From positions 558,001 to 622,000 of the forward strand of contig NZ_CP092462.1 in assembly GCF_022387135.1 (NCBI RefSeq): 64,000 nucleotides of DNA. Direction: 5' to 3'. The position numbers and the translations under genes are program-made. The notes beneath the pieces were generated by a model. That model was not told where the DNA came from. It saw only the letters and a list, made by a program, of their open reading frames with translations, and made no database searches. Positions 1 to 64,000 of this stretch are shown piece after piece. This DNA comes from Comamonas sp. B21-038. GTDB taxonomy: Bacteria > Pseudomonadota > Gammaproteobacteria > Burkholderiales > Burkholderiaceae_C. How positions within the stretch are numbered: position 1 is the first letter of the stretch; every line of letters begins with the position of its first letter.

Positions 1-254
1 ATCGGGCCCAAGAGGTGGGGGAGGCCGTGGACCGGGTAGCCGTTGCCGGCCAGCGCCCAGGTGGCTGGCCCTCTCGCCCGGCAAGACCTGGCGCAGCCAC
101 CGCCTCGCGAGCTGCTGTTGATCCTTGGAGGCGCCACGGTGCTGCGTTAGGGCGCGTCTGTATCGAGGAGCGGGTCATCCAGGCTGAGGCCACGCCCTGG
201 AGCGCTGCACTCCGCAACCCCGATGCCCGCAGCCTCAAGATGCCAGTGCGATGG
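1..254. other. Left edge, no confident gene
   Basis: Several frames are open on both strands, as is usual at this GC content. No frame has a start codon, a ribosome-binding site and a recognisable product together. A plus-strand frame ending at 150 and two minus-strand frames look weakly protein-like, but none can be assigned. The stretch may hold the end of a gene lying outside the window. Confidence 0.4.
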
Positions 255-623
255 CTAGGGCGCCGGATGGTGGCAAACCGCTTCGATGTTGTTGCCGTCC
301 GGGTCCAGCACAAAGGCTGCGTAGTAATGGGGATGGTAATGGGGGCGCAGGCCCGGAGCGCCGTTGTCACGCCCACCCGCCGCCATCGCCGCTGCATAAA
401 AGGCATCCACCTGCGCGCGCGTGGGGGCGCTGATGGCGATATGGAGGCGAGCGGGCTTGTCGGTGGACTCCGAGATCCACAACGAGGGCTTGCCATCGCG
501 GCCCAAACCCAGGCTGCCAGGCCCTTCCATTGCGAGCGAGACCCCCAGCGGCTCCAGCGCCTGGAGAAAAAAACGCTTGCTTGCGGCGATGTTGGAGACG
601 CCGATGCCCAGATGATCAAACAT
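255..623 (-). CDS. VOC-fold (glyoxalase/bleomycin resistance) protein
   Basis: A 122-residue protein of the vicinal oxygen chelate superfamily, which covers glyoxalases, dioxygenases and drug-binding proteins that use a divalent metal. The visible pattern is a start at MFDHLGIGVSN, His4, His61 and Glu114 in the NIEAVCH tail; these are the usual metal-ligand positions. The start at 623 is chosen because AGGAG lies a few bases upstream and the family normally begins with this strand; the frame stays open further upstream, but that part has no VOC character. The substrate cannot be told from the sequence. It is not obviously co-transcribed with the LysE gene, which lies about 180 bases upstream on the same strand. 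Confidence 0.88.
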   Translation of the reverse strand: MFDHLGIGVSNIAASKRFFLQALEPLGVSLAMEGPGSLGLGRDGKPSLWISESTDKPARLHIAISAPTRAQVDAFYAAAMAAGGRDNGAPGLRPHYHPHYYAAFVLDPDGNNIEAVCHHPAP

Positions 624-804
624 ATGTGCTCCTGGTGATGTGCAGGGCAGCATTGCCTTGCCATTGCGCGAGCATACCCAATGCACGTTGAGCGCTGCTT
701 TCAAATCCCCAATCCAGCCGTGTTTTGCAGAGGTGCAGACACGAAAAAAATACTGCGCGAAATTGCCAGGCACAGAGGACGGCAACCCCGTCGATTCGCA
801 GGCC

Positions 805-1437
805 TCAACGCAGCCACATTGCTGCGATCAGCCCCAGGGCCAGTGCGATCAGCAGCCCACCCGAGATGCGCTCCAGCCACGGCAATGCCCGCGCAAAGCG
901 CCGCAGCACGGCGGGGTTGCCGATGAGTGCGGCAATCAGCAGATCCCAGAGCAGCACGATGCTGAACATCCAGCTGCCGTACACCAGCTTCCAGCCCACG
1001 CTGGCATGCGGGCCCGTCAGCATGGCCGCCAGGCTGGCATAGAACAGCGCGTTCTTGGGGTTGAGAATGCCCGAGAGAAAACCCATGCCGGCGGCGCGGC
1101 GCCAACTGGTGCGGGCTGCGGCCGCCTGGCCCGGGCTGGCTGCAACGCCCAGCGCGCCTTTGCCCGCATGGCGGATAAACAGCAGGCCCAGGTAGAGCAG
1201 GTAACCGCAGCCGGCCAACTGCAGCGTGATGAACAGCCGGCTGCCCGGTTGGAGCACGGCGACACCGGCAAAGGCGGTGACGATAAAAACGCCATTGGCC
1301 AGCGCGATACCAAGGCAGGCCGCGCCAGCGCTGCGCCAACCGCTGGCCAGCGAGGTGCGGGCGATCAGAAAGAAATCAGGACCGGGGGACAGCAGCGCCA
1401 GAAAATGGGCGGCGGCGATCAGCAAAAACGGTTGCAT
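805..1437 (-). CDS. LysE/RhtB-family exporter
   Basis: A 210-residue integral membrane protein of the LysE/RhtB family, which exports amino acids and related small metabolites across the inner membrane. It opens with MQPFLLIAAAHFLALLSPGPDF; the SPGPDF motif in the first transmembrane segment is the family hallmark, and a second conserved stretch (GFLSGILNPKNALF) follows near residue 125. About six hydrophobic segments are visible. The AraC-type regulator 93 bases upstream on the same strand is its most likely controller, because regulators adjacent to LysE genes commonly sense the exported compound. The substrate is unknown. A second, unrelated LysE gene lies at 33844. Confidence 0.9.
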   Translation of the reverse strand: MQPFLLIAAAHFLALLSPGPDFFLIARTSLASGWRSAGAACLGIALANGVFIVTAFAGVAVLQPGSRLFITLQLAGCGYLLYLGLLFIRHAGKGALGVAASPGQAAAARTSWRRAAGMGFLSGILNPKNALFYASLAAMLTGPHASVGWKLVYGSWMFSIVLLWDLLIAALIGNPAVLRRFARALPWLERISGGLLIALALGLIAAMWLR

Positions 1438-1530
1438 GCAAAAGGACCAGGCGGGGAAGGGCCTTGCATGGTGGCGGCTGCCGCATGCCTTGTATTGAAC
1501 GAAATTGCAGCGGATCGCCCGAGGCCGCGT

Positions 1531-2403
1531 TCAGACCACGGCAGGGTGTTTTGCAGAGGACCCCTTGCGAAAGCAGCCTGGCGTGACGCCGGTATGCGCC
1601 TTGAACACCCGCTGAAAATGCGCCTGGTCGGCAAAGCCCAACTGCAGCGCCACTGCGGCTATGCCGTCTTGCCCACGCAGCAGCTGCTTGGCCAGGTTGA
1701 TACGCTGGTTCAGCTGCCAGGCATGGGGCGCCAGGCCCGTCAGCTTGCGAAAGGCGCGGATGGTCTGGTAGCGACTCATGCCCGCCAGGTCGGCCAGCTG
1801 GGTCAGTGGCACGTTGGCGCAGGGGCGGGCGCGCAGGCAGTCCAGCGCCGGTCGGATGCGCTGCGCCAACTGCGATGGCAGATCGGGGGCGTGGATGTGC
1901 AGGCCTTGCTGGGTGTCGAGGTCGCCGATGAACTCGACCAGGCTGGCTTCCTTGTCGGCCGCGTCGGCTTGGGAGAACAGCTGGGCATTGAGCTGGCAGA
2001 AGCCCCGGTAGCGGGCAGGGTCCTCGACGATGCGCACCGGCTCGTTGGCCATCGCAGCCGGGTCCGCATATTCCGCACGCAGCGCTTGCAGCCAGCCGGC
2101 ATCCAGGTGCAGCATCTGGTAGCTCCAGGCGCTATCGGGCGCCGGGTTGCAGGCATGCACGCGCTCGGCCGGCACAAAGACCAGGGCGCCGGGTGACAGC
2201 CGGACCAGGCCGGCCTCTGCGCCGGTGAAGACGCTGTGGCCGCCATCGACCGCGCCGATGGAAAAGCTCGAGTGGTGGTGCGGCTTGTAGCAGGCCCGGC
2301 TCTGGCTGGCGCGGCGGCTTTCGACGAAGGGCAGGGCCGGGTCGCACCAGAACGCCTGGGCCGGCTGGCTGGTGGACGTCGTGATGGGCGTTGGGGCAGG
2401 CAT
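1531..2403 (-). CDS. AraC-family transcriptional regulator
   Basis: A 290-residue regulator with an N-terminal cupin-like sensing domain (residues about 20-150, containing the His-rich KPHHHSSFSIG strand) and a C-terminal AraC DNA-binding domain of two helix-turn-helix units (about 185-285, with MSRYQTIRAFRKLTGLAPHAW and a second helix around LGFADQAHFQRVFK). The layout is that of regulators which bind a small molecule through the cupin and activate a neighbouring gene; the neighbour here is the LysE exporter. Start 2403 (MPAPTP) is preferred to a Met at 2472, which would add a Pro/Arg-rich stretch. The effector is unknown. Confidence 0.9.
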   Translation of the reverse strand: MPAPTPITTSTSQPAQAFWCDPALPFVESRRASQSRACYKPHHHSSFSIGAVDGGHSVFTGAEAGLVRLSPGALVFVPAERVHACNPAPDSAWSYQMLHLDAGWLQALRAEYADPAAMANEPVRIVEDPARYRGFCQLNAQLFSQADAADKEASLVEFIGDLDTQQGLHIHAPDLPSQLAQRIRPALDCLRARPCANVPLTQLADLAGMSRYQTIRAFRKLTGLAPHAWQLNQRINLAKQLLRGQDGIAAVALQLGFADQAHFQRVFKAHTGVTPGCFRKGSSAKHPAVV

Positions 2404-2708
2404 GCGATGGCTTTGACAGGGTTGGGGCTGAGCCCGCCGGCGATTCTCGCATGGCAGCGACCGGCCCATCACCCACCCGCCCGGCCCCGTGCGATGGAAC
2501 GGCTGGCGTCGCCCGCAGCGATGCCGGGTCAGCCGCCTGTTGCCACTTCGCGACAGAAGCCCGGGTTTGGCGAAAGCTAAGTGAAATTAATAACGAGAAT
2601 CGTTATCATTGCGAGTTAGCGCTTGCTCATGCTCTGCGGTTTGGACGGTTTTTTGCCCTCCAAGTCGATGAATCTGCAAGCGTTTTCTTTACTCTGCTTT
2701 CCTCGTTT
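2404..2708. other. Intergenic region: divergent promoters of the AraC and TonB-receptor genes
   Basis: About 300 bases between the AraC regulator (minus) and the TonB receptor (plus). The right half turns AT-rich from about 2580 and contains the Fur-box-like site listed separately. The frame of the receptor remains open through this stretch, but it has no receptor features and no signal peptide, so I treat it as non-coding. Confidence 0.6.
2589..2607. promoter_or_regulatory. Fur-box-like operator
   Basis: The 19 bases aataacgagaatcgttatc match the Fur consensus GATAATGATAATCATTATC at 15 of 19 positions, counted by eye. They contain an exact 7-base inverted repeat (ataacga/tcgttat) around a 3-base centre. 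The site lies about 100 bases before the start of the siderophore receptor, as expected for iron-dependent repression. Confidence 0.82.
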
Positions 2709-5069
2709 ATGACACAACAAACCTATATCAAAAGTCGCAAACATGGTGCTGCCGCTCCCGCCCCCAAGGCCGGCCTGGTGGCAGCGACTGCCATCGCGGT
2801 ACTGGGCATGCCGGCTTTGGCGCAGAACGCACCCGCACCGACGGTCACGCTGAAAGAAGTGACGGTGGAGGCACCGCGCGAAACCGGCTATGAGCCCAGC
2901 CAGCTGTCCTCGCCCAAGTTCACCCAGCCCCTGGTCAACACCACGCAGACGATCTCCGTGGTCAAGGAGCAGGTGATGAAGGAGCAGGGCGCCACCACCT
3001 TGACCGAAGCACTGCGCAATGTGCCCGGTGTGGGCACTTTCTACGCGGGCGAGAACGGCAACACCAGCACGGGCGACGCCATCTACATGCGCGGCTTTGA
3101 CACGTCCAGCAGCATCTATGTGGACGGTGTGCGCGATGTGGGCGCGCTGTCGCGCGATGTGTTCAACACCGACCAGGTGGAAGTGACCAAGGGCCCCGCC
3201 GGCACCGATTACGGCCGCAGCGCGCCCACCGGCGCAATCAACATGGTTACCAAGCAGCCCAACATGACCGACAGCTTTGGCGGCTCGCTGGGCTTTGGCA
3301 GTGGCAGCTACAAGCGCACGACCATCGACCTGAACCGCAGCCTGAGCCACGACAACGGCACCGCATTCCGCCTCAATGCCATGGTGCAGGATGCCGGTGT
3401 GGCCGGCCGCGACCAGGTCAAGAACGACCGCTGGGGCCTGGCGCCGTCGTTTGCCTTTGGTCTGAACACCGACACGCGCGTGTTCCTGAACCTGCTGCAT
3501 GTCAAGCAAAGCAATGTGCCCGATGGCGGTGTGCTGACCCTGGGCCTGCCCGGCTACAGTGCGCCCGACCGCAGCAACTACCCCGGCTACCGCAGCTTTC
3601 TGAACAGCGCATCGCGCGTGGATTCGAGCAATTTCTATGGCACGGCCTCGGACCACGACGATGTGACCGCCGACATGGCCACCTTGCGCCTGGAGCACGA
3701 CATTGCGCCCGGCACCACGGTGCGCAACACCACACGCTGGGGACAGACCAAGCAGAACTACCTGCTGTCGGCCTTCATGGCTACCGGCTATTCGCAGAAC
3801 GCCACCACCGGCGCCTGGACGCCAGGCTCCTTGCTGACGCCCAATCCGGCCGACCCTTCCACCTGGACGATGTCGCGCAACATCAATACCAAGGACCAGG
3901 TCAACCGCATCCTGACCAACCAGACCAATTTGACCACCGCCTTTGCGACCGGCTCCATCAAGCACAGTCTGAGCACTGGCCTGGAACTGACGCGCGAAGA
4001 GCAGACCAACTACGGCCTGGCGACGACGGGCGTGGTGCCCACGGTCAGCATCTACCACCCGGACTCCAGCGTGTCGCTGCCGAGCTATGCCCGCAACGGT
4101 GCAGACAGCAAGGGCACGACCGATACCGTCGCGCTGTATGCCTTTGACACCTTGCAGTTCAATGACCAGTGGCAGGCCAACATGGGCCTGCGCTGGGACC
4201 ACTACAAGACCAAGTACAACGCGATGGCCGTCTGTACGGCGACATCCACCACCCAGCCTTGCGGCACCAACCCGGCTGGCACCGTGGTGCCCACGACCTC
4301 GGATGGCTTGCAGGCCTCGGGCAATCTGGTGAGCTGGAAGGCCGGTCTGCTGTACAAGCCGGCACCCAACGGCAGCGTCTACGTGAACTATGCGCTGTCG
4401 CAGCAACCACCGGGCGGCAGCAACTTTGCGCTGTCTGCGGCAGCCAACAATGCTGGCAACCCCAACATGGCACCGCAAAAGGCCAAGACGGCCGAAGTGG
4501 GCACCAAGTGGGAGCTGATGGACAAGCGGATGCTGCTGACGGGTGCGCTGTTTCGTACCGAAATCACCAACGAAATCGTGACCGACTCGGACGGCACCAT
4601 CAGCCAGACCGGCAAGAAGACGGTGCAAGGCCTGGAGCTGGGCGCCACCGGCCAGATCACCCCCGCCTGGGGGGTGACTGCGGGCTACACCATCCAGAAC
4701 ACCAAGGTGGACACGGGCGCCAACGTGGCGCAGGACGGCTCCAGCGGGCTGACGTACACGCCCAAGAACGCGCTGTCGCTGTGGAGCAGCTACCAGTTCT
4801 CCTCGGGCCTGGCGGTGGGCGGCGGCGCGCGCTACGCCAGCGGCCTCAAGCGCGGCACCGATGGCGCCGTGGGCACGCCCAACTTCACCGAGTCCTACTG
4901 GGTGTTTGACGCACTGGCCAGCTACCGCATCAACAAGAACGTGGATATCCAGCTGAATGTCTACAACCTGTTCAACAAGCGCTATGTGGCGGCCATCAAC
5001 AAGAGCGGCTACCGCTACTTCCCCGGCATTCCACGCTCGGCGCGCGTGACGGCGAACTTTAGTTTCTAA
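2709..5069 (+). CDS. TonB-dependent siderophore receptor (Fiu/FcuA-like)
   Basis: A 786-residue outer-membrane gated channel that imports ferric siderophores using TonB energy. A signal peptide covers residues 1-39 (ending PALAQ), a TonB-box-like segment follows (TLKEVTVEA), and then a plug domain with the family stretches [31 protein letters not shown] and VEVTKGPAG. The rest is a beta barrel with the usual C-terminal [13 protein letters not shown] strand and a terminal Phe. Start 2709 is chosen for the signal peptide; no strong ribosome-binding site is visible. The similarity in layout is to catecholate receptors of the Fiu type, but the ligand is inferred. A Fur-like box precedes it and a PiuC-type hydroxylase follows, a common pairing. 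Confidence 0.93.
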
Positions 5070-5085
5070 TCCTTGGTTGGAAGCC

Positions 5086-5112
5086 AGCCCCGCGTCTGCC
5101 GGGGCTTTTTTT
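5086..5112 (+). terminator. Rho-independent terminator after the receptor gene
   Basis: A 7-base stem (AGCCCCG/CGGGGCT) with a 7-base loop runs directly into seven T residues. It lies between the receptor stop and the ribosome-binding site of the hydroxylase, so read-through may set the hydroxylase level. Confidence 0.85.
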
Positions 5113-5130
5113 CATGGAGGAGATCAAGCG

Positions 5131-5811
5131 ATGATGCTGCACATTCCCAATGTACTCACGCGCGACGAGGTCGCCGCCATGCGCGCGGCCATCGATGCGG
5201 CCGACTGGATAGACGGCCGTGCCACCGTTGGCAGCCAGGGCGCACAGGTCAAGCGCAACCGCCAACTGCCCGAGACCTCACCCGTGGCGCTGGAGCAGGG
5301 CCGCATCATCCAGCGTGCGCTGGCGGCCAATACGCTGTTTTTCCAGGCCGCACTGCCGGCCCGCACGATGGCGCCGCTGTTCAACCGCTATGCCGAATCA
5401 GAAACCTATGGCCTGCATGTGGACGGCGCTGCGCGGCGCGAGGCGGGCGTGGCCCAGTGGCTGCGCACCGATGTGTCGTCGACCTTGTTCCTGTCCGACC
5501 CCGAGGACTATGACGGTGGCGAGCTGGTGGTGGTCGATACCTATGGCATGCACGAGGTGAAACTGCCTGCGGGCGACCTGATCCTCTACCCCTCGTCCAG
5601 CCTGCACCGGGTCGAGCCGGTGACCCGGGGCGAGCGGGTCAGCTCCTTCTTCTGGACCCAGAGCCTGGTGCGGGACGATGCCCGGCGCGCGATGCTGTTT
5701 GAGCTGGACCAGAGCATTCAGCGGCTGCGCAGCCAGCTGGGCGAAACGGAAGACACCGTCTCCCTCACCGGCCATTACCACAACCTGTTGCGCATGTGGG
5801 CGGAGACCTGA
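5131..5811 (+). CDS. Fe(II)/2-oxoglutarate PKHD-type hydroxylase (PiuC/YbiX)
   Basis: A 226-residue non-haem iron dioxygenase of the PiuC/YbiX family, cytoplasmic, found beside siderophore receptors; its substrate is not established, and a role in handling imported siderophores is usually proposed. The iron ligands are visible as His96 and Asp98 (LHVDG) and His159 (SSLHRV), and Arg169 is placed to bind 2-oxoglutarate. The length matches the family (about 225). The start is the first of two Met codons at 5131, behind GGAGGAGA. The gene sits immediately after the receptor terminator, so it is probably expressed by read-through under the same Fur control. Confidence 0.92.
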
Positions 5812-5857
5812 GGCCTGCGATCCAAGCTCTGCCCATGTCTCCGCTGGTAAATTATTT

Positions 5858-5876
5858 GAAAATGAGAGTCATTAGC
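5858..5876. promoter_or_regulatory. Second Fur-box-like operator
   Basis: The 19 bases gaaaatgagagtcattagc match the Fur consensus at 15 of 19 positions by eye, in an AT-rich stretch about 80 bases before the PepSY gene. This places the PepSY-DUF2271-DUF4198-ApbE-reductase operon under iron control separately from the receptor. Confidence 0.75.
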
Positions 5877-5957
5877 ATTTATTTTCCTTAAAATCGCTGC
5901 TTTCCACCTGCCCGGTCCCGCCTCCCGTTCCGGAGCCCTCCACCTGCTTGCCTCCGC

Positions 5958-6605
5958 ATGAAAGCCAACGCGTCTTCCTCTTCGCAGCGGGCCTACTGGC
6001 TCAAAACCTTGCATGAATGGCACTGGGTCAGCTCCGCCATCTGCCTGGTGGGCATGCTGCTGTTTGCGGTGACGGGCTTCACGCTCAACCATGCCGGCCA
6101 GATTGAGGCCAAGCCCGCCGTGGTGCTGCGCGAAGCAACCTTGCCCGCGCCGCTGCTGCAAGGCCTGCAGCAGGCAGCCGCAAGCCACAAGGAGGCCGCA
6201 GACGCAGCCCAGGCGCTGCCGGACGATGTGCAGCGCTGGCTGCGCACGGAGCTGGGTGCCGACACGCGCCAGCGTGCGGTGGAATGGAATGACGACGAGG
6301 TCTATGTGGCGATGCCCCGGCCCGGCGGCGATGCCTGGGTGCGCGTTGCGCTGAGCGACGGGCAGGCCGAGCATGAATCGACCGACCGGGGCTGGATCTC
6401 CTACTTCAACGATTTGCACAAGGGCCGCCATGCGGGCCTGGCCTGGACCTGGTTCATCGATATCTTTGCCGGCGCCTGCCTGGTGTTCTGCATCACCGGT
6501 CTGTTCATTCTGCAGATGCACGCCGGCCGCCGCCCGATGACCTGGCCCATGGTGGGCCTGGGCCTGCTGGTCCCTGCGCTGCTCGCGCTGCTGCTGGTGC
6601 ACTGA
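5958..6605 (+). CDS. PepSY-associated transmembrane protein
   Basis: A 215-residue inner-membrane protein with transmembrane segments at about 24-42, 163-187 and 195-213. Between the first two is a periplasmic PepSY-type region of about 110 residues. His19, His22 and His45 flank the first helix, and His154, His158 and His188 flank the second. Such histidines often carry haem in PepSY-TM ferric reductases of the FoxB/FpvG type; haem binding here is inferred. It is the first gene of a five-gene plus-strand operon behind a Fur-like box. The likely role is to move electrons across the membrane to reduce iron released from siderophores. Confidence 0.85.
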   Translation: MKANASSSSQRAYWLKTLHEWHWVSSAICLVGMLLFAVTGFTLNHAGQIEAKPAVVLREATLPAPLLQGLQQAAASHKEAADAAQALPDDVQRWLRTELGADTRQRAVEWNDDEVYVAMPRPGGDAWVRVALSDGQAEHESTDRGWISYFNDLHKGRHAGLAWTWFIDIFAGACLVFCITGLFILQMHAGRRPMTWPMVGLGLLVPALLALLLVH

Positions 6606-6642
6606 GCGCGCGGCCACCGTCTTTTTATTCCGAGGAGAACAC

Positions 6643-7164
6643 ATGACTAGCACTGTTTCGCGTTTCACCGTGGCCTTGACGGCGGTGGCCGGGCTGCCGG
6701 CCGTCGCCGGTGGGCTGAATGTCGGCGTTGAGCTGCCACGTCTGGAGGTGGCCGAATACCACCGCCCCTATGTCGCCGTCTGGCTGGAGCGCGCCGACGG
6801 CAGCGTGGCCGCCAATCTGTCGGTCTGGTATGAGCTGAAAAAGCGCGATGCCGAAGGCGCGAAATGGCTCAAGGACATGCGCCAGTGGTGGCGCCGCAGT
6901 GGCCGCGAGTTGAGTGTGCCCATCGATGGCGTGACCCAGCCCACCAAGCCGGCAGGCACGCATGCACTGTCGTTCTCCGAAGGCAGCAACCCGCTGCCCA
7001 AGTTGGAGCCGGGCCAGTACAAGCTGCAGATCGAGGCCGCACGCGAAGTCGGTGGCCGCGAGCTGGTGAGCATTCCGTTTGAATGGCCCGCCAAGCAGGC
7101 CACCAGCCTGTCTGCCCAGGGCAAGACGGAGCTGGGCGAGATCAAGCTCGAACTCAAGCCCTGA
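6643..7164 (+). CDS. DUF2271 protein with a flavinylation-like motif
   Basis: A 173-residue exported protein of family DUF2271. A hydrophobic N-terminus (residues about 8-23) ends at a plausible AVAG cleavage site, so the mature chain lies in the periplasm. Residues 95-101 read DGVTQPT. This resembles the D-G-x-S/T-G-A-T motif to which ApbE attaches FMN through the Ser/Thr side chain, with Gly-Ala replaced by Gln-Pro. Because an ApbE gene lies two genes downstream, the protein may carry covalent FMN on Thr98 and act as the periplasmic electron carrier. GAGGAG precedes the start. The family assignment is firm; the cofactor is inference. Confidence 0.85.
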   Translation: MTSTVSRFTVALTAVAGLPAVAGGLNVGVELPRLEVAEYHRPYVAVWLERADGSVAANLSVWYELKKRDAEGAKWLKDMRQWWRRSGRELSVPIDGVTQPTKPAGTHALSFSEGSNPLPKLEPGQYKLQIEAAREVGGRELVSIPFEWPAKQATSLSAQGKTELGEIKLELKP

Positions 7165-7197
7165 TCCCACACACCCCTATTTTTGAGGAGAGTCACC

Positions 7198-7998
7198 ATG
7201 TTTTCTGCCACCCGTATTGCCGCCGCGCTGGCGCTGAGCTTTGCCGCCATTGGCGCCCAGGCCCACAGCGTCTGGATGAAGCCTTCGAGCACCGTGCTGT
7301 CCAAGGCGGACTGGGTCACGGTCGATGCCGCCGTGTCCAATGACATGTTTTTCTTCAACCACCGCCCGCTGGGCCTGGACAAGCTGGTGATCACGGCGCC
7401 CGATGGCAGCACGGTGGAGCCCAAGAATGCCCACAAGGGCGAGCTGCGCAGCGTCTTTGACCTCAAGCCCGAGCAAGCCGGCACCTACCAGCTGGCCATC
7501 GTCAACAGCGGCGTCATGGGCTCCTACAAGGATGCCGCCGGCCAGATGAAGCGCCTGCGCGGCAGCGCCGAAGAGATCGCCAAGCAGATCCCCGCCGATG
7601 CCAAGGAAGTGCGCGTGGCAGAAAGCATCAGCCGCATCGAGACTTTTGTGACCATGGGCAAGCCCAGCCCGCTGCGCTTGAGCGGCAAGGGTCTGGAGCT
7701 GGTGCCCGTTACCCACCCCAATGACCTGGTGGCGGGCGAAGAAGCCACCTTTGCCTTCCACGTCGATGGCAAGCCTGCTGCCGACGTTGAAGTGGTGCTG
7801 GTGCCCGACGGCAAGCGCTACCGCGATGCCGTCAACGAGATCAAGCTCAAGACCGATGCCCAGGGCCAGGTCAAGGTCAAGTTCCCCACCGCTGGCATGT
7901 ACTGGCTGGATGCCGACGTCAAGGACGAGAAGACCTCGAACCCCATCGCCAAGGAACGCCGCCTGGCCTATGTCGCCACCCTGGAAGTGCTGCCTTGA
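7198..7998 (+). CDS. DUF4198 periplasmic protein
   Basis: A 266-residue exported protein of family DUF4198. A signal peptide (residues 1-22, ending IGAQA) would leave a mature N-terminus beginning with His (HSVWMKPSS). An N-terminal His released by signal cleavage is typical of periplasmic metal-binding beta-sandwich proteins. The body is predicted to be mostly beta strand, with Ig-like spacing. The family occurs in metal-uptake clusters. Here it probably presents or accepts iron for the PepSY/DUF2271 redox pair; that role is inferred from context only. Start 7198 is set by GAGGAG upstream; an in-frame codon at 7183 lies before that site. Confidence 0.85.
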   Translation: MFSATRIAAALALSFAAIGAQAHSVWMKPSSTVLSKADWVTVDAAVSNDMFFFNHRPLGLDKLVITAPDGSTVEPKNAHKGELRSVFDLKPEQAGTYQLAIVNSGVMGSYKDAAGQMKRLRGSAEEIAKQIPADAKEVRVAESISRIETFVTMGKPSPLRLSGKGLELVPVTHPNDLVAGEEATFAFHVDGKPAADVEVVLVPDGKRYRDAVNEIKLKTDAQGQVKVKFPTAGMYWLDADVKDEKTSNPIAKERRLAYVATLEVLP

Positions 7999-8055
7999 TG
8001 CACCGCAGGCTGTGACGGCAGAACGCACCCACGCCAGACTGATCGCGGAGCCGCT

Positions 8056-9189
8056 GTGAGCACGGCGCCGCGCATCCACTATGGCGCCGGCATCTGGCAA
8101 ATCCCCCAGACCCAGGCGCGGAGAGAAAGCCAGCCGGCCCCGGCAGGCCCTGCGCTGGCCGGCGGCTCCTTTGCATCCCCCGCCTGGAAGGCGCCAGCGA
8201 TGCACGCTGCGCAGGACGGCAGCCTGCACAGCCTGCAGGGCGTGACGATGGGCACCACCTGGTCACTGCGCCTGGCCAACCCGGACTACGCCCCGCTGGC
8301 GCCTGTACAGGCACTGGTGCAGCAAACGCTGGATGCCGTCATCGCGCAGATGAGCAACTGGGAGGCGGACTCCTGCGTCTCGCGCTTCAACGCCGCCGAT
8401 GCAGGCAGCTGGCACGTGCTGCCACCCGAGCTGGCACAGGTGCTGGATGCGGCCCTCCACTGGGCCCGCGCCTGCGATGGCGCCTATGACCCGACGGTGG
8501 GCGCGCTGGTGTCGCTCTGGGGCTTTGGCCCGCGTGCAAACCCGCAGGCGCCCCACAGCGGCCAGCCACCTGCGCAGGCCGATATCGACCGTGCGCTGCA
8601 GGTCTGCGGCCACCAGCGCCTGCAGTGGCAGCCGCAGCGGCGGCGTTTGCTGCAGCCCGGTGGCCTGCAGCTGGATCTGAGCGGCATCGCCAAGGGCTAT
8701 GCGGTGGACTGGGTCGCCGAGCGCCTGCGCGCGGCCGGCTGGCCGCATGCGCTGTTGGAGATTGGCGGAGAGATCCGGGCCTGGGGCCAGAAACCCGGCG
8801 GCCAGCCTTGGCGGGTAGCGGTGGCAGGTGTTGCCGGCGATGAGCCGCTCGTGGTGTCGCTGGGCGATGGCGCGCTGGCCAGCTCGGGCGACCACTGGCA
8901 TGTGTTCATGCACGGTGGCAAGCGTTTTTCACACAGCCTGGACCCGCGCAGCGGCCAGCCCGTGGCCCACGCGCTGACCAGCGTCACCGTCTACCACCGC
9001 GAATGCATGCATGCCGATGCGCTGGCCACCGTACTCACGGTGCTGGGGCCCGAGGACGGTTGGCGGTTTGCGCTGCAGCACCAGGTAGCGGCGGTGTTCC
9101 ACACCCATCCCGATGCCGGGCAGCCGCAAGGCCTGCGCCGCAGCACGCCGGCCTGGGAACAGCGTTTTGCAGGCAGCATGAAGCCATGA
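8056..9189 (+). CDS. apbE: FAD:protein FMN transferase (ApbE family)
   Basis: A 377-residue flavin transferase that splits FAD and links FMN to a Ser/Thr of a target protein. Family motifs are visible: MGTTWSL at 65-71, the acidic DGAYDPTVGALVSLWGFG segment, DLSGIAKGYAVD, EIGGEIRAWG, and a C-terminal MHADALATVLTVLG segment. The first 48 residues are Pro/Ala-rich and carry no signal peptide or lipobox, although ApbE proteins usually act outside the cytoplasm. A GTG at 8056 behind GGAG is the start used here; an ATG at 8200 behind GGAAGG is a good alternative. The stop overlaps the start of the reductase gene (ATGA). The likely target is the DUF2271 protein. Confidence 0.9.
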   Translation: MSTAPRIHYGAGIWQIPQTQARRESQPAPAGPALAGGSFASPAWKAPAMHAAQDGSLHSLQGVTMGTTWSLRLANPDYAPLAPVQALVQQTLDAVIAQMSNWEADSCVSRFNAADAGSWHVLPPELAQVLDAALHWARACDGAYDPTVGALVSLWGFGPRANPQAPHSGQPPAQADIDRALQVCGHQRLQWQPQRRRLLQPGGLQLDLSGIAKGYAVDWVAERLRAAGWPHALLEIGGEIRAWGQKPGGQPWRVAVAGVAGDEPLVVSLGDGALASSGDHWHVFMHGGKRFSHSLDPRSGQPVAHALTSVTVYHRECMHADALATVLTVLGPEDGWRFALQHQVAAVFHTHPDAGQPQGLRRSTPAWEQRFAGSMKP

Positions 9190-10571
9190 TTGATTGGATA
9201 GCAAGCCCTGCGCGGTTGGCAGGCGCAGCAGGCCTGGTGGCGGGGTATGCGCTGTTGTGTGCCGGCATTGCAGGGCGTTTGTGGCGCCAGCGCCGGGCTG
9301 AGCGCCAGGAGCAGCTCGCGCTGCAAGCGGGCAGCCAGCAGGGCGCGCCGGTGCTGGTGGCCTATGCCAGCCAGACCGGCAGGGCCGAGGCCCTGGCGCA
9401 TGAGACCGCGCGGGTGCTGCATGCGGGCGGCTGCGCGGTGCAGCTGCGGCCGGTGCAGGCGCTGCGGCTGGCCGACTTGCAGGCCTGCACGCAGAGCCTG
9501 TGGCTGCTGTCGACCACCGGAGAGGGCGATGCGCCCGACGATGCGCTGCCATTTGTGCGCCAGGTGCTGGAGCAGGCGCAGCCGCTGCCCGGGCACAGTG
9601 CCCAGGTGCTGGCGCTGGGCGACAGCGAATACGCGGCCTTCTGCGCCTTTGGTCTGCGCGTGCAGCAGTGGCTGCAACAGCAGGGCGCCAAGGCCGATGT
9701 GCTGTGCATGGACAACGGCGATGAGGCCAGCCTGATGGCCTGGCAGGGCCAGACGGCCGAGTTGCTGCAGACACTGACCGGCCAGGCCGGCGAGGGCTGG
9801 CGCCAGCCGCAAGCCGCCCAGCCCTGGGTGCTGCGCCGCCGCCAGTTGCTCAACCCCGGCAGCCAGGGCGGCCCGGTATACCTGCTCGACTGGCAGCCGC
9901 AGTCCGGCGCCTTGCCGCGCTGGGAATCAGGCGACCTGGTATCGCTGGCGGTGCCCGCCGATCCGCAGCGCAGCCGGGATTACTCGATTGCGTCGGTGCC
10001 CGAGGACGGCCAGCTGCAATTGCTGGTGCGCCAAAGCACGCGTGCCGATGGCACACCGGGCCTGGCATCGGGCTGGTTGTGCGAGGGCATGGCTGTGGGC
10101 GATGTGCTGCCGATGCGGCTGCGTGCGCACAGCGGTTTTAGATTGGGTGACAACGCCGAGCGCCCTTTGCTGCTGATCGGCAATGGCACCGGCTTGGCGG
10201 GCCTGTGCAGCCATATCCGCGCCCGCGTGGCCAAAGGCCGTTCGGACCAATGGCTGGTATTTGGCGAGCGCCATCCTGACCAGGATGCGCTGCTGGATGC
10301 GCAACTGCAGCAATGGCTGGCCGCTGGTCAGCTGGAGCGTCTGGACCGTGCCTGGTCCCGCGATGCGACCGACCCTTGCTATGTGCAGCAGCTGCTGGAG
10401 CGCCAGGCGCAGCGGCTGCAGGGCTGGGTCGCGCGCGGCGCTGCGATCTATGTCTGCGGCAGCCAGCAGGGCATGGCGCAAGGCGTCGATGCGGTGCTGC
10501 GCCAGGTGCTGGGCGCCCCCGCGGTGGATGCGTTGGCGCTGGCCGGGCGCTACCGCCGGGATGTGTACTGA
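9186..10571 (+). CDS. Membrane-anchored flavodoxin/NADPH reductase (sulfite-reductase-flavoprotein type)
   Basis: A 461-residue diflavin reductase of the CysJ/cytochrome P450-reductase group. One N-terminal membrane anchor (about residues 10-30) is followed by an FMN flavodoxin domain (about 56-200: YASQTGRAEAL, STTGEGDAPDDA, LGDSEYAAFCAFG) and a FAD/NAD(P)H domain (SRDYSIASV for FAD, IGNGTGLAGL for the nucleotide, and the terminal RYRRDVY). The anchor distinguishes it from soluble CysJ and fits delivery of electrons from NADPH to a membrane partner, most simply the PepSY protein. No sulfite reductase haemoprotein is nearby, so sulfite reduction is unlikely. It is the last gene of the iron-reduction operon. 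Confidence 0.9.
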   Translation: MIDWIASPARLAGAAGLVAGYALLCAGIAGRLWRQRRAERQEQLALQAGSQQGAPVLVAYASQTGRAEALAHETARVLHAGGCAVQLRPVQALRLADLQACTQSLWLLSTTGEGDAPDDALPFVRQVLEQAQPLPGHSAQVLALGDSEYAAFCAFGLRVQQWLQQQGAKADVLCMDNGDEASLMAWQGQTAELLQTLTGQAGEGWRQPQAAQPWVLRRRQLLNPGSQGGPVYLLDWQPQSGALPRWESGDLVSLAVPADPQRSRDYSIASVPEDGQLQLLVRQSTRADGTPGLASGWLCEGMAVGDVLPMRLRAHSGFRLGDNAERPLLLIGNGTGLAGLCSHIRARVAKGRSDQWLVFGERHPDQDALLDAQLQQWLAAGQLERLDRAWSRDATDPCYVQQLLERQAQRLQGWVARGAAIYVCGSQQGMAQGVDAVLRQVLGAPAVDALALAGRYRRDVY

Positions 10572-10592
10572 GGCCTGGCCGGCCCAGAAAGC

Positions 10593-11381
10593 CTAAGCGG
10601 TGGCCAGGCTGCTGTCGGCCTTGCTCGTCAGCTCCGCCTTCACAAACGCAATCGGCGCACCATGCGAGAGCTTGGCCGAGGCCTGGTCCCAGGTACCAGC
10701 CCCCTGGAGCACAATCGCCAACGGGCCTTCGCCCTTGCTTTGCAACTGCGGCGCCGTCTGCGTCAGCTCCAGCACGCTGTTGCCCAATGCAATGGTGGCG
10801 CTGTTGCCGCCGTCGGCGGCGTGGATGTGGGCCTTGTCGCCCAGCAGCGCGCGGTAGCGCTCCAGGCTTTGCAGCAGATCGCTGACGGCCACCGTCAGGC
10901 GTGCCACACCGGTGGCACCGTTGGCATGCTGGCGCACTTCGCCCTCAGGTACGCGCAGCTTGCGCGGCGTGATATCCCCGCAGAGGAAGGGCAGGTCATG
11001 CGTGTGCGGGCGGCCGGTCTGCCATTGCAGGCGTTCGCCATCGGGGCGCAGCCAGCCGCCATCCAGCGGGCCTTGCAGGTCCAGGCCGCGCGCCTTGGCC
11101 GCAGCAATCACCTCGGCGGTGCTGGGGGGCAGCAGCGCAAAGTCGATGATGCCTTCGCCATGCTGGTCCAGCAGCTGCCACCAGCGGTCTTGCGGTGCCG
11201 GGCTGCGCCAGGCGATCAGCTCGAAATAGGCGCCATCCTCAAACACCACCAGCGCATTGTGGGTGGGGCGGCCGGGGTGTTCGCCGCCGCGCACGACGGT
11301 AAAGCCCAGTGCAGCGTAGTCGTCAATGGTTTTGTCGAGGTCGTGGACCGCGATCACGATATGGTCAAGTGTCAGTGCCAT
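10593..11381 (-). CDS. VOC-fold glyoxalase-like protein
   Basis: A 262-residue protein that begins with a VOC strand (TLDHIVIAVHDLDKTIDDYAALGFTV) and contains a glyoxalase-like domain with HNALVVFEDGAYFELIAW (about 41-58). A second VOC-like module starts near residue 155 (GVARLTVAVSDLLQSLERYRALLG). The family is functionally mixed and the substrate is unknown. The gene converges on the reductase gene with a 21-base gap, so the two transcripts share a termination region. An OsmC gene lies 37 bases upstream on the same strand and the two probably form an operon, which hints at detoxification, though no direct evidence shows this. Confidence 0.87.
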   Translation of the reverse strand: MALTLDHIVIAVHDLDKTIDDYAALGFTVVRGGEHPGRPTHNALVVFEDGAYFELIAWRSPAPQDRWWQLLDQHGEGIIDFALLPPSTAEVIAAAKARGLDLQGPLDGGWLRPDGERLQWQTGRPHTHDLPFLCGDITPRKLRVPEGEVRQHANGATGVARLTVAVSDLLQSLERYRALLGDKAHIHAADGGNSATIALGNSVLELTQTAPQLQSKGEGPLAIVLQGAGTWDQASAKLSHGAPIAFVKAELTSKADSSLATA

Positions 11382-11418
11382 GGGATAGTTCCGTAAAAAA
11401 AGGAGGGAGGGACGGGGG

Positions 11419-11985
11419 TCAGGCCGCCTGCTTGTGCGTCTGGGCCAGCGAATTGCTGTGCTCGACGCTCGCGCGGATGGTCTGCGGCTGGCGCAGCAGG
11501 TTCAGGATCGGGCAGGTCCGCTCCACGGCGGCAAACAGCGCATCGATGTCGGCACGCGGCGCGGGCGAATCGATATGCACGGTGTAGGCAATGTCGTGTG
11601 GCCAGATGGGCGTGGTCTCGTGGCCGGGCTTGCCGGCGCGCGGGTCGATCACGCCGCTCACCTCCACGTCCAGGCTGGTCAGCGGCACCTGTTGGGCGGC
11701 GGCCTGGATCAGAAAGATATGGGTGACGCAGCTGCCCAGCACACCCAGCTGCAGCTCGGGCGAGCTGGGGCCCAGGTTGTAGCCGGCAAAGCTCGGCGGG
11801 CTGTCGCTGATGACCTGGTGCTCGCGGATACGGATGCGGCGCACGCCGCTGCGCCCTTCGGCGCTCACGTTGGCGCGCAGCGCCGTGGCCTGGGCGGTGC
11901 CGGCATCGATCTGGGCATCGCGCGCCAATACGGCGCCGCGCTTTTCAGCCAGGTAGTCATTCAAGGTAGCAGGGCTTGCACTCAT
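11419..11985 (-). CDS. OsmC-family peroxidase
   Basis: A 188-residue thiol peroxidase-like protein of the OsmC/Ohr superfamily, which reduces organic hydroperoxides with two reactive cysteines. Cys86 (LGSCVTHIF) and Cys158 (ERTCPILN) are placed as the peroxidatic and resolving residues. The gene is followed 37 bases on by a VOC gene on the same strand. It runs divergently from the large plus-strand ABC operon, so the 360-base region between them carries both promoters. Whether its role is in oxidative stress or in the monooxygenase pathway opposite cannot be decided from the sequence. Confidence 0.88.
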   Translation of the reverse strand: MSASPATLNDYLAEKRGAVLARDAQIDAGTAQATALRANVSAEGRSGVRRIRIREHQVISDSPPSFAGYNLGPSSPELQLGVLGSCVTHIFLIQAAAQQVPLTSLDVEVSGVIDPRAGKPGHETTPIWPHDIAYTVHIDSPAPRADIDALFAAVERTCPILNLLRQPQTIRASVEHSNSLAQTHKQAA

Positions 11986-12344
11986 GGAGTCATTGGGAAA
12001 TGTGCTGCATCGGCGGGAGGTGATGCGTGCCTACGAACGAAAACACGTTCTCAGGCCATTGTTGGCACGCATGCCCCATCCGTGAACTGCGCAGATCGCA
12101 TGTGCATATGCGGCTGCTGCGCATGTGCTTATACGCAAACCCTCTATGCGGCGCCAGGCCTGGCGGCCGCTTGCTTCCTTGGTTTGCGCATATCGATGCT
12201 CTGAAAAATACCTTCTCGCCGGCCGCCGAATGCCTAGCATGACACACCCAGATGGCGGCACTTTCTGCAAGGGTGCCGCTGCCCGGCAGCCGAGGTTGGC
12301 GTGCCGGTGCAGGCAAGGTTGCCCGTGGCTAGCGAGGGTGGTGC
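11986..12344. other. Divergent intergenic region with repeated palindromes
   Basis: About 360 bases between the OsmC gene (minus) and the ABC binding-protein gene (plus). It contains the three related palindromic elements listed separately, at 12097, 12120 and 12186. No short gene could be supported within it. Confidence 0.6.
12097..12199. promoter_or_regulatory. Tandem palindromic operator-like elements
   Basis: CGCATGTGCATATGCG at 12097-12112 is repeated 23 bases later as CGCATGTGCTTATACG (12120-12135). A looser relative, GCGCATATCGATGC, lies at 12186-12199. The first has CGCAT/ATGCG arms. Spacing of about two helical turns on one DNA face fits a dimeric or tetrameric regulator binding upstream of the ABC operon. 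The regulator is not identified in this window. Confidence 0.5.
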
Positions 12345-14015
12345 GTGGTGTTGAAAGCGAATAAATTCAAAAAACTGGCGGTATGGAGCGCGGCAGTGCT
12401 GGCGCTGGGCGGGCTGCTGTCGGCCTGCTCCAAGAACGAGAGTGTGGCCGAGGCCAAGGCCGACACGGGTCCGGCCAACGGCGGCGCCCTCGTGTACCTG
12501 GAGCAGCAGGCGCATACCAATCTCTACCCGCCAGCCGGTGGCTTCTACCCCAATGGCGGCGTGCTCAACCAGATCACCGACAAGCTCACCTACCAGGACC
12601 CCAAGACGCTGGAGATCCAGCCCTGGATTGCCAAGAGCTGGACCATCAACGACAGCGCCACCGAGTTCACATTCGAGCTGCGCCCGGGCGTGACTTTCTC
12701 CGATGGCACGCCGCTGGATGCCGCAGCCGTGGCCAAGAACTTTGACACCTACGGGCGCGGCAACAAGGCACTCAAGCTGCCGGTGTCCGAAGTCATCAAC
12801 AACTACGAGCGCAGTGAGGTGCTGGGCCCGCTGACGGTGAAGTTCTACTTCAGCAAGCCGTCTCCGGGCTTTCTCCAAGGTACCTCGGTGATCGGCTCGG
12901 GCCTGGTGGCTTTGCAGACCCTGGAGCGCCCGTTTGATGAGCTGGGCGATGCCACCAAGATCATCGGCTCGGGCCCTTTTGTGGTGGCCAGCGAGACCCT
13001 GGGCAAGGAGCTGGTGCTGTCGGCCCGCAAGGACTACAACTGGGGCCCGGCGCAGCTGGCGCACCAGGGCCGCGCGCGCCTGGATGAAGTGCGCTTTATC
13101 GTCACCCCGGAGGACAGCGTGCGCATTGGCGCGCTGCTGTCGGGCCAGGCTGGTGTGATCCGCCAGGTGCAGGCCTATGACGAAAAGCGGGTGGAGGAGC
13201 AGAAGTTCGTCATCTATGCGCCATCCACGCGGGGGGTGAACAACAGCATTGTTTTCCGGCCCGACAACGCGCTGGTCGCCGATCTGAAGGTGCGCCAGGC
13301 GCTGCTGCATGCCACCAATACCCAGGAGGTCGTGCAGACGCTGTTCTCGCACAACTACCCGCAGGCCACCTCGGTGATTGCGTCCAGCGCGCTGGGCTAT
13401 GTCAACCTGGCCAGCAAGCTGGCCTATGACCCGCAAAAGGCGCAGCAGCTGCTGGAGAGCGCAGGCTGGACACCGGGGCCGGACGGCATCCGCCAAAAGG
13501 ACGGCCGCGCGCTGGCGCTGGCTGCCTATGACTCGCTGCCCCAGCCGCAGAACAAGGAAACCCTGCAACTGGTGGCCCAGCAGTGGGCCAAGGTAGGGGT
13601 CAAGCTGCAGGTGCTCAGCGGTGATGCTGGCGTGCGCATTGTCGACAACCTCGACCCGGAGAAGACGCCAGTCGCCCCCGGCATGGTCGGCCGCGCCGAT
13701 CCCGATGTGATCAAGAGCAACTACTACCCGACCAACCGCAACGTGCTGCTGCAGCAAGGCGGCGTCAGCCAGAAGGTCAAGGGCTTTGTCGATCCGCAGC
13801 TCAACGGTTTGCTGGAAGCGATTGCCGCGCAGACGGACGCCCAGAAGCGCCTGGCGCTGACCGCCGAGGTGCAGAACTACCTGATCGACCAGGCATATGT
13901 GATCCCCATTTTTGAAGAGCCGCAGGCCTTCGCCGCTGCACCCTGGGTGCGCGAAGTGGGGTTTGAGGCCGTAGGGCGCCCGAGCTTTTACAGCACCTGG
14001 CTGGCCAAGCGCTGA
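12345..14015 (+). CDS. ABC transporter substrate-binding lipoprotein (dipeptide/nickel type; KPN_01854-like)
   Basis: A 556-residue periplasmic binding protein of the family-5 (oligopeptide/dipeptide/nickel) class. It has a lipoprotein signal whose lipobox LLSAC places the lipidated Cys at residue 28. Family stretches follow: YEDPKT-type opening near 80, WTINDSATEFTFELRPGVTFSDGTPLDAAAV, and LLESAGWTPGPDGIRQKDG. The gene opens a six-gene operon with two permeases, a double ATPase, a luciferase-like monooxygenase and a peroxidase-like protein. This gene order recalls the set of families named after KPN_01854 to KPN_01858 and Avi_7169/7170 (recalled from family names, not searched). The start is GTG; a second GTG follows at once. 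Confidence 0.88.
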   Translation: MVLKANKFKKLAVWSAAVLALGGLLSACSKNESVAEAKADTGPANGGALVYLEQQAHTNLYPPAGGFYPNGGVLNQITDKLTYQDPKTLEIQPWIAKSWTINDSATEFTFELRPGVTFSDGTPLDAAAVAKNFDTYGRGNKALKLPVSEVINNYERSEVLGPLTVKFYFSKPSPGFLQGTSVIGSGLVALQTLERPFDELGDATKIIGSGPFVVASETLGKELVLSARKDYNWGPAQLAHQGRARLDEVRFIVTPEDSVRIGALLSGQAGVIRQVQAYDEKRVEEQKFVIYAPSTRGVNNSIVFRPDNALVADLKVRQALLHATNTQEVVQTLFSHNYPQATSVIASSALGYVNLASKLAYDPQKAQQLLESAGWTPGPDGIRQKDGRALALAAYDSLPQPQNKETLQLVAQQWAKVGVKLQVLSGDAGVRIVDNLDPEKTPVAPGMVGRADPDVIKSNYYPTNRNVLLQQGGVSQKVKGFVDPQLNGLLEAIAAQTDAQKRLALTAEVQNYLIDQAYVIPIFEEPQAFAAAPWVREVGFEAVGRPSFYSTWLAKR

Positions 14016-14049
14016 GGCGCAGCCCTGCTGAGCGTCAAGGAGCACCCCG

Positions 14050-14994
14050 ATGTCCTTCTATCCCTATCTGGCCCGGCGCAGTGCCCAGGCGCTGCTGGTG
14101 CTGTGGGCGGCGTTCACCGCGTCCTTCGTGCTGCTGCAGCTGCTGCCGGGCGATGCGCTGCTGATCAAGTTCCTCAGCCCCGAGCTGGGCCTGGGCCCGC
14201 AGGAGGTGGCTGATATCCGCGCCGCCTATGGCGCAGACCAGCCCGTGTGGCAGCAGTACTGGCACAGCCTGACCGGCTTTGTCAGCGGCAACTTTGGCTA
14301 CTCGCTGCAGGCCGGCGTGCCGGTCAGCCACGGGCTGGCCACCAGCCTGCCGCCCACCTTGCGGCTGGCCGGCCTGGGCTTTGCGCTGGCCGTTGTGCTG
14401 GCTCTGGTGCTGGCGCTGCTGGCCCAGCTGGCACCGTGGCGCTGGCTGCGCGGCGCGCTCTATGCGCTGCCGTCGGTGTTTGTCTCAGTGCCGGTGTTCT
14501 GGCTGGGCATTGTGCTGATCCAGCTGGTGTCGTTCCGCCTGGGCTGGATCCCCGTGATCAACCCCGGCAAATGGCAAGGCCTGGTGCTGCCGACGCTGAC
14601 CTTGGCGATACCGATTGCCGCGCCGCTGGCGCAGATCCTGTTGCGCAATGTGGACGAGGTGCTGACCCAGCCCTTTGTGGCCGTGGCACGTGCCAAGGGC
14701 GCGCCGCGCCTGTGGCTGCTGCTGCGCCATGTGGCAGGCAATGCCGCGCTGCCGATGCTGACGATGGCCGGCGTGCTGTTTGGCGAGCTGCTGGGCGGCG
14801 CCGTGGTGACCGAGGCCGTCTTTGGGCTCAACGGTCTGGGCAGCCTCACGCAGCAAGCCGTCGGCAACCAGGACAGCGCCGTGCTGCAGGCGGTCGTGGT
14901 CATCTCGGCCACCGCCTTTGTGCTGATCAACCTTGCGGTGGACCTGCTCTACCCGCTGTTCGACCCGCGTTTGCGCAACCGTTTGGGAGTTTGA
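14050..14994 (+). CDS. ABC transporter permease (DppB/OppB type)
   Basis: A 314-residue inner-membrane permease of the dipeptide/oligopeptide class. It opens with the usual YLARRSAQALLVLWAAFTASFVLLQLLPGD segment, has about six membrane spans, and carries the EAA coupling loop around EVLTQPFVAVARAKGAPRLWLLLRH, which docks on the ATPase. It pairs with the second permease that begins two bases after its stop codon. Together with the lipoprotein and double ATPase it forms a complete importer. The substrate is unknown and need not be a peptide, since the class also carries nickel, opines and glutathione. Confidence 0.92.
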   Translation: MSFYPYLARRSAQALLVLWAAFTASFVLLQLLPGDALLIKFLSPELGLGPQEVADIRAAYGADQPVWQQYWHSLTGFVSGNFGYSLQAGVPVSHGLATSLPPTLRLAGLGFALAVVLALVLALLAQLAPWRWLRGALYALPSVFVSVPVFWLGIVLIQLVSFRLGWIPVINPGKWQGLVLPTLTLAIPIAAPLAQILLRNVDEVLTQPFVAVARAKGAPRLWLLLRHVAGNAALPMLTMAGVLFGELLGGAVVTEAVFGLNGLGSLTQQAVGNQDSAVLQAVVVISATAFVLINLAVDLLYPLFDPRLRNRLGV

Positions 14995-14996
14995 CC

Positions 14997-15956
14997 ATGT
15001 CTGCAAGCACTTCTTCCACCGCCGGGCTGGGCGCCCTGGCCGCCGAGCCGGGCCTGCTGACCGGGGCCCGAGCCACGGACAGCGCTGCGGTGCAGGCGCC
15101 GCAGCAGCGGCTGGCTGCGCCAGGCCTGCCTGCCCTCTTTGCCAAGGCCCTGCAACGCCTGCGTGCCGCACCGCTGGGCCTGCTGCTGGCCTGGGGCGTG
15201 CTGGCGCTGGTGGCGCTGTGGGCCATTGCGCCGGGCTGGTTCACCAGCTACAACCCGGTGCTGGGCACGGCCGGCCAGCAGCTGCAGGCGCCCAGCGCCG
15301 CCCACTGGCTGGGGACGGACGCGCTGGGCCGTGACAGCTATGCGCGCCTGGTCTACGGCGCCGTCCATTCGCTCAGCGGCGCCTTTGTGGCGGTGAGCGT
15401 CGGCCTGGTACTGGGCACCTTGCTGGGCCTGGTTGCCGGCGCAGCAGGCGGCTGGGTGGAAGACGCGGTAATGCGCCTCGTCGACGTGCTGCTGTCGGTG
15501 CCCTCGTTGCTGCTGTCGCTGTCGGTGATCATCATCCTGGGCTTTGGCACCGTGAATGCGGCGCTGGCGGTGGGGATTGTCTCGGTCGCTAGCTTTGCGC
15601 GCCTGGTGCGCTCGGAAGTGGTGCGGGTGCGCCGCTCTGACTATGTGGAAGCGGCACTGGGCAGTGGCGGGCGCTTTGCGGCCGTGCTCTGGCGCCATGT
15701 GCTGCCCAATTCGCTGACCTCGGTGATCGCGCTGGCGGCACTGCAGTTTGGCTCGGCCATTCTGGCGATCTCGACGTTGGGCTTTCTCGGCTATGGTGCG
15801 CCGCCGCCGACGCCCGAATGGGGCCTGCTGATTGCCGAAGGCCGCAACTACATCTCCACCGCCTGGTGGCTGACCGCCGCGCCCGGCCTGCTGGTGGCAG
15901 CGGTGGTGCTGGCGGCCAACCATATCAGTGCCGATCTGACCCGGAGGCGCGCATGA
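14997..15956 (+). CDS. ABC transporter permease (DppC/OppC type)
   Basis: A 319-residue second permease of the same importer. A cytoplasmic extension of about 50 residues precedes the first membrane segment (LLLAWGVLALVALWAIAPGWF). The family stretch HWLGTDALGRDSYARLVYGA follows, then about five further spans and the coupling loop RRSDYVEAALGSGGRFAAVLWRHVLPNS. The start at 14997 comes two bases after the previous stop, and the stop overlaps the ATPase start (ATGA), a sign of translational coupling. The extended N-terminus is slightly long for the class and is low in complexity. Confidence 0.92.
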   Translation: MSASTSSTAGLGALAAEPGLLTGARATDSAAVQAPQQRLAAPGLPALFAKALQRLRAAPLGLLLAWGVLALVALWAIAPGWFTSYNPVLGTAGQQLQAPSAAHWLGTDALGRDSYARLVYGAVHSLSGAFVAVSVGLVLGTLLGLVAGAAGGWVEDAVMRLVDVLLSVPSLLLSLSVIIILGFGTVNAALAVGIVSVASFARLVRSEVVRVRRSDYVEAALGSGGRFAAVLWRHVLPNSLTSVIALAALQFGSAILAISTLGFLGYGAPPPTPEWGLLIAEGRNYISTAWWLTAAPGLLVAAVVLAANHISADLTRRRA

Positions 15957-17596
15957 CCGAGGCCGCCATTCCCGTCTTGCAGGTCGAGAACCTGTCGATC
16001 GCCTACCACGACGGCCAGGCCGAGCAGCGCACCGTGCACGAGGTCTCGTTCTCCATTGCCGCCGGCGAGGTGCTGGCCCTGGTGGGCGAGTCCGGCTCGG
16101 GCAAGACGACGACCGCGCAATCCATCATTGGCCTGCTGGCCGACAACGGCCGGGTACAGGGCGGCAGCATCCGCATCAACGGCACCGACGTGGCGGGCTG
16201 GTCGCAGCGCCAGCTGGAGGCACTGCGCGGCAAGGTGGTGAGCCTGATTCCGCAGGATCCGACCACCTCGCTGAACCCGGTGCGCACCGTGGGTGACCAG
16301 GTCGGCGAGATGCTGCGCCTGCACGGCTGGCGCGACAAAAAGCAGATTGCCCAGCGTGTGCTGGAGCTGCTGCAAAAAGTGGGGCTTTCGCAGCCCGAGC
16401 TGCGCGCACGCCAGTTTCCGCATGAGCTCTCGGGCGGTATGAAGCAGCGCGTGCTGATCGCCATCGCGATTGCACTGCAGCCTGCACTGATCATTGCCGA
16501 TGAGCCCACCAGCGCGCTCGATGTGACGGTGCAGCGCCGCATTCTGGATCTGATTGACGACCTGCGCCGCGAGTTTGGCACCGCCGTGCTGCTGGTGACG
16601 CATGACCTGGGCGTGGCTGCCGACCGCGCCAACCGTCTGGTCGTCCTGCAGGCCGGCCGCATCCAGGAGCAGGGGCCCACGGCCGATGTGCTGCGCAACC
16701 CGCAAAGCCGCTACACGCGCCAGCTGCTGGCCGATGCGCCATCGCTGGGTACGGCGCGGGCGCGGGCGCCACGGACGGTGGTGGCAGAGCCAGCGATTGT
16801 GGTGCAGGGCCTGGTGCATGACTTTGCAGTGGCGGGCCAGCGCGGCCTGTTCCGCGCGGTCGATGGCATCTCGTTCGAAGTGCCTCGGGGCAGCACGCAT
16901 GCGATCGTGGGCGAGTCCGGCTCGGGCAAGACCACGACCATCCGCGACGTGGTGGGCTTTGGCAAACCGACGGCGGGCCGCATCACGGTCGAAGGCGTCG
17001 ATGTGACATCGCTGCGCGGCGAGGCGCTGCGCCAGTTCCGCAAAACGGTGCAGCTGGTCTACCAGAATCCGTTCAGCTCGCTCGATCCGCGCCAGAGCAT
17101 CTACGCGATCATCGAAGAGCCGCTGCTGAACTTTGAGCGCCTGGCGCCGGCCGAGCGCGAGCGCCGCGTGCATGACATGCTGGCCCGCGTGGGCCTGCCG
17201 CCGGCAGTACTGACGCGCCGCCCGCGCGCGCTCTCGGGCGGCCAGCGCCAGCGGGTGGCCATTGCCCGGGCGCTGATCCTGCAGCCGCGTGTGCTGGTGC
17301 TGGACGAGGCCGTGTCGGCCCTCGATGTGACCGTGCAGGCGCAGATTCTGGCACTGCTCGACCAGCTGCAGCGCGAGTTGCAGCTGACCTATCTCTTCAT
17401 CTCGCACGACCTGGCCGTGGTACGCCAGATTGCCGATACCGTCTCGGTGCTGCAGGGCGGCCGCCAGGTCGATGCCGGGCCGGTGGACGAGGTGTTCTCG
17501 CGCCCCGGCAGTGCCTATACGCGCGAGCTGATCGCTGCCATTCCCGGACAAAAACACCACCATGAACCAGAGCCCATTCCTGCACTCGCCGCCTAG
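15953..17596 (+). CDS. Double ABC ATPase (DppD-DppF fusion type)
   Basis: A 547-residue protein with two complete ATPase domains, the fused equivalent of DppD and DppF. Each half has a Walker A (GESGSGKTT at about residues 44 and 320), a signature (LSGGMKQRV and LSGGQRQRV) and a Walker B (IIADEPTSALD and LVLDEAVSALD). All catalytic elements look intact. The C-terminus overlaps the start of the monooxygenase gene by 35 bases, so transport and oxidation are tightly coupled in expression. Confidence 0.93.
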   Translation: MTEAAIPVLQVENLSIAYHDGQAEQRTVHEVSFSIAAGEVLALVGESGSGKTTTAQSIIGLLADNGRVQGGSIRINGTDVAGWSQRQLEALRGKVVSLIPQDPTTSLNPVRTVGDQVGEMLRLHGWRDKKQIAQRVLELLQKVGLSQPELRARQFPHELSGGMKQRVLIAIAIALQPALIIADEPTSALDVTVQRRILDLIDDLRREFGTAVLLVTHDLGVAADRANRLVVLQAGRIQEQGPTADVLRNPQSRYTRQLLADAPSLGTARARAPRTVVAEPAIVVQGLVHDFAVAGQRGLFRAVDGISFEVPRGSTHAIVGESGSGKTTTIRDVVGFGKPTAGRITVEGVDVTSLRGEALRQFRKTVQLVYQNPFSSLDPRQSIYAIIEEPLLNFERLAPAERERRVHDMLARVGLPPAVLTRRPRALSGGQRQRVAIARALILQPRVLVLDEAVSALDVTVQAQILALLDQLQRELQLTYLFISHDLAVVRQIADTVSVLQGGRQVDAGPVDEVFSRPGSAYTRELIAAIPGQKHHHEPEPIPALAA

Positions 17597-19352
17597 AAAA
17601 CGCCTGGGCTTTTTCAGCCGCCTGCTGGACCAGGCCAGCGCTGCCGAGCGCTACCGCCTGGTGACCGAGCAGATCCAGCATGCCGAGGCCCATGGCTTTG
17701 ACACGGCCTGGGTGGCGCAGCACCACTTTCATGAAGCCGAAGGCGGCCTGCCTGCGCCGCTGGTGTTCCTGAGCCATGTGGCGGCGCGCACGCAGCGCAT
17801 CCGCCTGGGCACGGGCATCGTGACCCTGCCGATGGAGAACCCGATCCGGGTCGCCGAAGACGCGGTGGTGCTGGATCTGCTGTCCGGTGGCCGCCTGGAG
17901 TTTGGCGTGGGCACCGGTGGCACGCCCGAATCCTTTACCGCCTTTGGCCTGCGCAGCGACGACCGCGCCCGCATCTATGCGCAGCACCTGGCGGTGTTGC
18001 GCAATGCCTGGGCGGGGCTGCCATTGCCTGGCGGTGATCGCCTCTACCCTGCCGGGCCGCAGCTGTTGCCGCGCATCTGGCAGGCCACGTTCTCCGCCGC
18101 CGGGGCCGAGCGCGCCGGCCTGGCCGGTGATGGGCTGATGCTGTCGCGCACCCAGCCGCGCAGCGCCGAGGCGCCGGATGCCAGCCTGGCCGACATCCAG
18201 AACCCCTTGATCGACACCTACCTGGCGGCGTTGCCGGCTGGCACGGCGCCGCGCATCCTGGGGTCGCGCACCCTGTTTGTGGCCGAAGACCGCCAGCGTG
18301 CGTTGCAGCTGGCCGATGTGGGCCTGCGCCGCAGCCTGGCGCGTGCCGCCGCTGCGAATCCGGGCGGCCCGGCCAGCCAATGGGGGCCGGATGCTCCGCT
18401 GGCGCAGCTGCTGGCCGCCTACGACGTGCATGTGGGTACGCCCGATGAGGTGATTGCCTCGCTGCGTGCCGATACCGCGCTGGCGCGGGTGACCGACATC
18501 TCCTTCCAAGTGCATTCGATCGACCCGCCGCATGCCGACATCCTGCGCTCGATCGCGCTGACCGCGCAGTATGTGGCGCCGGCGCTGGGCTGGTGGCGCG
18601 ACGACGCGCCAGTGCCGCCCGCAACCGCCTCTGCCCCCGTGCCGGTGCCGGCACTGGCCCGATTTTTTTGGAGTGATGCACTGATGACTTCTGCATGGAA
18701 CCCATCGGAGACCGATGATGTGATTGACCAGCTCGCCGGCATACAGCCGGGCAGCCACCTGGATGCCGTGCGCCGCCACCGCCTGCAGGCACGCGCGCAG
18801 GCACAGCAAAGCTACCTGGCACTGTTGGCGCCCCGCGCGCCGCTCAGCAGCCAGTGGCCGCTGAACGAGCGTTTGGCAGTGGCCGCCTTTGTGGCCGCTC
18901 TGCACCAACAGCCGCAGGTGCAGCGTTTTTACCGCGATGCATTGGCCACCCAGGCGAGCCTGGCGCTGGGCAAAGCCATTGATGGCGAAGCGGCACAGGG
19001 CCTGGCCCGTGGGCCCTATGGCCAGTACCCGCAAGGCCCTTTGAGCGCCGAAGACCAGGCCGGCCCGGTCTACGCGGTGGCCGCGCAGAACCGTGCCGTG
19101 CTGGGCGAGCGCTTGTCTGCCGGCCTGGCGCATGCGCATCTGCTCGCCTTCCACCCCCGCGATGCCAAGCCCGCGCATCTGCAAGCCTTGCTGGATGCGG
19201 GCTGGAGTGCGACCGACATCGTGGTGCTGTCGCAGCTGGTGTCCTTCCTGGCCTTTCAGATCCGCGTGGTGGCGGGGCTGCGCCTGTTGCAGGCCCATCC
19301 TGCCCCATCCGCATCCGCCCCACAACCCACCGCCGAGGAGAACGCCGCATGA
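17562..19352 (+). CDS. Luciferase-like FMN monooxygenase fused to a CMD-domain protein
   Basis: A 596-residue open frame with two parts. Residues 1 to about 367 are a luciferase-like flavin-dependent monooxygenase of the KPN_01858 type (LGFFSRLL, HGFDTAWVAQHHFHEAEGG, LSGGRLEFGVGTGGTPESF). Residues about 375-596 match the stand-alone CMD (carboxymuconolactone decarboxylase-like) protein of the Avi_7170 type, which is normally a separate gene. The join lies at a run of seven T (18663-18669). Reading one base forward there gives a stop at 18682 (RFFGVMH) that overlaps an ATG at 18684. The parts may therefore be separate or fused, depending on the run. The likely role is oxidative cleavage of the imported substrate. 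Confidence 0.85.
   Translation: MNQSPFLHSPPRKRLGFFSRLLDQASAAERYRLVTEQIQHAEAHGFDTAWVAQHHFHEAEGGLPAPLVFLSHVAARTQRIRLGTGIVTLPMENPIRVAEDAVVLDLLSGGRLEFGVGTGGTPESFTAFGLRSDDRARIYAQHLAVLRNAWAGLPLPGGDRLYPAGPQLLPRIWQATFSAAGAERAGLAGDGLMLSRTQPRSAEAPDASLADIQNPLIDTYLAALPAGTAPRILGSRTLFVAEDRQRALQLADVGLRRSLARAAAANPGGPASQWGPDAPLAQLLAAYDVHVGTPDEVIASLRADTALARVTDISFQVHSIDPPHADILRSIALTAQYVAPALGWWRDDAPVPPATASAPVPVPALARFFWSDALMTSAWNPSETDDVIDQLAGIQPGSHLDAVRRHRLQARAQAQQSYLALLAPRAPLSSQWPLNERLAVAAFVAALHQQPQVQRFYRDALATQASLALGKAIDGEAAQGLARGPYGQYPQGPLSAEDQAGPVYAVAAQNRAVLGERLSAGLAHAHLLAFHPRDAKPAHLQALLDAGWSATDIVVLSQLVSFLAFQIRVVAGLRLLQAHPAPSASAPQPTAEENAA
18663..18686 (+). promoter_or_regulatory. T7 run, Shine-Dalgarno and internal start at the fusion joint
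   Basis: Seven T residues are followed by GGAG (18670-18673) and, 10 bases later, by an ATG (18684-18686) that would start a 222-residue CMD protein ending at 19352. A one-base shift in the T run makes TGA overlap this ATG (TGATG). The arrangement is what is expected of two translationally coupled genes, so internal initiation is likely even if the fusion is real. Confidence 0.6.
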
Positions 19353-19960
19353 GCGAGCAAACCTTGCATTACCCGAACAGCACCGAACCCCAGGTCTTCA
19401 CCCAGGCCCAGCTGGACTGGCTGCCCTGGATTGAACCGCTGCCGGAGGCGGAGCTGACCCCCAGGCATTTTGACGGTCTGGTGGATGCGTCACGCGCCAA
19501 GTCGCCGTACTTTCGGCTGCTGGCCCGCGACCCCGACACCCTGGGTGCGCGCACCCGCACCGACAAGGACATCTTCTACAACCCCGAGGGTGGCCTGCCC
19601 CGCGCCGAGCGCGAGCTGGCCGCTGCGGCCACCTCCCGGCTCAACGGCTGCATTTACTGCGCCTCGGTGCATGCGCGCTTTGCGTCGCATTTCTCGCGCC
19701 GTGAAGAGGATGTGCAAAAGCTGCTGGACCAAGGCGTGCAGGCCGATCTGGGCCCCCGCTGGAACGCGATCGTTGCCGCCTCGGTGGCATTGACCGAGAC
19801 GCCCCTGGCGCTGGATGCCGGCCATATCGACGGCCTGCGCCAGAACGGGCTGGACGACTATGCGATTGCCGATGCGCTGCAAGGCGCGGCCTTCTTCAAC
19901 TGGGCCAACCGCCTGATGCTGAGCCTGGGTGAGCCGGCGCTGGAGACTGCGCAGGCCTGA
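19349..19960 (+). CDS. AhpD/CMD-domain alkylhydroperoxidase-like protein (Avi_7169-like)
   Basis: A 203-residue protein of the CMD/AhpD fold. The redox signature NGCIYCASVH gives Cys101, Cys104 and His108, with Glu88 upstream (AERELAAAAT) completing the AhpD-type proton relay. It overlaps the end of the fused monooxygenase gene (ATGA) and closes the operon. Proteins of this type may remove peroxide leaking from the flavin monooxygenase or act directly on its product. No experimental function is known to me. The length and signature make the family assignment secure. Confidence 0.88.
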   Translation: MSEQTLHYPNSTEPQVFTQAQLDWLPWIEPLPEAELTPRHFDGLVDASRAKSPYFRLLARDPDTLGARTRTDKDIFYNPEGGLPRAERELAAAATSRLNGCIYCASVHARFASHFSRREEDVQKLLDQGVQADLGPRWNAIVAASVALTETPLALDAGHIDGLRQNGLDDYAIADALQGAAFFNWANRLMLSLGEPALETAQA

Positions 19961-20172
19961 GCCGGCCGAGCTCTGGGCGCCGGCCCGGTGCAACAGCGCG
20001 CAGGCCCCAGGGTTTTTCTGGGCGAGGCCGCTGCCGGGCGGGCGCAGAAAAAGCGGATACTTTGGCGCTGTATCCCCTTCGGTCCATGGCCTCCATGCTC
20101 CTTCTTCTGCATCTCTCGCAGCGGCTCGCCGCAGCTGCCATCGGCGCCCAACTGGCCGGCCGGGGCCCCGGT

Positions 20173-22326
20173 ATGAAAGCCCTGCAGCTTTTGCGCGCCT
20201 GGCTGGCGCTGCTGGCATGCGGCCTCGGCGTGGCCAGCGCCCAGGCTGCGCCGCCTGACTACCAGGAGCTGTATGCCCACCCCGAGCGCGCGATGCCGAT
20301 GCAGCCGCACTGGCAGCTGCGGCCTGTGTCGTCGTCTGCGCCGCCCTGGGCAGAGATTTTCATGTTCCAGATCGGCGCTGATCCTCGACACATCGATCGC
20401 CTGCGCTGGCTGAGCCTGAACCCGGACCCGAACACGGCACTGGCGCCCGCGTTGTTCGATGCGCTGGAGGGGAAGACGCTTTTTCTGGCGCCTTCCGCAC
20501 GCAGCTTCTGTGATGGCCGCTGGCAGGTGGTGCGGGTGGATTCGCACAACAACTCCAAGGTAAACAACGTGCTGCAGCCCGCTACCAAGGTCTGGCTGGT
20601 GCAGCACAAGCCCAATGGCCGGCGAGAAGCAACCACCGCCTATGGGCACCTGGATGCGCAAGGCCATTGGGCCGTGCCACCGGTTACCTGCGATGGCGGC
20701 ACCACGAACGGGGTGTACTCCCCCGATGCGGTCGCCTACCTGGTGCCGGGTGACGCCCAGCCCTTGCCGTCGGCGCTGCGCTTGGACCTGGTGTATGCGC
20801 AGCCGGGCCTGCGCGATGCGGGAGGCCGCTGGCTGGCGCCGGTGCCGCCCCGCGATATCACGACTGCACAGTGGATGGACTACAAAAAGCAGATCGTGAC
20901 ACCGGGCTCGCTGGGCGCTGGTCTGATTGATCCGCAGGGGCGCATGGTGATTCCGTTCACCTTTGGCCAACTGCCCGATGCGACGGCACAGCGCCGCATC
21001 CAGCTGTGCAGCAATGCCGGGCTGCGGCTGCAGCGGGATGCCGGCACGCCCCGGGTCTGCCGCTGGCAGCGCCTGCAGCGCAGCCAGGGTGGCGAGGCGC
21101 TGCGCCCCGTCCACGATGCTGCCACCGGGCGCTGGGGCTACCAGAATGCGCGGGGCCACTGGGTGATTGCGCCGCAGTTCCACGAGGCGCGCCGGTTTCG
21201 CCATGGCTACGCGGTGGTGTCGGCGCTGTTTGCCGAGGACTGGCGGCCGCCCGGCTGGCGGGACGAATGGCCGATGGTCCGGCAGTACTGGCGCATGGGC
21301 CGCTACTGGGTGGCCGAGGCGCTGGTGCGCAATCCATCGACCGCCGGCCAGTGGGCCATCCGCTATGGCGTGATGAACGATGCCGGCCAGTGGCTGGCGC
21401 CGCAGGCGCAGCTGCCGCTGCAGATCACCGTGCCGTCACCAGCTGGTGGCCGCAATGGCCACTATGCCCGGATGGTGGCCGCCCATTTGCCGCAGCTGCT
21501 GGGCCGCCATGTCGAGATCAGGCATGTGCCCGATGCCAGCGTGGCCGACTATGAGCGGCTGGCCGCCGACGGGGGCGACCGGCAACTGCTGTTCACAGCC
21601 ATGACCCTGCCGCGGGGCGGAATCCCGGGCCTGCACCAAGGGCCTGCCATCGATACCGCGCTGCGATCGCTGCTGCCGGTGACCCTGGTCGCATCGCAGC
21701 CCTTGGTGCTGGCCATCGACAGTACGCAGGCCGATGCGCTGGGCATTGGCAACACCGACGACCTGCTGGCCTATGCGCGGGCCCACCCGGGCCGGCTGCG
21801 CGTGGGCACCGGGGACGATGGCTGGATCGGCCAGTTGGCACTGGCCGAGCTGCTGGCGCGCGGCGGTGTGGACATGAAGCGCCAGGTCTTCCGCGGCATG
21901 TACCCCGACTCCGATGTGGTGACGAAGGCGCATGCGGTGGAGCTGGTGCTGGCGCCCGTCAATGGCGTGGCCACGGCGGTGCGAGGTGGCCAGCTGCGGG
22001 TGCTGGGCACCACAGCGGACCCGGACCATCCGCAAAGCCTTGATGGCGTTACCTGGCCCACCTTGGGCGCCCATGCCGCGCTGGCGGGTTTGGCGGTCTA
22101 CGACCACTACATCCTCTGGGCAGCGGCCCACTCCGACCCTGCTGCCAACCGCGAACTGCAGCAGGCCGTGGCCCAGGTGCTGGCCCGGCCCGAGGTCCAG
22201 CAGCAGCTGCAGGATGTGCAGGCCGTCGGCGGTGGCGGCCCGCCCGAGAGCCTGCTGGCGCTGGAGGCGCAGATGCGCGAGCAATGGCTGCGCTGCTGTG
22301 GGAAGCACCTGCGCTCGGTCAAATAA
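20173..22326 (+). CDS. WG-repeat protein fused to a Bug/TctC-type binding domain
   Basis: A 717-residue exported protein with a signal peptide at 1 to about 25 (LLACGLGVASAQA). Residues about 265-365 hold WG-repeat sequence, clearest at GRWGYQNARGHWVIAPQF near 319. Residues about 415-717 form a complete Bug/TctC-like periplasmic binding domain (ITVPSPAGGRNGHYARMVAAHL, ADGGDRQLLFTAMT, LRVGTGDDGWIGQLALAELL, VNGVATAVRGGQLRVLGTTAD). Bug proteins normally stand alone at about 320 residues, so the N-terminal addition is odd. No membrane partners of a tripartite transporter are nearby. Start 20173 is set by the signal peptide. The function is unknown; a periplasmic ligand sensor is one possibility. 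Confidence 0.82.
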   Translation: MKALQLLRAWLALLACGLGVASAQAAPPDYQELYAHPERAMPMQPHWQLRPVSSSAPPWAEIFMFQIGADPRHIDRLRWLSLNPDPNTALAPALFDALEGKTLFLAPSARSFCDGRWQVVRVDSHNNSKVNNVLQPATKVWLVQHKPNGRREATTAYGHLDAQGHWAVPPVTCDGGTTNGVYSPDAVAYLVPGDAQPLPSALRLDLVYAQPGLRDAGGRWLAPVPPRDITTAQWMDYKKQIVTPGSLGAGLIDPQGRMVIPFTFGQLPDATAQRRIQLCSNAGLRLQRDAGTPRVCRWQRLQRSQGGEALRPVHDAATGRWGYQNARGHWVIAPQFHEARRFRHGYAVVSALFAEDWRPPGWRDEWPMVRQYWRMGRYWVAEALVRNPSTAGQWAIRYGVMNDAGQWLAPQAQLPLQITVPSPAGGRNGHYARMVAAHLPQLLGRHVEIRHVPDASVADYERLAADGGDRQLLFTAMTLPRGGIPGLHQGPAIDTALRSLLPVTLVASQPLVLAIDSTQADALGIGNTDDLLAYARAHPGRLRVGTGDDGWIGQLALAELLARGGVDMKRQVFRGMYPDSDVVTKAHAVELVLAPVNGVATAVRGGQLRVLGTTADPDHPQSLDGVTWPTLGAHAALAGLAVYDHYILWAAAHSDPAANRELQQAVAQVLARPEVQQQLQDVQAVGGGGPPESLLALEAQMREQWLRCCGKHLRSVK

Positions 22327-22506
22327 GCCTATAAGGCAGTTGCGTTAGACTGCAGCATCCTCGCGCGGGGCCTGCCCGCGCTTCCACCATGACTTTTTGC
22401 CGGTCCGGCAACTGACCATGCGACGGATGCTTTCCATGCCCGCCCTCTGGTGGCCCGGCAATGGCTGCCATTGCGTTCATGTCAAAGGGGCCGCCGGCCT
22501 TGCACC
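22327..22506. other. Leader region with two hairpins before the flavoprotein operon
   Basis: A GC-rich stem (22363-22369/22375-22381) is followed by TTGCCGG/CCGGCAA (22397-22403/22405-22411). An ATG at 22418 opens a 38-codon frame with four Cys codons that ends at 22534, overlapping the flavoprotein start. Whether this is a leader peptide or chance is not decided. Confidence 0.35.
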
Positions 22507-23595
22507 ATGCGCACCACCCCATACCCTTTGCTGACCGAGAGCGCGCGCGCGGACATCGCGCAGCGCGCCCATGCACTGGATACCCAGGCCGAGCTGGCCA
22601 GCACCGTGTTGCCCATGCTGGCCCACCATGACCTGCTGCGCATGGGCCTGCCTGCCGCGCAAGGCGGCCATGGCGGTGATGTGCGCGATGCGATGGCCGC
22701 GATCACCGAGGTCGCCAGCGTGTCGCTGACAACGGCCTTTGTGTTCTGGAGCCAGCGCGCCTTCATCCACTACCTGCAGGCCAGCGGCAATGAGGCCGCG
22801 CGTGAGCGCTGGTGGGATGCGTTGCTGCGTGGCGATATCGCGGGCGCGGTGGGCCTCTCCAATGTCATCAAGTTTCTGTCGCGCATCGAGGCCTTGCAGG
22901 TGCAGGCCAGGCCGGTGGCGCAGGGCTGGTGCCTGGATGGCGTGCTGCCCTGGGTGTCCAACGTGCGCAGCCAGGGTTTTGTGGTGGCCGCTGCGGTGCA
23001 GCCCGAAGGGGGCGGCCTGCCGATGGTGATGGCGCTGGAGAGCGGCCTGCCGGGCCTGGTGCGCTCGCCCGATCTGGACCTGCTGGGCATGCGTGCCAGC
23101 AATACTGCGGCGCTGCAGTTGAACCAGGTGACGGTGCCCGCCCAGGCGCTGCTGGCCCAGGCCGGGCCGCCGTATCTCAAAGCCGCGCGGCCCGGGTTTT
23201 TGGGCATGCAGTGTGCGTTGTCGATTGGCCTGGCGCGGGCAGCGTTGCAGGCTGCCGCCCAGGATGCGGGCGCGCGTGGCCCCTTGCACTGCCGCGTGAC
23301 CGAGGCGCAGACGACACTGGGCCAGGTGGAGGCAGAACTGTTGGGCGGCGTGCTGGGTGACCGCTGGGTCGCCGATGTCAGCCCCCTGTTTGCGCTGCGC
23401 ATGCGTCTGGCAGGCCTGGTGCAGCAAGCGCTGCAGCTGGAGCTGCAGGCCACCGGGGGCCGCGCCTACCTGCAGGACCGGCAGCCCGATTTTGGCCGCC
23501 GCTGGCGCGAGTCGGCCTTTATCCCCATCGTCACGCCCAGCCTGACCCAGCTGGAAGGTGAGCTGGCCCAGCATGCACCGCAGGTGGCGGTATGA
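22507..23595 (+). CDS. Acyl-CoA dehydrogenase-fold flavoprotein (SfnB/DszC-like)
   Basis: A 362-residue flavoprotein of the acyl-CoA dehydrogenase fold. Visible features are the N-terminal helical part (residues 10-110: LLRMGLPAAQGGHGG, SLTTAFVFWSQRAFIHYL), the middle beta domain (GWCLDGVLPWVSNVRSQGFVVAAAV) and the C-terminal helical bundle. It lies in one operon with an SsuABC/TauABC-like importer, and the stop overlaps the ATPase start. Relatives in such settings (SfnB, DszC) take part in sulfur scavenging as flavin-dependent oxygenases rather than in fatty-acid oxidation. The true substrate is unknown. The start at 22507 gives the normal family N-terminus. Confidence 0.82.
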   Translation: MRTTPYPLLTESARADIAQRAHALDTQAELASTVLPMLAHHDLLRMGLPAAQGGHGGDVRDAMAAITEVASVSLTTAFVFWSQRAFIHYLQASGNEAARERWWDALLRGDIAGAVGLSNVIKFLSRIEALQVQARPVAQGWCLDGVLPWVSNVRSQGFVVAAAVQPEGGGLPMVMALESGLPGLVRSPDLDLLGMRASNTAALQLNQVTVPAQALLAQAGPPYLKAARPGFLGMQCALSIGLARAALQAAAQDAGARGPLHCRVTEAQTTLGQVEAELLGGVLGDRWVADVSPLFALRMRLAGLVQQALQLELQATGGRAYLQDRQPDFGRRWRESAFIPIVTPSLTQLEGELAQHAPQVAV

Positions 23596-24398
23596 CGGCA
23601 AGCCTTGCACCCCGCCAAGCCTTGCAGGGACGCGGCCTGGCCTATGGCTACCAGGCAGACCGGCCGGTGTTTGCCGGCATCGACATCGATATCGACAGCC
23701 AGGAAATTGTGGCGCTGCTGGGCGGCAGTGGCTGCGGCAAATCGACCTTGCTGCGCACCCTGGCGGGACTGCAGCCGCCCGATGCCGGAACGCTGCAGTT
23801 TCTGGATGCGCCCCTGCGCGCGCCGCACCCGCGTGCGGCCGTGGTGTTCCAGCAGGCCAGCCTCCTGCCCTGGCTGAATGTGCAGGACAACGTGGCCTTT
23901 GGCCTGGACTTCAAACACCAGCCCAAGGCCACGCAACAGGCGATTGCGCAGCGCGTGCAGGCCAGCATCGGCGCGGTGGGCCTGGCCGGCAAGGAGCGGC
24001 TTTTTCCGGCGCAACTGTCGGGCGGCATGGCCCAGCGTGCGGCGCTGGCCCGGGCGTTGGCGCGTGAGCCGCGCTTGCTGCTGGCCGATGAGCCGTTTTC
24101 GGCGCTCGATGTGCTGACCCGCAGCGACATGCAGGCGCTGCTGGTCGAGGTGGTGCACCGCTGGCATACCGCCGCGCTGCTGGTCACCCACGATATTGAC
24201 GAGGCGCTGCTGGTCGCAGACCGGGTGCTGCTGATGGGCAGCTCGCCGGGTGTGCAGGCCGGTGCAGGCCGCATCGTGCAGAGCTGGCGCATCGATATCG
24301 CCCACCCCCGGCGCATCGACGACGAGCGCATCGCCGCGATGCGGCTGGAGATTTTGCATGCGCTGCAAAGCCTGCGCGGCCAGGCGGCTGCCGTTTGA
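23592..24398 (+). CDS. ABC ATPase, nitrate/sulfonate/taurine type (SsuB-like)
   Basis: A 268-residue ATPase of the SsuB/TauB/NrtD class. Walker A is GGSGCGKST (near residue 45), the Q-loop follows at VVFQQASLLPWLNVQDNVAFG, the signature is LSGGMAQRA and Walker B is LLLADEPFSALD. The start codon overlaps the stop of the flavoprotein gene (ATGA), so the two are translationally coupled. It energises the permease encoded at 25660 and works with the binding protein between them. Confidence 0.92.
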   Translation: MTASLAPRQALQGRGLAYGYQADRPVFAGIDIDIDSQEIVALLGGSGCGKSTLLRTLAGLQPPDAGTLQFLDAPLRAPHPRAAVVFQQASLLPWLNVQDNVAFGLDFKHQPKATQQAIAQRVQASIGAVGLAGKERLFPAQLSGGMAQRAALARALAREPRLLLADEPFSALDVLTRSDMQALLVEVVHRWHTAALLVTHDIDEALLVADRVLLMGSSPGVQAGAGRIVQSWRIDIAHPRRIDDERIAAMRLEILHALQSLRGQAAAV

Positions 24399-24442
24399 CG
24401 CGTTCACAGACACCCCTAGATAACCCCCGAAGAGAGAGAACC

Positions 24443-25663
24443 ATGACCTACCAGCACATCTGCCCATCGAGCCACTGCGACTGCGGCATCAGCCGCCGCG
24501 ACTGGCTGCGCATTGCCGCCATCAGCGGTGTGGCGGCCAGCCCCTTGCTGCGCGCGGGCGACGCGCTGGCGCAGAAGTTCAAGGGCGACGATGTACCCGT
24601 GCGCATTGGCTACCTGGCGATCACCGATGCCACCCCCTTCTTTGTGGCGCACAGCCGCAAGCTGTTCGAGGCCGAAGGCCTGCAGGCAGAAAAGCCCCGC
24701 CTGTTCCGCAGCTGGGCGCAGCTGATCGAGGCCTTTATTGCCGGGCAGGTGAATGTGGTGCATCTGCTCTCGCCCACCACCTTGTCGGTGCGCTATGGCT
24801 CCAAGTTTGGCGCCAAGGTGGTGGCCTGGAACCATATGAGCGGCTCGGCCATCACGGTGGCGCCGCACATCAACAGCGTGGCCGATCTGGCCGGCACGAC
24901 GTTTGCGATTCCGTTCTGGTACTCGATCCACAACATCCTGATCCAGCAGGTGCTGCGCAAGAACGGGCTCACGCCGGTCAGCAAGCCCAAGGGCACGGCA
25001 CTGGGCGCCAAGGAGGTGAACCTGGTCATCGTGCCGCCCGCCGAGATGGTGGCGGCGCTGGCCGCCAAATCGGTCTCGGGCTTTATCGTCGCCGACCCGT
25101 TCAATGCCGTGGCCGAGACCATGGGCGTGGGCAAGGTGGCGCGCTTCCTGGGCGATATCTGGAAGGACCATGCCTGCTGCCTGGTGACCCTGTCCGAGCG
25201 CGACATTGCCGAGCGCCCCGAATGGGCGCAGCGCGTGACCACGGCCATCGTCAAGGCGCAGCTGTGGACGCGTGAGCATATGGGCGAGACGGCCGAGCTG
25301 ATGTCCAAGGACGGCGCCAACAAATACACGCCGCACCCGCTGCCGGTGCTGCAAAAGGTGTTTGACCTGAAGGACTTCGAACAGTACCGCACCAAGGGCG
25401 TGCTGCAGCACCCCGCGTGGAACCAGCGCCGCATCGACTTCCAGCCCTATCCCTTCCCCAGCTACACGCAGGAGCTGGTCAAGGCCATGCAGGGCACGTT
25501 GATGGAAGGCAATGTGGACTTCATCCGCGAGCTTGATCCGGCCTTTGCCGCCAGGGACCTGGTGGATGACCGCTTCGTCAAGCAGGCACTCAGCCAGGTG
25601 GGCGGGCTGAAAGCCTTTGGCCATGCGGAGGACTTCAGCCGCAAGGAAGTGATCGAAGCATGA
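24443..25663 (+). CDS. ABC substrate-binding protein with Tat-type signal and Cys/His N-terminus (SsuA-like)
   Basis: A 406-residue binding protein of the nitrate/sulfonate/taurine class (NMT1/THI5-like fold). A twin-arginine motif, SRRDWLR (residues 17-23), precedes a hydrophobic segment and ends near GDALAQ, so export as a folded protein is likely. Before it lies an unusual HICPSSHCDCG stretch with Cys7, Cys12, Cys14, His5 and His11. The body has the class pattern VPVRIGYLAITDATPFFVAHSRKLFEAEGLQ and an interior that reads SGFIVADPFNAVAETMGVG. GAGAGAG precedes the start. The substrate is inferred to be an organosulfur or similar small molecule. Confidence 0.88.
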   Translation: MTYQHICPSSHCDCGISRRDWLRIAAISGVAASPLLRAGDALAQKFKGDDVPVRIGYLAITDATPFFVAHSRKLFEAEGLQAEKPRLFRSWAQLIEAFIAGQVNVVHLLSPTTLSVRYGSKFGAKVVAWNHMSGSAITVAPHINSVADLAGTTFAIPFWYSIHNILIQQVLRKNGLTPVSKPKGTALGAKEVNLVIVPPAEMVAALAAKSVSGFIVADPFNAVAETMGVGKVARFLGDIWKDHACCLVTLSERDIAERPEWAQRVTTAIVKAQLWTREHMGETAELMSKDGANKYTPHPLPVLQKVFDLKDFEQYRTKGVLQHPAWNQRRIDFQPYPFPSYTQELVKAMQGTLMEGNVDFIRELDPAFAARDLVDDRFVKQALSQVGGLKAFGHAEDFSRKEVIEA

Positions 25664-26439
25664 TGCACGGGGGACAACGCTGGGCGGCGCGCCTGGCCTG
25701 GCCGCTGCTGGGCATGGCCATCACCCTCGCGCTGTGGGCGCTGGCGGCCCGGCATATCTCCGATGTGGAGGCGATCCGTGCCGCCTTTGCGCCGCAGGCC
25801 GGGCTCAAGGCGCTGGTGCAGCTGCTGGGCAGTGGCGAGCTGTGGCCGCATATCCGCATGAGCCTGGAGCGGATGGCGATCGCGCTGGTCCTGGCCCTGG
25901 CCATTGGTGTGCCGCTGGGCCTGTGCCTGGGTCTGTCGCCACTGTTTGCGCGCATCAGCGGGCCGACTTTTCAGTTTCTGCGCATGGTCTCGCCGCTGTC
26001 CTGGATGCCGCTGGCGGTGATGGCGCTGGGCGTGGGCGAGGCACCGGTGATCTTCCTGCTGGGCTTTGCCACGGTCTGGCCGATCATGCTGAACACCGCA
26101 GCCGGCGTGGCGGCGCTGGACCCGGCCTGGATGCGGCTGGCCCACAGCCTGTCGGCCACGCGCTGGGAGACTATTGCCCGGGTAGTGCTGCCCGGCTGCA
26201 CCAGCCATATCCTGACCGGCTTTCGGCTGGCGGTGGGCATTGGCTGGATCGTGCTGGTGCCCGCCGAGATGCTGGGTGTCTCCAGCGGCATGGGCTATTT
26301 TGTGCTGGACACGCGCGACCGCCTGGCCTATGACGAGCTGATGGCCGGCATCGTCGTCATCGGCTGCCTGGGCTTTGTGCTGGACTGGCTGGCCCGCACC
26401 GTGAGCAGCCGCTGGACGCAGCGCGGCAAGCCGGGCTGA
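25660..26439 (+). CDS. ABC permease, sulfonate/taurine type (SsuC-like)
   Basis: A 259-residue inner-membrane permease with about six spans. The coupling loop reads around AWMRLAHSLSATRWETIARVVLPGCTSHILTGFRLAVGIGW, typical of SsuC/TauC proteins. Its start overlaps the stop of the binding-protein gene (ATGATG around 25660), and it is the last gene of the operon. It converges on the sensor kinase gene with a gap of 19 bases. Confidence 0.92.
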   Translation: MMHGGQRWAARLAWPLLGMAITLALWALAARHISDVEAIRAAFAPQAGLKALVQLLGSGELWPHIRMSLERMAIALVLALAIGVPLGLCLGLSPLFARISGPTFQFLRMVSPLSWMPLAVMALGVGEAPVIFLLGFATVWPIMLNTAAGVAALDPAWMRLAHSLSATRWETIARVVLPGCTSHILTGFRLAVGIGWIVLVPAEMLGVSSGMGYFVLDTRDRLAYDELMAGIVVIGCLGFVLDWLARTVSSRWTQRGKPG

Positions 26440-26458
26440 GTGCGGCCCGGGCGGCCTT

Positions 26459-28633
26459 TCAGCGGCGGGTACTGCTGGTGCCGCGCCTGCTTTGCAGCGC
26501 CAGCTTGTGGATGCCGGCAAAGTCGAACTGCTCCAGACGGTCCAGCAGCTGAGCGGTGAATTGCGCATGCACGCTGTGATCGGTGTGGCGGCTGATCCAG
26601 CCTTCGATATCGGTCAAGCGGCCATGCAAGGCCAGCTCGGCCAGTTCATCCAGTGCCGCATCGGCGGGGGTTGCGATGGCTGCCACCAGCGCCGCCGCAG
26701 TGCGGTGGCGCGGTGCTGGCGAGGCTGGCCGGCTGCCCGGCGTCTCCCCGGCACCTTCCATGACCGGTACCGACAGCGCGAACGAAAAGGTGGTGCCCTG
26801 GCCCGCCGCGCTGCTGACGTCCAGGCTGGCGCCCATGGCCATCAGAATGCGCTGCGAGATGAACAGGCCCAGGCCCGTGCTGCCGCCCTCGGTCTGGATT
26901 TGCTGGAAGGCGTCGAAGATATCGGGCTTCTGCGCCAGGTCGATGCCAATGCCGGTGTCGCTGACGGAGATATGCAGCTCACAGAATTCTCCGGCATGCC
27001 GGGCGTTGACCGACAGGGTCACGACGCCATCGCGGGTGAACTTGGCGGCATTGGAGACCAGGTTCAGCAGCACCTGCTGCAGCCGCTTGCCGTCCATCGC
27101 CATGCGCCCGGGCAGGGTGCCGGTGATATGGCAGTGGAAGTGGTTGTGCTGCTGCGAGCACAGCGAGATGGCGTAGTCGGCGATATCGTCCAGCAGCGCC
27201 TGCAGATCGATGGGCGCTGGCCGCACGGCCAGCGGCTGCAACTCGGACTTGGCATATTCGAGCAGCTCGTCGATCAGGTCGAGCTGGTATTTGACGCTGC
27301 GCTGGATGGTCTTGACCAGGCCCTGCTGCTTTTCCGGAGACTCGGTCAGCAGCATCTCGGAGTAGCCCTTGATGGTGGCCAGCGGCGCGCGCAGGTCATG
27401 GCCGATGTAGCCCAGCACTTCCACCTTCTGGCGCTCCTTGGTCTGGGCATCGCTCAGCGCCGTGCTCAGGTCGGCATTGAGTGCCGAGGTGACCATCGTG
27501 GCGTATTTCTCGTCCTGCCGGCGCACGACCATCTGGCCCAGAATATGGCAGGACAGCAGGATCAGCACGGTACCGACAGCGGCGATCAGCACGGCCGTCC
27601 ACAGGTGCTGGTCACGCAGCTCTGCCAACGGCTCCAGCGACGCCAAGGTCAGCAGCTGGTACTGCCGGTTGTTCAGCGGCTGGCGCTTCATCACATACGG
27701 TATGCCGTCGATCAGCCACTGGTCGGCCACGCCATGGGCTTTGATAGCGCGGATATCCATTGCATCGCCCAGTTCCTCGCCATCTTCATCGTCCGGCGGA
27801 TGCAGCAGACCAGGCGGCAGCAAGGCCGCCACATTGCGCAGCATGAAGGGCTCGGATGCGCTGGTGGTCACGCGCCCCTGGCGGTTGACGATCAAGGCGG
27901 TATGTCTGCCGGTCAGGTAGTGCGCCATATCGGGCGCATCGAACTTGACGGTGACGGAGCCCTGCACGACATCCTGGGCGTCTTCAATGCGGCTGGCCAC
28001 AAAGTACGAAGGGGTCTTGTTGATGCGTGCAATGCCGAAGGAGTGGCCGCTGCCGTCGCGCAAGGCCGTGTTCAGGTAGATGCGCCCTGCGTAGATCATG
28101 CCGACGATGCTGTCGGGCGCGGCCCAGTTGCTGGCCGTGATGGTGTCGTCGGACAGGTTGTTCTGGTAGATGCGTGCATAGCGCAGGTCCGCCGCCAGCG
28201 CATCCATGAAGTCGCCCACCTTGCGCACCAAGGGATCGGCGGTGAACTGCGCTGCGCGCTGCTGGCGGGTCAGCGCGTCCAGGCCGGGCGGGTCCTCGCG
28301 GTAACGGGAGGCCAGCTGGATCACCTGGCTCTGGTTGGCGACCATGTTGGCCACGCTCACCATCTGGGTAAAGAGCCGGTCGACCACCCGGGCCGTGGTC
28401 TCGGCTTCATAAGCCGCGCTCGCAGCCTGGCTTTGTATCCATTGCGAAACCAGACGTTGCGACAGCCACCATCCCAGCGCAGCGACCACGCACCACCAGA
28501 ACAGTACGAGCGCGAAGGTCGCTCTGCGCACCTGGGGAAGCATCTCTTTTCCCCGCTTCATCGCAATCGCATGTGGGCTGGCTGTACGGCGGTCGGTATA
28601 CGGGGGTTGCGGGCCTTGTTCCGGTTGATCCAT
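26459..28633 (-). CDS. Sensor histidine kinase with double-Cache-like periplasmic domain
   Basis: A 724-residue membrane kinase. A transmembrane segment at about 38-60 and another at about 345-367 enclose a periplasmic sensor region of about 280 residues of Cache type. A HisKA domain follows with the phospho-acceptor His in GHDLRAPLATI, then a HATPase with N-box (LVSNAAKF), G1 (DTGIGID) and G2 (GLGLFIS). A further 90 residues after the ATPase end in a helical DELAELALHGRLTDIEGWISRH segment like those that follow receiver domains in hybrid kinases, but no receiver is present. The response regulator gene lies 117 bases upstream. The ligand is unknown. Confidence 0.88.
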   Translation of the reverse strand: MDQPEQGPQPPYTDRRTASPHAIAMKRGKEMLPQVRRATFALVLFWWCVVAALGWWLSQRLVSQWIQSQAASAAYEAETTARVVDRLFTQMVSVANMVANQSQVIQLASRYREDPPGLDALTRQQRAAQFTADPLVRKVGDFMDALAADLRYARIYQNNLSDDTITASNWAAPDSIVGMIYAGRIYLNTALRDGSGHSFGIARINKTPSYFVASRIEDAQDVVQGSVTVKFDAPDMAHYLTGRHTALIVNRQGRVTTSASEPFMLRNVAALLPPGLLHPPDDEDGEELGDAMDIRAIKAHGVADQWLIDGIPYVMKRQPLNNRQYQLLTLASLEPLAELRDQHLWTAVLIAAVGTVLILLSCHILGQMVVRRQDEKYATMVTSALNADLSTALSDAQTKERQKVEVLGYIGHDLRAPLATIKGYSEMLLTESPEKQQGLVKTIQRSVKYQLDLIDELLEYAKSELQPLAVRPAPIDLQALLDDIADYAISLCSQQHNHFHCHITGTLPGRMAMDGKRLQQVLLNLVSNAAKFTRDGVVTLSVNARHAGEFCELHISVSDTGIGIDLAQKPDIFDAFQQIQTEGGSTGLGLFISQRILMAMGASLDVSSAAGQGTTFSFALSVPVMEGAGETPGSRPASPAPRHRTAAALVAAIATPADAALDELAELALHGRLTDIEGWISRHTDHSVHAQFTAQLLDRLEQFDFAGIHKLALQSRRGTSSTRR

Positions 28634-28750
28634 TCTTTGTTCTTCAGTCGCCCAAGGGGCCGCAGGGTGCAGGAGAGTGCAGTGGGGTGCAGGAGGTTAC
28701 AGGCGGGCCGCCCGAGGGGCAGCCCGCAGACAGAGGCAGAAGACCTGGTG

Positions 28751-29590
28751 TCAGTGGAACTTGGAGGCCACCAGGTTCTGCAGGACTTCAGGGTTGGCCT
28801 GGCATTCGGCGCGCAGCTGCGTCGGGGATTTCTGCCAGAACTTCTTGAACTCGGTGGAGAAGTTGGCCGAGTTCAGGTAGCCCACTTCAAGGGCCACATC
28901 GGCAATGCTCAACGTGCTTTGTGCCAGCATCAGCGCTGCCCGGCGCATGCGCTCCTGCCGGATGAATTCAAAGGCCGACAGGCCATCACAGGCCTCGAAC
29001 ACCATGTTCAGGCGTCTGATGGACAGCCCCAGGCTGGCCGCCACGTCGGAGCTTTTCAACGCCGGATCCTGGATATGGCTGAGGATGAATTCCGTGGCCA
29101 CCTGCTTGAGGGTCAGGTTGGCCGGAGATTGGCCCGGGGGGAGTGCCAGTGGCGCAGCCTGGCCCGGCTGTGCAGCCGGGGCGCCCTGCAGCACGGCGGG
29201 CTTTGACAGCGTCAGGTGGATGCGGATCCGCTCCTGGATCTCTTCGACGAAAAAGGGCTTGGTGATGTAGTCCACGCCGCCGGCGCGCAGCCCGGACAGC
29301 CGGTCGTCCTGGTCAACGAGTGCCGACAGGAAGATGATCGGAATATGCTGGGTCGCCGGGTTGGTCTTGAGCAGGCGCGCGATCGTGATGCCGTTGCGCC
29401 CCGGCATGCGCACGTCCAGCAAAATCAGATCGGGCAGCAGCACCGCTGCCCGTGCATAGCCCTGGTCTCCATTGAGTGCCACGCTGACCCGGTAGGCGCT
29501 ATTGCGCAGTGCAGCGACCAGCAAACGCAACTGGTCGGGATCATCGTCCACGATCAATATATGTGGAGATTGAATATCACCGTGACTCAT
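28751..29590 (-). CDS. Response regulator with AraC-type output domain
   Basis: A 279-residue regulator: a receiver domain (residues 9-128) with Asp15-Asp17 as the acidic pocket, Asp59 (ILLDVRMPG) as the phospho-acceptor and Lys near 111 (TKPF), joined by a Pro/Ala-rich linker to an AraC helix-turn-helix domain (about 165-270: KSSDVAASLGLSIRRLNMVF, and IADVALEVGYLNSANFSTEFKKF). REC-AraC fusions of this kind are uncommon in Gram-negative bacteria compared with OmpR or NarL types. It pairs with the kinase gene next to it. Its targets may include the adjacent sulfonate-type operon, which is inference from position. Confidence 0.9.
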   Translation of the reverse strand: MSHGDIQSPHILIVDDDPDQLRLLVAALRNSAYRVSVALNGDQGYARAAVLLPDLILLDVRMPGRNGITIARLLKTNPATQHIPIIFLSALVDQDDRLSGLRAGGVDYITKPFFVEEIQERIRIHLTLSKPAVLQGAPAAQPGQAAPLALPPGQSPANLTLKQVATEFILSHIQDPALKSSDVAASLGLSIRRLNMVFEACDGLSAFEFIRQERMRRAALMLAQSTLSIADVALEVGYLNSANFSTEFKKFWQKSPTQLRAECQANPEVLQNLVASKFH

Positions 29591-30285
29591 AGTTTTTGGA
29601 AGCCTTTAATCACCTGTTTTCGTTGTGAATTGTCACACATGGTGGTGCCAGCTTTCAATTTGTTGCGCTGCATCAATGTCAATTTACGTGAGCTTGCTAG
29701 TCCGCTGCTTGCAGCTGCAACGGGGCACTGCTAGCCGCTGCGTTGGCGCGGCGGAAAGCCGCCTCATCCGCGCGTTGCCAGCAGATCGGACATGGCGCGA
29801 AACCCGCATGCCCTTTGGGTTTGAGGAGTTACACAGCCACGCAACCCAGGCATCACTGCGCGCCAGGATGGCGCACCAGCGGCCATGGCGGCGGCGTGCC
29901 GGCGGCAGGCAAATGCGACAAACGGTGGTGAAAAGCGGAGTGAAATGGCTGTGTAAAGCTTTAGGAAGTATTTGTTATAAAGACATTCCTTTGGTAATGA
30001 TAAAAATTCAAAAGATTTATAGAAATACCAAATAACGGAGCTGATTGCGCAGGTCTATGGCCCGGGTTCGGACAGCGAACAATGACGCTTCGGTCACTGC
30101 AGCGGCGGACGGCCGCATCCCCCTAAAGGTCGCCAGTGATCGATGGTGTTCAAGGCACTGCCGGCGGCTACCAGCGTCTGGACATGGGGTGGGCGGCTGG
30201 TCTCCGACATCAGCCAGCGCCGGGTCTGTGACACCGCCAGGTTGTCGCCCGCCCATTGGCAGGCGCATACGGCTTGCGCGGCAGG
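29591..30285. other. Long intergenic region with an AT-rich segment
   Basis: About 700 bases without a supported gene. Bases 29938-30040 are strongly AT-rich (roughly two-thirds A+T by eye) in an otherwise GC-rich region and would suit a promoter cluster or acquired DNA. Bases 30094-30285 hold a minus-strand open frame in phase with, and downstream of, the LtrA stop codon; it is listed separately. Confidence 0.55.
30094..30285 (-). other. Possible gene remnant or C-terminal extension downstream of LtrA
   Basis: Continuing in the LtrA frame past its TAA, the sequence stays open for about 63 codons to a TGA at 30094. It reads as plausible protein (for example WAGDNLAVSQTRRWLMSE, then LVAAGSALNTIDHWRPLGG) with codon use like that of real genes in this window. 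There is no good start codon with a ribosome-binding site. It may be the tail of a decayed gene. Confidence 0.3.
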
Positions 30286-31446
30286 TTAGGCGTCGTAGGT
30301 ATCCCAGAATGCGATTCCCAGGATCAGCGCCGTGGTCAGCCAGCCGAGCACCAGCAGATTGAAGAACTCGCTCAGCGGCACCAGCGCCAGCAGCAGCAGC
30401 GCGCCGATCCAGTGCGACGCGGGCAGGCTGCCGTAGACCACCCTCTTGTAGATGGCGCTGCCCAGCAGATAGATCGCAGGTCCGGCCAGCAGGATCGCAA
30501 TCTGCGGAACAGCCGCCTGTGCATGGGGATGCGCCAATACCAGGTCGTTGCCGACGGCCGTGGCGATGACGCCCGCGATCAGGATGGCATGCACGTAGTG
30601 GAAATAGGCGCCGATGCGGCCCGGGTCTTCGGCATGGGTGATGGCCGCGGTCGCGTCCTTGCTGGAGGTGCCGAAGTACAGCCACCACATCGCCAAGGTG
30701 CCGATAAAGGTGGCGGCCAGCGCCATCAGCACCTCCCAGCTCCAGATCCCGGTGTCGGCCAACGTGGCGCCGCTGGCCAGCAGTGTCTCGCCCAGCGCCA
30801 CGATGACGAACAGCTGGCAGCGCTCGGCCAGATGGCCGCCTTCGATGGTCCAGTCTTGCGTGTGGCTGCGGCCCAGGCCGGGCAGCGCAAAGCCAAACAT
30901 CGGCGACACGTACTCGCAGAGCACCGCGAGCAGCCACAGCAGCAGCCGCGTATCAGGCGCGGCCAGGGCGCCTGCTATCCAGAACACCGCAGAAATGCAG
31001 ACCCAGCCGAGCATGCGGCGGTAGTTCAGCGCCAGCGGGTCACCTGCGGGCAGCTGGCGCCAGATAAATGCCGTGCGCCCCACCTGCATGGCGGCATAGG
31101 CCAGTGCAAAGACAGGTCCCCGCTCGCCAAAGGCCTCGGGAATGCTGGAGGCCATCAGCAGGCCCAGCAGCATTGTGCAAAACAGCATGCCTCGGATCTG
31201 GAAGGTTTCCGGGTCGAACCAGTTCGTCACCCAGCAGGTGTACTGCCAGCCCAGCCATACGGCAAACCACAGGACCAGGGTCTGCGCCACGCCGTTGAAC
31301 GTCAGATGGTGCAGCAGCTGGTGGCTCAGCTGGGTCACGGCGAACACGTAGACCAGGTCGAAAAACAGTTCCTCATAGGTCACCCGCGCGTGGTGACCGT
31401 CGCGCTGGCGCAGCAATCCTTGGGCGAAGGCGGGTGTGATGGGCAT
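30286..31446 (-). CDS. Low-temperature-requirement A (LtrA) family membrane protein
   Basis: A 386-residue integral membrane protein of the LtrA family. The diagnostic opening is VTYEELFFDLVYVFAVTQLSHQLLHH, followed by about ten hydrophobic segments, WEVLMALAATFIGTLAMWWLYFG, and a conserved ERCQLFVIVALGETLLASG stretch. The family is named for a Listeria gene needed at low temperature, but its biochemical activity is unknown. It is preceded by a gene for an 89-residue membrane protein ending 21 bases upstream, so the two are probably co-transcribed, possibly together with the SDR gene. Confidence 0.9.
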   Translation of the reverse strand: MPITPAFAQGLLRQRDGHHARVTYEELFFDLVYVFAVTQLSHQLLHHLTFNGVAQTLVLWFAVWLGWQYTCWVTNWFDPETFQIRGMLFCTMLLGLLMASSIPEAFGERGPVFALAYAAMQVGRTAFIWRQLPAGDPLALNYRRMLGWVCISAVFWIAGALAAPDTRLLLWLLAVLCEYVSPMFGFALPGLGRSHTQDWTIEGGHLAERCQLFVIVALGETLLASGATLADTGIWSWEVLMALAATFIGTLAMWWLYFGTSSKDATAAITHAEDPGRIGAYFHYVHAILIAGVIATAVGNDLVLAHPHAQAAVPQIAILLAGPAIYLLGSAIYKRVVYGSLPASHWIGALLLLALVPLSEFFNLLVLGWLTTALILGIAFWDTYDA

Positions 31447-31467
31447 GGAATTCCTTTGATCAGCGTG

Positions 31468-31737
31468 TCAGCTGGGTGCAAAGATGCGGGTCACAAAGAC
31501 TGCCAGCAGCACGGGCACTATCAGCACGATGAGCAGGATCAGCGCCTCATCGCGCACGCTGTACCCGGCCTGGGTGACGCCCACCCACATATTGGTGCAG
31601 GCCAGGACCAGCCATACCGGCATGAACAGCTTGGCCGCCACGACCATGCCAACAGCACTGGCCGACCACAGCCAGCCAAACAGCACAAACACCCCGAGCA
31701 GCAACAGGCCGCCACTGGTCACCATCAGTACATGCAT
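31468..31737 (-). CDS. Small membrane protein of unknown function
   Basis: An 89-residue, very hydrophobic protein with about three transmembrane segments (near residues 9-27, 31-52 and 66-85). I do not recognise the family. It lies between the SDR gene (99-base gap) and ltrA (21-base gap) on the same strand, which suggests a joint role with LtrA in the membrane. The ribosome-binding site is weak, and a Met at residue 5 could be the true start. Confidence 0.7.
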   Translation of the reverse strand: MHVLMVTSGGLLLLGVFVLFGWLWSASAVGMVVAAKLFMPVWLVLACTNMWVGVTQAGYSVRDEALILLIVLIVPVLLAVFVTRIFAPS

Positions 31738-31836
31738 ATCGAGACTTTCAAGCGTTGGAAGAAAGGGGACCCCGCGTGCACGGCAACGTGCGGATTACCG
31801 CCGGGGAGGCGCGGTCGCCCCCACGGCAGCCGGGTC

Positions 31837-32613
31837 TTACTTGGTCGTATAGCCGCCGTTGATGAGAATCGTCTGCCCGGTGATCCACCAGCCGTCGGTG
31901 ACCAGGTGGCGGATGAAGGGGACGACATCCTCGATGTCGGTCAGGCCGGTCTTGCTGAATCCCGACAGCGCGGCTGCGGTCTTGTGGTAGGCCACCGCGT
32001 CGGACTCTTCGGCGGGGTAGAAGAAGGCGGTGTCCATCGGACCGGGGCCTACGGCAGTGACCGAGATGCCACGCGCGCCAAACTCCTTGGCCGCAGCACG
32101 GGTGTAGTGCTCCACCGGCGCCTTGGTGCCGGCATAGGAGGAGTAAAACGGGGTGAAGGCCCCCAGCAGCGAGGTGACCAGCGTGACGATCTTGCCGTTG
32201 TCGTTGAGGTGCAGGCCCGCTTCCTTCAGAAAGAAGAATGCCGCCTTGCTGTTGGCATTGGACATCTCGTCGAATTCCGCCTCGGAGATTTCGACCATCG
32301 GCTTTTTGAGCACCTTGCCGACCGTGTTGATGGCGATATCGGGGCGGCCCAGCGCTGTCACCGTATCGGCAAACAGCTTGTGCACGGCCGCTGCGCTGCT
32401 CAGATTGCCTTGCAGTGCAACCGCCTTGGCGCCCAGCTTTTCGACGGCGGCCACGGTGGCCAGCGCCTCGTCACGGCTGGCTGCGCTGTTGTAGTGGATG
32501 GCAACCGCTTTCGCACCCTGGCCTGCCAGGTCGCGCGCGATCAGGCCGCCCAGGTTCTTTCCGCCGCCGGCAATCAATACAACCTTGTCTTGGACGGTGT
32601 GGGCTTTGCGCAT
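31837..32613 (-). CDS. Short-chain dehydrogenase/reductase
   Basis: A 258-residue SDR oxidoreductase. The nucleotide-binding loop reads AGGGKNLGG instead of the common TGxxxGIG, and the first strand is KVVLIAGGG. Further features are a DIAINTVGKV strand (where NNAG is usual), the catalytic Ser in TLVTSLLG, and the Tyr-Lys pair in YSSYAGTKAP. The atypical NTVG in place of NNAG marks a divergent subgroup. The substrate is unknown. A 240-base AT-rich stretch separates it from the LysR gene upstream on the same strand. Confidence 0.9.
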   Translation of the reverse strand: MRKAHTVQDKVVLIAGGGKNLGGLIARDLAGQGAKAVAIHYNSAASRDEALATVAAVEKLGAKAVALQGNLSSAAAVHKLFADTVTALGRPDIAINTVGKVLKKPMVEISEAEFDEMSNANSKAAFFFLKEAGLHLNDNGKIVTLVTSLLGAFTPFYSSYAGTKAPVEHYTRAAAKEFGARGISVTAVGPGPMDTAFFYPAEESDAVAYHKTAAALSGFSKTGLTDIEDVVPFIRHLVTDGWWITGQTILINGGYTTK

Positions 32614-32853
32614 GGTTCATCTCCAAAAAGTGATGTGGATCGGTGGTATCACAGTGGAGATTTTTATTGTCTTATTCAATCAATCGAATTTGCTAAACCG
32701 ATAAAGTTTTTGCTAACTGGACGGAAAGCCATTGTTTTTTTGCATTCGACGCCTGCTGGTGCGGTTGGCGCCAGTCATTCCCATCAGTGGGCGGGCTCTT
32801 CGGCTACGCCGCCAGGGGGCCGCCGCGCTGGCTGGCGGACCATGCCGGCCAGG

Positions 32854-33777
32854 CTAAGCCGCCGCGCGCAGCCAGGTCAGCAAATCAGCATGCACGCTGC
32901 CCGGCGTCCATGGCTGCGGTGACAGCAGGCAGTACCGGGAGCCGTCGTCCACAAAGCCCATCGGGGCGACGAGCAGGCCGTTGGCAATGTCGTCCTGCAC
33001 CAGATGCCAGGGACCGATGGCCACCCCCAGGCCCGCAACGGCGGCTTGCAGGCTGAAATAGAAATGCTCGAAGCTCTGCCCGCTTGCGGGGGGCAGCGGC
33101 TGTCCCGAAGCCTGTGCCCAATCCTGCCATGCGCCGGGTCGGGTGTGCGTATGCAGTGGCGGTGCCTGGGCATGAAGGCGGGGGCTGCCCTTGCCGGTGC
33201 GGAACCATGCCGCTTGCCGGTCGGGGCGGCAGACCGGGCCTGTGCGTTCTGCAAACAGCGGCTCGGCGTGGCAGCCTGCGGGCCAGGCAAAGTCGTCGCG
33301 GCGAATTGCCAGATCGATGCCGCTGGCAAAGGAGAAGGGGCCACCGCCAGCCACCAGGTGCAGCTCCAGCCCGGGGTGGCGGGCCTGGAAATCCGGCCAG
33401 CGCGGGATCAGCCAGCGCATCAGCAGCGTGGGCTCGCAGGACAGCACCCAGCGCTGGTGCTGGCGCGCGCGGGCACGCAGTTCAGCCACGGCATGGCGCA
33501 TCAGGTCCAGCCCCTGGCTGACGGCATGGGCCAGCATGCGCCCGTCGGCGGTGAGGTAGACCCGGCGGCTGCGCCGCTCGAACAGCGCCCGGCCCAGGTC
33601 CTCTTCCAGCAGGCGCACGGCCCGGCTGACGGCGCCATGGGTCACATGCAGCTCGTCGGCAGCGCGGCTGAAGTTCTCCAGCCGGGCGGCCGCTTCAAAG
33701 CAGCGCAGCGCCAGCAGCGACGGCAGGCGGCGTTGCTGGGTATGTGAGGCAGGCTCACCAAACTTGTCAGAAATCAT
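32854..33777 (-). CDS. LysR-family transcriptional regulator
   Basis: A 307-residue regulator with an N-terminal winged helix-turn-helix (residues about 18-77: LLALRCFEAAARLENFSRAADELHVTHGAVSRAVRLLEEDLGRALF) and a periplasmic-binding-like effector domain (from about 100). The helix-turn-helix resembles the GcvA group. It is transcribed away from a LysE exporter gene with a 66-base gap, the classic arrangement in which the regulator senses a metabolite and induces its export. The effector is unknown. Confidence 0.92.
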   Translation of the reverse strand: MISDKFGEPASHTQQRRLPSLLALRCFEAAARLENFSRAADELHVTHGAVSRAVRLLEEDLGRALFERRSRRVYLTADGRMLAHAVSQGLDLMRHAVAELRARARQHQRWVLSCEPTLLMRWLIPRWPDFQARHPGLELHLVAGGGPFSFASGIDLAIRRDDFAWPAGCHAEPLFAERTGPVCRPDRQAAWFRTGKGSPRLHAQAPPLHTHTRPGAWQDWAQASGQPLPPASGQSFEHFYFSLQAAVAGLGVAIGPWHLVQDDIANGLLVAPMGFVDDGSRYCLLSPQPWTPGSVHADLLTWLRAAA

Positions 33778-33843
33778 CGTTTTTCATCACGCGCCATTGC
33801 AGGCACCATGCGGACTGTTTTTTGATTTTGTACAGGATACGCG

Positions 33844-34461
33844 ATGACCGAACTGTTAGCTGTTATCACCATCACCTTGCTCGCGGTGATCAGCCCGGGG
33901 CCGGATTTTGCGATGGTGTCACGCAACAGCCTGCTGCTGTCGCGCCGCGCAGGCGTGCTGACAGCCGTGGGCATCGGGCTGGGCGTGCTGGTCCATGTGG
34001 GCTACACCTTGCTGGGCCTGGGGCTGCTGATCCAGCAGTCGTTGTGGTTGTTCCATGCGATCAAGCTTGCCGGGGCCGCCTATCTGGTCTATCTCGGTGT
34101 CAAGATGCTGCGCACCCAGCCTTCGCACGGGGTGCCTGAGGCCGCAAGTGCGCCGTTGTCCGATGGGGCGGCTTTGCGTACCGGTTTTCTGACCAATGCG
34201 TTGAACCCGAAGACTACGGTCTTCATCGTGAGCCTGTTTTTGCAGGTGGTGCGGCCCGGCACGCCGCTGTCGCTGCAACTGGGCTATGGCGCGTTCATCT
34301 CGGCCGCACATGTCGCCTGGTTCAGCCTGGTGGCACTGTGCTTTTCTGCCGGTGCGGTGCGCAGCCGCCTGCTGGCGGCGCGCCACTGGATCGACCGCGC
34401 GTTTGGCGGCTTGCTGGTGGTATTTGGGGTGCTGCTGGCGCTCTCGGGCGCCACCCGTTGA
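33844..34461 (+). CDS. LysE/RhtB-family exporter
   Basis: A 205-residue amino-acid exporter with the SPGPDFAMVSRNSLL signature at residues about 18-32 and a second conserved region GFLTNALNPKTTVFIVSLFLQ. Six membrane spans are apparent. It is divergent from the LysR gene, which probably controls it. The sequence is distinct from the LysE protein at 805, so the two are paralogues rather than a recent duplication. Confidence 0.92.
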   Translation: MTELLAVITITLLAVISPGPDFAMVSRNSLLLSRRAGVLTAVGIGLGVLVHVGYTLLGLGLLIQQSLWLFHAIKLAGAAYLVYLGVKMLRTQPSHGVPEAASAPLSDGAALRTGFLTNALNPKTTVFIVSLFLQVVRPGTPLSLQLGYGAFISAAHVAWFSLVALCFSAGAVRSRLLAARHWIDRAFGGLLVVFGVLLALSGATR

Positions 34462-34681
34462 GCGCCGCGCACCGCGCCATCACTGCGCGCTGGACCGGCG
34501 GCTCTGGCAACTCTGGGAAAGTCGAGCATGGGGGGGCGGCGGCTAGTCGGGCGCCGATAGCATGCCGAAGCGGGCGGACCCAACATGCCTAAGGCTGGCG
34601 CTGAATAGGGGGATCCGATATACCAACGGATACGGTGGCGGGTATCTGTTCACCAGCTGGTTTAGCGGGTTGTTGGCGCCG

Positions 34682-35002
34682 TCATGCGGTGGCCGTCGAT
34701 GGCGCTGCCGAGCCTTTCTGGATATAGATCCCGATGGGCCCGACGGTGACGCAATCTCCTGCGTACAGCACCTGGCGCTTGACCCGCACGCCGTTGACAA
34801 AGATGCCGTTGGTGCTGTCATGGTCCTCGACCATCAACAATCCGATGTAGTAGGTGAAGGCACCATGGTCCCGGCTGACTCCCTGGTACTGCAGCCGCAG
34901 CCCGCAACCGGCACCCCGCCCGATCTGGGTGCGGCCCTTGCCGAGCTGCAGCAGGCTGGACGCTGAGGTCCTCGACGACCGAAGCTGAATAACCGGCTGC
35001 AT
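34682..35002 (-). CDS. FHA-domain protein
   Basis: A 106-residue protein consisting of little more than one forkhead-associated domain, a phosphothreonine-binding module. Family residues are intact: Gly28-Arg29 in TQIGRG, SRDHG at 43-47 and DSTNGIFVNG at 62-71. Nothing else of a secretion system or kinase lies beside it, so it is an orphan. Its natural partner may be the Hanks-type kinase at 46263, the only such kinase in the window; that link is a guess. It is separated from its neighbours by about 220 and 460 non-coding bases. Confidence 0.88.
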   Translation of the reverse strand: MQPVIQLRSSRTSASSLLQLGKGRTQIGRGAGCGLRLQYQGVSRDHGAFTYYIGLLMVEDHDSTNGIFVNGVRVKRQVLYAGDCVTVGPIGIYIQKGSAAPSTATA

Positions 35003-35464
35003 GGTGCACCTCCTCTCCCCAAAGACTCCCCCCGGGAACGGGGCGAAACGGCATCTGGATAGAAGAATTCTCTATGAATTTATTCAAATGGATTGTCAGC
35101 AATTTCTAATCGGAATACAGGCAAAAAATGCCGGAGGCGCTGCGCGAGCCCACGTGGCCTATGCAGGGATGGCCTGCGGACCCGGGCTTGCGCCACGCGT
35201 TGCAACCAGCCGATTTTTGGGGGCGGTGAACGGGACACCGTACCGCTGGGCACGCTCCTTGCCGGGGTTGGGCGGCTGCAGCCGCATGGCGGCAGCGACG
35301 CGGTTTGAGATGGGCGGTACGCAGAGCAGGGCGGCTGGTTTGCAATTAATTACAACCAAGCGCGCCTCGATAGCGGGGGACTTCTTGACTTTGCGCAACC
35401 AAGGCTTACATTCTTAAATCATTGACTGAATCGATGAATAAGTCCTTTGTGAAAGGAGTTGGGT
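35003..35464. other. Intergenic region with a sigma-70 promoter for the 57-residue ORF
   Basis: About 460 bases between the FHA gene and the 57-residue ORF. It includes the promoter listed at 35385. The rest contains AT-rich patches near 35065-35105 and 35340-35360 and no supported gene. Confidence 0.55.
35385..35412 (+). promoter_or_regulatory. Sigma-70-type promoter
   Basis: TTGACT (35385-35390) and TACATT (35407-35412) are separated by 16 bases. The boxes match the consensus at five and four of six positions. They lie about 50 bases before the Shine-Dalgarno site of the 57-residue ORF. Confidence 0.6.
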
Positions 35465-35638
35465 ATGCAAAACCAGCCCTCATTTCCGATGCTGACCATG
35501 CCGACGCGGCCGCTGGTGGCCCATCGCGGCGAGAAAGCGAAGCGCTATGTGCCTTCGGTCTCCACCGACATCAGCAAGACTTTCGAGAAGTACCGCCGGC
35601 TGGCGGCGATGCAGCACCCCAAGCCGTTGGGTGGTTGA
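35465..35638 (+). CDS. Small protein of 57 residues, unknown function
   Basis: A short gene with strong translational signals: AAAGGAG seven bases before ATG, and a promoter further upstream. The protein begins MQNQPSFPMLTMPTRPLV, is basic, and contains a predicted helix around TDISKTFEKYRRLAAMQ. There is no signal peptide or membrane segment. I do not recognise the family. The combination of promoter, ribosome-binding site and coding-like codon use makes it credible. Confidence 0.65.
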   Translation: MQNQPSFPMLTMPTRPLVAHRGEKAKRYVPSVSTDISKTFEKYRRLAAMQHPKPLGG

Positions 35639-35658
35639 TTCGGTTTCATGCCGGGCGC

Positions 35659-35853
35659 ATGTGGCTCACTCCCAGTCCCACAGACCTCTTGCATGCGCCG
35701 CCCACGCGGGCAACGGCTTTATTACAACGGTTGCTGCGCCGCGTGGCGCAGCAGCGTGACGCGGCCCGGCGCACCTGGTGCAGTCCGGGCGCGGCCCTGA
35801 CCGCGCTGGAGGTTCTGCGGCGCCTGGGTCAATCCTGCTGCAAATGCTGGTAG
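35659..35853 (+). CDS. Possible small protein of 64 residues
   Basis: A 64-codon frame starting 20 bases after the previous small gene. The product has a central amphipathic, arginine-rich helix (LLQRLLRRVAQQRDAARR) and four cysteines, three of them in the tail (QSCCKCW). No clear ribosome-binding site is seen. The last 25 bases overlap the 3' end of the anti-sigma gene on the opposite strand. It may be co-translated with the 57-residue ORF, or it may be chance. Confidence 0.4.
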   Translation: MWLTPSPTDLLHAPPTRATALLQRLLRRVAQQRDAARRTWCSPGAALTALEVLRRLGQSCCKCW

Positions 35854-36698
35854 ACCGCTTGTGACACGCGCATCAGCTCGGTCCGGTCTGCCTCTGCCGC
35901 AATGGCGTAACCCAGGTGGTTCTCCACCCAGTAAAAGACATTGACCGGCCCCTCCTGGCCAAACCTGAACTGTGCGTCGTTCTGCAGCGCCACTTCGCGC
36001 GTCACATACAGCGTCAGGCGCAGACCTGACCCACTCTCGTACATGAACTGCGCGACCGGACCGCTGCCGCCGGGCAGCAGACGGCCACCCATCAGGTGGT
36101 AGCCCAGCGCCTGGAGCGCAGGAGGGCGTACGTTCGCGCCGGTGCGCTTGGTCAGCCAGGTCACCAGCGCCTGCTCTTGCTCGGCCCCGATTTCCACCGG
36201 CCGCCGCACATCCGGGCTGTAGACGCCATGGGCAATCGCGGCGCGCTGGGCAAAGCCGCTCAAGGCCGTGCCGCTGGCCGGCAGCAGCTGGGCGGATTCC
36301 GGGGTGGGGGATGCGGGCCGGCCAGCGTTGGCGAGCTGGATGGCCTTGGCATCGACGGCGCCCCGGACCGACCAGGCAGCGACGGCACTGATGACCGCCA
36401 CCAGCAAGCCGGCGGCCAGGCTGCGCCAGGGCATTGCGCTGTGCGCAGCGCGCAAGGGCAGGCCCATCGGCAAGGGCTCGTCCATCACGGGTGCCAGCAT
36501 GTCGCGCAGCCGCGCATTCTGCTGCTGCCAATCCTCCACACGGGCGCGTTCTTCCGGGTGCTCGTGCAGGTAGTGCTCAACCTGGAGGCGGCGTGCGCTG
36601 GGCAATTGCCGGTCCACATAGGCATGCAGATCGGCTTCGGTCACCGGCGGTAGGGGACTGGCGTCCAGGGTTTGGAGAGAGGGCTTGTCCATGGTCAC
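35829..36698 (-). CDS. Anti-sigma factor (membrane, RskA/ChrR-like)
   Basis: A 289-residue inner-membrane regulator. A cytoplasmic sigma-binding region (residues 1-85: TEADLHAYVDRQLPSARRLQVEHYLHEHPEERARVEDWQQQN) resembles the anti-sigma zinc-finger-like fold without the Cys residues. One transmembrane segment follows at about 92-110, then a periplasmic domain of about 180 residues. It is translated from an ATG overlapping the stop of the ECF sigma gene, the usual coupling for a sigma/anti-sigma pair. The periplasmic part should sense the signal that frees the sigma factor. The signal is unknown. Confidence 0.88.
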   Translation of the reverse strand: MTMDKPSLQTLDASPLPPVTEADLHAYVDRQLPSARRLQVEHYLHEHPEERARVEDWQQQNARLRDMLAPVMDEPLPMGLPLRAAHSAMPWRSLAAGLLVAVISAVAAWSVRGAVDAKAIQLANAGRPASPTPESAQLLPASGTALSGFAQRAAIAHGVYSPDVRRPVEIGAEQEQALVTWLTKRTGANVRPPALQALGYHLMGGRLLPGGSGPVAQFMYESGSGLRLTLYVTREVALQNDAQFRFGQEGPVNVFYWVENHLGYAIAAEADRTELMRVSQAVYQHLQQD

Positions 36699-37237
36699 TT
36701 CACCCGTTGGATTCTTTGCGCTGCATGGCTGACTTTGTCCTGCTCCTTGCTCTGGCCCTGGCTGGCCATCTCGTCGCGCAGCCGGGCGCGTGCCCGCGAG
36801 AGCCGCGACATCACCGTGCCCAGCGGCACGCCGGTGATCTGTGCCACTTCCTGGTAGCTCATCTCCTCGACACTGATGAGCAGCAGCACTTCGCGCTGCT
36901 CGGGCGGCAGGCGCTGCAGCAGGCGATCCAGGTCACGCACTTCGAGCGCATCGGCCTGCTGGGGCCGCTGGGGCAGCTCGGGCAGGTCGTCGCCCGCGCT
37001 GTCCTCGGGCCGGCTGCGCTGGGCGCGCAGGCGGTCGATGAAATGGTTGTGCATGATGCCAAACATCCAGGCGCGCACCTCATTGCGCTTTTGCCACATG
37101 GAAAAGCGCGACCAGGCGCGCTCCAATGTGTCCTGCACCAGGTCGTCGGCCCGGTCGGGGTCGGAGACCAGGCCGCGCGCATAGCGCCGCAGGCTGGGGA
37201 TGCAGGCGACGATCTCCGCTTCGTCCTGTGCGCGCAT
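36695..37237 (-). CDS. ECF-family RNA polymerase sigma factor
   Basis: A 180-residue extracytoplasmic-function sigma factor with only regions 2 and 4. Region 2 is visible as DPDRADDLVQDTLERAWSRF and VRAWMFGIMHNHFIDRLRA; region 4 as LPPEQREVLLLISVEEMSYQEVAQITGVPLGTVMSRLSRARARL. The start at 37237 excludes an upstream tail that lacks sigma features. It lies between a small secreted-protein gene and its anti-sigma gene. A GGAATA-N16-CGTC promoter ahead of the operon suggests autoregulation. Confidence 0.93.
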   Translation of the reverse strand: MRAQDEAEIVACIPSLRRYARGLVSDPDRADDLVQDTLERAWSRFSMWQKRNEVRAWMFGIMHNHFIDRLRAQRSRPEDSAGDDLPELPQRPQQADALEVRDLDRLLQRLPPEQREVLLLISVEEMSYQEVAQITGVPLGTVMSRLSRARARLRDEMASQGQSKEQDKVSHAAQRIQRVK

Positions 37238-37287
37238 GGGTGCTGTAGCTTTGGGGGCGTGGGTGGGTGGCCGGCAGCAGCGGGCGC

Positions 37288-37662
37288 TTACTTGACGACG
37301 TGCCAGACGTCCTTGAAGTTGTCGCCGGTGGCGTCGCCTGCCTTCTTGTCCGCAGTATAGGTATAGAGCGGCTTGCCCTTGTACGCCCACTGCAGGCTGC
37401 CGTCATCGCGGGTGATGATGCTGTAGTCGCCTTCCGGCTTGGCACCGGCCGCTGCCGCCACTGCGGGCCACAGCGCAATGCAGGGGCCGTTGCACATGCT
37501 CTTGTTGCTGCCGGCAACGTCCTTGTCGAAGGTGTAGAGCGTCATGCCGCTGGCATTGACCAGCATGCCATTGGCCATCCTGGCCACCGGCTCGGCCTGT
37601 GCGATAGGCGCCAGCAGTGCAGCCAAAGACAGGGCGATCAGGGAGACTTGGAGGTTTTTCAT
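37288..37662 (-). CDS. Secreted COG4315-type repeat protein
   Basis: A 124-residue exported protein with a signal peptide at 1 to about 23 (LLAPIAQA). Two repeats of the family called secreted repeat of unknown function follow: one around LVNASGMTLYTFDKDVAG (34-51) with a Cys pair in MCNGPCIALWP, and one around AYKGKPLYTYTADKKAGD. The family is often encoded with ECF sigma factors and may sense or respond to oxidative damage in the envelope; its chemistry is not known. It is the first gene of the sigma operon. Confidence 0.88.
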   Translation of the reverse strand: MKNLQVSLIALSLAALLAPIAQAEPVARMANGMLVNASGMTLYTFDKDVAGSNKSMCNGPCIALWPAVAAAAGAKPEGDYSIITRDDGSLQWAYKGKPLYTYTADKKAGDATGDNFKDVWHVVK

Positions 37663-37703
37663 CGCAAAGATCTTTCAAGTGGGGGTGGAAGAACACTGCT
37701 ATG

Positions 37704-37730
37704 GACGAATGGCAGTGCCGCTTTATTCCC
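37704..37730 (-). promoter_or_regulatory. ECF-type promoter of the sigma operon
   Basis: On the minus strand, GGGAATAAAG (37721-37730) is followed after 16 bases, counted from GGAATA, by CGTC (37704-37707). This is the architecture of ECF sigma promoters (GGAA-type -35 and CGTC -10). It lies about 40 bases before the first gene, supporting positive autoregulation by the encoded sigma factor. Confidence 0.68.
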
Positions 37731-37830
37731 GCCCCTTGAAAATTCTTAGCGCGCTCTGCAGGCGCTGAGGGGCAGTGCCCGCCCATGCAGCGCTGGATGG
37801 CTGCCAATGTGGTGCGCAATCTTTCTCTGA

Positions 37831-37850
37831 TACTGTATATTTATACAGTT
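37831..37850. promoter_or_regulatory. LexA (SOS) box
   Basis: TACTGTATATTTATACAGTT contains the CTGT-N8-ACAG core of the proteobacterial LexA operator and differs from the best-known form only in the centre and last base. It lies 61 bases before the 65-residue ORF and about 170 bases before the divergent sigma operon. Control of the short ORF is the simplest reading. Confidence 0.8.
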
Positions 37851-37911
37851 TAAAGACCAGCCATGGCCTGCGCCGTGCGCGCTGGCATCCGATAAGAAGA
37901 GAGGAGTTCGC

Positions 37912-38109
37912 ATGATTGAAGTGGTCCATGACAACCTGAGCGATGCCGGGGATGGGGGAGAGGGCGCTGCCGCGTTGCCGCAGCTGGCTGCCGCCTCGGT
38001 GTTCCGGCAACTGGCGCACAAGCATGGCTTGCTGGCGCCAGGCGAAGAGGCGAGCCCGCAGATGCAGGCGTTTCTGGCGGAACTGGCCTTGCTCACCGAT
38101 CTTTTCTGA
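37912..38109 (+). CDS. Small SOS-controlled protein of 65 residues
   Basis: A short gene with AGAGGAG a few bases before ATG and a near-perfect LexA box upstream. The product is acidic, without signal peptide or membrane segment, and starts MIEVVHDNLSDAGDGGEG; the C-terminal half looks helical and leucine-rich (FRQLAHKHGLL, MQAFLAELALLTDLF). I do not recognise it. Small SOS genes elsewhere encode division inhibitors, RecA or polymerase modulators, or toxins. No such domain can be claimed here. Confidence 0.72.
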   Translation: MIEVVHDNLSDAGDGGEGAAALPQLAAASVFRQLAHKHGLLAPGEEASPQMQAFLAELALLTDLF

Positions 38110-38243
38110 GCGCTGTGCAGCGATGCTGCCCGCATCGCTTGTGCGGCCGGCGCAGTGAAGCGGTGACACCCGCGCGAGCTTGCAAGCGCCCGATGCACGG
38201 TGCAAGGCCGCGCTCCTAGGCCAAACCCGGATTTCTCCGAAAT

Positions 38244-38263
38244 TACATTACACACATAATGTA
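38244..38263. promoter_or_regulatory. Operator-like inverted repeat before the TetR gene
   Basis: TACATTA and TAATGTA form 7-base arms separated by six bases (CACACA). The repeat ends 16 bases before the GTG start of the TetR gene, so the regulator probably represses itself and the genes downstream. Confidence 0.7.
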
Positions 38264-38279
38264 TTTCAGGAGACCTGTT

Positions 38280-38879
38280 GTGCCGAACCTGCACCAAATC
38301 AAAAGCGAACAGACGCGTGAGCGCCTGATGGATGCTGCACTCGATGTGATGCAGGCCAAAGGCATTGCCAGCCTGTCGATGCATGAGGTGGCCCGCATGG
38401 CGGGGATGACCACCGGGGCGGTGCAGCACCACTTCTCGTCGAAGGCCGAGCTGATGCTGCAGATCATCCGGCGGCTGGTGCAGAAGATCGATACCGACGA
38501 CAGCTTCTGGCCATCGCCGCGCTGGTCCATGCGGCGGCGTGCCGACCATTTTGTGCACGAGGCCTGGCACCGGCTCTATGGCCAGCCGCGCTTTGCGGTG
38601 GCCTGGGAGGCTTATCTGGCCGTGCGTGCTGACAAGGACATCGTCGCCCATATCCGCGCCGAGCGCGCCCTCATCAATGAGCAGCTGCAGCAGCGCCTGT
38701 GCGGTAGCTTTCCTGAATGGGCAGCGGCGCCCGATGGCGCAGCGCGCTGCCAGCTGGTGCTGTCCTGCCTGCGCGGCCTGGGTGTCGTCGCGCCGTTTTC
38801 CAGCCCGGCTGCGATTGACCAGCAACTGCAGCAGCTGTCCCTGCTACTTCAATCATTTTCCAGCGAGGTGTCCCCTTGA
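38280..38879 (+). CDS. TetR-family transcriptional regulator
   Basis: A 199-residue repressor with an N-terminal helix-turn-helix (residues about 10-55: RERLMDAALDVMQAKGIASLSMHEVARMAGMTTGAVQHHFSSKAELM) and a ligand-binding helical domain. The GTG at 38280, seven bases after AGGAGA, is chosen as start because an ATG at 38259 lies inside the inverted-repeat operator. Its stop overlaps the start of the Bug-type binding-protein gene, so regulator, binding protein and amidase form one operon, probably induced by the amide or carboxylate that is taken up. Confidence 0.9.
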   Translation: MPNLHQIKSEQTRERLMDAALDVMQAKGIASLSMHEVARMAGMTTGAVQHHFSSKAELMLQIIRRLVQKIDTDDSFWPSPRWSMRRRADHFVHEAWHRLYGQPRFAVAWEAYLAVRADKDIVAHIRAERALINEQLQQRLCGSFPEWAAAPDGAARCQLVLSCLRGLGVVAPFSSPAAIDQQLQQLSLLLQSFSSEVSP

Positions 38880-39829
38880 TCAGAGCATCCCTTCTTGCCT
38901 GTGGCCTGTCAGCCTGGGCACTCGGTGCCGCCGCACAAAGCCCCCTGCAGGTGATTGCGCAGCAGCCGCCAGGCAGCGGCTCGGACGCCATGACGCGCGC
39001 CTGGGGCGAATGCGCCGGGCGGCTGATGGGGCGTCCGGTGGTGGTCCAGAACAAGCCGGGTGCCAACGGCATCCTGGCCATCAACTACCTCAAGGGCCAG
39101 GCGGCCGATGGCTCGTTTGCAATGACGATCGGCATGTCGCAGATGACGATCACCCCTTATGTGCACACGCAGATGCCCTATGACCCGCTGAAGGACTTTG
39201 CCGGTGTGGCGATGATTGGCTCGTCGCCGCTGGTGCTGGTGGTGCCGGCGGGGGCGGGCATCAGCAAGCTGGCTGATCTGGAAAAGGTGGCCCGGTCCCA
39301 GGCCGGCGGGCTCAACTTTGGCTCGCCCGGCAAGGGCAGCCCCGCGCATCTGCTGACCACCGCACTGACCGATGCGATGCACTGGCCCGCCACCCATGTG
39401 CCCTTTGTCGGTGAGAGCGCAGGCCTGACGGCGCTGATGGGCCAGCAGATCCAGGCGATGACCTTGGTGCTGAACACGGCAGCGCCCCAGGTCAAGGCCG
39501 GCAAGCTGGTACCGCTGGCTGTGTTTGCCAGCCAGCGCTCGGCTGTGTTGCCCGAGGTGCCGACGATTGCCGAGGCCGGTGGGCCGGCCGTGCTGGCGCG
39601 GCCGTCCTGGATTGCGGTGGTGGCCAAGAAGGGCACGCCGCCAGAGGTGATCAAGACCTTGAACGACGCCACCAACCAGTGCTACAGCGACCCGGTCTAT
39701 GCCAACAGCATGGACAAGATGGGCGTGACCCTGATGCGCAGCCAGCCTGCCGATGTGCTGGGCTTTGCCGAGCGCGACATTGCCGTCTGGAAGCCTTTGA
39801 TCGACAAACTGGGATTGGCAACGCAATGA
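38876..39829 (+). CDS. Bug/TctC-type periplasmic binding protein
   Basis: A 317-residue solute-binding protein of the Bug family, which captures carboxylates and amides. A signal peptide ends near GAAAQS, and the Bug pattern follows: VIAQQPPGSGSDAMTRAWGE, VVVQNKPGANGILAINYLK, NFGSPGKGSPAHLLT and VPTIAEAGG. The start is TTG at 38876, overlapping the TetR stop. No TctA/TctB membrane genes are nearby, so it must share a transporter encoded elsewhere or act as an extracellular sensor, as is common for the many Bug proteins of this bacterial group. An amidase gene follows directly. Confidence 0.9.
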   Translation: MIRASLLACGLSAWALGAAAQSPLQVIAQQPPGSGSDAMTRAWGECAGRLMGRPVVVQNKPGANGILAINYLKGQAADGSFAMTIGMSQMTITPYVHTQMPYDPLKDFAGVAMIGSSPLVLVVPAGAGISKLADLEKVARSQAGGLNFGSPGKGSPAHLLTTALTDAMHWPATHVPFVGESAGLTALMGQQIQAMTLVLNTAAPQVKAGKLVPLAVFASQRSAVLPEVPTIAEAGGPAVLARPSWIAVVAKKGTPPEVIKTLNDATNQCYSDPVYANSMDKMGVTLMRSQPADVLGFAERDIAVWKPLIDKLGLATQ

Positions 39830-41337
39830 GTCTGGTAGAACACAGCGCCGTTGAGCTGCGCAGCCTGATCCAGAGCCGGCAGATCTCGCCGGTCGAACTG
39901 CTCGATGATTGCATCGCCCGCATGCAGGCCATCAACCCGGCGGTGAATGCGCTCTGCGCGACCGATTTCGAGCGGGCCCGCACCGCCGCCCAGCTGGCGG
40001 AAGCGCAAGTGGGGCGGCGCAGCCAGCTGCCGCTGCTCCACGGCCTGCCGTTGGGTGTGAAGGACTTGCAGGCCACCGAAGGCCTGCTGACCACCAGCGG
40101 CAATGTGCGGCTGCGCGGCCATGTGCCCGTCAAAGACAATGCCTTCGTGGCCCGGCTGCGTGCCCAGGGCGCAATCGTGACGGCGAAGACCAATACGCCG
40201 GACATGGGCGCCGGTGCCAACAGCCGCAACCCGGTCTGGGGCGCTACCGGCAACCCCTTCAACCCGGATCTGAATGCCGGTGGCTCATCGGGCGGCTCGG
40301 CCGCAGCGCTGGCGACCGGCATGTTTCCGCTCTGCACCGGCTCGGACACCGGCGGCTCACTGCGCATTCCGGCGGCGCTGTGTGGCGTGGTCGGCCTGCG
40401 CCCGTCGCCGGGCCTGATTGCCAATGATGACCGCCCGCTGGGATGGTCGGCGATCTCGGTGCTCGGCCCCATGGGCCGTGATGTGGCCGATACCGCGCTG
40501 ATGATGCAGGCCAGCATGGGCCCGCACCCGATGGATCCGCTGAGCATGGGCGTGCGCCATGCACCCGTCTGGCCTGTGCCCGAGATGGACCTGCGCGGCC
40601 TGCGCGTGGCCTACACCGAGGACTTTGGCACCTGCGCGGTCGACCCGTTGGTGCGCCGCGCCTTTCGCCAGCGGGTGCAGGCCTTGGCCGGCGAGGTGGC
40701 CTGCATGGACGCCTTGCCCTGGAACCTGGAAGAGGCGCACCGCTGCTTTGACATCATCCGCGCCGAGAGCTTTGTCGCCGCGTTTGCCGATACCTACCGA
40801 ACGGCCCCCGAAACCCTGGGCCCCAATGTGCTGGCCAATGTGGAGATGGCCGCCAGCATCAGCCTGGGCGACCGGGCCTGGGCGCACCTGGCGCAGACCC
40901 GCATCCAGCGTTTGTTCCAGCGCACGTTTGAGCAATACGACCTGGTGCTGGCGCCGGTGACGCCACTGTCGCCCTTCCCCTGGACGCAGCTCTATGCGCA
41001 GGAGGTGGATGGCCACACCCAGCGCAACTACTACGAATGGCTGAGCCTGACCTATGTGGTGACCCTGGCGACCAACCCGGCGCTGTCGTTGCCCTGCGGC
41101 CGTGACGAGGCGGGCATGCCTTTTGGCCTGCAGATGATCGGCCCGCTGCACCAGGACGGCCGCCTGCTGGCGATGGCCGCTGCGGTCGAGAAGCTGGGCC
41201 TGCACAACACCGGCTTTGCCCGCCCCCGCCCCGACCTGGCTGCGTTGGCCCAGCCCCGGCCCGCGCTGCGCAGCATCGTCACCCACCCGCCAGAGCTGGG
41301 TGGCGCCGCGCAGGCCCCTGTGGGCCAGGCCGTGTAA
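39826..41337 (+). CDS. Amidase (amidase-signature family)
   Basis: A 503-residue hydrolase of the amidase-signature family. The Ser-cisSer-Lys triad is visible: Lys in GVKDLQATEG (about residue 74), the first Ser in GGSSGGSAAALATG, and the nucleophilic Ser in GSDTGGSLRIPAALCGVVGLRPS. It probably hydrolyses an amide taken up with help of the adjacent Bug protein. Similarity within the family is too broad to name a substrate; GatA is excluded because gatB and gatC are absent and the setting is catabolic. Confidence 0.9.
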   Translation: MSLVEHSAVELRSLIQSRQISPVELLDDCIARMQAINPAVNALCATDFERARTAAQLAEAQVGRRSQLPLLHGLPLGVKDLQATEGLLTTSGNVRLRGHVPVKDNAFVARLRAQGAIVTAKTNTPDMGAGANSRNPVWGATGNPFNPDLNAGGSSGGSAAALATGMFPLCTGSDTGGSLRIPAALCGVVGLRPSPGLIANDDRPLGWSAISVLGPMGRDVADTALMMQASMGPHPMDPLSMGVRHAPVWPVPEMDLRGLRVAYTEDFGTCAVDPLVRRAFRQRVQALAGEVACMDALPWNLEEAHRCFDIIRAESFVAAFADTYRTAPETLGPNVLANVEMAASISLGDRAWAHLAQTRIQRLFQRTFEQYDLVLAPVTPLSPFPWTQLYAQEVDGHTQRNYYEWLSLTYVVTLATNPALSLPCGRDEAGMPFGLQMIGPLHQDGRLLAMAAAVEKLGLHNTGFARPRPDLAALAQPRPALRSIVTHPPELGGAAQAPVGQAV

Positions 41338-41362
41338 GCACGGAAGTCTTTCCGCTGAAGGC

Positions 41363-41392
41363 AAGCCTGCCATGGCGGTGGCAGGCTTTTTT
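41363..41392 (+). terminator. Rho-independent terminator after the amidase gene
   Basis: A stem AAGCCTGCC/GGCAGGCTT with an 8-base loop is followed by a run of T. It ends the TetR-Bug-amidase transcript before greB. Confidence 0.85.
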
Positions 41393-41435
41393 CTTTCTGG
41401 CAGGGAGCCCCCTCAATCTTTGTTTAAATAGCGGC

Positions 41436-41996
41436 ATGAACAAGGCCTTTACCAAAGAGACGGACAACGACGACGATGACGATCTGCCGCAACTGCCGAC
41501 AATCGCTGGCGGCAAGAACTACATCACGCCCGGGGGCTACCGCGCGCTGGAGCAGGAGCTGCTGCAGCTGATCGATGACGAACGGCCCAAGGTGGTGGAG
41601 GTGGTGCACTGGGCCGCCAGCAATGGCGACCGCTCGGAAAATGGCGACTACCTGTATGGCAAGAAGCGCCTGCGCGAGATTGACCGGCGCATCCGCTTTC
41701 TGACCAAGCGCATGGAAGCGGCCGAGGTGGTGGACCCGGGCGTGCACCATGGCAGCGACCAGGTGTACTTCGGAGCGACGGTGCACTACTGCGATGAGCA
41801 GGGCAGCGAGGAGTCGATCACCATCATGGGCATTGACGAGGCTGACGCCAGCCGGGGCCAGGTCAGCTGGGTGGCGCCCATTGCGCGCGCGCTGCTCAAG
41901 GCCCGCATAGGCGACGAGGTGCAGTTGCCCACGCCGGGCGGTGTGCGGGTGCTAGAAGTGCTGGATGTGCAGTACCCGGGACCGGGGACTTCCTGA
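41436..41996 (+). CDS. greB: Transcription elongation factor GreB
   Basis: A 186-residue elongation factor that rescues backtracked RNA polymerase by inducing transcript cleavage. An acidic leader (NDDDDDLPQ) is followed by a coiled-coil with the conserved tip residues in HWAASNGDRSENGDYLYGKKRLREIDRRIRFL (about 63-94), including the catalytic acidic pair at the hairpin tip. A C-terminal FKBP-like domain contains GDEVQLPTPGG. The length and the GreB-type Asp/Glu leader favour GreB over GreA. It converges on spoT. Confidence 0.93.
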   Translation: MNKAFTKETDNDDDDDLPQLPTIAGGKNYITPGGYRALEQELLQLIDDERPKVVEVVHWAASNGDRSENGDYLYGKKRLREIDRRIRFLTKRMEAAEVVDPGVHHGSDQVYFGATVHYCDEQGSEESITIMGIDEADASRGQVSWVAPIARALLKARIGDEVQLPTPGGVRVLEVLDVQYPGPGTS

Positions 41997-42016
41997 AAGA
42001 GCGGAGCCCCAAAACT

Positions 42017-42041
42017 ACAGCGCGCCATCAAGGCGCGCTGT
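42017..42041. terminator. Inverted repeat between greB and spoT, likely bidirectional terminator
   Basis: A perfect 10-base stem (ACAGCGCGCC/GGCGCGCTGT) with a 5-base loop lies between the convergent genes. Read on the minus strand it is followed within two bases by TTTT, so it suits termination of spoT best. Confidence 0.65.
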
Positions 42042-42077
42042 TGTGGCGAGAGCGTCCCGAACGTTGTCGGGCCTCCA

Positions 42078-44330
42078 TCAGGCGGCCGGCAGCACCCGGT
42101 GTGCCCGCAGCACATACGGCAGCTTGACCAGCTGGCGCAGCAGCAGCTCCACCTGCGCGCGGTCCCTGACGGTCAGCACAAAGCGCAGCGCCATCGTGTC
42201 CATCGCCACTTCGTCGTCCATCGTGATGTGGGTGATGTCCGAGCCCATCGCCGCGATCTCTGCCGCAATCTTGCCCAGCACCCCCTTGCCATTGTTGATC
42301 GTGACCACGACGCCGGTATCGAACTCGCTGGCCGGTTCATCGGCCCACTCTACATCGACAAAATGCTCGGCATCCTTGGCCAGCAGGCGCTTGCAGACGG
42401 CGCATTGCGCGTTGTGCACGACGAGGCCGGCATTGCGGTCGAGGTGGGCGGCAATCGGGTCTCCCGGCACCGGGCGGCAGCATTTGGCGTACTTGACCGC
42501 AGCATTGGGCGAGCCGTCTAGCACCAGAGCAGTGGTGGTCGTGCTGGTGCCGGTTTTGAAACGCTCCTGGCTCAGCAGCACCGCATCGGGGCGCTGGCCT
42601 TGCTCGGCCAGCAGGTCCACCACCTGCTTGGCGGCAAACACCGCGATGCGCTTGCCTTGGCCGATGTCATTGAACAACTCGACCTTGTTGCGTGCCTCCA
42701 GGCGCGTCAGCAGACGTTCCCAGACGGCCTTGTCCTCGGGAAGCTGGGGGATGCCTTCGGCGCGCAGCGCTTGCAGCAGCAGGCGCTCGCCCAGCGCAGC
42801 GGTTTCATTCTGGCCCTGGGTCTTGAGGTAATAGCGGATTTTGGATTTGGCCCGGCCGGTGCGCACGATGGACAGCCACGAAGGGTGGGGCGCTGCATCG
42901 GGCGAGGTCGATACCTCCACCACATCGCCGCTCTTGAGCACCGTGCTCAGTGGCACCTGTTCGTTGTTGATGCGTGCGCCCTGTGTGCGCTCGCCGACAT
43001 TGCTGTGGATGGCATAGGCAAAGTCCAGCACGGTCGCGCCCCGGGGCAGGGTGAGCATCTGGTTCTTGGGCGTGAACACATAGACCGAGTCGGGGAACAG
43101 GTCCACCCGCACGTTGTCCCAGAACTCATGGGCATCGCGGGTCTCGTCCTGGATGTCGAGCAGCGATTGCACCCATTTGTTGCCCGGCTGCTCGCCATTG
43201 GGCATGGCCCGCGCCTGGATCATCCAGTGGGTGAGCACGCCGTATTCGTCGACCAGGTTCATGTCCTCGGTGCGGATCTGGAAATCCATGCTCACGCCCG
43301 AGGGGCCGACCAGGGTAGTGTGCAGCGACTGGTAGCCGTTCGATTTGGGGTTGGCGATGTAGTCGCGGAATTTGGAAGGCACCGGGCGGAAGACCTGGTG
43401 CAGCACGCCCAGCGCGGTATAGCAGTCGATGAGGTTGGGCACGATAACGCGCACCGCGTAGGAGTCGGTCACCTGTGCGAACGACAGGCGCTTGCCATCC
43501 ATCTTCTTGTAGATGGCGTAAAGCGTTTTTTCCTGGTTGCCCAGGCGGATCTTGATGCCGGACTTGGCAAAGGCCGAATCGACCTCGGCATGGATCTTCT
43601 GGACCACATCCTTGCGCCGGTTGCGCGAGCGGCCCTGCGCCTTGACCAGGGTGTCATGGCGCCAGGGGTAGAGGTGCTTGAAGGCCAGGTCCTGCAGCTC
43701 GCGGTAGACCCGGTTGATGCCCAGGCGGTTGGCGATCGGTACATGGATTTCCATGGTCTCGGTCGAGATGCGGCCCCACTTGCTGCGCGGCATGTCGGAC
43801 ATCGTGCGCATGTTGTGCGTGCGGTCGGCGAGCTTGACGAGAATGACGCGCACATCGCGCGCCATCGCCAGCAGCATCTTGCGGAATGATTCGGCCTGGT
43901 TCTCTTCGCGCGAGTTGAACTGGAGCTTGTCCAGCTTGGTCAGGCCATCGACCAGCTCGGCCACCGTGTCGCCAAACTGGCGGGCAATGTCATCGCGGGT
44001 GACGCCGCAGTCTTCCATCGCGTCATGCATCAGCGCCGCCATCAGCGCCTGGGCGTCGAGCTTCCAGCTCGCGCAGATTTCCGCCACCGCAATCGGGTGG
44101 GTGATGTAGGGATCACCGCTGCTGCGGAACTGGCCGGTATGGGCCTGGGCGGCAAACTCGAATGCTTCCTCGACCAGGGCCAGGTCGGCCTCACCGAGGT
44201 AGTCGAGCTTCTCCAAAAATTCGGCGTAGGCACTCACCACGACCGGATACGACATGGCAGGCTTGGCTGCGGCGGTAGCGATGACGCCAGAGACTTGGGC
44301 AGGTGCGGAGGGGATGGTCACGGACTTCAC
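42078..44330 (-). CDS. spoT: Bifunctional (p)ppGpp synthetase/hydrolase SpoT
   Basis: A 750-residue stringent-response enzyme. The N-terminal hydrolase keeps the HD motif (LMHDAMEDCGV) and the conserved VKLADRTHNMRT. The synthetase domain follows (SYAVRVIVPNLIDCYTALG, SNGYQSLHTTLVGPSG, FQIRTEDMN), then a TGS domain (VFTPKNQMLTLPRGATVLDFAYAIHSNVG), a zinc-finger-like region (KCCRPVPGD, HNAQCAVCKRLL) and a C-terminal ACT domain. An intact HD motif points to the bifunctional SpoT rather than RelA. The start is GTG behind AAGG. It sits next to rpoZ and gmk as in Escherichia coli, but a terminator separates it from rpoZ. Confidence 0.94.
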   Translation of the reverse strand: MKSVTIPSAPAQVSGVIATAAAKPAMSYPVVVSAYAEFLEKLDYLGEADLALVEEAFEFAAQAHTGQFRSSGDPYITHPIAVAEICASWKLDAQALMAALMHDAMEDCGVTRDDIARQFGDTVAELVDGLTKLDKLQFNSREENQAESFRKMLLAMARDVRVILVKLADRTHNMRTMSDMPRSKWGRISTETMEIHVPIANRLGINRVYRELQDLAFKHLYPWRHDTLVKAQGRSRNRRKDVVQKIHAEVDSAFAKSGIKIRLGNQEKTLYAIYKKMDGKRLSFAQVTDSYAVRVIVPNLIDCYTALGVLHQVFRPVPSKFRDYIANPKSNGYQSLHTTLVGPSGVSMDFQIRTEDMNLVDEYGVLTHWMIQARAMPNGEQPGNKWVQSLLDIQDETRDAHEFWDNVRVDLFPDSVYVFTPKNQMLTLPRGATVLDFAYAIHSNVGERTQGARINNEQVPLSTVLKSGDVVEVSTSPDAAPHPSWLSIVRTGRAKSKIRYYLKTQGQNETAALGERLLLQALRAEGIPQLPEDKAVWERLLTRLEARNKVELFNDIGQGKRIAVFAAKQVVDLLAEQGQRPDAVLLSQERFKTGTSTTTTALVLDGSPNAAVKYAKCCRPVPGDPIAAHLDRNAGLVVHNAQCAVCKRLLAKDAEHFVDVEWADEPASEFDTGVVVTINNGKGVLGKIAAEIAAMGSDITHITMDDEVAMDTMALRFVLTVRDRAQVELLLRQLVKLPYVLRAHRVLPAA

Positions 44331-44376
44331 GCCTTAACTGTAGCGTGCGATGACAAATTTGTGTGAATACCAAGAA

Positions 44377-44403
44377 AAATGGCACCGACATTCGGTGCCA
44401 TTT
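44377..44403 (-). terminator. Terminator of the yicC-gmk-rpoZ operon
   Basis: A 12-base perfect stem (AAATGGCACCGA/TCGGTGCCATTT) with a 3-base loop is followed, on the minus strand, by TT and further T residues. It lies between rpoZ and spoT, so spoT needs its own promoter or read-through. Confidence 0.85.
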
Positions 44404-44421
44404 GGCGCAAGGTGCAGGGGC

Positions 44422-44625
44422 TTAGCCCGGAACCTTCTTCAGCATTTCCAGGCCCACCTTGCCGGCGGCAATTTCGCGCAGCGCGGTGACGGCTGGCTTG
44501 TTCCGGCTTTCAATCTTGGGGGTGTGGCCCTGGCTCAGCATGCGCGCACGGTAGGTAGCGGCCAGAACCAGTTGGAAGCGGTTGGGGACTTTATCGAGGC
44601 AGTCTTCTACGGTGATGCGGGCCAT
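44422..44625 (-). CDS. rpoZ: RNA polymerase omega subunit
   Basis: A 67-residue omega subunit, which assists assembly of RNA polymerase and contributes a ppGpp-binding site in proteobacteria. The family opening is intact: [30 protein letters not shown], followed by [16 protein letters not shown]. The start overlaps the gmk stop by one base (TGATG), showing tight coupling. The length is slightly shorter than the 91 residues of Escherichia coli but normal for this bacterial group. Confidence 0.95.
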
Positions 44626-45263
44626 CAGGAGTTCTCCAGGGTAACAGGGATGTCGAGTGACGAGAAAATTTCGCTGCGAACGCGCTTTTGGGCCGAATAG
44701 CGCAAGCGTTGTGAATGTACAACGGCCTTCAAATCGAACAGCGCGCGTTCGAACAATTCATTAATTATAACGAAGTCGAATTTGTGGACCTGGGCCATCT
44801 CCTCTTTGGCGTTCGTGAGGCGCTTTTCGATGACATCGGAGGCATCCTCGCCGCGGTTCTCGAGCCGCGAGCGCAGCTCTTCCCAGCTGGGCGGCAGGAT
44901 GAAGATCAACACGGCATGGGGAAAGCTTTGCTTGATCTGCAAAGCGCCCTGGTAGTCGATCTCCAGCACGATATCGGTGCCCTTGGCCAGGCGCTCTTCG
45001 ATCGCCTTCTTGGAGGTGCCGTACAAATTGCCATGCACATTGGCCCACTCGACAAACGCGTTGGAGGCAATCATCCGCTCGAAATCGTCGCGTGAGGCGA
45101 AGTAGTACTCGCGGCCGTGCTTTTCCTGGCCGCGCGGCGAGCGCGTGGTGTGGGAGATGGAGCGAAAGACCTGGGAGTCGAGCTCCAGCAGGGCCTTGAC
45201 GAGGGACGACTTGCCTGCACCGCTGGGGGCAGAGACGACAAAGAGGTTTCCGGGGTATTCCAT
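44625..45263 (-). CDS. gmk: Guanylate kinase
   Basis: A 212-residue kinase converting GMP to GDP with ATP. The P-loop reads [11 protein letters not shown] (residues 11-21), followed by the GMP-binding stretch [21 protein letters not shown] and the lid segment ([16 protein letters not shown]). The gene order yicC-gmk-rpoZ is conserved in betaproteobacteria and links guanine nucleotide supply to the transcription and stringent-response genes next door. Confidence 0.95.
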
Positions 45264-45278
45264 GGGAGTTCTGGCTTC

Positions 45279-46190
45279 TTATTCGATGTTTTGCACTTGT
45301 TCGCGCATCTGCTCGATCAGCACCTTCATGTCGACGCTGATGCGGGTCAGGTCCAGCGCTGCAGATTTGGAGCCCAAGGTGTTGGCCTCGCGGTGCAGCT
45401 CCTGGATCAGGAAGTCGAGGCGCTTGCCGATATCACCACCCTTGGTCAGCAGACGGCTGATCTCTTCCAGGTGCGAGCGCAGGCGTGTCACTTCTTCTGC
45501 GACATCGATGCGGATCGCAAAAGACGTGGCCTCGGTCAGCGCACGATCCTGGGCCGCTTCGGGTGAGACGCTGCCGGCGCTCAGCGCCATCGCTTCTTGC
45601 CAGCGCTCCAAAAAGCGCTGCTTTTGCTGCTTGACCAGTTCGGGAATCAGCGGCTCGGCCTGGTCGGCCAGCTGGCGCAGCTGCTTGATGCGGTCTTGGA
45701 GCATGTCGGCGAGCCGCTTGCCTTCGCGCTGGCGGGCGTCGAGCAGGGTCTTGAGGGCTTGCTGGCACAGCGCGGCCACGTTCTCAGCCCAGTTCTCGGG
45801 CAACTCGATGCTGCCGCTGCCGCTCAGGCGTAGCACTTCTGCGACAGAGAAGGGCTGGGCTGCCGGCATCCAGGCCTTGACGGTGTCCTGGAAGCTGCCC
45901 AGCTGCTGCAGCAGGCGGGGCGATGCGACCGGCACGCTGGACGCGTGTTCACTGTTGATCAGTACCCGCACTTCCACCTTGCCACGCTTCAGACTATTAT
46001 CTACCAGAGAGCGTAACTGAGGTTCGCAGCTTCTGAGGTCTTCCGGAAGCTTAAAAGATAAATCGAGAAAACGGCTGTTAACCGAGCGAATTTCCAGTCC
46101 GACGCGCCAGAGGGAGGGAGCATTGTTGTCACCGTCAGGTGGGATGCTTTGCTGGACAGAGGCATAGCCTGTCATGCTGTAAACTGGCAT
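45279..46190 (-). CDS. yicC: YicC-family endoribonuclease
   Basis: A 303-residue protein of the YicC family, recently regarded as endoribonucleases acting on small or structured RNA. It begins MPVYSMTGYASVQ, the family signature, contains EIRSVNSRFLDLSFKLPEDLRS, and ends with the conserved LDLTRISVDMKVLIEQMREQVQNIE. The start at 46190 is preferred to a Met at 46214 because MTGYA lies at residue 6, as in relatives. It runs divergently from the Ser/Thr kinase gene across only 72 bases. Confidence 0.92.
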   Translation of the reverse strand: MPVYSMTGYASVQQSIPPDGDNNAPSLWRVGLEIRSVNSRFLDLSFKLPEDLRSCEPQLRSLVDNSLKRGKVEVRVLINSEHASSVPVASPRLLQQLGSFQDTVKAWMPAAQPFSVAEVLRLSGSGSIELPENWAENVAALCQQALKTLLDARQREGKRLADMLQDRIKQLRQLADQAEPLIPELVKQQKQRFLERWQEAMALSAGSVSPEAAQDRALTEATSFAIRIDVAEEVTRLRSHLEEISRLLTKGGDIGKRLDFLIQELHREANTLGSKSAALDLTRISVDMKVLIEQMREQVQNIE

Positions 46191-46262
46191 AGGACTGTAT
46201 GAGGTTGCTTGCAATCGCGCTCATTATCAGGCTTCTCATATACCTGCGTTGTTCATCAAACT

Positions 46263-47255
46263 ATGTCAAAAGTAAAGCCAGCGCCGCTGCCAGCCAATAC
46301 CGTCATCGGTGGCTACCGTATCGTGCGGCGCATATCGGCAGGGGGGTTCGGGGTGGTCTATCTGGCGCTGGCGCCCGATGGCCAGCAGGTCGCCATCAAG
46401 GAGTATTTGCCGTCCAGCCTGGCCACCCGTGCGCCGGGTTCGCTGTCTCCGAGCATCGAGCCCGACAAGCTGTCTCTGTACCGATTGGGTCTCAAGAGTT
46501 TCTTTGAAGAGGGCCGCGCGCTCGCCCAGATCTCGCACTCCTCGGTCGTCAGTGTCTACAACTTCTTCCGCGAGAACGACACCGTCTACATGGTGATGAA
46601 CTACCTGCAAGGGGCCACCTTGCAGGATTTCGTCGTGACCGCCCGCGATCTGAAGGAAGCCAAGGTCTTCCGCGAGTCCACGATCCGCTCGCTGTTCGAC
46701 GAGGTGCTGCGCGGTCTGCGCATCGTGCACCAGCACAAGATGCTGCACCTCGATATCAAACCGGCCAACATCTTCATCACCGACGACAACAAGGCGGTGA
46801 TGATCGATTTTGGCGCGGCCCGCGAAGTGCTGAGCAAGGAAGGCAACTTTGTCCGTCCGATGTACACGCCCGGCTTTGCCGCCCCCGAGATGTACCGCCG
46901 TGACATGGCGCTGGGCCCCTGGACCGATATCTATGCGATTGGCGCCTGCATCTATGCCTGCATGCAGGGCATTCCGCCCAACGACGCACCCAAGCGCCAG
47001 GAAAAGGACCGCCTGAGCCTGGCCATGTCCAAGGTGCGCGGCGTTTACTCGGACAACCTGATCGAACTGGTGGAGTGGTGCATGGCACTGGATCCCCAGG
47101 CCCGGCCTCAGTCGGTGTTCCTGTTGCAAAAAGAGCTGGCGCGCGAAGATGAGCGCCGCTATACCAAACTGACTGTCTCCGAGAAGGTTCGTATGTCGAT
47201 TGATTCGCTGGTCAGCGATACCAAAAAGCGCGTGGGCGGAGGCCAAACCAAATGA
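46263..47255 (+). CDS. Hanks-type serine/threonine protein kinase
   Basis: A 330-residue cytoplasmic kinase. Key elements are present: glycine loop ISAGGFGVVYL (24-34), Lys46 in VAIKE, the catalytic loop HLDIKPAN (Asp164, Lys166, Asn169), DFG at 182-184 and the FAAPE segment. The RD-type catalytic loop has Leu in place of Arg before Asp, so activation-loop control may differ from the standard form. No membrane segment or PASTA domain is seen. The stop overlaps the start of a PP2C phosphatase gene, so the pair forms a reversible switch. Substrates are unknown. Confidence 0.92.
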   Translation: MSKVKPAPLPANTVIGGYRIVRRISAGGFGVVYLALAPDGQQVAIKEYLPSSLATRAPGSLSPSIEPDKLSLYRLGLKSFFEEGRALAQISHSSVVSVYNFFRENDTVYMVMNYLQGATLQDFVVTARDLKEAKVFRESTIRSLFDEVLRGLRIVHQHKMLHLDIKPANIFITDDNKAVMIDFGAAREVLSKEGNFVRPMYTPGFAAPEMYRRDMALGPWTDIYAIGACIYACMQGIPPNDAPKRQEKDRLSLAMSKVRGVYSDNLIELVEWCMALDPQARPQSVFLLQKELAREDERRYTKLTVSEKVRMSIDSLVSDTKKRVGGGQTK

Positions 47256-48091
47256 AGTTCTCGGTCTTCCAGCTCAGCCGCAAGGGCGGGCGGGAAAAAA
47301 ACGAAGACAGGATGGGGTATAGCTATACCAAGGAAGCCTGTCTGTTTGTCGTGGCCGATGGCATGGGAGGGCATCCGGAAGGGGAAGTGGCCGCGCAACT
47401 GGCGTTGCAGACCGTGTCGCTCGATTTTCAGCGTCTGGCGCGCCCCAAGCTGGAGGACCCGGCCGAATTCCTCGAGAATGCACTGCTGTCGGCGCACCAC
47501 AATATCCTGAAATACGCGATCGCCAACCAGATGGAAGACCCGCCCCGCACCACGTTGGTGGCCTCGGTGGTGCAGGATGGCAATATCTGGTGGGTGCATT
47601 GTGGCGACTCGCGCCTGTACCTGGTGCGCAGTGGCAAGGTGCTGGCGCGCACCCGTGACCATTCCTACATGGAGTTGCGTGGTTCCGGGGTGACCAGCAT
47701 CAACCCCGACCGCTTCAACCGCAATGTGCTGTTCACCTGCCTGGGCAGCCCTTCGCGCCCGTTCTTTGATGTGGCCGGTCCCACCGAGATGCACCGCAGC
47801 GACCGCATCATGCTGTGCTCCGACGGGCTGTGGAGCAGCGTCTCCGAGACGGTAATTGCGCGTGAGCTGGCCAACAAGTCGGTCTCCCGCGCCATCCCCG
47901 ACCTGATCGATGCGGCCTTGCGCAAGGCCGGTGCCACCAGCGACAACGTCACGGCAGTGGCGATGGAGTGGGAAATGCCCGGTGCCGAGCGCTTCGAGTC
48001 GGACGAGCCGGTGAGTGACACCTTGCCGCCACCGCTCGAGCCCGATGCCGGTGGCAAGGCCGAGCCTCGGCCGGATGCGCCCGCCGCATAA
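47252..48091 (+). CDS. PP2C-family serine/threonine phosphatase
   Basis: A 279-residue metal-dependent phosphatase that should reverse the action of the kinase encoded just upstream. Metal-binding motifs are intact: NEDR at 17-20, DGMGGHPEG at 36-44, CGDSRLYLV, CSDGLW and a terminal SDNVTAV. The tail after about residue 245 is acidic and proline-rich (SDEPVSDTLPPPLEPD) and probably disordered. Translation is coupled to the kinase by an ATGA overlap. Confidence 0.93.
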   Translation: MKFSVFQLSRKGGREKNEDRMGYSYTKEACLFVVADGMGGHPEGEVAAQLALQTVSLDFQRLARPKLEDPAEFLENALLSAHHNILKYAIANQMEDPPRTTLVASVVQDGNIWWVHCGDSRLYLVRSGKVLARTRDHSYMELRGSGVTSINPDRFNRNVLFTCLGSPSRPFFDVAGPTEMHRSDRIMLCSDGLWSSVSETVIARELANKSVSRAIPDLIDAALRKAGATSDNVTAVAMEWEMPGAERFESDEPVSDTLPPPLEPDAGGKAEPRPDAPAA

Positions 48092-48236
48092 GCCCGGCAT
48101 GCACTGCGTTTTGTCGCTCCGCCGATAATTCAGCCTGTCCTGCATGGCGGCGCAAGGCCGCCATGCCTGTTTTTACTTTTCTCCAAAAAGCAGCGGGCTG
48201 TGCAGGTGAGCCTGCCGCGGCCGCTGGTGTCGATCC

Positions 48237-48872
48237 ATGAAAATCGTTCTCGCTTCCAACAACCCGGGCAAACTCGCCGAACTGCAGGCCATGTTCGAGC
48301 CGCTGGGCGTCACCCTGGTCCCCCAGGGCGATTTGATGCAGGGCGAAGCGCCCGAGCCTTATGGCACCTTTCTGGAAAATGCGTTGACCAAGGCCCGCTT
48401 TGCGTCCGAGCACACCGGCCTGCCCGCCATTGCCGATGATGCCGGTCTGTGCGTGGCGGCCTTCGGCGGTCTGCCGGGGGTGGATACCGCCTACTACTGC
48501 ACCCAGTTCGGTTACGAGAAAAGCGATGCCAACAATGTGCGCGCGCTGCTGGAACAGATGCAGGGCGTGACCGACCGCCGTGCGGCCATGGTCAGCACCT
48601 TGGTGGCGGTGCGCCACCCCAAGGATCCGGAGCCGCTGGTCGCGGTGGGCCGGGTGGCTGCCGAGATCACCACCGCGCCGCTGGGCGAGGGCGGCTTCGG
48701 CTTCGACCCGGTGCTGCTGATCCCCGAGCTGGGCATGACCTTTGGGCAAATGGCCACCGAGGTCAAGCATGCGCACAGCCACCGTGGCCGCTCGTCGCGC
48801 CAGATGATGGCACTGCTGCGCGACAGCTGGTTGGCCGGCACGCCGCTGGTGGCGGCGGCGCCCAAGGACTGA
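48237..48872 (+). CDS. rdgB: Non-canonical purine NTP pyrophosphatase RdgB/HAM1
   Basis: A 211-residue enzyme that hydrolyses dITP, ITP and XTP to the monophosphates, preventing their incorporation. Conserved motifs are SNNPGKLAELQAMF near the start, TFLENALTKARFASEHTGLPAIADDAGLCV with the metal-binding acidic residues, GEGGFGFDPVLLIPELGMTFGQM, and the tail SHRGRSSRQMMALL. The hemW start follows the stop by one base. In relatives rph often precedes rdgB; here it does not. Confidence 0.94.
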   Translation: MKIVLASNNPGKLAELQAMFEPLGVTLVPQGDLMQGEAPEPYGTFLENALTKARFASEHTGLPAIADDAGLCVAAFGGLPGVDTAYYCTQFGYEKSDANNVRALLEQMQGVTDRRAAMVSTLVAVRHPKDPEPLVAVGRVAAEITTAPLGEGGFGFDPVLLIPELGMTFGQMATEVKHAHSHRGRSSRQMMALLRDSWLAGTPLVAAAPKD

Positions 48873-48873
48873 G

Positions 48874-50115
48874 ATGGCGGTGCATATTCCGCTGCAATCG
48901 GCGCAAGCGCCAGAGCAGGTGGTGCAGCGCGATATCCAGCACTACATGCGCCCGGGCACCTTGCAGCTGCCCAGCCTGCCGCCGCTGTCGCTGTATGTGC
49001 ATCTGCCCTGGTGCATCAAGAAATGCCCGTACTGCGATTTCAATTCGCATGAGGCGCGCGACGGCCGCCATGCGGTGCCCGAAGAGCGCTACATCGATGC
49101 GCTGATTGCCGACCTGGAGCAGGCCTTGCCGCTCATCTGGGGGCGCAGCATCCACAGCATTTTTCTGGGGGGCGGCACACCCAGCCTGTTTTCGCCGGAA
49201 TCGATTGACCGGCTGATCTCGGCCATCCGTGCGCGTCTGCGTGTGGAGGCCGGTTGCGAGATCACGATGGAGGCCAACCCCGGCACCTTCGAGAAGGACC
49301 GCTTTCGGGCGTTTCGCGGTGCGGGCATCACCCGTCTGTCGATTGGCGTGCAGAGCTTTGACGACCGCTTTCTGGAAGCCATCGGCCGCGTGCACAACGG
49401 CGCGCAGGCAATGGCTGCGGTTGAAGAGGCCGCCAGCAGCTTCGAGACCTTCAACCTGGACATCATGTATGCGCTGCCGGGCCAGACTGCCCAGGACCTG
49501 GCGCGGGACCTGGATACGGCGCTGGGCTTTGCGCCGCCGCACATCTCGATCTACCACCTGACCATCGAGCCCAACACCTTTTTTGCCAAGTACCCGCCGG
49601 CCGTTCCGGAGGACGATGTGGCCTATGCGATGCTGGACCAGATCACGGCGCGCACCGCGCAGGCCGGCATGCAGCGCTACGAGGTGTCGGCCTATGCCAA
49701 GCCGGGCCATGCCTGCGTGCACAACAGCAACTACTGGCTGTTTGGGGATTACCTGGGCATCGGGGCGGGCGCCCACAGCAAGCTGAGCTTTGCCCACCGC
49801 GTGGTGCGCCAGGTGCGGCTGCGTGATCCGGCCCGCTATATGGCCCAGGCGCTGCAGGGGAATGCGCTGGCGCAGGACGACGAGGTCAAGCGCGCCGATC
49901 TGCCGTTCGAGTTCATGCTCAATGCGCTGCGCCTGCGCGAGGGCTTTGCACTGCAGGATTACCTGGACCGCACGGGCCTGCCGCTCAGCGCCATCGCCAA
50001 GGCCTTGCACGAGGCCGAGGCCAAGGGCCTGATCAAGCTGGATTTCCAGAAAGTCACCCCCACAGAGCGTGGATTCGACTTTCTGAGCGATCTGCAGGAG
50101 CTGTTCCTGGCCTGA
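48874..50115 (+). CDS. hemW: Radical SAM haem chaperone HemW
   Basis: A 413-residue radical SAM protein that binds haem and delivers it to apo-proteins. The iron-sulfur motif is CIKKCPYCDFNSH (CxxxCxxC), followed by FLGGGTPSLFSPESI, and RLSIGVQSFDDRFLEAIGR. The extra Cys/His pattern of HemN is absent, which supports HemW over coproporphyrinogen dehydrogenase. About 35 residues precede the typical start, as in other betaproteobacterial forms. It is probably co-transcribed with rdgB. Confidence 0.92.
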   Translation: MAVHIPLQSAQAPEQVVQRDIQHYMRPGTLQLPSLPPLSLYVHLPWCIKKCPYCDFNSHEARDGRHAVPEERYIDALIADLEQALPLIWGRSIHSIFLGGGTPSLFSPESIDRLISAIRARLRVEAGCEITMEANPGTFEKDRFRAFRGAGITRLSIGVQSFDDRFLEAIGRVHNGAQAMAAVEEAASSFETFNLDIMYALPGQTAQDLARDLDTALGFAPPHISIYHLTIEPNTFFAKYPPAVPEDDVAYAMLDQITARTAQAGMQRYEVSAYAKPGHACVHNSNYWLFGDYLGIGAGAHSKLSFAHRVVRQVRLRDPARYMAQALQGNALAQDDEVKRADLPFEFMLNALRLREGFALQDYLDRTGLPLSAIAKALHEAEAKGLIKLDFQKVTPTERGFDFLSDLQELFLA

Positions 50116-50118
50116 AGG

Positions 50119-50143
50119 TGGGGCGCCCAATGCCCCATTTTTT
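50119..50143 (+). terminator. Rho-independent terminator after hemW
   Basis: The stem TGGGGC/GCCCCA with a 7-base loop is followed by six T residues, just after the hemW stop. Confidence 0.85.
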
Positions 50144-50227
50144 ACCGACTAGTCAATATGTGGACTGCGCAGGCTCTACGCAGAGCGTATAGATATCGCG
50201 CACAATAGCGCCCGCTGCTGAGCAACC

Positions 50228-50252
50228 ATGCCGCCATCCGTGCGGCATTTTT
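50228..50252 (+). terminator. Hairpin with T run in the leader of the MFS gene
   Basis: The stem ATGCCGC/GCGGCAT with a 7-base loop is followed by five T residues. It lies about 40 bases before the MFS start and downstream of a -10-like TATAGAT at 50188. It could be an attenuator or a backup terminator. Confidence 0.5.
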
Positions 50253-50293
50253 GTGCGCGCAGCGGTCATAAAACCTACTACAAAGCGCATTTC

Positions 50294-51547
50294 ATGTCTT
50301 CATCCGCTGCCGGGTCTGCCGCTACAGGCACTGCCTCCTCCTCTTCCGATACCGTCAACCGCTATGGCTGGAAGGCCTTGGCTGGTTCGGCCGTGGGCTA
50401 CGCCATGGACGGTTTTGACCTGCTGATCCTGGGCTTCATGCTCAGCGCCATCCGTGAGGATCTGGGGCTGACGACGGCGCAGGCCGGATCGCTGGTCACC
50501 TGGACCTTGATCGGCGCTGTCGTGGGCGGCATCGTGTTTGGCATGCTCAGCGACCGCTATGGCCGCATCCGCGTGCTGACCTGGACCATCGTGCTGTTTG
50601 CCGTGTTTACCGGGCTGTGTGCGTTTGCGCAGGGTTACTGGGACCTGCTGGTCTACCGCACCATCGCCGGTATCGGCCTGGGGGGCGAGTTCGGCATTGG
50701 CATGGCGCTGGCAGCGGAGGCCTGGCCGGCGCGCTACCGGGCGCGTGTCTCGTCCTATGTGGCGCTGGGCTGGCAGGTGGGGGTATTGGGCGCCGCCTTG
50801 CTGACGCCATTGCTGCTGCCGTATATCGGCTGGCGCGGCATGTTCCTGGTGGGCGTGATCCCGGCCTTTGTGGCCTGGTTCATCCGCAACCGTCTGCATG
50901 AGCCCGAGGTGTTTGTGCGCAGCCAGGAGAAAAAGCAGTCCGTGCTGCAGTGCTTCAAGCTGCTGGTCAAGGACCGCGCCACCACCCGCATCAGCGTCGG
51001 CATTGCCGTGCTCACCTCGGTGCAGAACTTTGGCTACTACGGCATCATGATCTGGATGCCCGCCTTCCTGGCCAACAAGCTGGGCTTCAACCTGACCAAG
51101 TCCGCGCTGTGGACCGCCGTCACCATCCTGGGCATGATGGCCGGCATCTGGATCTTTGGCCAACTGGCCGACCGCATCGGCCGCAAGCCGAGCTTTCTGC
51201 TGTTCCAGGCGGGGGCGGCGCTGATGGTGCTGTTCTACTCGCAGCTCAACGACCCCATCACCATGCTCTGGGCCGGTGCGGTGATGGGCATGTTCGTCAA
51301 CGGCATGATGGGCGGCTTTGGCGCGTTGATGAGCGAGGCCTACCCGACCGAGGCCCGGGCCACCGCCCAGAATGTGCTGTTCAACATTGGCCGCGCCGTC
51401 GGCGGCGCAGGTCCGGTGGTGATCGGCGCCATTGCGGCCCAGTATTCGTTCCAGATGGCCATTGGCCTGCTGGCTGCCATCTATGTGCTCGATGCGCTGG
51501 CGACGGTGTGGCTGATCCCGGAACTCCGGGGCAAAGAACTGCACTGA
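50294..51547 (+). CDS. MFS transporter, aromatic-acid/proton symporter type
   Basis: A 417-residue twelve-span major facilitator. The DGFDLLILGFML segment in the first helix is typical of the aromatic acid:H+ symporter (AAHS) group, and the A-loop motifs GMLSDRYGRIRV and GQLADRIGRKPS lie between helices 2-3 and 8-9. A Ser-rich N-terminus precedes the first helix. No aromatic catabolic genes are adjacent, so the substrate remains open. Start 50294 comes after the leader hairpin. Confidence 0.9.
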   Translation: MSSSAAGSAATGTASSSSDTVNRYGWKALAGSAVGYAMDGFDLLILGFMLSAIREDLGLTTAQAGSLVTWTLIGAVVGGIVFGMLSDRYGRIRVLTWTIVLFAVFTGLCAFAQGYWDLLVYRTIAGIGLGGEFGIGMALAAEAWPARYRARVSSYVALGWQVGVLGAALLTPLLLPYIGWRGMFLVGVIPAFVAWFIRNRLHEPEVFVRSQEKKQSVLQCFKLLVKDRATTRISVGIAVLTSVQNFGYYGIMIWMPAFLANKLGFNLTKSALWTAVTILGMMAGIWIFGQLADRIGRKPSFLLFQAGAALMVLFYSQLNDPITMLWAGAVMGMFVNGMMGGFGALMSEAYPTEARATAQNVLFNIGRAVGGAGPVVIGAIAAQYSFQMAIGLLAAIYVLDALATVWLIPELRGKELH

Positions 51548-51571
51548 GCCCAGGCCCCAGGACCCAAGCGG

Positions 51572-53929
51572 CTAGGACTGCGGCTGCTGCACGCCTGGGT
51601 AGGTGGCCGGCGCCTTCGGAATGTGCAGGCTGAAGCAGGAGCCCTCGTTGACCCCGCTGGTGACGCTGACAAAACCCTGGTGGCGCAGCACCACCGTCTG
51701 CACAAAGCTCAGGCCCAGGCCGATGCCCGAGATTTGCGGCTGGCTGTTCTGGTGGAAGCGCTGGAACGGCTGAAAGAGCTTGTCCAGCTGCTCCTGCGTC
51801 ATGCCAAAGCCCTGGTCGCGCACTTCCACCTGCCAGTACTCGCCATCATCGGCAATGCTGGCCTCCACCACCGTGCCGCTGGGGCTGTACTTGATCGCGT
51901 TGCCCAGCAGGTTGACAAAGCAGCGCTGCAGCAAGGACCGGTCTCCGACGCAGACGATGTCGGTCTCGGCGGCCTCCAGCGCTCCGGGCAGGTAGCGTGC
52001 CTGGATTTTCTTCTCCGAGGCCTTGGCCCAGCAGTCGTCAACGGCTTCCTGCAGCAATACATCGAGGTTGAGCAGCTGCGGCTGCATGGCCTGCGACTGG
52101 GCCGAGGCGAGCTGGACAAAGCTCTCTGCCATCTCCAGCGACTGGTGCGCCAGGCGGTTGATCTTGCGGTGCAGCTCGGCCTCGCTCATCTGGCCGGGGA
52201 ATTCCTTGTACATCTCCAGCAAGGTGATGATCGAGGACTGGGGTGAGCGGAAATCATGCGAGATGAAACGCAGCGCCTGGTCGCGCTGCTGCTGCGCCTT
52301 GTGCAGCTCGGTCAGGTCCACCAGCATCAACAGCCAGCCCGCAGGCGCCGGTGCACGAAAGGCCTCGGCCAGCAGCAGCCAGGGGTGGTCCTCGCGGTCG
52401 AGCACCTCGCACTCAGGCGGTAGGGCGCGCAACTGCTCGGCGCTGGCAAACGACAGCACCTGGCCCGAGTCCTTGGTGCGCATGCCTTGCAGCGCCGACT
52501 GGATCGCGATCAACCCCTGGCTGGGCACGCCCAGGTTCTGCAGGTAGCGCACGGCGGCGGCATTGTGCAGGCTGACCATGCCCAACGGATCGACCACAAA
52601 GGTGGGCGAGGGGATCTGGCGCAGCGTATCGCGCACAAAGCCGTGCATCTGGCGCAGGGTGTCGGTGGCGGTCTCCACCGCCTTGATGCGCCGCTCCAGA
52701 AAGTCGTCCATCAGCAGGCCATTGCGCTGCGGGGCGCTGGTGGTGTCCAGCGCAGCGCGCAGGTTGTGCATCTCCTGCTGCAGGAAACGCGCGGCCGCGC
52801 TGAGGCGCCGCCAGCTCCAGATCGGGTAGATGACCAGCAGGCCCACCAGTGCCGCCCCGGGCGCCAGCTGCAAGCCGGCCCAGCTGCGCAGTGCCAGGCA
52901 CAGCGCCAGCAGGCCCGCAGCCACGGTCATCTGCGCCAGCAGGCCGGCCATCGGCCCCAGCAGTGCAATGGCCAGCAGCGCCAGCACAATCGCGGCCAGG
53001 TTGACGGCCATATTGCTCTGCAGCGATACGGCATGCACATGCTGGTTGGACAGCTGGGAGTCGAGTGCATGGGCGATCAGCTCCACGCCCGCGATATGCC
53101 GCGATGCGGGCCGCGCGGGGCTGGCAAAGTAATCGCCCAGGCCCGAGGCGGTGGCGCCCAGCAGCACATACTTGCCGCGAAAGCTGTCGGCGGGTATGCG
53201 TCCCGTCAGCACATCTTCGGCCGAGTACATGGTGTAGGGCCGGTCTCCTCGGGCAAAGTTGAAGATCTCGGGCGAGCGCTGCACCCACTGCTCTCCGGGC
53301 TCGGGGGGGCGCGTGCCCTGGCACAGCGCATGGCTCTGGCCGCTGGCACACAGCATGGCAATGCTGAAATGGGGCCAGGGCCCGGTGTCCTCGCCTTGCG
53401 CGCCGGAGTAGCGGCGTATCACTCCGTCGTCATCGACGGTGACGTTCACATGCCCGAGCTGGCGCGCCGCCTCGCGCAGGCGGGCGAGCGGCAGTTCGGC
53501 GCCGATGTCCACATTGGCCATGCGCCAGTCCACCGGCAGCACGACATGGCCTGCCTGGGCAATCGCCTGCGCCAGCTGGACATCGTCCTCAGGGTGCTGC
53601 AGGTCGGGTTCGCTGAACAGCACGTCCACGCCCAGGGCCTTGGGGTGCTGGGCGGCGATGCGATCTATCAGCTGCGCATGCACGGAGCGGCGCCACGGCC
53701 AGCGGCCCACGCTTTGCAGGCTCGCATCGTCAATCGCAACGATGACGATGTCATCGCGGGGCACCGGCGCGCTGAGCCAGCCGGTGATGTCCTGCACAAA
53801 GGTATTGATGACACGGGGCTGCTCGCGCAGGCTGGCCCAGGCCACCAGGCCCAGCAGCAGCGCAGACAGCGTCAGCCACTCCAGCCAGCGCAGCTGGGTT
53901 CGGCTCAATGAGAAAGAGGGTACGGCCAT
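51572..53929 (-). CDS. CHASE2-domain sensor histidine kinase
   Basis: A 785-residue membrane kinase. After one N-terminal helix (about 19-36) comes an extracellular CHASE2 domain of about 250 residues (DDIVIVAIDDASLQSVGRWPW, ALGVDVLFSEPD, FRGKYVLLGATASGLGDYF), then three close transmembrane helices (about 315-385), a PAS-like region (about 440-555), HisKA with ISHDFRSPQSSI, and a HATPase (NLLGNAIKYSPSG, DQGFGM, GIGLGLSF). It is linked to a FecR/LysM protein gene 60 bases upstream and an OmpR-type regulator further upstream. Confidence 0.92.
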   Translation of the reverse strand: MAVPSFSLSRTQLRWLEWLTLSALLLGLVAWASLREQPRVINTFVQDITGWLSAPVPRDDIVIVAIDDASLQSVGRWPWRRSVHAQLIDRIAAQHPKALGVDVLFSEPDLQHPEDDVQLAQAIAQAGHVVLPVDWRMANVDIGAELPLARLREAARQLGHVNVTVDDDGVIRRYSGAQGEDTGPWPHFSIAMLCASGQSHALCQGTRPPEPGEQWVQRSPEIFNFARGDRPYTMYSAEDVLTGRIPADSFRGKYVLLGATASGLGDYFASPARPASRHIAGVELIAHALDSQLSNQHVHAVSLQSNMAVNLAAIVLALLAIALLGPMAGLLAQMTVAAGLLALCLALRSWAGLQLAPGAALVGLLVIYPIWSWRRLSAAARFLQQEMHNLRAALDTTSAPQRNGLLMDDFLERRIKAVETATDTLRQMHGFVRDTLRQIPSPTFVVDPLGMVSLHNAAAVRYLQNLGVPSQGLIAIQSALQGMRTKDSGQVLSFASAEQLRALPPECEVLDREDHPWLLLAEAFRAPAPAGWLLMLVDLTELHKAQQQRDQALRFISHDFRSPQSSIITLLEMYKEFPGQMSEAELHRKINRLAHQSLEMAESFVQLASAQSQAMQPQLLNLDVLLQEAVDDCWAKASEKKIQARYLPGALEAAETDIVCVGDRSLLQRCFVNLLGNAIKYSPSGTVVEASIADDGEYWQVEVRDQGFGMTQEQLDKLFQPFQRFHQNSQPQISGIGLGLSFVQTVVLRHQGFVSVTSGVNEGSCFSLHIPKAPATYPGVQQPQS

Positions 53930-53947
53930 GGGCGGTTCAGTGAACGC

Positions 53948-53975
53948 GGACAGCGCACCGTCAGGGGCGCTGTCC
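53948..53975 (-). terminator. Inverted repeat between the FecR-like gene and the kinase gene
   Basis: A 9-base stem (GGACAGCGC/GCGCTGTCC) with a 10-base loop lies in the 60-base gap. It lacks a T run, so it more likely protects RNA ends or reduces read-through into the kinase gene than terminates fully. Confidence 0.4.
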
Positions 53976-53989
53976 AGGTCGGCGTACCC

Positions 53990-55708
53990 TTAGCGCGGGC
54001 TGAGAACAGCTTTGCCTTCACCGGTTCTGAGGACGGTACCCGCGCCGGTGACGACCGAGGGCTCGACAGTGAGCTTGCGCGGATCGGAGTAGCGGCTCTT
54101 GAGGCCCGAAGGGTCCAGCACCTGGATGCGCACATAGTAGTCGCCCGCGACCAGGGGGTCCGATGTCCACTGCGGCTGGTCAAGCTGCGTGCTGACCAGC
54201 GGACTGGCAAAGGATTCGTCTTTGGCCAGCTGCAGGTTGAAACGCTGGTTGGGCTCGGCCGGCCAGGACAGCTGCAGCAGGTTGGGGGCGCTGGGCTCTG
54301 CCGCATTCAGCGCATCGGCGCCCAGTGCCGCCGGGTTGCTGCCGGTCTTGAAAGCCTGTGGCTGCGCAAACGGGCCTTGGTCCAGGCTGCCGTCCGCCAG
54401 CCGGCGCACGCTGGCCGCACGCCAGAAATAGTGGCCCTCGCCCAAGCCGGTCACGCTGGCCTGGCAGTTGTCCACCACGCCGGAGTCCTGCAAGGGTTGC
54501 GAGAAATCCCGGCTGGCAGAGACCTGGATGCGGTAGCCCGCAATGCCCGAGCCGCCCTCGGTGCAGAGCAGCTCGCCATCGGACAAGCCGATCAAGCCAT
54601 CCGGGGCAGGGCTGGAATAGAGCGGCGGGATGGGAGTCGCCTTGACCTTGATGGTCTGCACCGCCGGCTTGCCTGGTATGTCCTGCGCGTCGAGGGCGCG
54701 TGCACTCAGGTAGTAGGTGCCGTCCGGTACGGCCTCGAATCGGAAGCTGGGGCTGGCATGGCTTTGGCGCAGGATCACGCGGGACAGATCCGCGTCGAGT
54801 GCCAGCAGCACGGCATACTGCCGAGCGCCCGGCACCTCGCCCACTTGCAGTGTTAGAAAATTGGCGTCTTCAAAAACGGCGGGGTTGCGCTCCAGGCTGG
54901 GTGCCTCCAGCAGGGCCACCGGCGTGCCCACCTGGCCGCTTGCCTGCACTGCCACACCCGATCCCGCCGGTACCAGGGCCTGCTGCGCCGGCTGGCGCTT
55001 TGCCGTGTAACCTTGCACCTGCACCACGCCCTTGTCGACGGCGGTGATGGCCTTGCCGGAATCCGTCACGCTGACCGAGAACACCGTGCCGCGCACGCTG
55101 GTGGTGGCCATCGGCGTCTTGATCTCGAACTTGCGCTTGCGGCGCTGGTCCACCACGGGCGTCACATGGGATTCCAGACCGCCCTGGCTCAGATCGAGCA
55201 CCGACTGCTGCTCGTCGGTGCGGCTGTTCTTGCGCAGCTCGCTGAGCTTGAGCTGCGAGTTCTCATTGATGCGCACCGAGCTGCCATCGGCAAAGCGCAG
55301 GCTCACATAGCTGCCCGCAGGCACCTGCAGCTCATCGCCCTCGGTCAGGATCGTGCCCGACGCTGCGCTCTGCCAGTCGCTGCCGGACTGCGGCGAGCGC
55401 ATGCGTGCAACGCCCTTGACATGGGTGATCGTCACTTCCTGGTAGCCCACCATGTGGGCAGGAATGACGATGACCGAGCCCACCCGCAGCCGCAATGGAT
55501 CCTTGACGCCATTGAGCGTGCCGACGGCGCGCCACTGCTGCGGGTCCTTCAGATAGCGCTGGGCCACGCCTTCAAGCGTGTCGCCGCTGACGACCGTATG
55601 GCGGATATCGGGCAACTGGTCTGCCGACGCCGCCAGCGCGAGACCAGGGGCGGCCACGCCAATGGCCAGCCAGATGGCAGTAGACAATGGCAGACGGGAA
55701 CGAAACAA
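53990..55708 (-). CDS. LysM-FecR periplasmic protein
   Basis: A 572-residue exported protein. After a signal peptide (about 1-27) comes a LysM peptidoglycan-binding module (HTVVSGDTLEGVAQRYLKDPQQW), then a FecR domain (about 100-240: LTEGDELQVPAGSYVSLRFADGSSVRINENSQ, IKTPMATTSVRGTVFSV). At least two fibronectin-III-like modules follow (GDYYVRIQVLDPSGLKSRYSDPR). The start is TTG at 55708, eight bases after AAGGAG. It probably anchors in the wall and feeds a signal to the CHASE2 kinase encoded next to it, as FecR-type proteins do for other regulators. This pairing is inference. Confidence 0.9.
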   Translation of the reverse strand: MFRSRLPLSTAIWLAIGVAAPGLALAASADQLPDIRHTVVSGDTLEGVAQRYLKDPQQWRAVGTLNGVKDPLRLRVGSVIVIPAHMVGYQEVTITHVKGVARMRSPQSGSDWQSAASGTILTEGDELQVPAGSYVSLRFADGSSVRINENSQLKLSELRKNSRTDEQQSVLDLSQGGLESHVTPVVDQRRKRKFEIKTPMATTSVRGTVFSVSVTDSGKAITAVDKGVVQVQGYTAKRQPAQQALVPAGSGVAVQASGQVGTPVALLEAPSLERNPAVFEDANFLTLQVGEVPGARQYAVLLALDADLSRVILRQSHASPSFRFEAVPDGTYYLSARALDAQDIPGKPAVQTIKVKATPIPPLYSSPAPDGLIGLSDGELLCTEGGSGIAGYRIQVSASRDFSQPLQDSGVVDNCQASVTGLGEGHYFWRAASVRRLADGSLDQGPFAQPQAFKTGSNPAALGADALNAAEPSAPNLLQLSWPAEPNQRFNLQLAKDESFASPLVSTQLDQPQWTSDPLVAGDYYVRIQVLDPSGLKSRYSDPRKLTVEPSVVTGAGTVLRTGEGKAVLSPR

Positions 55709-55770
55709 GATGGCTCTCCTTCAAGCCCGGCGGCCAGGCCGGGCAGGTGGTCGGGATGCATCAGCGTAAA

Positions 55771-55801
55771 TACGGCCAACACGTGTGGCGTGTTGGCCGT
55801 A
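55771..55801 (-). terminator. Terminator-like hairpin after the response regulator gene
   Basis: A perfect 13-base stem (TACGGCCAACACG/CGTGTTGGCCGTA) with a 5-base loop lies between the regulator and the FecR-like gene. On the minus strand only TTTA follows, so termination may be partial and set the ratio of the two products. Confidence 0.6.
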
Positions 55802-55828
55802 TGACGCGCTGCATTTCCCTGCAGACAT

Positions 55829-56536
55829 TCAGTCGGGCTGCGTCTCGGACAGCGGTTTGACGGCCTCAAACCGATAGCCCACTCCATACACAGCGGTGAT
55901 GATGAACCCGTTCTCCGGACGCAGATCCAGCAAGGTGCGCAGCCGCGATACATGGGTATCGAGCGAGCGCGAGATGACATCGGAGTTCTGGCCCCAGATG
56001 ATTTCGCGCAAATGGTCACGCGACAGCAGGCGCCCCATGTTCTGAAACAGGAACAGCGCCAGATCGTACTCGCGGTTCTTCAACTCCACCAGCTTGCCGT
56101 CAACTTCCAAGGCCCGCGAATCGGACAGGAACTTGTAGCGGCCAAACTCCAGCGTACCCTTGGTGGCCGCAGGGTAGGCGCGGCGCAGCAGCGCACGCAC
56201 ACGCGCGACCAGCTCGGCCACCCGCAGCGGTTTGATCATGAAATCGTCCGCTCCGGCCTCCAGTCCCTCGACGATGTCCGCCTCACCATGGCGGCTGGTG
56301 ATGAAGAGCACCGGCAACTCCTGGTTGACGTTCTCCCGTATCCAGCGCACGACCTGCGGTCCCGTGGTGTCCGGCAATTGCCAGTCCAGGATCAGCAGAT
56401 CATAGGTTTCGCGGCGCATGTCCTTGATCAGCGAGGCGCCAGAGGAATGGGTCGTACAGGCGTGGCCCTCCGCCTCCATGGTCTTGGAGAGCATATCCAA
56501 CACCACCAGATCATCATCCAGTGCCACAATTCTCAT
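55829..56536 (-). CDS. OmpR-family response regulator
   Basis: A 235-residue regulator with a receiver domain (residues 1-118; acidic pocket at ALDDD, phospho-acceptor in LILDWQLPD at Asp51, Lys in MIKPL near 102) and a winged-helix DNA-binding domain (about 128-228: LVELKNREYDLALFLFQNMGRLLSRDHLREIIWG, THVSRLRTLLDLRPENGFIITAVYGVGYRFE). It is the first gene of a three-gene set with the FecR/LysM protein and the CHASE2 kinase, which should phosphorylate it. The controlled genes are unknown. Confidence 0.93.
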   Translation of the reverse strand: MRIVALDDDLVVLDMLSKTMEAEGHACTTHSSGASLIKDMRRETYDLLILDWQLPDTTGPQVVRWIRENVNQELPVLFITSRHGEADIVEGLEAGADDFMIKPLRVAELVARVRALLRRAYPAATKGTLEFGRYKFLSDSRALEVDGKLVELKNREYDLALFLFQNMGRLLSRDHLREIIWGQNSDVISRSLDTHVSRLRTLLDLRPENGFIITAVYGVGYRFEAVKPLSETQPD

Positions 56537-56693
56537 AACAGCTCACTCCCACAAAGCTCAATAGCTTGCTTTTATTCGATGGCTCAATAATAAAAGCAAA
56601 TTGAATCACTCGCTCCACACTGCGTTAAACGGGTAAGTTGCCACGGCGGTGACAGCTTCAACAATTAGTTGCAAATGCAGTATAGGCAGTCTC

Positions 56694-57986
56694 TTAACTC
56701 TCGGCTATCTCTTTGAGCGCCAACTGCACATCCGACAGGGAGCAGCTGTCACCCAATTGCAGGTTGTCCATGGCCTCGGGGAGGCTCTGTGGCTGCGCCT
56801 GCAATTGTGCAATCATCGCGCCCGCGTCCCTGGGCGCATCGAATCCCAGGCTCTGCAGCAGCACGGCGCCATCGGCCCGCACCAACTTGAAGTAGAACTT
56901 GCCGTCCTTCTCGCGGTACTGCTTGAATGCAGCGCCGGCCTGCCGGGTTGCCGCCTTCGGCGTATCGGCATGGCTGGCCGCGGTCAGTGGCCGCAGGCCA
57001 ACAGCGGCACGTAACTTATGTAGTAAAGGGCCTGAATATGTTCGTGCTTTTTCTGCACCTTGGCGCAAAATGGCCTCCACTTCCTGGGGGTGGGCCATCA
57101 GGTAGTTGTAGCGCTCACGCAACGGAGCGAGCTCACGGTCAATGCATTCGAACAGCAAGGCCTTCGCATCTCCCCAGGCAATGCCGTCTGCATAGGCCTG
57201 GCGCAAGGCCGCTGTTTCCTCGGGGGTGGCAAACGCCTGGTACATCTGAAACAGAGCCGAGCCTTCCACCTCCTTGGGCTCGCCGGGGGCGCGCGAGTCG
57301 GTCACGATGCTGCCGATCAACTTCTTGAGCTGGGCCTGCGTGGAGAACAGCGGAATCGTGTTGTCGTAGCTCTTGCTCATCTTGCGGCCATCGAGGCCGG
57401 CCAGGGTTGCCACATGGTCGTCCACTGCTGCCTCGGGCAGCACGAAATGCTCGCCATACAGGTGGTTGAAGCTCGAGGCCATGTCACGGGCCATCTCGAT
57501 GTGCTGGATCTGGTCACGGCCCACTGGCACCTTGTTCGCGTTGAATACCAGAATGTCTGCGCCCATCAGCACCGGGTACATGAAAAGGCCTGCGGTGACG
57601 CCGTCATCGCCTTCCTTGCCGGATTCGGCATTCTTGTCCTGCGCGGCCTTGTAGGCATGGGCGCGGTTGAGCACGCCCTTGCCGGTCACGCAGGTCAGAA
57701 ACCAGGTCAGCTCGGGAATCTCCGGGATATCCGACTGGCGGTAGAAGGTCACGTGCTCGGGGTTCAGGCCAGCGGCCAGCCAGCTCGCCGCGATCTCCAA
57801 GGTCGAGCGGTTGACGCGCTCGGGATCCTGGCACTTGATCAGCGCGTGGTAGTCGGCGAGGAAATAGAAGTTCTCGACATCGCCGGCACGGCTGGCGGCG
57901 ATGGCCGGGCGCATCATGCCGGCGTAGTTGCCCAGGTGGGGCGTTCCAGAGGGGGTGATACCCGTGAGATAACGTGTCTTAGTCAT
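56694..57986 (-). CDS. trpS: Tryptophanyl-tRNA synthetase
   Basis: A 430-residue class I synthetase charging tRNA-Trp. The HIGH-type motif appears as TPHLGNYAG near the start, and KMSKSYDNTIPLF is the KMSKS loop. A C-terminal extension of about 90 residues beyond the usual 335 is present (RQAGAAFKQYREKDGKFYFKLVRADGAVLLQSLGF), which is known from other betaproteobacterial TrpS proteins. The gene is upstream of the response regulator on the same strand but is separated from it by about 160 bases. Confidence 0.95.
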   Translation of the reverse strand: MTKTRYLTGITPSGTPHLGNYAGMMRPAIAASRAGDVENFYFLADYHALIKCQDPERVNRSTLEIAASWLAAGLNPEHVTFYRQSDIPEIPELTWFLTCVTGKGVLNRAHAYKAAQDKNAESGKEGDDGVTAGLFMYPVLMGADILVFNANKVPVGRDQIQHIEMARDMASSFNHLYGEHFVLPEAAVDDHVATLAGLDGRKMSKSYDNTIPLFSTQAQLKKLIGSIVTDSRAPGEPKEVEGSALFQMYQAFATPEETAALRQAYADGIAWGDAKALLFECIDRELAPLRERYNYLMAHPQEVEAILRQGAEKARTYSGPLLHKLRAAVGLRPLTAASHADTPKAATRQAGAAFKQYREKDGKFYFKLVRADGAVLLQSLGFDAPRDAGAMIAQLQAQPQSLPEAMDNLQLGDSCSLSDVQLALKEIAES

Positions 57987-58034
57987 AACGATCCATCAAT
58001 ATGCGTTGCGGCGCAGGGCGGGCGGTGCAGGCGG

Positions 58035-58688
58035 TCAGCTGAAGGGCATCAGCACCACGCTGACAACGGCGTAGCCCAGGCTCATCAGGGGGCGCATCCA
58101 GAAGGTGCTGACGACCCCTGCAATGACAAGGCCCATGACGATGAAAAATCCATAAGGTTCAATCTTGGAGACGGCCACCGCCTGCTTGTAGGGCAGCAGC
58201 CCCACCAGCACACGCCCGCCATCCAGCGGAGGCAGCGGAAACAGGTTGAAGGCCCACATCACCAGGTTCACCAGCACACCGGCCTGCGCCATCTTCAGGA
58301 AGAAGCGCTCATCGACGCCAGAGGCGACCAGAATGCCGTAGACCACAGCCCAGAGCAGGGCCTGCACAAAATTGGTCGCAGGGCCGGCCAGCGCCACCCA
58401 GATCATGTCGCGTTTGGGGTTGCGCAGGTTGCCAAAGGCCACGGGCACGGGTTTGGCGTAGCCAAACACAAAGGCGCCCGAGGTCATGAAATACAGCATC
58501 AGCGGCATCAGGATGGTGCCGATGGGGTCGATGTGCTTGAGCGGGTTCAGCGTCAGGCGGCCCAGCATGGCCGCCGTGTTGTCCCCGAAATGGCGCGCAG
58601 CATAGCCATGCGCTGCCTCGTGCACGGTAATGGAGAACAGCACCGGCAGTGCATAGATCAGAACGGTTTGTATCAGGTCAGCATTCAC
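58035..58688 (-). CDS. Site-2 protease family (M50) membrane metalloprotease
   Basis: A 217-residue polytopic protease of the M50 family. The zinc motif HEAAH lies in the first membrane segment (VLFSITVHEAAHGYAARHFGD), and the third zinc ligand is in the NLFPLPPLDGGRV segment. About five to six spans are visible. Such short S2P enzymes lack a PDZ domain, so their targets are unknown. It is followed 48 bases on by trpS and may be transcribed with it, a linkage also seen in relatives. Confidence 0.92.
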   Translation of the reverse strand: MNADLIQTVLIYALPVLFSITVHEAAHGYAARHFGDNTAAMLGRLTLNPLKHIDPIGTILMPLMLYFMTSGAFVFGYAKPVPVAFGNLRNPKRDMIWVALAGPATNFVQALLWAVVYGILVASGVDERFFLKMAQAGVLVNLVMWAFNLFPLPPLDGGRVLVGLLPYKQAVAVSKIEPYGFFIVMGLVIAGVVSTFWMRPLMSLGYAVVSVVLMPFS

Positions 58689-58866
58689 GGAGAAGGCGGG
58701 TCGTCAGTAAGGTGAGAAAGGGCGCGCCACAGCGCACCAGGCAGTGGCGAGCCTATCAGATTTGCCGGTGGCCTCTGCGCAGCGATGGCAATGGCCATGG
58801 CAAACGTTTGCGCAGGCCGCCTCAGCAGGGCCCGCCCCAGTGCGCCAGCCGTGCCTGGCGGCCCGC

Positions 58867-59502
58867 TTACAGACCCAGTTGCGCCAGTGGCCCGCGGCCT
58901 TCGCGCACCACCACGGGCGCACCCCCGGTGCCCATCGGCGTCAGGTCGACGATCGTCGTCGGCTCCAGCGGGCAGGGCCCCGCATTGACCACCAGTTCGA
59001 TCTGCGATTCAAAGCGCTCGCGGATTTCTTCGGGGTCATTCAGCGGCTCGGTCTCGCCCGGCGGAATCAAGGTGGTGGACAGCAGCGGCTCCCCATGCAA
59101 CTCCAGCAGCATCAACAGGCCCTTGTTGTCGGGCACGCGCAGACCAATGGTCTTGCGCGAAGGGTGGCTGATGCGGCGGGGCACCTCTTTGGTGGCGGCC
59201 AGAATAAAGGTGAACGGTCCGGGCGTGCCCAGCTTGAGCATGCGGAACTGGTGGTTGTCCACCATTGCATAGCTCGACAGCTGGGACAGATCGCAGCACA
59301 GCAACGTGAGCATGCGTTTGTCATCGATCTGGCGGATGCGGCGCAGCCGGTCCACCACTTGCTTGTTGTCCAGCGCGCAGACAAAGGCGTAGCTGGAGTC
59401 GGTGGGCACTGCCAGGATGCCGCCGTCCTTGAGCATGGCGGCGGCCTGCTTGAGCAGGCGGGGTTGGGGATTGTCGGGGTGAACCTCGAAATATTGGGCC
59501 AT
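58867..59502 (-). CDS. YciO/Sua5/YrdC-family protein (threonylcarbamoyl-AMP synthase-like)
   Basis: A 211-residue protein of the Sua5/YciO/YrdC family, whose best-known activity forms threonylcarbamoyl-AMP for the t6A modification of tRNA. It reads NPQPRLLKQAAAMLKDGGILAVPTDSSYAF near the start, then KRMLTLLCCDLSQLSSYA and GPFTFILAATKEVPRR. The sequence and length fit the YciO branch rather than TsaC, so the role in tRNA modification is less certain. It is preceded on the same strand by a PHP phosphoesterase gene, an arrangement shared with Escherichia coli yciO and yciV. Confidence 0.9.
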   Translation of the reverse strand: MAQYFEVHPDNPQPRLLKQAAAMLKDGGILAVPTDSSYAFVCALDNKQVVDRLRRIRQIDDKRMLTLLCCDLSQLSSYAMVDNHQFRMLKLGTPGPFTFILAATKEVPRRISHPSRKTIGLRVPDNKGLLMLLELHGEPLLSTTLIPPGETEPLNDPEEIRERFESQIELVVNAGPCPLEPTTIVDLTPMGTGGAPVVVREGRGPLAQLGL

Positions 59503-59553
59503 GGATGTGTTGGTGGTGCGCTGGTTATCGTGGGTGTGGCGGTTGGGGCTGGC

Positions 59554-60441
59554 TCAATGAACAGCGGTGTGCTGCGGCGCACCCGGGTGCAGGATGCGCC
59601 CCTTCAGCGCCTGCCACACGGGTGGGACGCCGCTGGGCAGCGAGGGCAGGGCACCAAAATCGGTACCCGATTCGCCCGGGCTGTGGAAATCGCAGCCCCG
59701 TGAGGCATACAGGCCAAAGCTGTTGGCCAGGTCTGCGTAGATGGCGTATTCGTGCGGAAAGTGGCTGCCGGTGACCACTTCCACCCCTTGGCCGCCATAG
59801 TCCTTGAACGAGGAGAACAGCGCATGCTCTTCCCCGCCATTGAGGTGGTAGCGCGCAGGGTGGGCGATGACGGCCAGCCCGCCCGCTTGCACGATCCACT
59901 GCACGGCATCCTGCAGCCGCGCCCAGCGGTGGGGCACAAAGCCGGGCTTGCCCTCGACCAGGTAATGGCGGAACACCTCCGCCGGATCGCGGCAGACCCG
60001 GGTTTCGACCAGAAAGCGGGCAAAATGCGTGCGCGAGATCAAATCCGGGTTGCCCACATAGCGCAGCGCACCTTCATAGGCGCCGCCGATACCGACCTTC
60101 TCCAGGCCGGCGGCCATCTCGCGAGCGCGCTGCTCGCGGCCGCCCCGCGTGCGCGCCAGACCTTCGCGCAGGCCGGCGTGGTGCCAGTCAAAACCCAGGC
60201 CGACGATATGCACGGTGGTTTCGCCAAAGCTCACTGACACCTCCACACCGCTCAGAAATGCCAGGCCCTGCTGCGCGGCCGCAGCACTCGCCCGGTCCAG
60301 ACCGCTGACTTCGTCATGGTCGGTCAGCGCCCACAGCTGCACCCCCCGCTCGCGGGCACGCTGGGCCAGCGCTTCCGGGCTCAGGGTGCCATCGGAAAAC
60401 GTGGAGTGGCAGTGCAGATCGGCGTTCAGCATGTCTGGCAT
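59554..60441 (-). CDS. PHP-domain phosphoesterase (YciV/RNase AM-like)
   Basis: A 295-residue PHP-family metal phosphoesterase. The trinuclear metal site is visible at DLHCHSTFSDGT (residues about 7-18), LTDHDEVSG, EVSVSFGETTVHIVGLGFD and the later VIAHPARY and GCDFHSPG stretches. Relatives hydrolyse 3',5'-nucleoside bisphosphates and trim RNA 5' ends (RNase AM). Its neighbour on the same strand is the YciO-like gene 51 bases downstream, and they are likely co-transcribed. A Met at residue 4 could also serve as start. Confidence 0.9.
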   Translation of the reverse strand: MPDMLNADLHCHSTFSDGTLSPEALAQRARERGVQLWALTDHDEVSGLDRASAAAAQQGLAFLSGVEVSVSFGETTVHIVGLGFDWHHAGLREGLARTRGGREQRAREMAAGLEKVGIGGAYEGALRYVGNPDLISRTHFARFLVETRVCRDPAEVFRHYLVEGKPGFVPHRWARLQDAVQWIVQAGGLAVIAHPARYHLNGGEEHALFSSFKDYGGQGVEVVTGSHFPHEYAIYADLANSFGLYASRGCDFHSPGESGTDFGALPSLPSGVPPVWQALKGRILHPGAPQHTAVH

Positions 60442-60754
60442 GAATTTGGCTAGTGGTAAGGGGGGGCAGGCAATTCACAGCGCAGCAGCGCGGCAATACC
60501 TGCTTTCATTGTAGGCCGCGTGGTGTGCGCAGCGTGTCAGACCCGGCGCAGCATCCGGGCTATCCCGCCGCTGCCGGGCGTACTGTCTCTGAAATGTCAG
60601 TATTAACCCTTAAATTGTCATTGTTTCGCCGATTTGACGAAAATAACAGTGCATCTCGACGTTTTGCGTTTTTTACTAGGGTTTTTAACAGGAATACACT
60701 GTCGGTTTTTCACGGTCGCGCAGCCCGGCTTCGCTGCGTCTAGAGGATACGTAG
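60442..60754. other. Divergent intergenic region
   Basis: About 310 bases between the PHP gene (minus) and the amino-acid binding-protein gene (plus). Bases from about 60590 to 60720 are AT-rich and include TTGACG at 60635 and several near-repeats of TGTCA, compatible with promoter and regulator sites for the ABC operon. I could not fix exact promoter boxes. Confidence 0.5.
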
Positions 60755-61594
60755 ATGTTTTCTGTCAAAAAGTTGATGGGTGCAGCCGCCTTGGTGGTCG
60801 CAGGGGTATCGGTGACCGGTGCGGCACTGGCGCAAGGCGCTGAGTCGACGATGGACCGCGTCAAGCGCACCAAGGAACTGCGCGTGGGCACCGTCGCCGG
60901 TGCCATTCCCTATTTCAACAAGGACCTGGTCACGCAGAAGTGGGAAGGCTTTGGCCCCGATTTTGGCGAGAGCCTCGCCAAGAAGCTCGGCGTGAACGTG
61001 AAATTCGTCGAGACCACCTGGGGCAATGCCGTGCTGGACCTGCAGGCCAACAAGATCGACCTGATGTTCGCGATGGCGCCCACCCCCCAGCGCATGGAAG
61101 TGGTGAACTTCTCCAAGCCCTTGCTCAACAACACCTTCACGGCCGTCTGCAAAAAAGGCCACGCGCCGGTGCAGACCTGGGAACAGCTGAATACGCCCAA
61201 TGCCAAGGTGGTGGTCGATATCGGCTCCAACCAGGACCAGTTTGCCACCCGCGCACTGCCCAAGGCCAATATCTCGCGCCTGGAAAGCTCGGGCGCAGCC
61301 ACGATGTCGGTGCAGACCGGCCGCTCCGACTGCCAGGTGCTGGTGGTGCTGCTGTCGCAGCCGCTGGTGGCCAAGCGCCCGGACGTGGGCACGGTCTATG
61401 TGCCGACCCCGGTCGAGACCGCGAACACCAATGTAGGTCTGCGCAAGGAGCCCAACAAGGACTTCGAGAACGCCGTCAATGCCTGGCTGGATGAGGCCCG
61501 CGCCAAGGGCGAGATCCAGTCCGTGGTGCTCAAGAACATGGAAAAGCTCGCCGGCGTAAAGGCCGATTCCTTCCCCAAGGAAGTCAAGTTCTGA
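60755..61594 (+). CDS. Amino-acid ABC transporter substrate-binding protein
   Basis: A 279-residue periplasmic binding protein of the polar amino-acid family. The signal peptide (about 1-25, ending GAALAQ) is followed by the family pattern RTKELRVGTVAGAIPYFNKD, WEGFGPDFGESLAKKLGVNVKFVETTWGNAVLDLQANKIDLMFAMAPTPQRMEVVNFSKPL. GAGGA lies before the start. It opens an operon with a permease, an ATPase, an Lrp-type regulator and a racemase-family gene. A strong hairpin between this gene and the permease gene should leave this protein in excess. Confidence 0.92.
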   Translation: MFSVKKLMGAAALVVAGVSVTGAALAQGAESTMDRVKRTKELRVGTVAGAIPYFNKDLVTQKWEGFGPDFGESLAKKLGVNVKFVETTWGNAVLDLQANKIDLMFAMAPTPQRMEVVNFSKPLLNNTFTAVCKKGHAPVQTWEQLNTPNAKVVVDIGSNQDQFATRALPKANISRLESSGAATMSVQTGRSDCQVLVVLLSQPLVAKRPDVGTVYVPTPVETANTNVGLRKEPNKDFENAVNAWLDEARAKGEIQSVVLKNMEKLAGVKADSFPKEVKF

Positions 61595-61647
61595 TGGTGG
61601 GTCCACATGGGCGCCTGGATCGTAAACACGCTCTTATCCCATGTGAA

Positions 61648-61684
61648 ACACCCCGGATGCAGCCGCGTGCTGCCTCCGGGGTGT
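61648..61684 (+). terminator. Strong two-part hairpin between binding-protein and permease genes
   Basis: ACACCCCGGA/TCCGGGGTGT (10 bases) encloses a second stem GCAGC/GCTGC with a 5-base loop; single unpaired bases lie between the two. No T run follows. Such a structure probably stabilises the upstream mRNA or causes partial termination. Confidence 0.7.
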
Positions 61685-61707
61685 ATGCGTTAAAGGTAGA
61701 TTGATTT

Positions 61708-62376
61708 ATGTACGAGTGGGACTTTAGCTTCCTGTGGAAGTACCGCATGCTGCTGGTCGGCGGTGTGGGCTACACATTGCTGTTCACGGTGATCTGTATC
61801 CTGGGCGGCCTCGCGGTCGGCCTGGTCGCGGGCCTGGGACGCCTGTCCAGCAACAAGATCGTGACCGCGCCGCTGCGCGCCTTTGTCGAGGTCTTCCGCT
61901 GCACACCGGTGCTGGTGCAGCTGGTGTGGTTCTACTACGCGCTGCCGGTGCTCACCGGCATCGAGATGAGCGCACCTGTCGCGGCGGCGCTGTGCCTGTC
62001 CTTGTACGGCGGTGCCTTCTATTCGGAAATCATCCGGGGCGGCATCATCTCCACCGATATCGGCCAGACCGAAGCGGGCCAGGCCATTGGCATGACGCGC
62101 GGGCAGGTGATGCGCCGCGTGATCCTGCCCCAGGCATTCCGCAAGATGATTCCGCCACTGGTCAACCAGTCGATCCTGCAGCTCAAGAACACCTCGTTGC
62201 TGATGGTGCTGGCCGTGCCCGATCTGCTCTACCAGGGCCAGGTCATCGCGCATGACACCTACCGCCCGCTGGAGGTCTACACCTTCATCGCCATCACCTA
62301 TTTCGTGATTCTTTTCCCTGTGACCTTGTGGGCCAAGCGCCTGGAGCATGGCACATCGGCCACCAAGGAGGCCTGA
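61708..62376 (+). CDS. Amino-acid ABC transporter permease
   Basis: A 222-residue permease of the His/Glu/Gln/Arg family (HisM/GlnP type). It has about five spans and the family stretches LRAFVEVFRCTPVLVQLVWFYYALP, GGAFYSEIIRGGIISTDIGQTEAGQAIGMTRGQVMRRVILPQAFRKMIPPLVNQ (the coupling loop) and LLMVLAVPDLLYQGQ. Only one permease gene is present, so the channel should be a homodimer. The stop lies one base before the ATPase start. Confidence 0.93.
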   Translation: MYEWDFSFLWKYRMLLVGGVGYTLLFTVICILGGLAVGLVAGLGRLSSNKIVTAPLRAFVEVFRCTPVLVQLVWFYYALPVLTGIEMSAPVAAALCLSLYGGAFYSEIIRGGIISTDIGQTEAGQAIGMTRGQVMRRVILPQAFRKMIPPLVNQSILQLKNTSLLMVLAVPDLLYQGQVIAHDTYRPLEVYTFIAITYFVILFPVTLWAKRLEHGTSATKEA

Positions 62377-62377
62377 G

Positions 62378-63151
62378 ATGCAAGACCAACCGCTCATTTG
62401 TATTCGTGGCCTCAAGAAGTCCTTTGGCAAGCTCGATGTTCTGAAGGACATCTGCCTTGATGTGAACCGGGGCCAGGTGGTGGCGCTGATCGGGCCTTCG
62501 GGCTCGGGCAAGTCCACCCTGCTGCGCTGCATCAACCTGCTGACCGTGCCCGATGGTGGAGATATCCGCGTCGATGCGCAGTCGCTGGCCTTCAGCGGCA
62601 AGCAGACCCAGCTGCCCAAGGACAAGGTGCTGGCAGGCTTTCGCGCGCGCACCGGCATGGTGTTCCAGCATTTCAACCTGTTCCCGCACATGACGGTGCT
62701 GCAAAACGTCATGGAAGGCCCGATCACCGTGCTGCGCATTGGCAAGGCCGAGGCCGAGGCCCGCGCCACGGCCCTGCTGCAGAAGGTGGGCCTGGCCGAG
62801 CGTGCGCAGATGATGCCCGACCAGCTCTCGGGCGGCCAGAAGCAGCGCGTGGCCATCGCCCGCGCGCTGGCCATGCAGCCCAGTGTGATGCTGTTTGACG
62901 AGGCGACCTCTGCGCTGGACCCCGAGCTGGTCGGCGAGGTGCTGCAGGTCATCCAGTCGCTGGCGCGCGACGGCATGACGATGATCCTGGTGACCCACGA
63001 GATCGCCTTTGCCCGCGAGGTGGCCGACAAGGTCGTCTTCATGCGCGACGGCGTGGTGGTCGAGGAGGGCCCACCATCGCAGGTGATCGACAACCCGCAG
63101 CACGAGGCCACACGCAGCTTTCTGGGCCGCATCATCGGCCACGCCGTATAA
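62378..63151 (+). CDS. Amino-acid ABC transporter ATPase (GlnQ/HisP type)
   Basis: A 257-residue ATPase of the polar amino-acid class. Walker A is GPSGSGKST, the Q-loop region is GMVFQHFNLFPHMTVLQNV, the signature is LSGGQKQRVAIARAL and Walker B is VMLFDEATSALDPELVGEVL. All are intact. The start at 62378 follows AAGGAGG, which lies at the end of the permease gene. The gene provides the energy for the importer encoded by the two genes upstream. Confidence 0.94.
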   Translation: MQDQPLICIRGLKKSFGKLDVLKDICLDVNRGQVVALIGPSGSGKSTLLRCINLLTVPDGGDIRVDAQSLAFSGKQTQLPKDKVLAGFRARTGMVFQHFNLFPHMTVLQNVMEGPITVLRIGKAEAEARATALLQKVGLAERAQMMPDQLSGGQKQRVAIARALAMQPSVMLFDEATSALDPELVGEVLQVIQSLARDGMTMILVTHEIAFAREVADKVVFMRDGVVVEEGPPSQVIDNPQHEATRSFLGRIIGHAV

Positions 63152-63169
63152 ACAGCAGGGAGGACAACC

Positions 63170-63640
63170 ATGGATTTTCGACTCGACGATATTGACCGCA
63201 AGCTGCTGGCGCTGTTGCAGGCCGACGCCCGCGAGTCCACGGCCAAGCTGGCGCGCAAGCTCAACCTGGCGCGCACCACCGTCGTGGCCCGCATTGCGCG
63301 GCTGGAGAAGGAAGGCGTCATCGCCGGCTACGGTGTGCGCCTGGGCTCCAAGCTGGAGCAGTCGGCCGTGCGCGCCTACTGCGGTATCAGCGTGATGCCC
63401 AAGACTGCGCAGGCCGTGATGCAGGTGCTCGAAAGCATTCCCGAGGTCGAAGAGGTCTCGGCCGTCTCCGGCCAGCATGACTACATGATCTTTCTGCGCT
63501 GCGACTCCAACGAGAAGCTCGATGCCTTGCTGGACCGCATCGGCCTGATCGAAGGCATTCGCCAGACCTACACCTCGGTGGTGCTGAGCCGCAAGATCGA
63601 CCGCCGTGGCGCGCTGCCTGCGCTGCCCTTGCTCGACTGA
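63170..63640 (+). CDS. Lrp/AsnC-family transcriptional regulator
   Basis: A 156-residue regulator with an N-terminal helix-turn-helix (residues about 5-55: LDDIDRKLLALLQADARESTAKLARKLNLARTTVVARIARLEKEGVIAGYGVRLG) and a C-terminal RAM domain of the amino-acid-sensing type (about 70-150). It sits within the amino-acid ABC operon, 18 bases after the ATPase gene, so it probably senses the imported amino acid and controls this set. GGGAGGA lies before the start. Confidence 0.93.
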   Translation: MDFRLDDIDRKLLALLQADARESTAKLARKLNLARTTVVARIARLEKEGVIAGYGVRLGSKLEQSAVRAYCGISVMPKTAQAVMQVLESIPEVEEVSAVSGQHDYMIFLRCDSNEKLDALLDRIGLIEGIRQTYTSVVLSRKIDRRGALPALPLLD

Positions 63641-63649
63641 GTCTCTGCG

Positions 63650-64000
63650 ATGCCGCCCAACGCTGCTGTTACTGCTGCCGATGCGTCCCCGCCGTTTATC
63701 GGCATCCTGATGCTGGACACCCAGTTTCCGCGCCCGCCCGGCGACATCGGCAATCTGCAGACCTGGGCAACGCTGGGCATCCCCGTGCGGATGCACAAGG
63801 TGCAAGGCGCGTCGCCGGCCAAGATCGTGCGCGAGGCCGATCCCCGTTTTGTGCAGCCCTTTGTGGATGCCGCTCGTGCGATGCAGGCGCAGGGCGCCGC
63901 GTTGATCACCACCAGCTGCGGCTTTCTGGCCGCCTACCAGGAGCTGCTGGCCAGCAGTGTTGATGTACCGGTGGTCAGCTCCAGCCTGCTGCAGTGCGCA
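63650..64000 (+). CDS. Aspartate/glutamate/hydantoin racemase-family protein (partial, cut by window end)
   Basis: A gene starting at 63650 and running off the right edge, with 117 codons visible. Near residue 18 it reads FIGILMLDTQFPRPPGDIGN, and a TSCGFLAAYQ segment near residue 90 carries the first catalytic Cys of the aspartate/glutamate racemase superfamily. The C-terminal half with the second Cys lies outside the window. Its position after an Lrp regulator and amino-acid importer suggests D-amino-acid or hydantoin metabolism. Nine bases separate it from the Lrp stop. Confidence 0.82.
   Translation, partial: MPPNAAVTAADASPPFIGILMLDTQFPRPPGDIGNLQTWATLGIPVRMHKVQGASPAKIVREADPRFVQPFVDAARAMQAQGAALITTSCGFLAAYQELLASSVDVPVVSSSLLQCA

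Follow-up and report, generated by a model that had tools for sequence, protein, structure and literature searches.

In Caulobacter crescentus, the five-gene operon CC3059-3063 (CCNA_03155-03159) was described in 2013 as Fur-bound, Fur-repressed and iron-responsive, being up-regulated upon iron limitation or loss of fur and examined by Fur gel shift and lacZ fusion (PMC3751524). Transposon mutants in CCNA_03155-03159 were reported in 2025 to be unfit in EDTA, as were CciT/CciO mutants (PMC12004947). The PepSY-like flavinylation class was defined in 2021 (Meheust et al.; PMC8238504), where PepSY-like clusters were named; these systems combine a PepSY-like protein, ApbE, DUF2271 and a secreted DUF4198 protein, some together with a TonB receptor, and one DUF2271 protein was demonstrated to be an ApbE substrate. 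In that source, the [S/T]GA[S/T] acceptor is a property of a logo of 282 DUF2271 sequences and lies outside the cluster criterion. For DUF4198, a Ni-bound crystal structure of one protein, IsDUF4198, was published in 2025, in which nickel is held via the N-terminal histidine (PMC12537917).

These systems were compared with a locus of Comamonas sp. B21-038, located within a 64,000-nucleotide stretch that was analysed as a whole (hereinafter referred to as the window). The initial annotation had regarded the operon as largely undescribed and both DUF2271 and DUF4198 as lacking assigned chemistry. These statements do not hold, given the same five genes in identical order and under Fur control in Caulobacter, the named class (PMC3751524, PMC12004947, PMC8238504), the DUF2271 protein proven to be flavinylated, and the Ni-bound DUF4198 structure; the Comamonas operon belongs to an already described bacterial system. 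A Pfam search identified five genes at 5958-10571, encoding PepSY_TM_like_2, DUF2271, DUF4198, ApbE and a membrane-anchored flavodoxin/FNR reductase. The features of the locus are as follows.

2589..2607, no strand assigned: Fur-like box upstream of the TonB receptor (15/19 matches to the consensus, joint highest score of the window)
2709..5069, + strand: Fiu-type catecholate siderophore TonB-dependent receptor (NF007349, 1226 bits, cut-off 686)
5131..5811, + strand: PKHD-type Fe(II)/2OG dioxygenase of the PiuC/YbiX/CciO kind (PKHD_C, 1.2e-22; 2OG-FeII_Oxy_3, 3.1e-13; NF003975, 339.6 bits, cut-off 180)
5856..5885, + strand: sigma70-like promoter TTGAAA-18-TATTTT (9/12 matches), with the Fur-like box 5858-5876 between its hexamers
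5958..6605, + strand: PepSY_TM_like_2 membrane protein (PF16357, 2.9e-82)
6643..7164, + strand: periplasmic DUF2271 protein whose N-terminus resembles a signal peptide, expected to carry covalent FMN (PF10029, 1.1e-49)
6934..6945, + strand: acceptor tetrapeptide Thr98-Gln-Pro-Thr101 in place of the expected [S/T]GA[S/T], from alignment columns
7198..7998, + strand: DUF4198 secreted protein (PF10670, 3.9e-55)
8056..9189, + strand: ApbE FAD:protein FMN transferase (PF02424, 1e-79)
9186..10571, + strand: N-terminally anchored flavodoxin-FNR (CysJ-like) reductase (PF00258, Flavodoxin_1, 6.1e-20; PF00175, NAD_binding_1, 2.5e-08)

The Pfam matches and the box at 5858-5876 confirmed the gene set behind a Fur-like box that had been proposed earlier. 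The ApbE and reductase genes overlap by ATGA, and the five genes probably form a single transcription unit, in agreement with the initial annotation. The TonB siderophore receptor noted near the operon proved to be of the Fiu type, and the PiuC/YbiX-type dioxygenase gene, which had been overlooked, sits between it and the PepSY gene (the dioxygenase was searched as 5077-5808 in both profile searches, Pfam and NF003975). Receptor and dioxygenase adjoin each other and constitute a Fiu/PiuA-PiuC (CciT-CciO) pair. In Caulobacter, CciT/CciO (CCNA_00028/00027) are remote by locus number from CCNA_03155-03159, whereas the Comamonas pair is adjacent to the cluster, which provides a physical link between the two Caulobacter genetic findings.

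Fur-like boxes were scored at 19 positions against a sequence that we take to be the Fur consensus. The boxes at 2589-2607 and 5858-5876, each with 15 of 19 positions matched, ranked first among all 19-mers of the 64 kb window, where the next in rank scored 13; five Markov copies made from the entire window gave maxima of 12-13. With a local Markov background, a score of 15 came up once in 2000 draws for the PepSY promoter and never in 2000 draws for the receptor promoter. Among relatives, a box of at least 12/19 was present within 260 bp upstream of PepSY in 73 of 147 loci, compared with 9% in Markov copies, and no such box was found within this distance in the other 74 loci. In head-to-tail TonB-PiuC-PepSY loci, 17 of 22 had a Fur-like box upstream of TonB (5% expected). 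The Fur-type box was thus supported both by its rank in the window and by its enrichment in relatives, and the predicted box at its promoter makes the PepSY operon a candidate member of the Fur regulon.

The neighbourhood comparison suggested for the conserved gene set and iron genes was run on 152 loci, the window included, in a sample weighted to close relatives. The identical five-gene order was found in 107 loci, PiuC lay within 9 kb of the cluster in 73, and a TonB receptor adjoined it in 66. Together, the Fur-like boxes, the Fiu/PiuC neighbours and the Fur control reported for Caulobacter (PMC3751524) lend good support to the link to iron.

Most likely, the operon passes electrons through the inner membrane, helping to free iron in iron starvation. 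It is probably an electron-transfer unit of the inner membrane that Fur represses, that belongs to the known PepSY/DUF2271/ApbE class and that serves iron acquisition, and would confirm this iron-starvation class in Comamonas. Within the anchored reductase, electrons from NAD(P)H would enter at the FAD/FNR domain and move on to the flavodoxin FMN at the cytosolic face. A b-type haem held by the three helices of the PepSY protein would take them towards the periplasm, and from this haem they would reach FMN covalently attached to DUF2271 by ApbE. DUF2271 would in turn reduce ferric iron, whether bare, weakly chelated or siderophore-bound, which the Fiu-type receptor would deliver and the PiuC-type dioxygenase would prepare; the N-terminal histidine of DUF4198 may bind or hand over a metal ion. 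We infer the direction of electron flow, the haem, the iron substrate, the order of the carriers and, in the Comamonas strain, the flavin on Thr101. The gene set, the conserved PepSY histidines and the signal-peptide-like N-termini support the electron path through membrane and periplasm that had been suggested, while ferric-siderophore reductase as the exact activity is unproven; no report of iron reduction by exactly these five genes was found in the literature passages on the class. FeoB_C gave no match in the Comamonas genome (the same search was positive in 7 of 14 control genomes), whereas Caulobacter has FeoB. Periplasmic Fe(II) would therefore need another importer, and FTR1 matches were present in the genome.

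As judged from the alignment, the main oddity of the Comamonas operon is the unusual sequence at the expected flavin attachment site. The cluster criterion of PMC8238504 asks for ApbE or DUF2271 no more than five genes away, with a signal peptide on one of them or on both; in Comamonas both genes are adjacent, and the DUF2271 N-terminus is signal-peptide-like by score (2.06; mean pLDDT of the DUF2271 structure model, 94.6). The canonical motif was present in 87 of 152 DUF2271 sequences, and a search demanding it would miss 65 of the 152 in the class examined. The tetrapeptide TQPT occurred in nine sequences, and Gly and Ala were both replaced in 14 of 152 altogether. Searches of DUF2271 against the PDB gave no relative at E ≤0.001 by fold, and the profile search gave no E-value below 0.06.

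The PepSY-like flavinylation systems carry the [S/T]GA[S/T] acceptor, whereas Comamonas combines TQPT with an ApbE lacking an export signal (signal score, 0.04). Signal peptides were called from a score on the N-terminus at a threshold of 1.6, which was reached by 15 of 131 ApbE, 148 of 148 DUF4198 and 147 of 152 DUF2271 sequences; at the alternative threshold of 1.4, 24 of 131 ApbE sequences were called. ApbE was accordingly not scored as extracytosolic, a location that the criterion given in PMC8238504 does not require if DUF2271 has a signal. A cruder hydropathy scan flagged 15 of 155 ApbE sequences, with noise and another cluster type included. Because of the TQPT acceptor and the ApbE without export signal, the flavin step is predicted to depart from the textbook at two points, acceptor motif and ApbE location, making it testable how far the acceptor rule of ApbE can bend and where flavinylation happens.

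Tentatively, at somewhat less than even odds, the ApbE of the class is cytosolic and attaches flavin to DUF2271 either ahead of export or while export proceeds, and the enzyme of Comamonas and its near relatives has become adapted to D-x-x-T-Q-P-T, an acceptor without the hallmark residues Gly-Ala. If so, the rule for covalent flavin attachment would be widened, and a flavin-bearing pre-protein would cross the membrane. Rather unlikely, and concerning the flavin step only, is that the TQPT lineage lost flavinylation, so that DUF2271 carries no covalent FMN and ApbE was kept for another substrate. The absence of both Gly and Ala from the TQPT sequences is in accordance with such a loss, as is the report that exchanging just Gly for Ala, or just Ala for Val, in a Klebsiella substrate lowered flavinylation to about half (PMC12052999). 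However, DUF2271 Thr101 was retained in 150 of 152 sequences, the other two having Ser, and Asp95 was conserved in 150 as well. Likewise, ApbE Ser277, His293 and Asp321 were present in Comamonas and, among operons with a non-canonical acceptor, in 54 of 55 (Ser277), 54 of 55 (His293, one X) and 55 of 55 (Asp321). The dN/dS of apbE was 0.087-0.372 across 36/36 lineage pairs; ApbE is under purifying selection. The genome search also argued against another substrate, as it detected one ApbE (a second was sought and none found), one DUF2271, and no match to FMN_bind, DUF3570 or NqrB/RnfD, the only other acceptor families searched. Neither [S/T]G[A/P][S/T] nor D..[S/T][G/A/S][A/P/G/V][S/T] was found as a second flavinylation site in the seven proteins of the locus.

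Co-variation of ApbE with the acceptor was examined on a tree of 117 loci for four ApbE columns chosen post hoc, and is not counted as evidence: only five independent pairs were available on supported branches, with median p values of 0.25 (column 280), 0.5 (243 and 259) and 1 (205). Pro at the third motif position coincided with the absence of ApbE Tyr280, beside catalytic Ser277, in 37 of 37 cases, and 28 of 80 others also lacked Tyr280.

For DUF4198, cleavage was predicted from the motif between GAQA and HSVW, so that the predicted mature protein begins with His (7264-7266), as in DUF4198 metal proteins. Ala followed by His was found at the predicted site in 147 of 148 sequences, the window included, and AxA followed by His in 124; this near-universal N-terminal His on a Fur-linked DUF4198 suggests a metal carrier. 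The structure model resembled Zcp (PDB 9MHI-9MHO; Z 19.8, rmsd 2.9, 212 aligned) and Ni-bound IsDUF4198 (PDB 9GCB; Z 15.5, rmsd 4.1, 204 aligned), at 14-15% identity to both. Zcp was also matched by a profile of 79 DUF4198 sequences (5.5e-12), whereas 9GCB was not found in the profile search and was matched by fold alone; IsDUF4198 shares with the Comamonas protein the N-terminal His after a signal peptide. By plain numbering, His18 of IsDUF4198 corresponds to Val18 in Comamonas, and His33, present in 125 of 148 sequences, may or may not match it. IsDUF4198 lies in a NikR neighbourhood, in contrast to the Fur/Fiu neighbourhood here.

The metals of these relatives bear on a further reading, in which the unit is Fur-induced in iron stress, the metal carried by DUF4198 is Ni, Zn or Cu, and the electron path keeps that metal reduced or releases it from a chelate. 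IsDUF4198 prefers Ni(II), with a Kd of 18 nM (PMC12537917), Zcp, the closest fold, was solved with Zn, Cu and Co but not Fe, and the Bordetella PepSY_TM protein CrpH supports haem-copper oxidoreductases (PMC13038864). We nevertheless consider this reading improbable in view of the Fur boxes at both promoters and in relatives, the Fiu/PiuC neighbours (PiuC in 73 of 152 loci), and the Caulobacter operon, which Fur controls directly and which responds strongly to iron (PMC3751524).

The PepSY protein (215 residues) matched PF16357 and PF03929 (2.9e-11), either of which marks a PepSY-like protein in PMC8238504, and simple hydropathy gave three hydrophobic stretches (residues 24, 167 and 196), corresponding to the three transmembrane helices described there. 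Over 147 sequences, His22 (1.00), His45 (0.89), His154 (1.00) and His188 (0.90) were conserved and are putative haem ligands. FoxB-type ferrisiderophore reductases (FoxB, FpvG, HiuB and FsrB) resemble it in PepSY_TM similarity (PF03929, 44.2 bits vs 28.8) and in conserved histidines. A hallmark of the FoxB type is that His pairs ligate haem on either side of the membrane. The Comamonas protein differs from these reductases in its 215 residues and three hydrophobic stretches, its best PF03929 match covers profile positions 174-290 of 295, and its reductase and ApbE are separate genes. Against the PDB, the best E was 6.4 with the single sequence and 0.7 with a profile of 70 PepSY sequences. PepSY genes of Alteromonas have been proposed to encode siderophore permeases of the inner membrane (PMC7190382). 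That the Comamonas PepSY protein is such a permease and not a redox protein is highly improbable, given three hydrophobic stretches here vs 4-8 predicted helices there, the conserved histidines, and the reductase and ApbE that regularly accompany PepSY. The reductase itself contains a single hydrophobic stretch in its N-terminal part, beginning at residue 11 (KD 1.90) and followed by RLWRQRRAER, and is predicted to face the cytosolic side.

The genes and coordinates that the initial annotation had assigned to the operon were correct on re-examination of the window, which derives from a single contig of 5.18 Mb, while a PiuC/YbiX-type dioxygenase was absent from that inventory. The ApbE and reductase genes overlap, and the locus is laid out as follows:

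2589-2607: Fur-like box, the leftmost element, ahead of the receptor
2709-5069: Fiu-type receptor
5131-5811: PiuC/YbiX-type dioxygenase
5856-5885: Fur-like box within a sigma70-like promoter
5958-10571: PepSY_TM_like_2, DUF2271, DUF4198, ApbE and anchored flavodoxin-FNR reductase, in that order

The window DUF2271 exhibited 99% identity to that of Comamonas koreensis and 98% to that of Comamonas sp. JUb58. An ORF read as an AraC-type regulator (1531-2472, minus strand) is divergent from the Fiu-type receptor gene and could regulate it in response to siderophore.

The operon is real, iron-linked and conserved. As a system it is unremarkable, apart from two deviations in the flavin step that are open to testing. 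It had been called largely undescribed, but it satisfies the definition of a class already described. Caulobacter CC3059-3063 contains all five genes in identical order; in the parts of the source covered, its promoter is bound by Fur, and these genes have values of 12 to 51 in two table columns tied to iron limitation and fur mutation (PMC3751524). This locus and the CciT/CciO pair, related by the authors to PiuA/PiuC and Fiu/YbiX, both matter for EDTA fitness, according to the portion consulted (PMC12004947). Meheust and colleagues, as far as their text was covered, reported 3220 PepSY-like clusters, with DUF2271 in 2833, DUF4198 in 1500 and a TonB receptor in 231, and proposed a role in iron reduction and assimilation (PMC8238504). 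Non-canonical acceptor motifs and ApbE location in this class were undiscussed in the portion covered of the DUF2271/DUF4198 literature, mostly open-access.

Both Fur-like boxes of the window matched the consensus at 15 of 19 positions and were the top two 19-mers across the 64 kb, whereas five Markov copies of the window reached maxima of 12-13. In local random draws, a score of 15 occurred in 1/2000 at the PepSY promoter and 0/2000 at the receptor promoter. Scores of 12 or more, counted as a Fur-like box, were found upstream of PepSY in 73 of 147 loci (window counted), compared with 9.1% in Markov copies and 6/147 within-gene control stretches. The 74/147 loci scoring below 12 directly upstream of PepSY are explained in part by head-to-tail TonB-PiuC-PepSY arrangements; there, a box preceded TonB in 17/22 (5% expected).

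DUF2271 was patchily distributed, being found in 56/250 family genomes and, over the cut-off, in 8/321 class and 65/398 phylum genomes. We gathered 177 loci (56 family, 40 class/phylum, 80 best named, and the window), a sample weighted toward close relatives, with the class/phylum loci drawn mostly from better-scoring matches. DUF2271 of the window's class was recognised in 152; 24 of the other 25 were family loci with a shorter, more distant DUF2271. Among the 152, the exact PepSY-DUF2271-DUF4198-ApbE-reductase order was present in 107, 73 had PiuC no more than 9 kb away, and TonB adjoined in 66. ApbE was unrecognised within the fetched stretch in 21, some stretches ending at contig ends. Ten loci (L131, L133, L136, L140, L143, L145, L154, L155, L199, L244) carried PepSY, DUF2271, DUF4198 and the reductase with no ApbE recognised in the fetched stretch; in these loci the gene may lie further away, form part of a fusion or have been lost.

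The acceptor site of the window DUF2271, where ApbE would attach FMN, is T98-Q-P-T101, where others carry [S/T]GA[S/T]. The canonical tetrapeptide occurred in 87/152 DUF2271 (window counted; SGAT 62, TGAT 24, TGAS 1), and the other 65 carried TGPT (22), TQPT, SSAT and TSAT (9 each), SGPT (6), TSPT (4), SAAT (2), and TAAT, TSAS, SMAT and SSPT (one each). The final residue was Thr in 150/152 and Ser in two, and the Asp six residues earlier was kept in 150/152. The nine TQPT sequences formed one clade (SH-aLRT 95), and on the weakly resolved single-gene tree the motif must have switched 22 times between the canonical form and the alternatives.

Loss of flavinylation at TQPT would accord with the Klebsiella substrate, in which, in the part of the source covered, single Gly or Ala substitutions cut flavinylation to about half (PMC12052999). 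One DUF2271 has been flavinylated experimentally, the motif threonine being required (PMC8238504, seen in part). The genome of the window strain encodes a single ApbE and a single DUF2271, and family searches of it gave no match to FMN_bind, NqrB/RnfD or DUF3570. The window ApbE retains Ser277, His293 and Asp321, which the alignments suggest correspond to the Ser-His-Asp triad that PMC12052999 (covered in part) reviews, and apbE dN/dS in the TQPT lineage was 0.087-0.372 in 36/36 pairs (0.046-0.433 for the remaining four genes). On these sequence grounds, TQPT seems more likely to be flavinylated than to have lost the modification. ApbE Tyr280 (8893-8895), a neighbour of catalytic Ser277, was missing in 37/37 tested operons with Pro at acceptor position three, an association that is suggestive only.

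Export signals were scored by hydropathy with a threshold of 1.6, passed by 148/148 DUF4198 and 147/152 DUF2271. For ApbE, 15/131 passed and 116/131 (window counted; window score 0.04) failed, and 24/131 passed at a laxer threshold of 1.4. Signals were convincing by eye in the eight scoring at least 2.0, including five Luteibacter, one Lysobacter and one Dokdonella. The simplest inference from these predicted signals is that DUF2271 would be flavinylated before export; Klebsiella provides an earlier example of an ApbE in the cytosol (PMC12052999, portion covered). The more distant DUF2271 cluster type (24/56 family loci) also had ApbE without a signal in the example L040. By reading, this cluster (L040:4470-9858) contains sigma-factor-like and anti-sigma-like genes, a small PepSY-like protein, DUF2271 with VTGAS, a 735-aa PepSY_TM-flavodoxin-FNR fusion, and the signal-less ApbE.

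The reductase has CysJ-like flavin domains and one N-terminal hydrophobic stretch, detected by a simple test in 100/131 relatives. Mean net charge was +0.7 ahead of this stretch and +3.0 behind it, which favours a cytosolic location. PepSY His22, 45, 154 and 188 are conserved and fit the two-haem scheme of FoxB, as given in the part of the source covered (PMC13038864), but the window PepSY has just three hydrophobic stretches. Feo-based import has been proposed for Caulobacter (PMC13001220, seen in part); FeoB_C gave no match in the genome of the window strain, with the same search positive in 7/14 control genomes, so that proposal is not transferable unchanged. The missing match is notable given the putative periplasmic ferric reductase. 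FTR1 matches were found at 1571557 and, weaker, 3707126.

DUF4198 likely binds metal, as judged from its model and conserved residues. At the predicted cleavage site, Ala immediately preceded His in 147/148 sequences (window counted), 124 of them with the AxA|His form, and the remaining sequence had Gln. The mature window protein, modelled with AlphaFold2 from 79 sequences (pLDDT 94.6), matched Zcp bound to Cu (Z 19.8, rmsd 2.9, 212 aligned), Zn (Z 19.5, 2.8, 209) and Co (Z 19.3, 2.9, 209), and Ni-bound IsDUF4198 (Z 15.5, 4.1, 204); the following matches had Z of 8.8 or less. In the Ideonella DUF4198 protein, Ni is held by the N-terminal His and His18, according to the portion of the source covered (PMC12537917). 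Mature His33 and His151 were present in 125/148 and 107/148, respectively.

The genome of the window strain encodes two more DUF4198 over the cut-off, both AQA|His and each adjoining a TonB receptor as read by eye; a fourth match was weaker. The second (L250, G000:C1:818901-819560; AQA|HMPFLLPS) adjoins ORFs read as an EF-hand-like protein and a TonB receptor, a region resembling the Fur-regulated Caulobacter CC2193-2194 region. The third (L251/L253, G000:C1:2693497-2696764; AQA|HQVWLEP) has a full-length PepSY_TM gene on one side and an ORF resembling a TonB receptor on the other, probably forming another metal uptake cluster.
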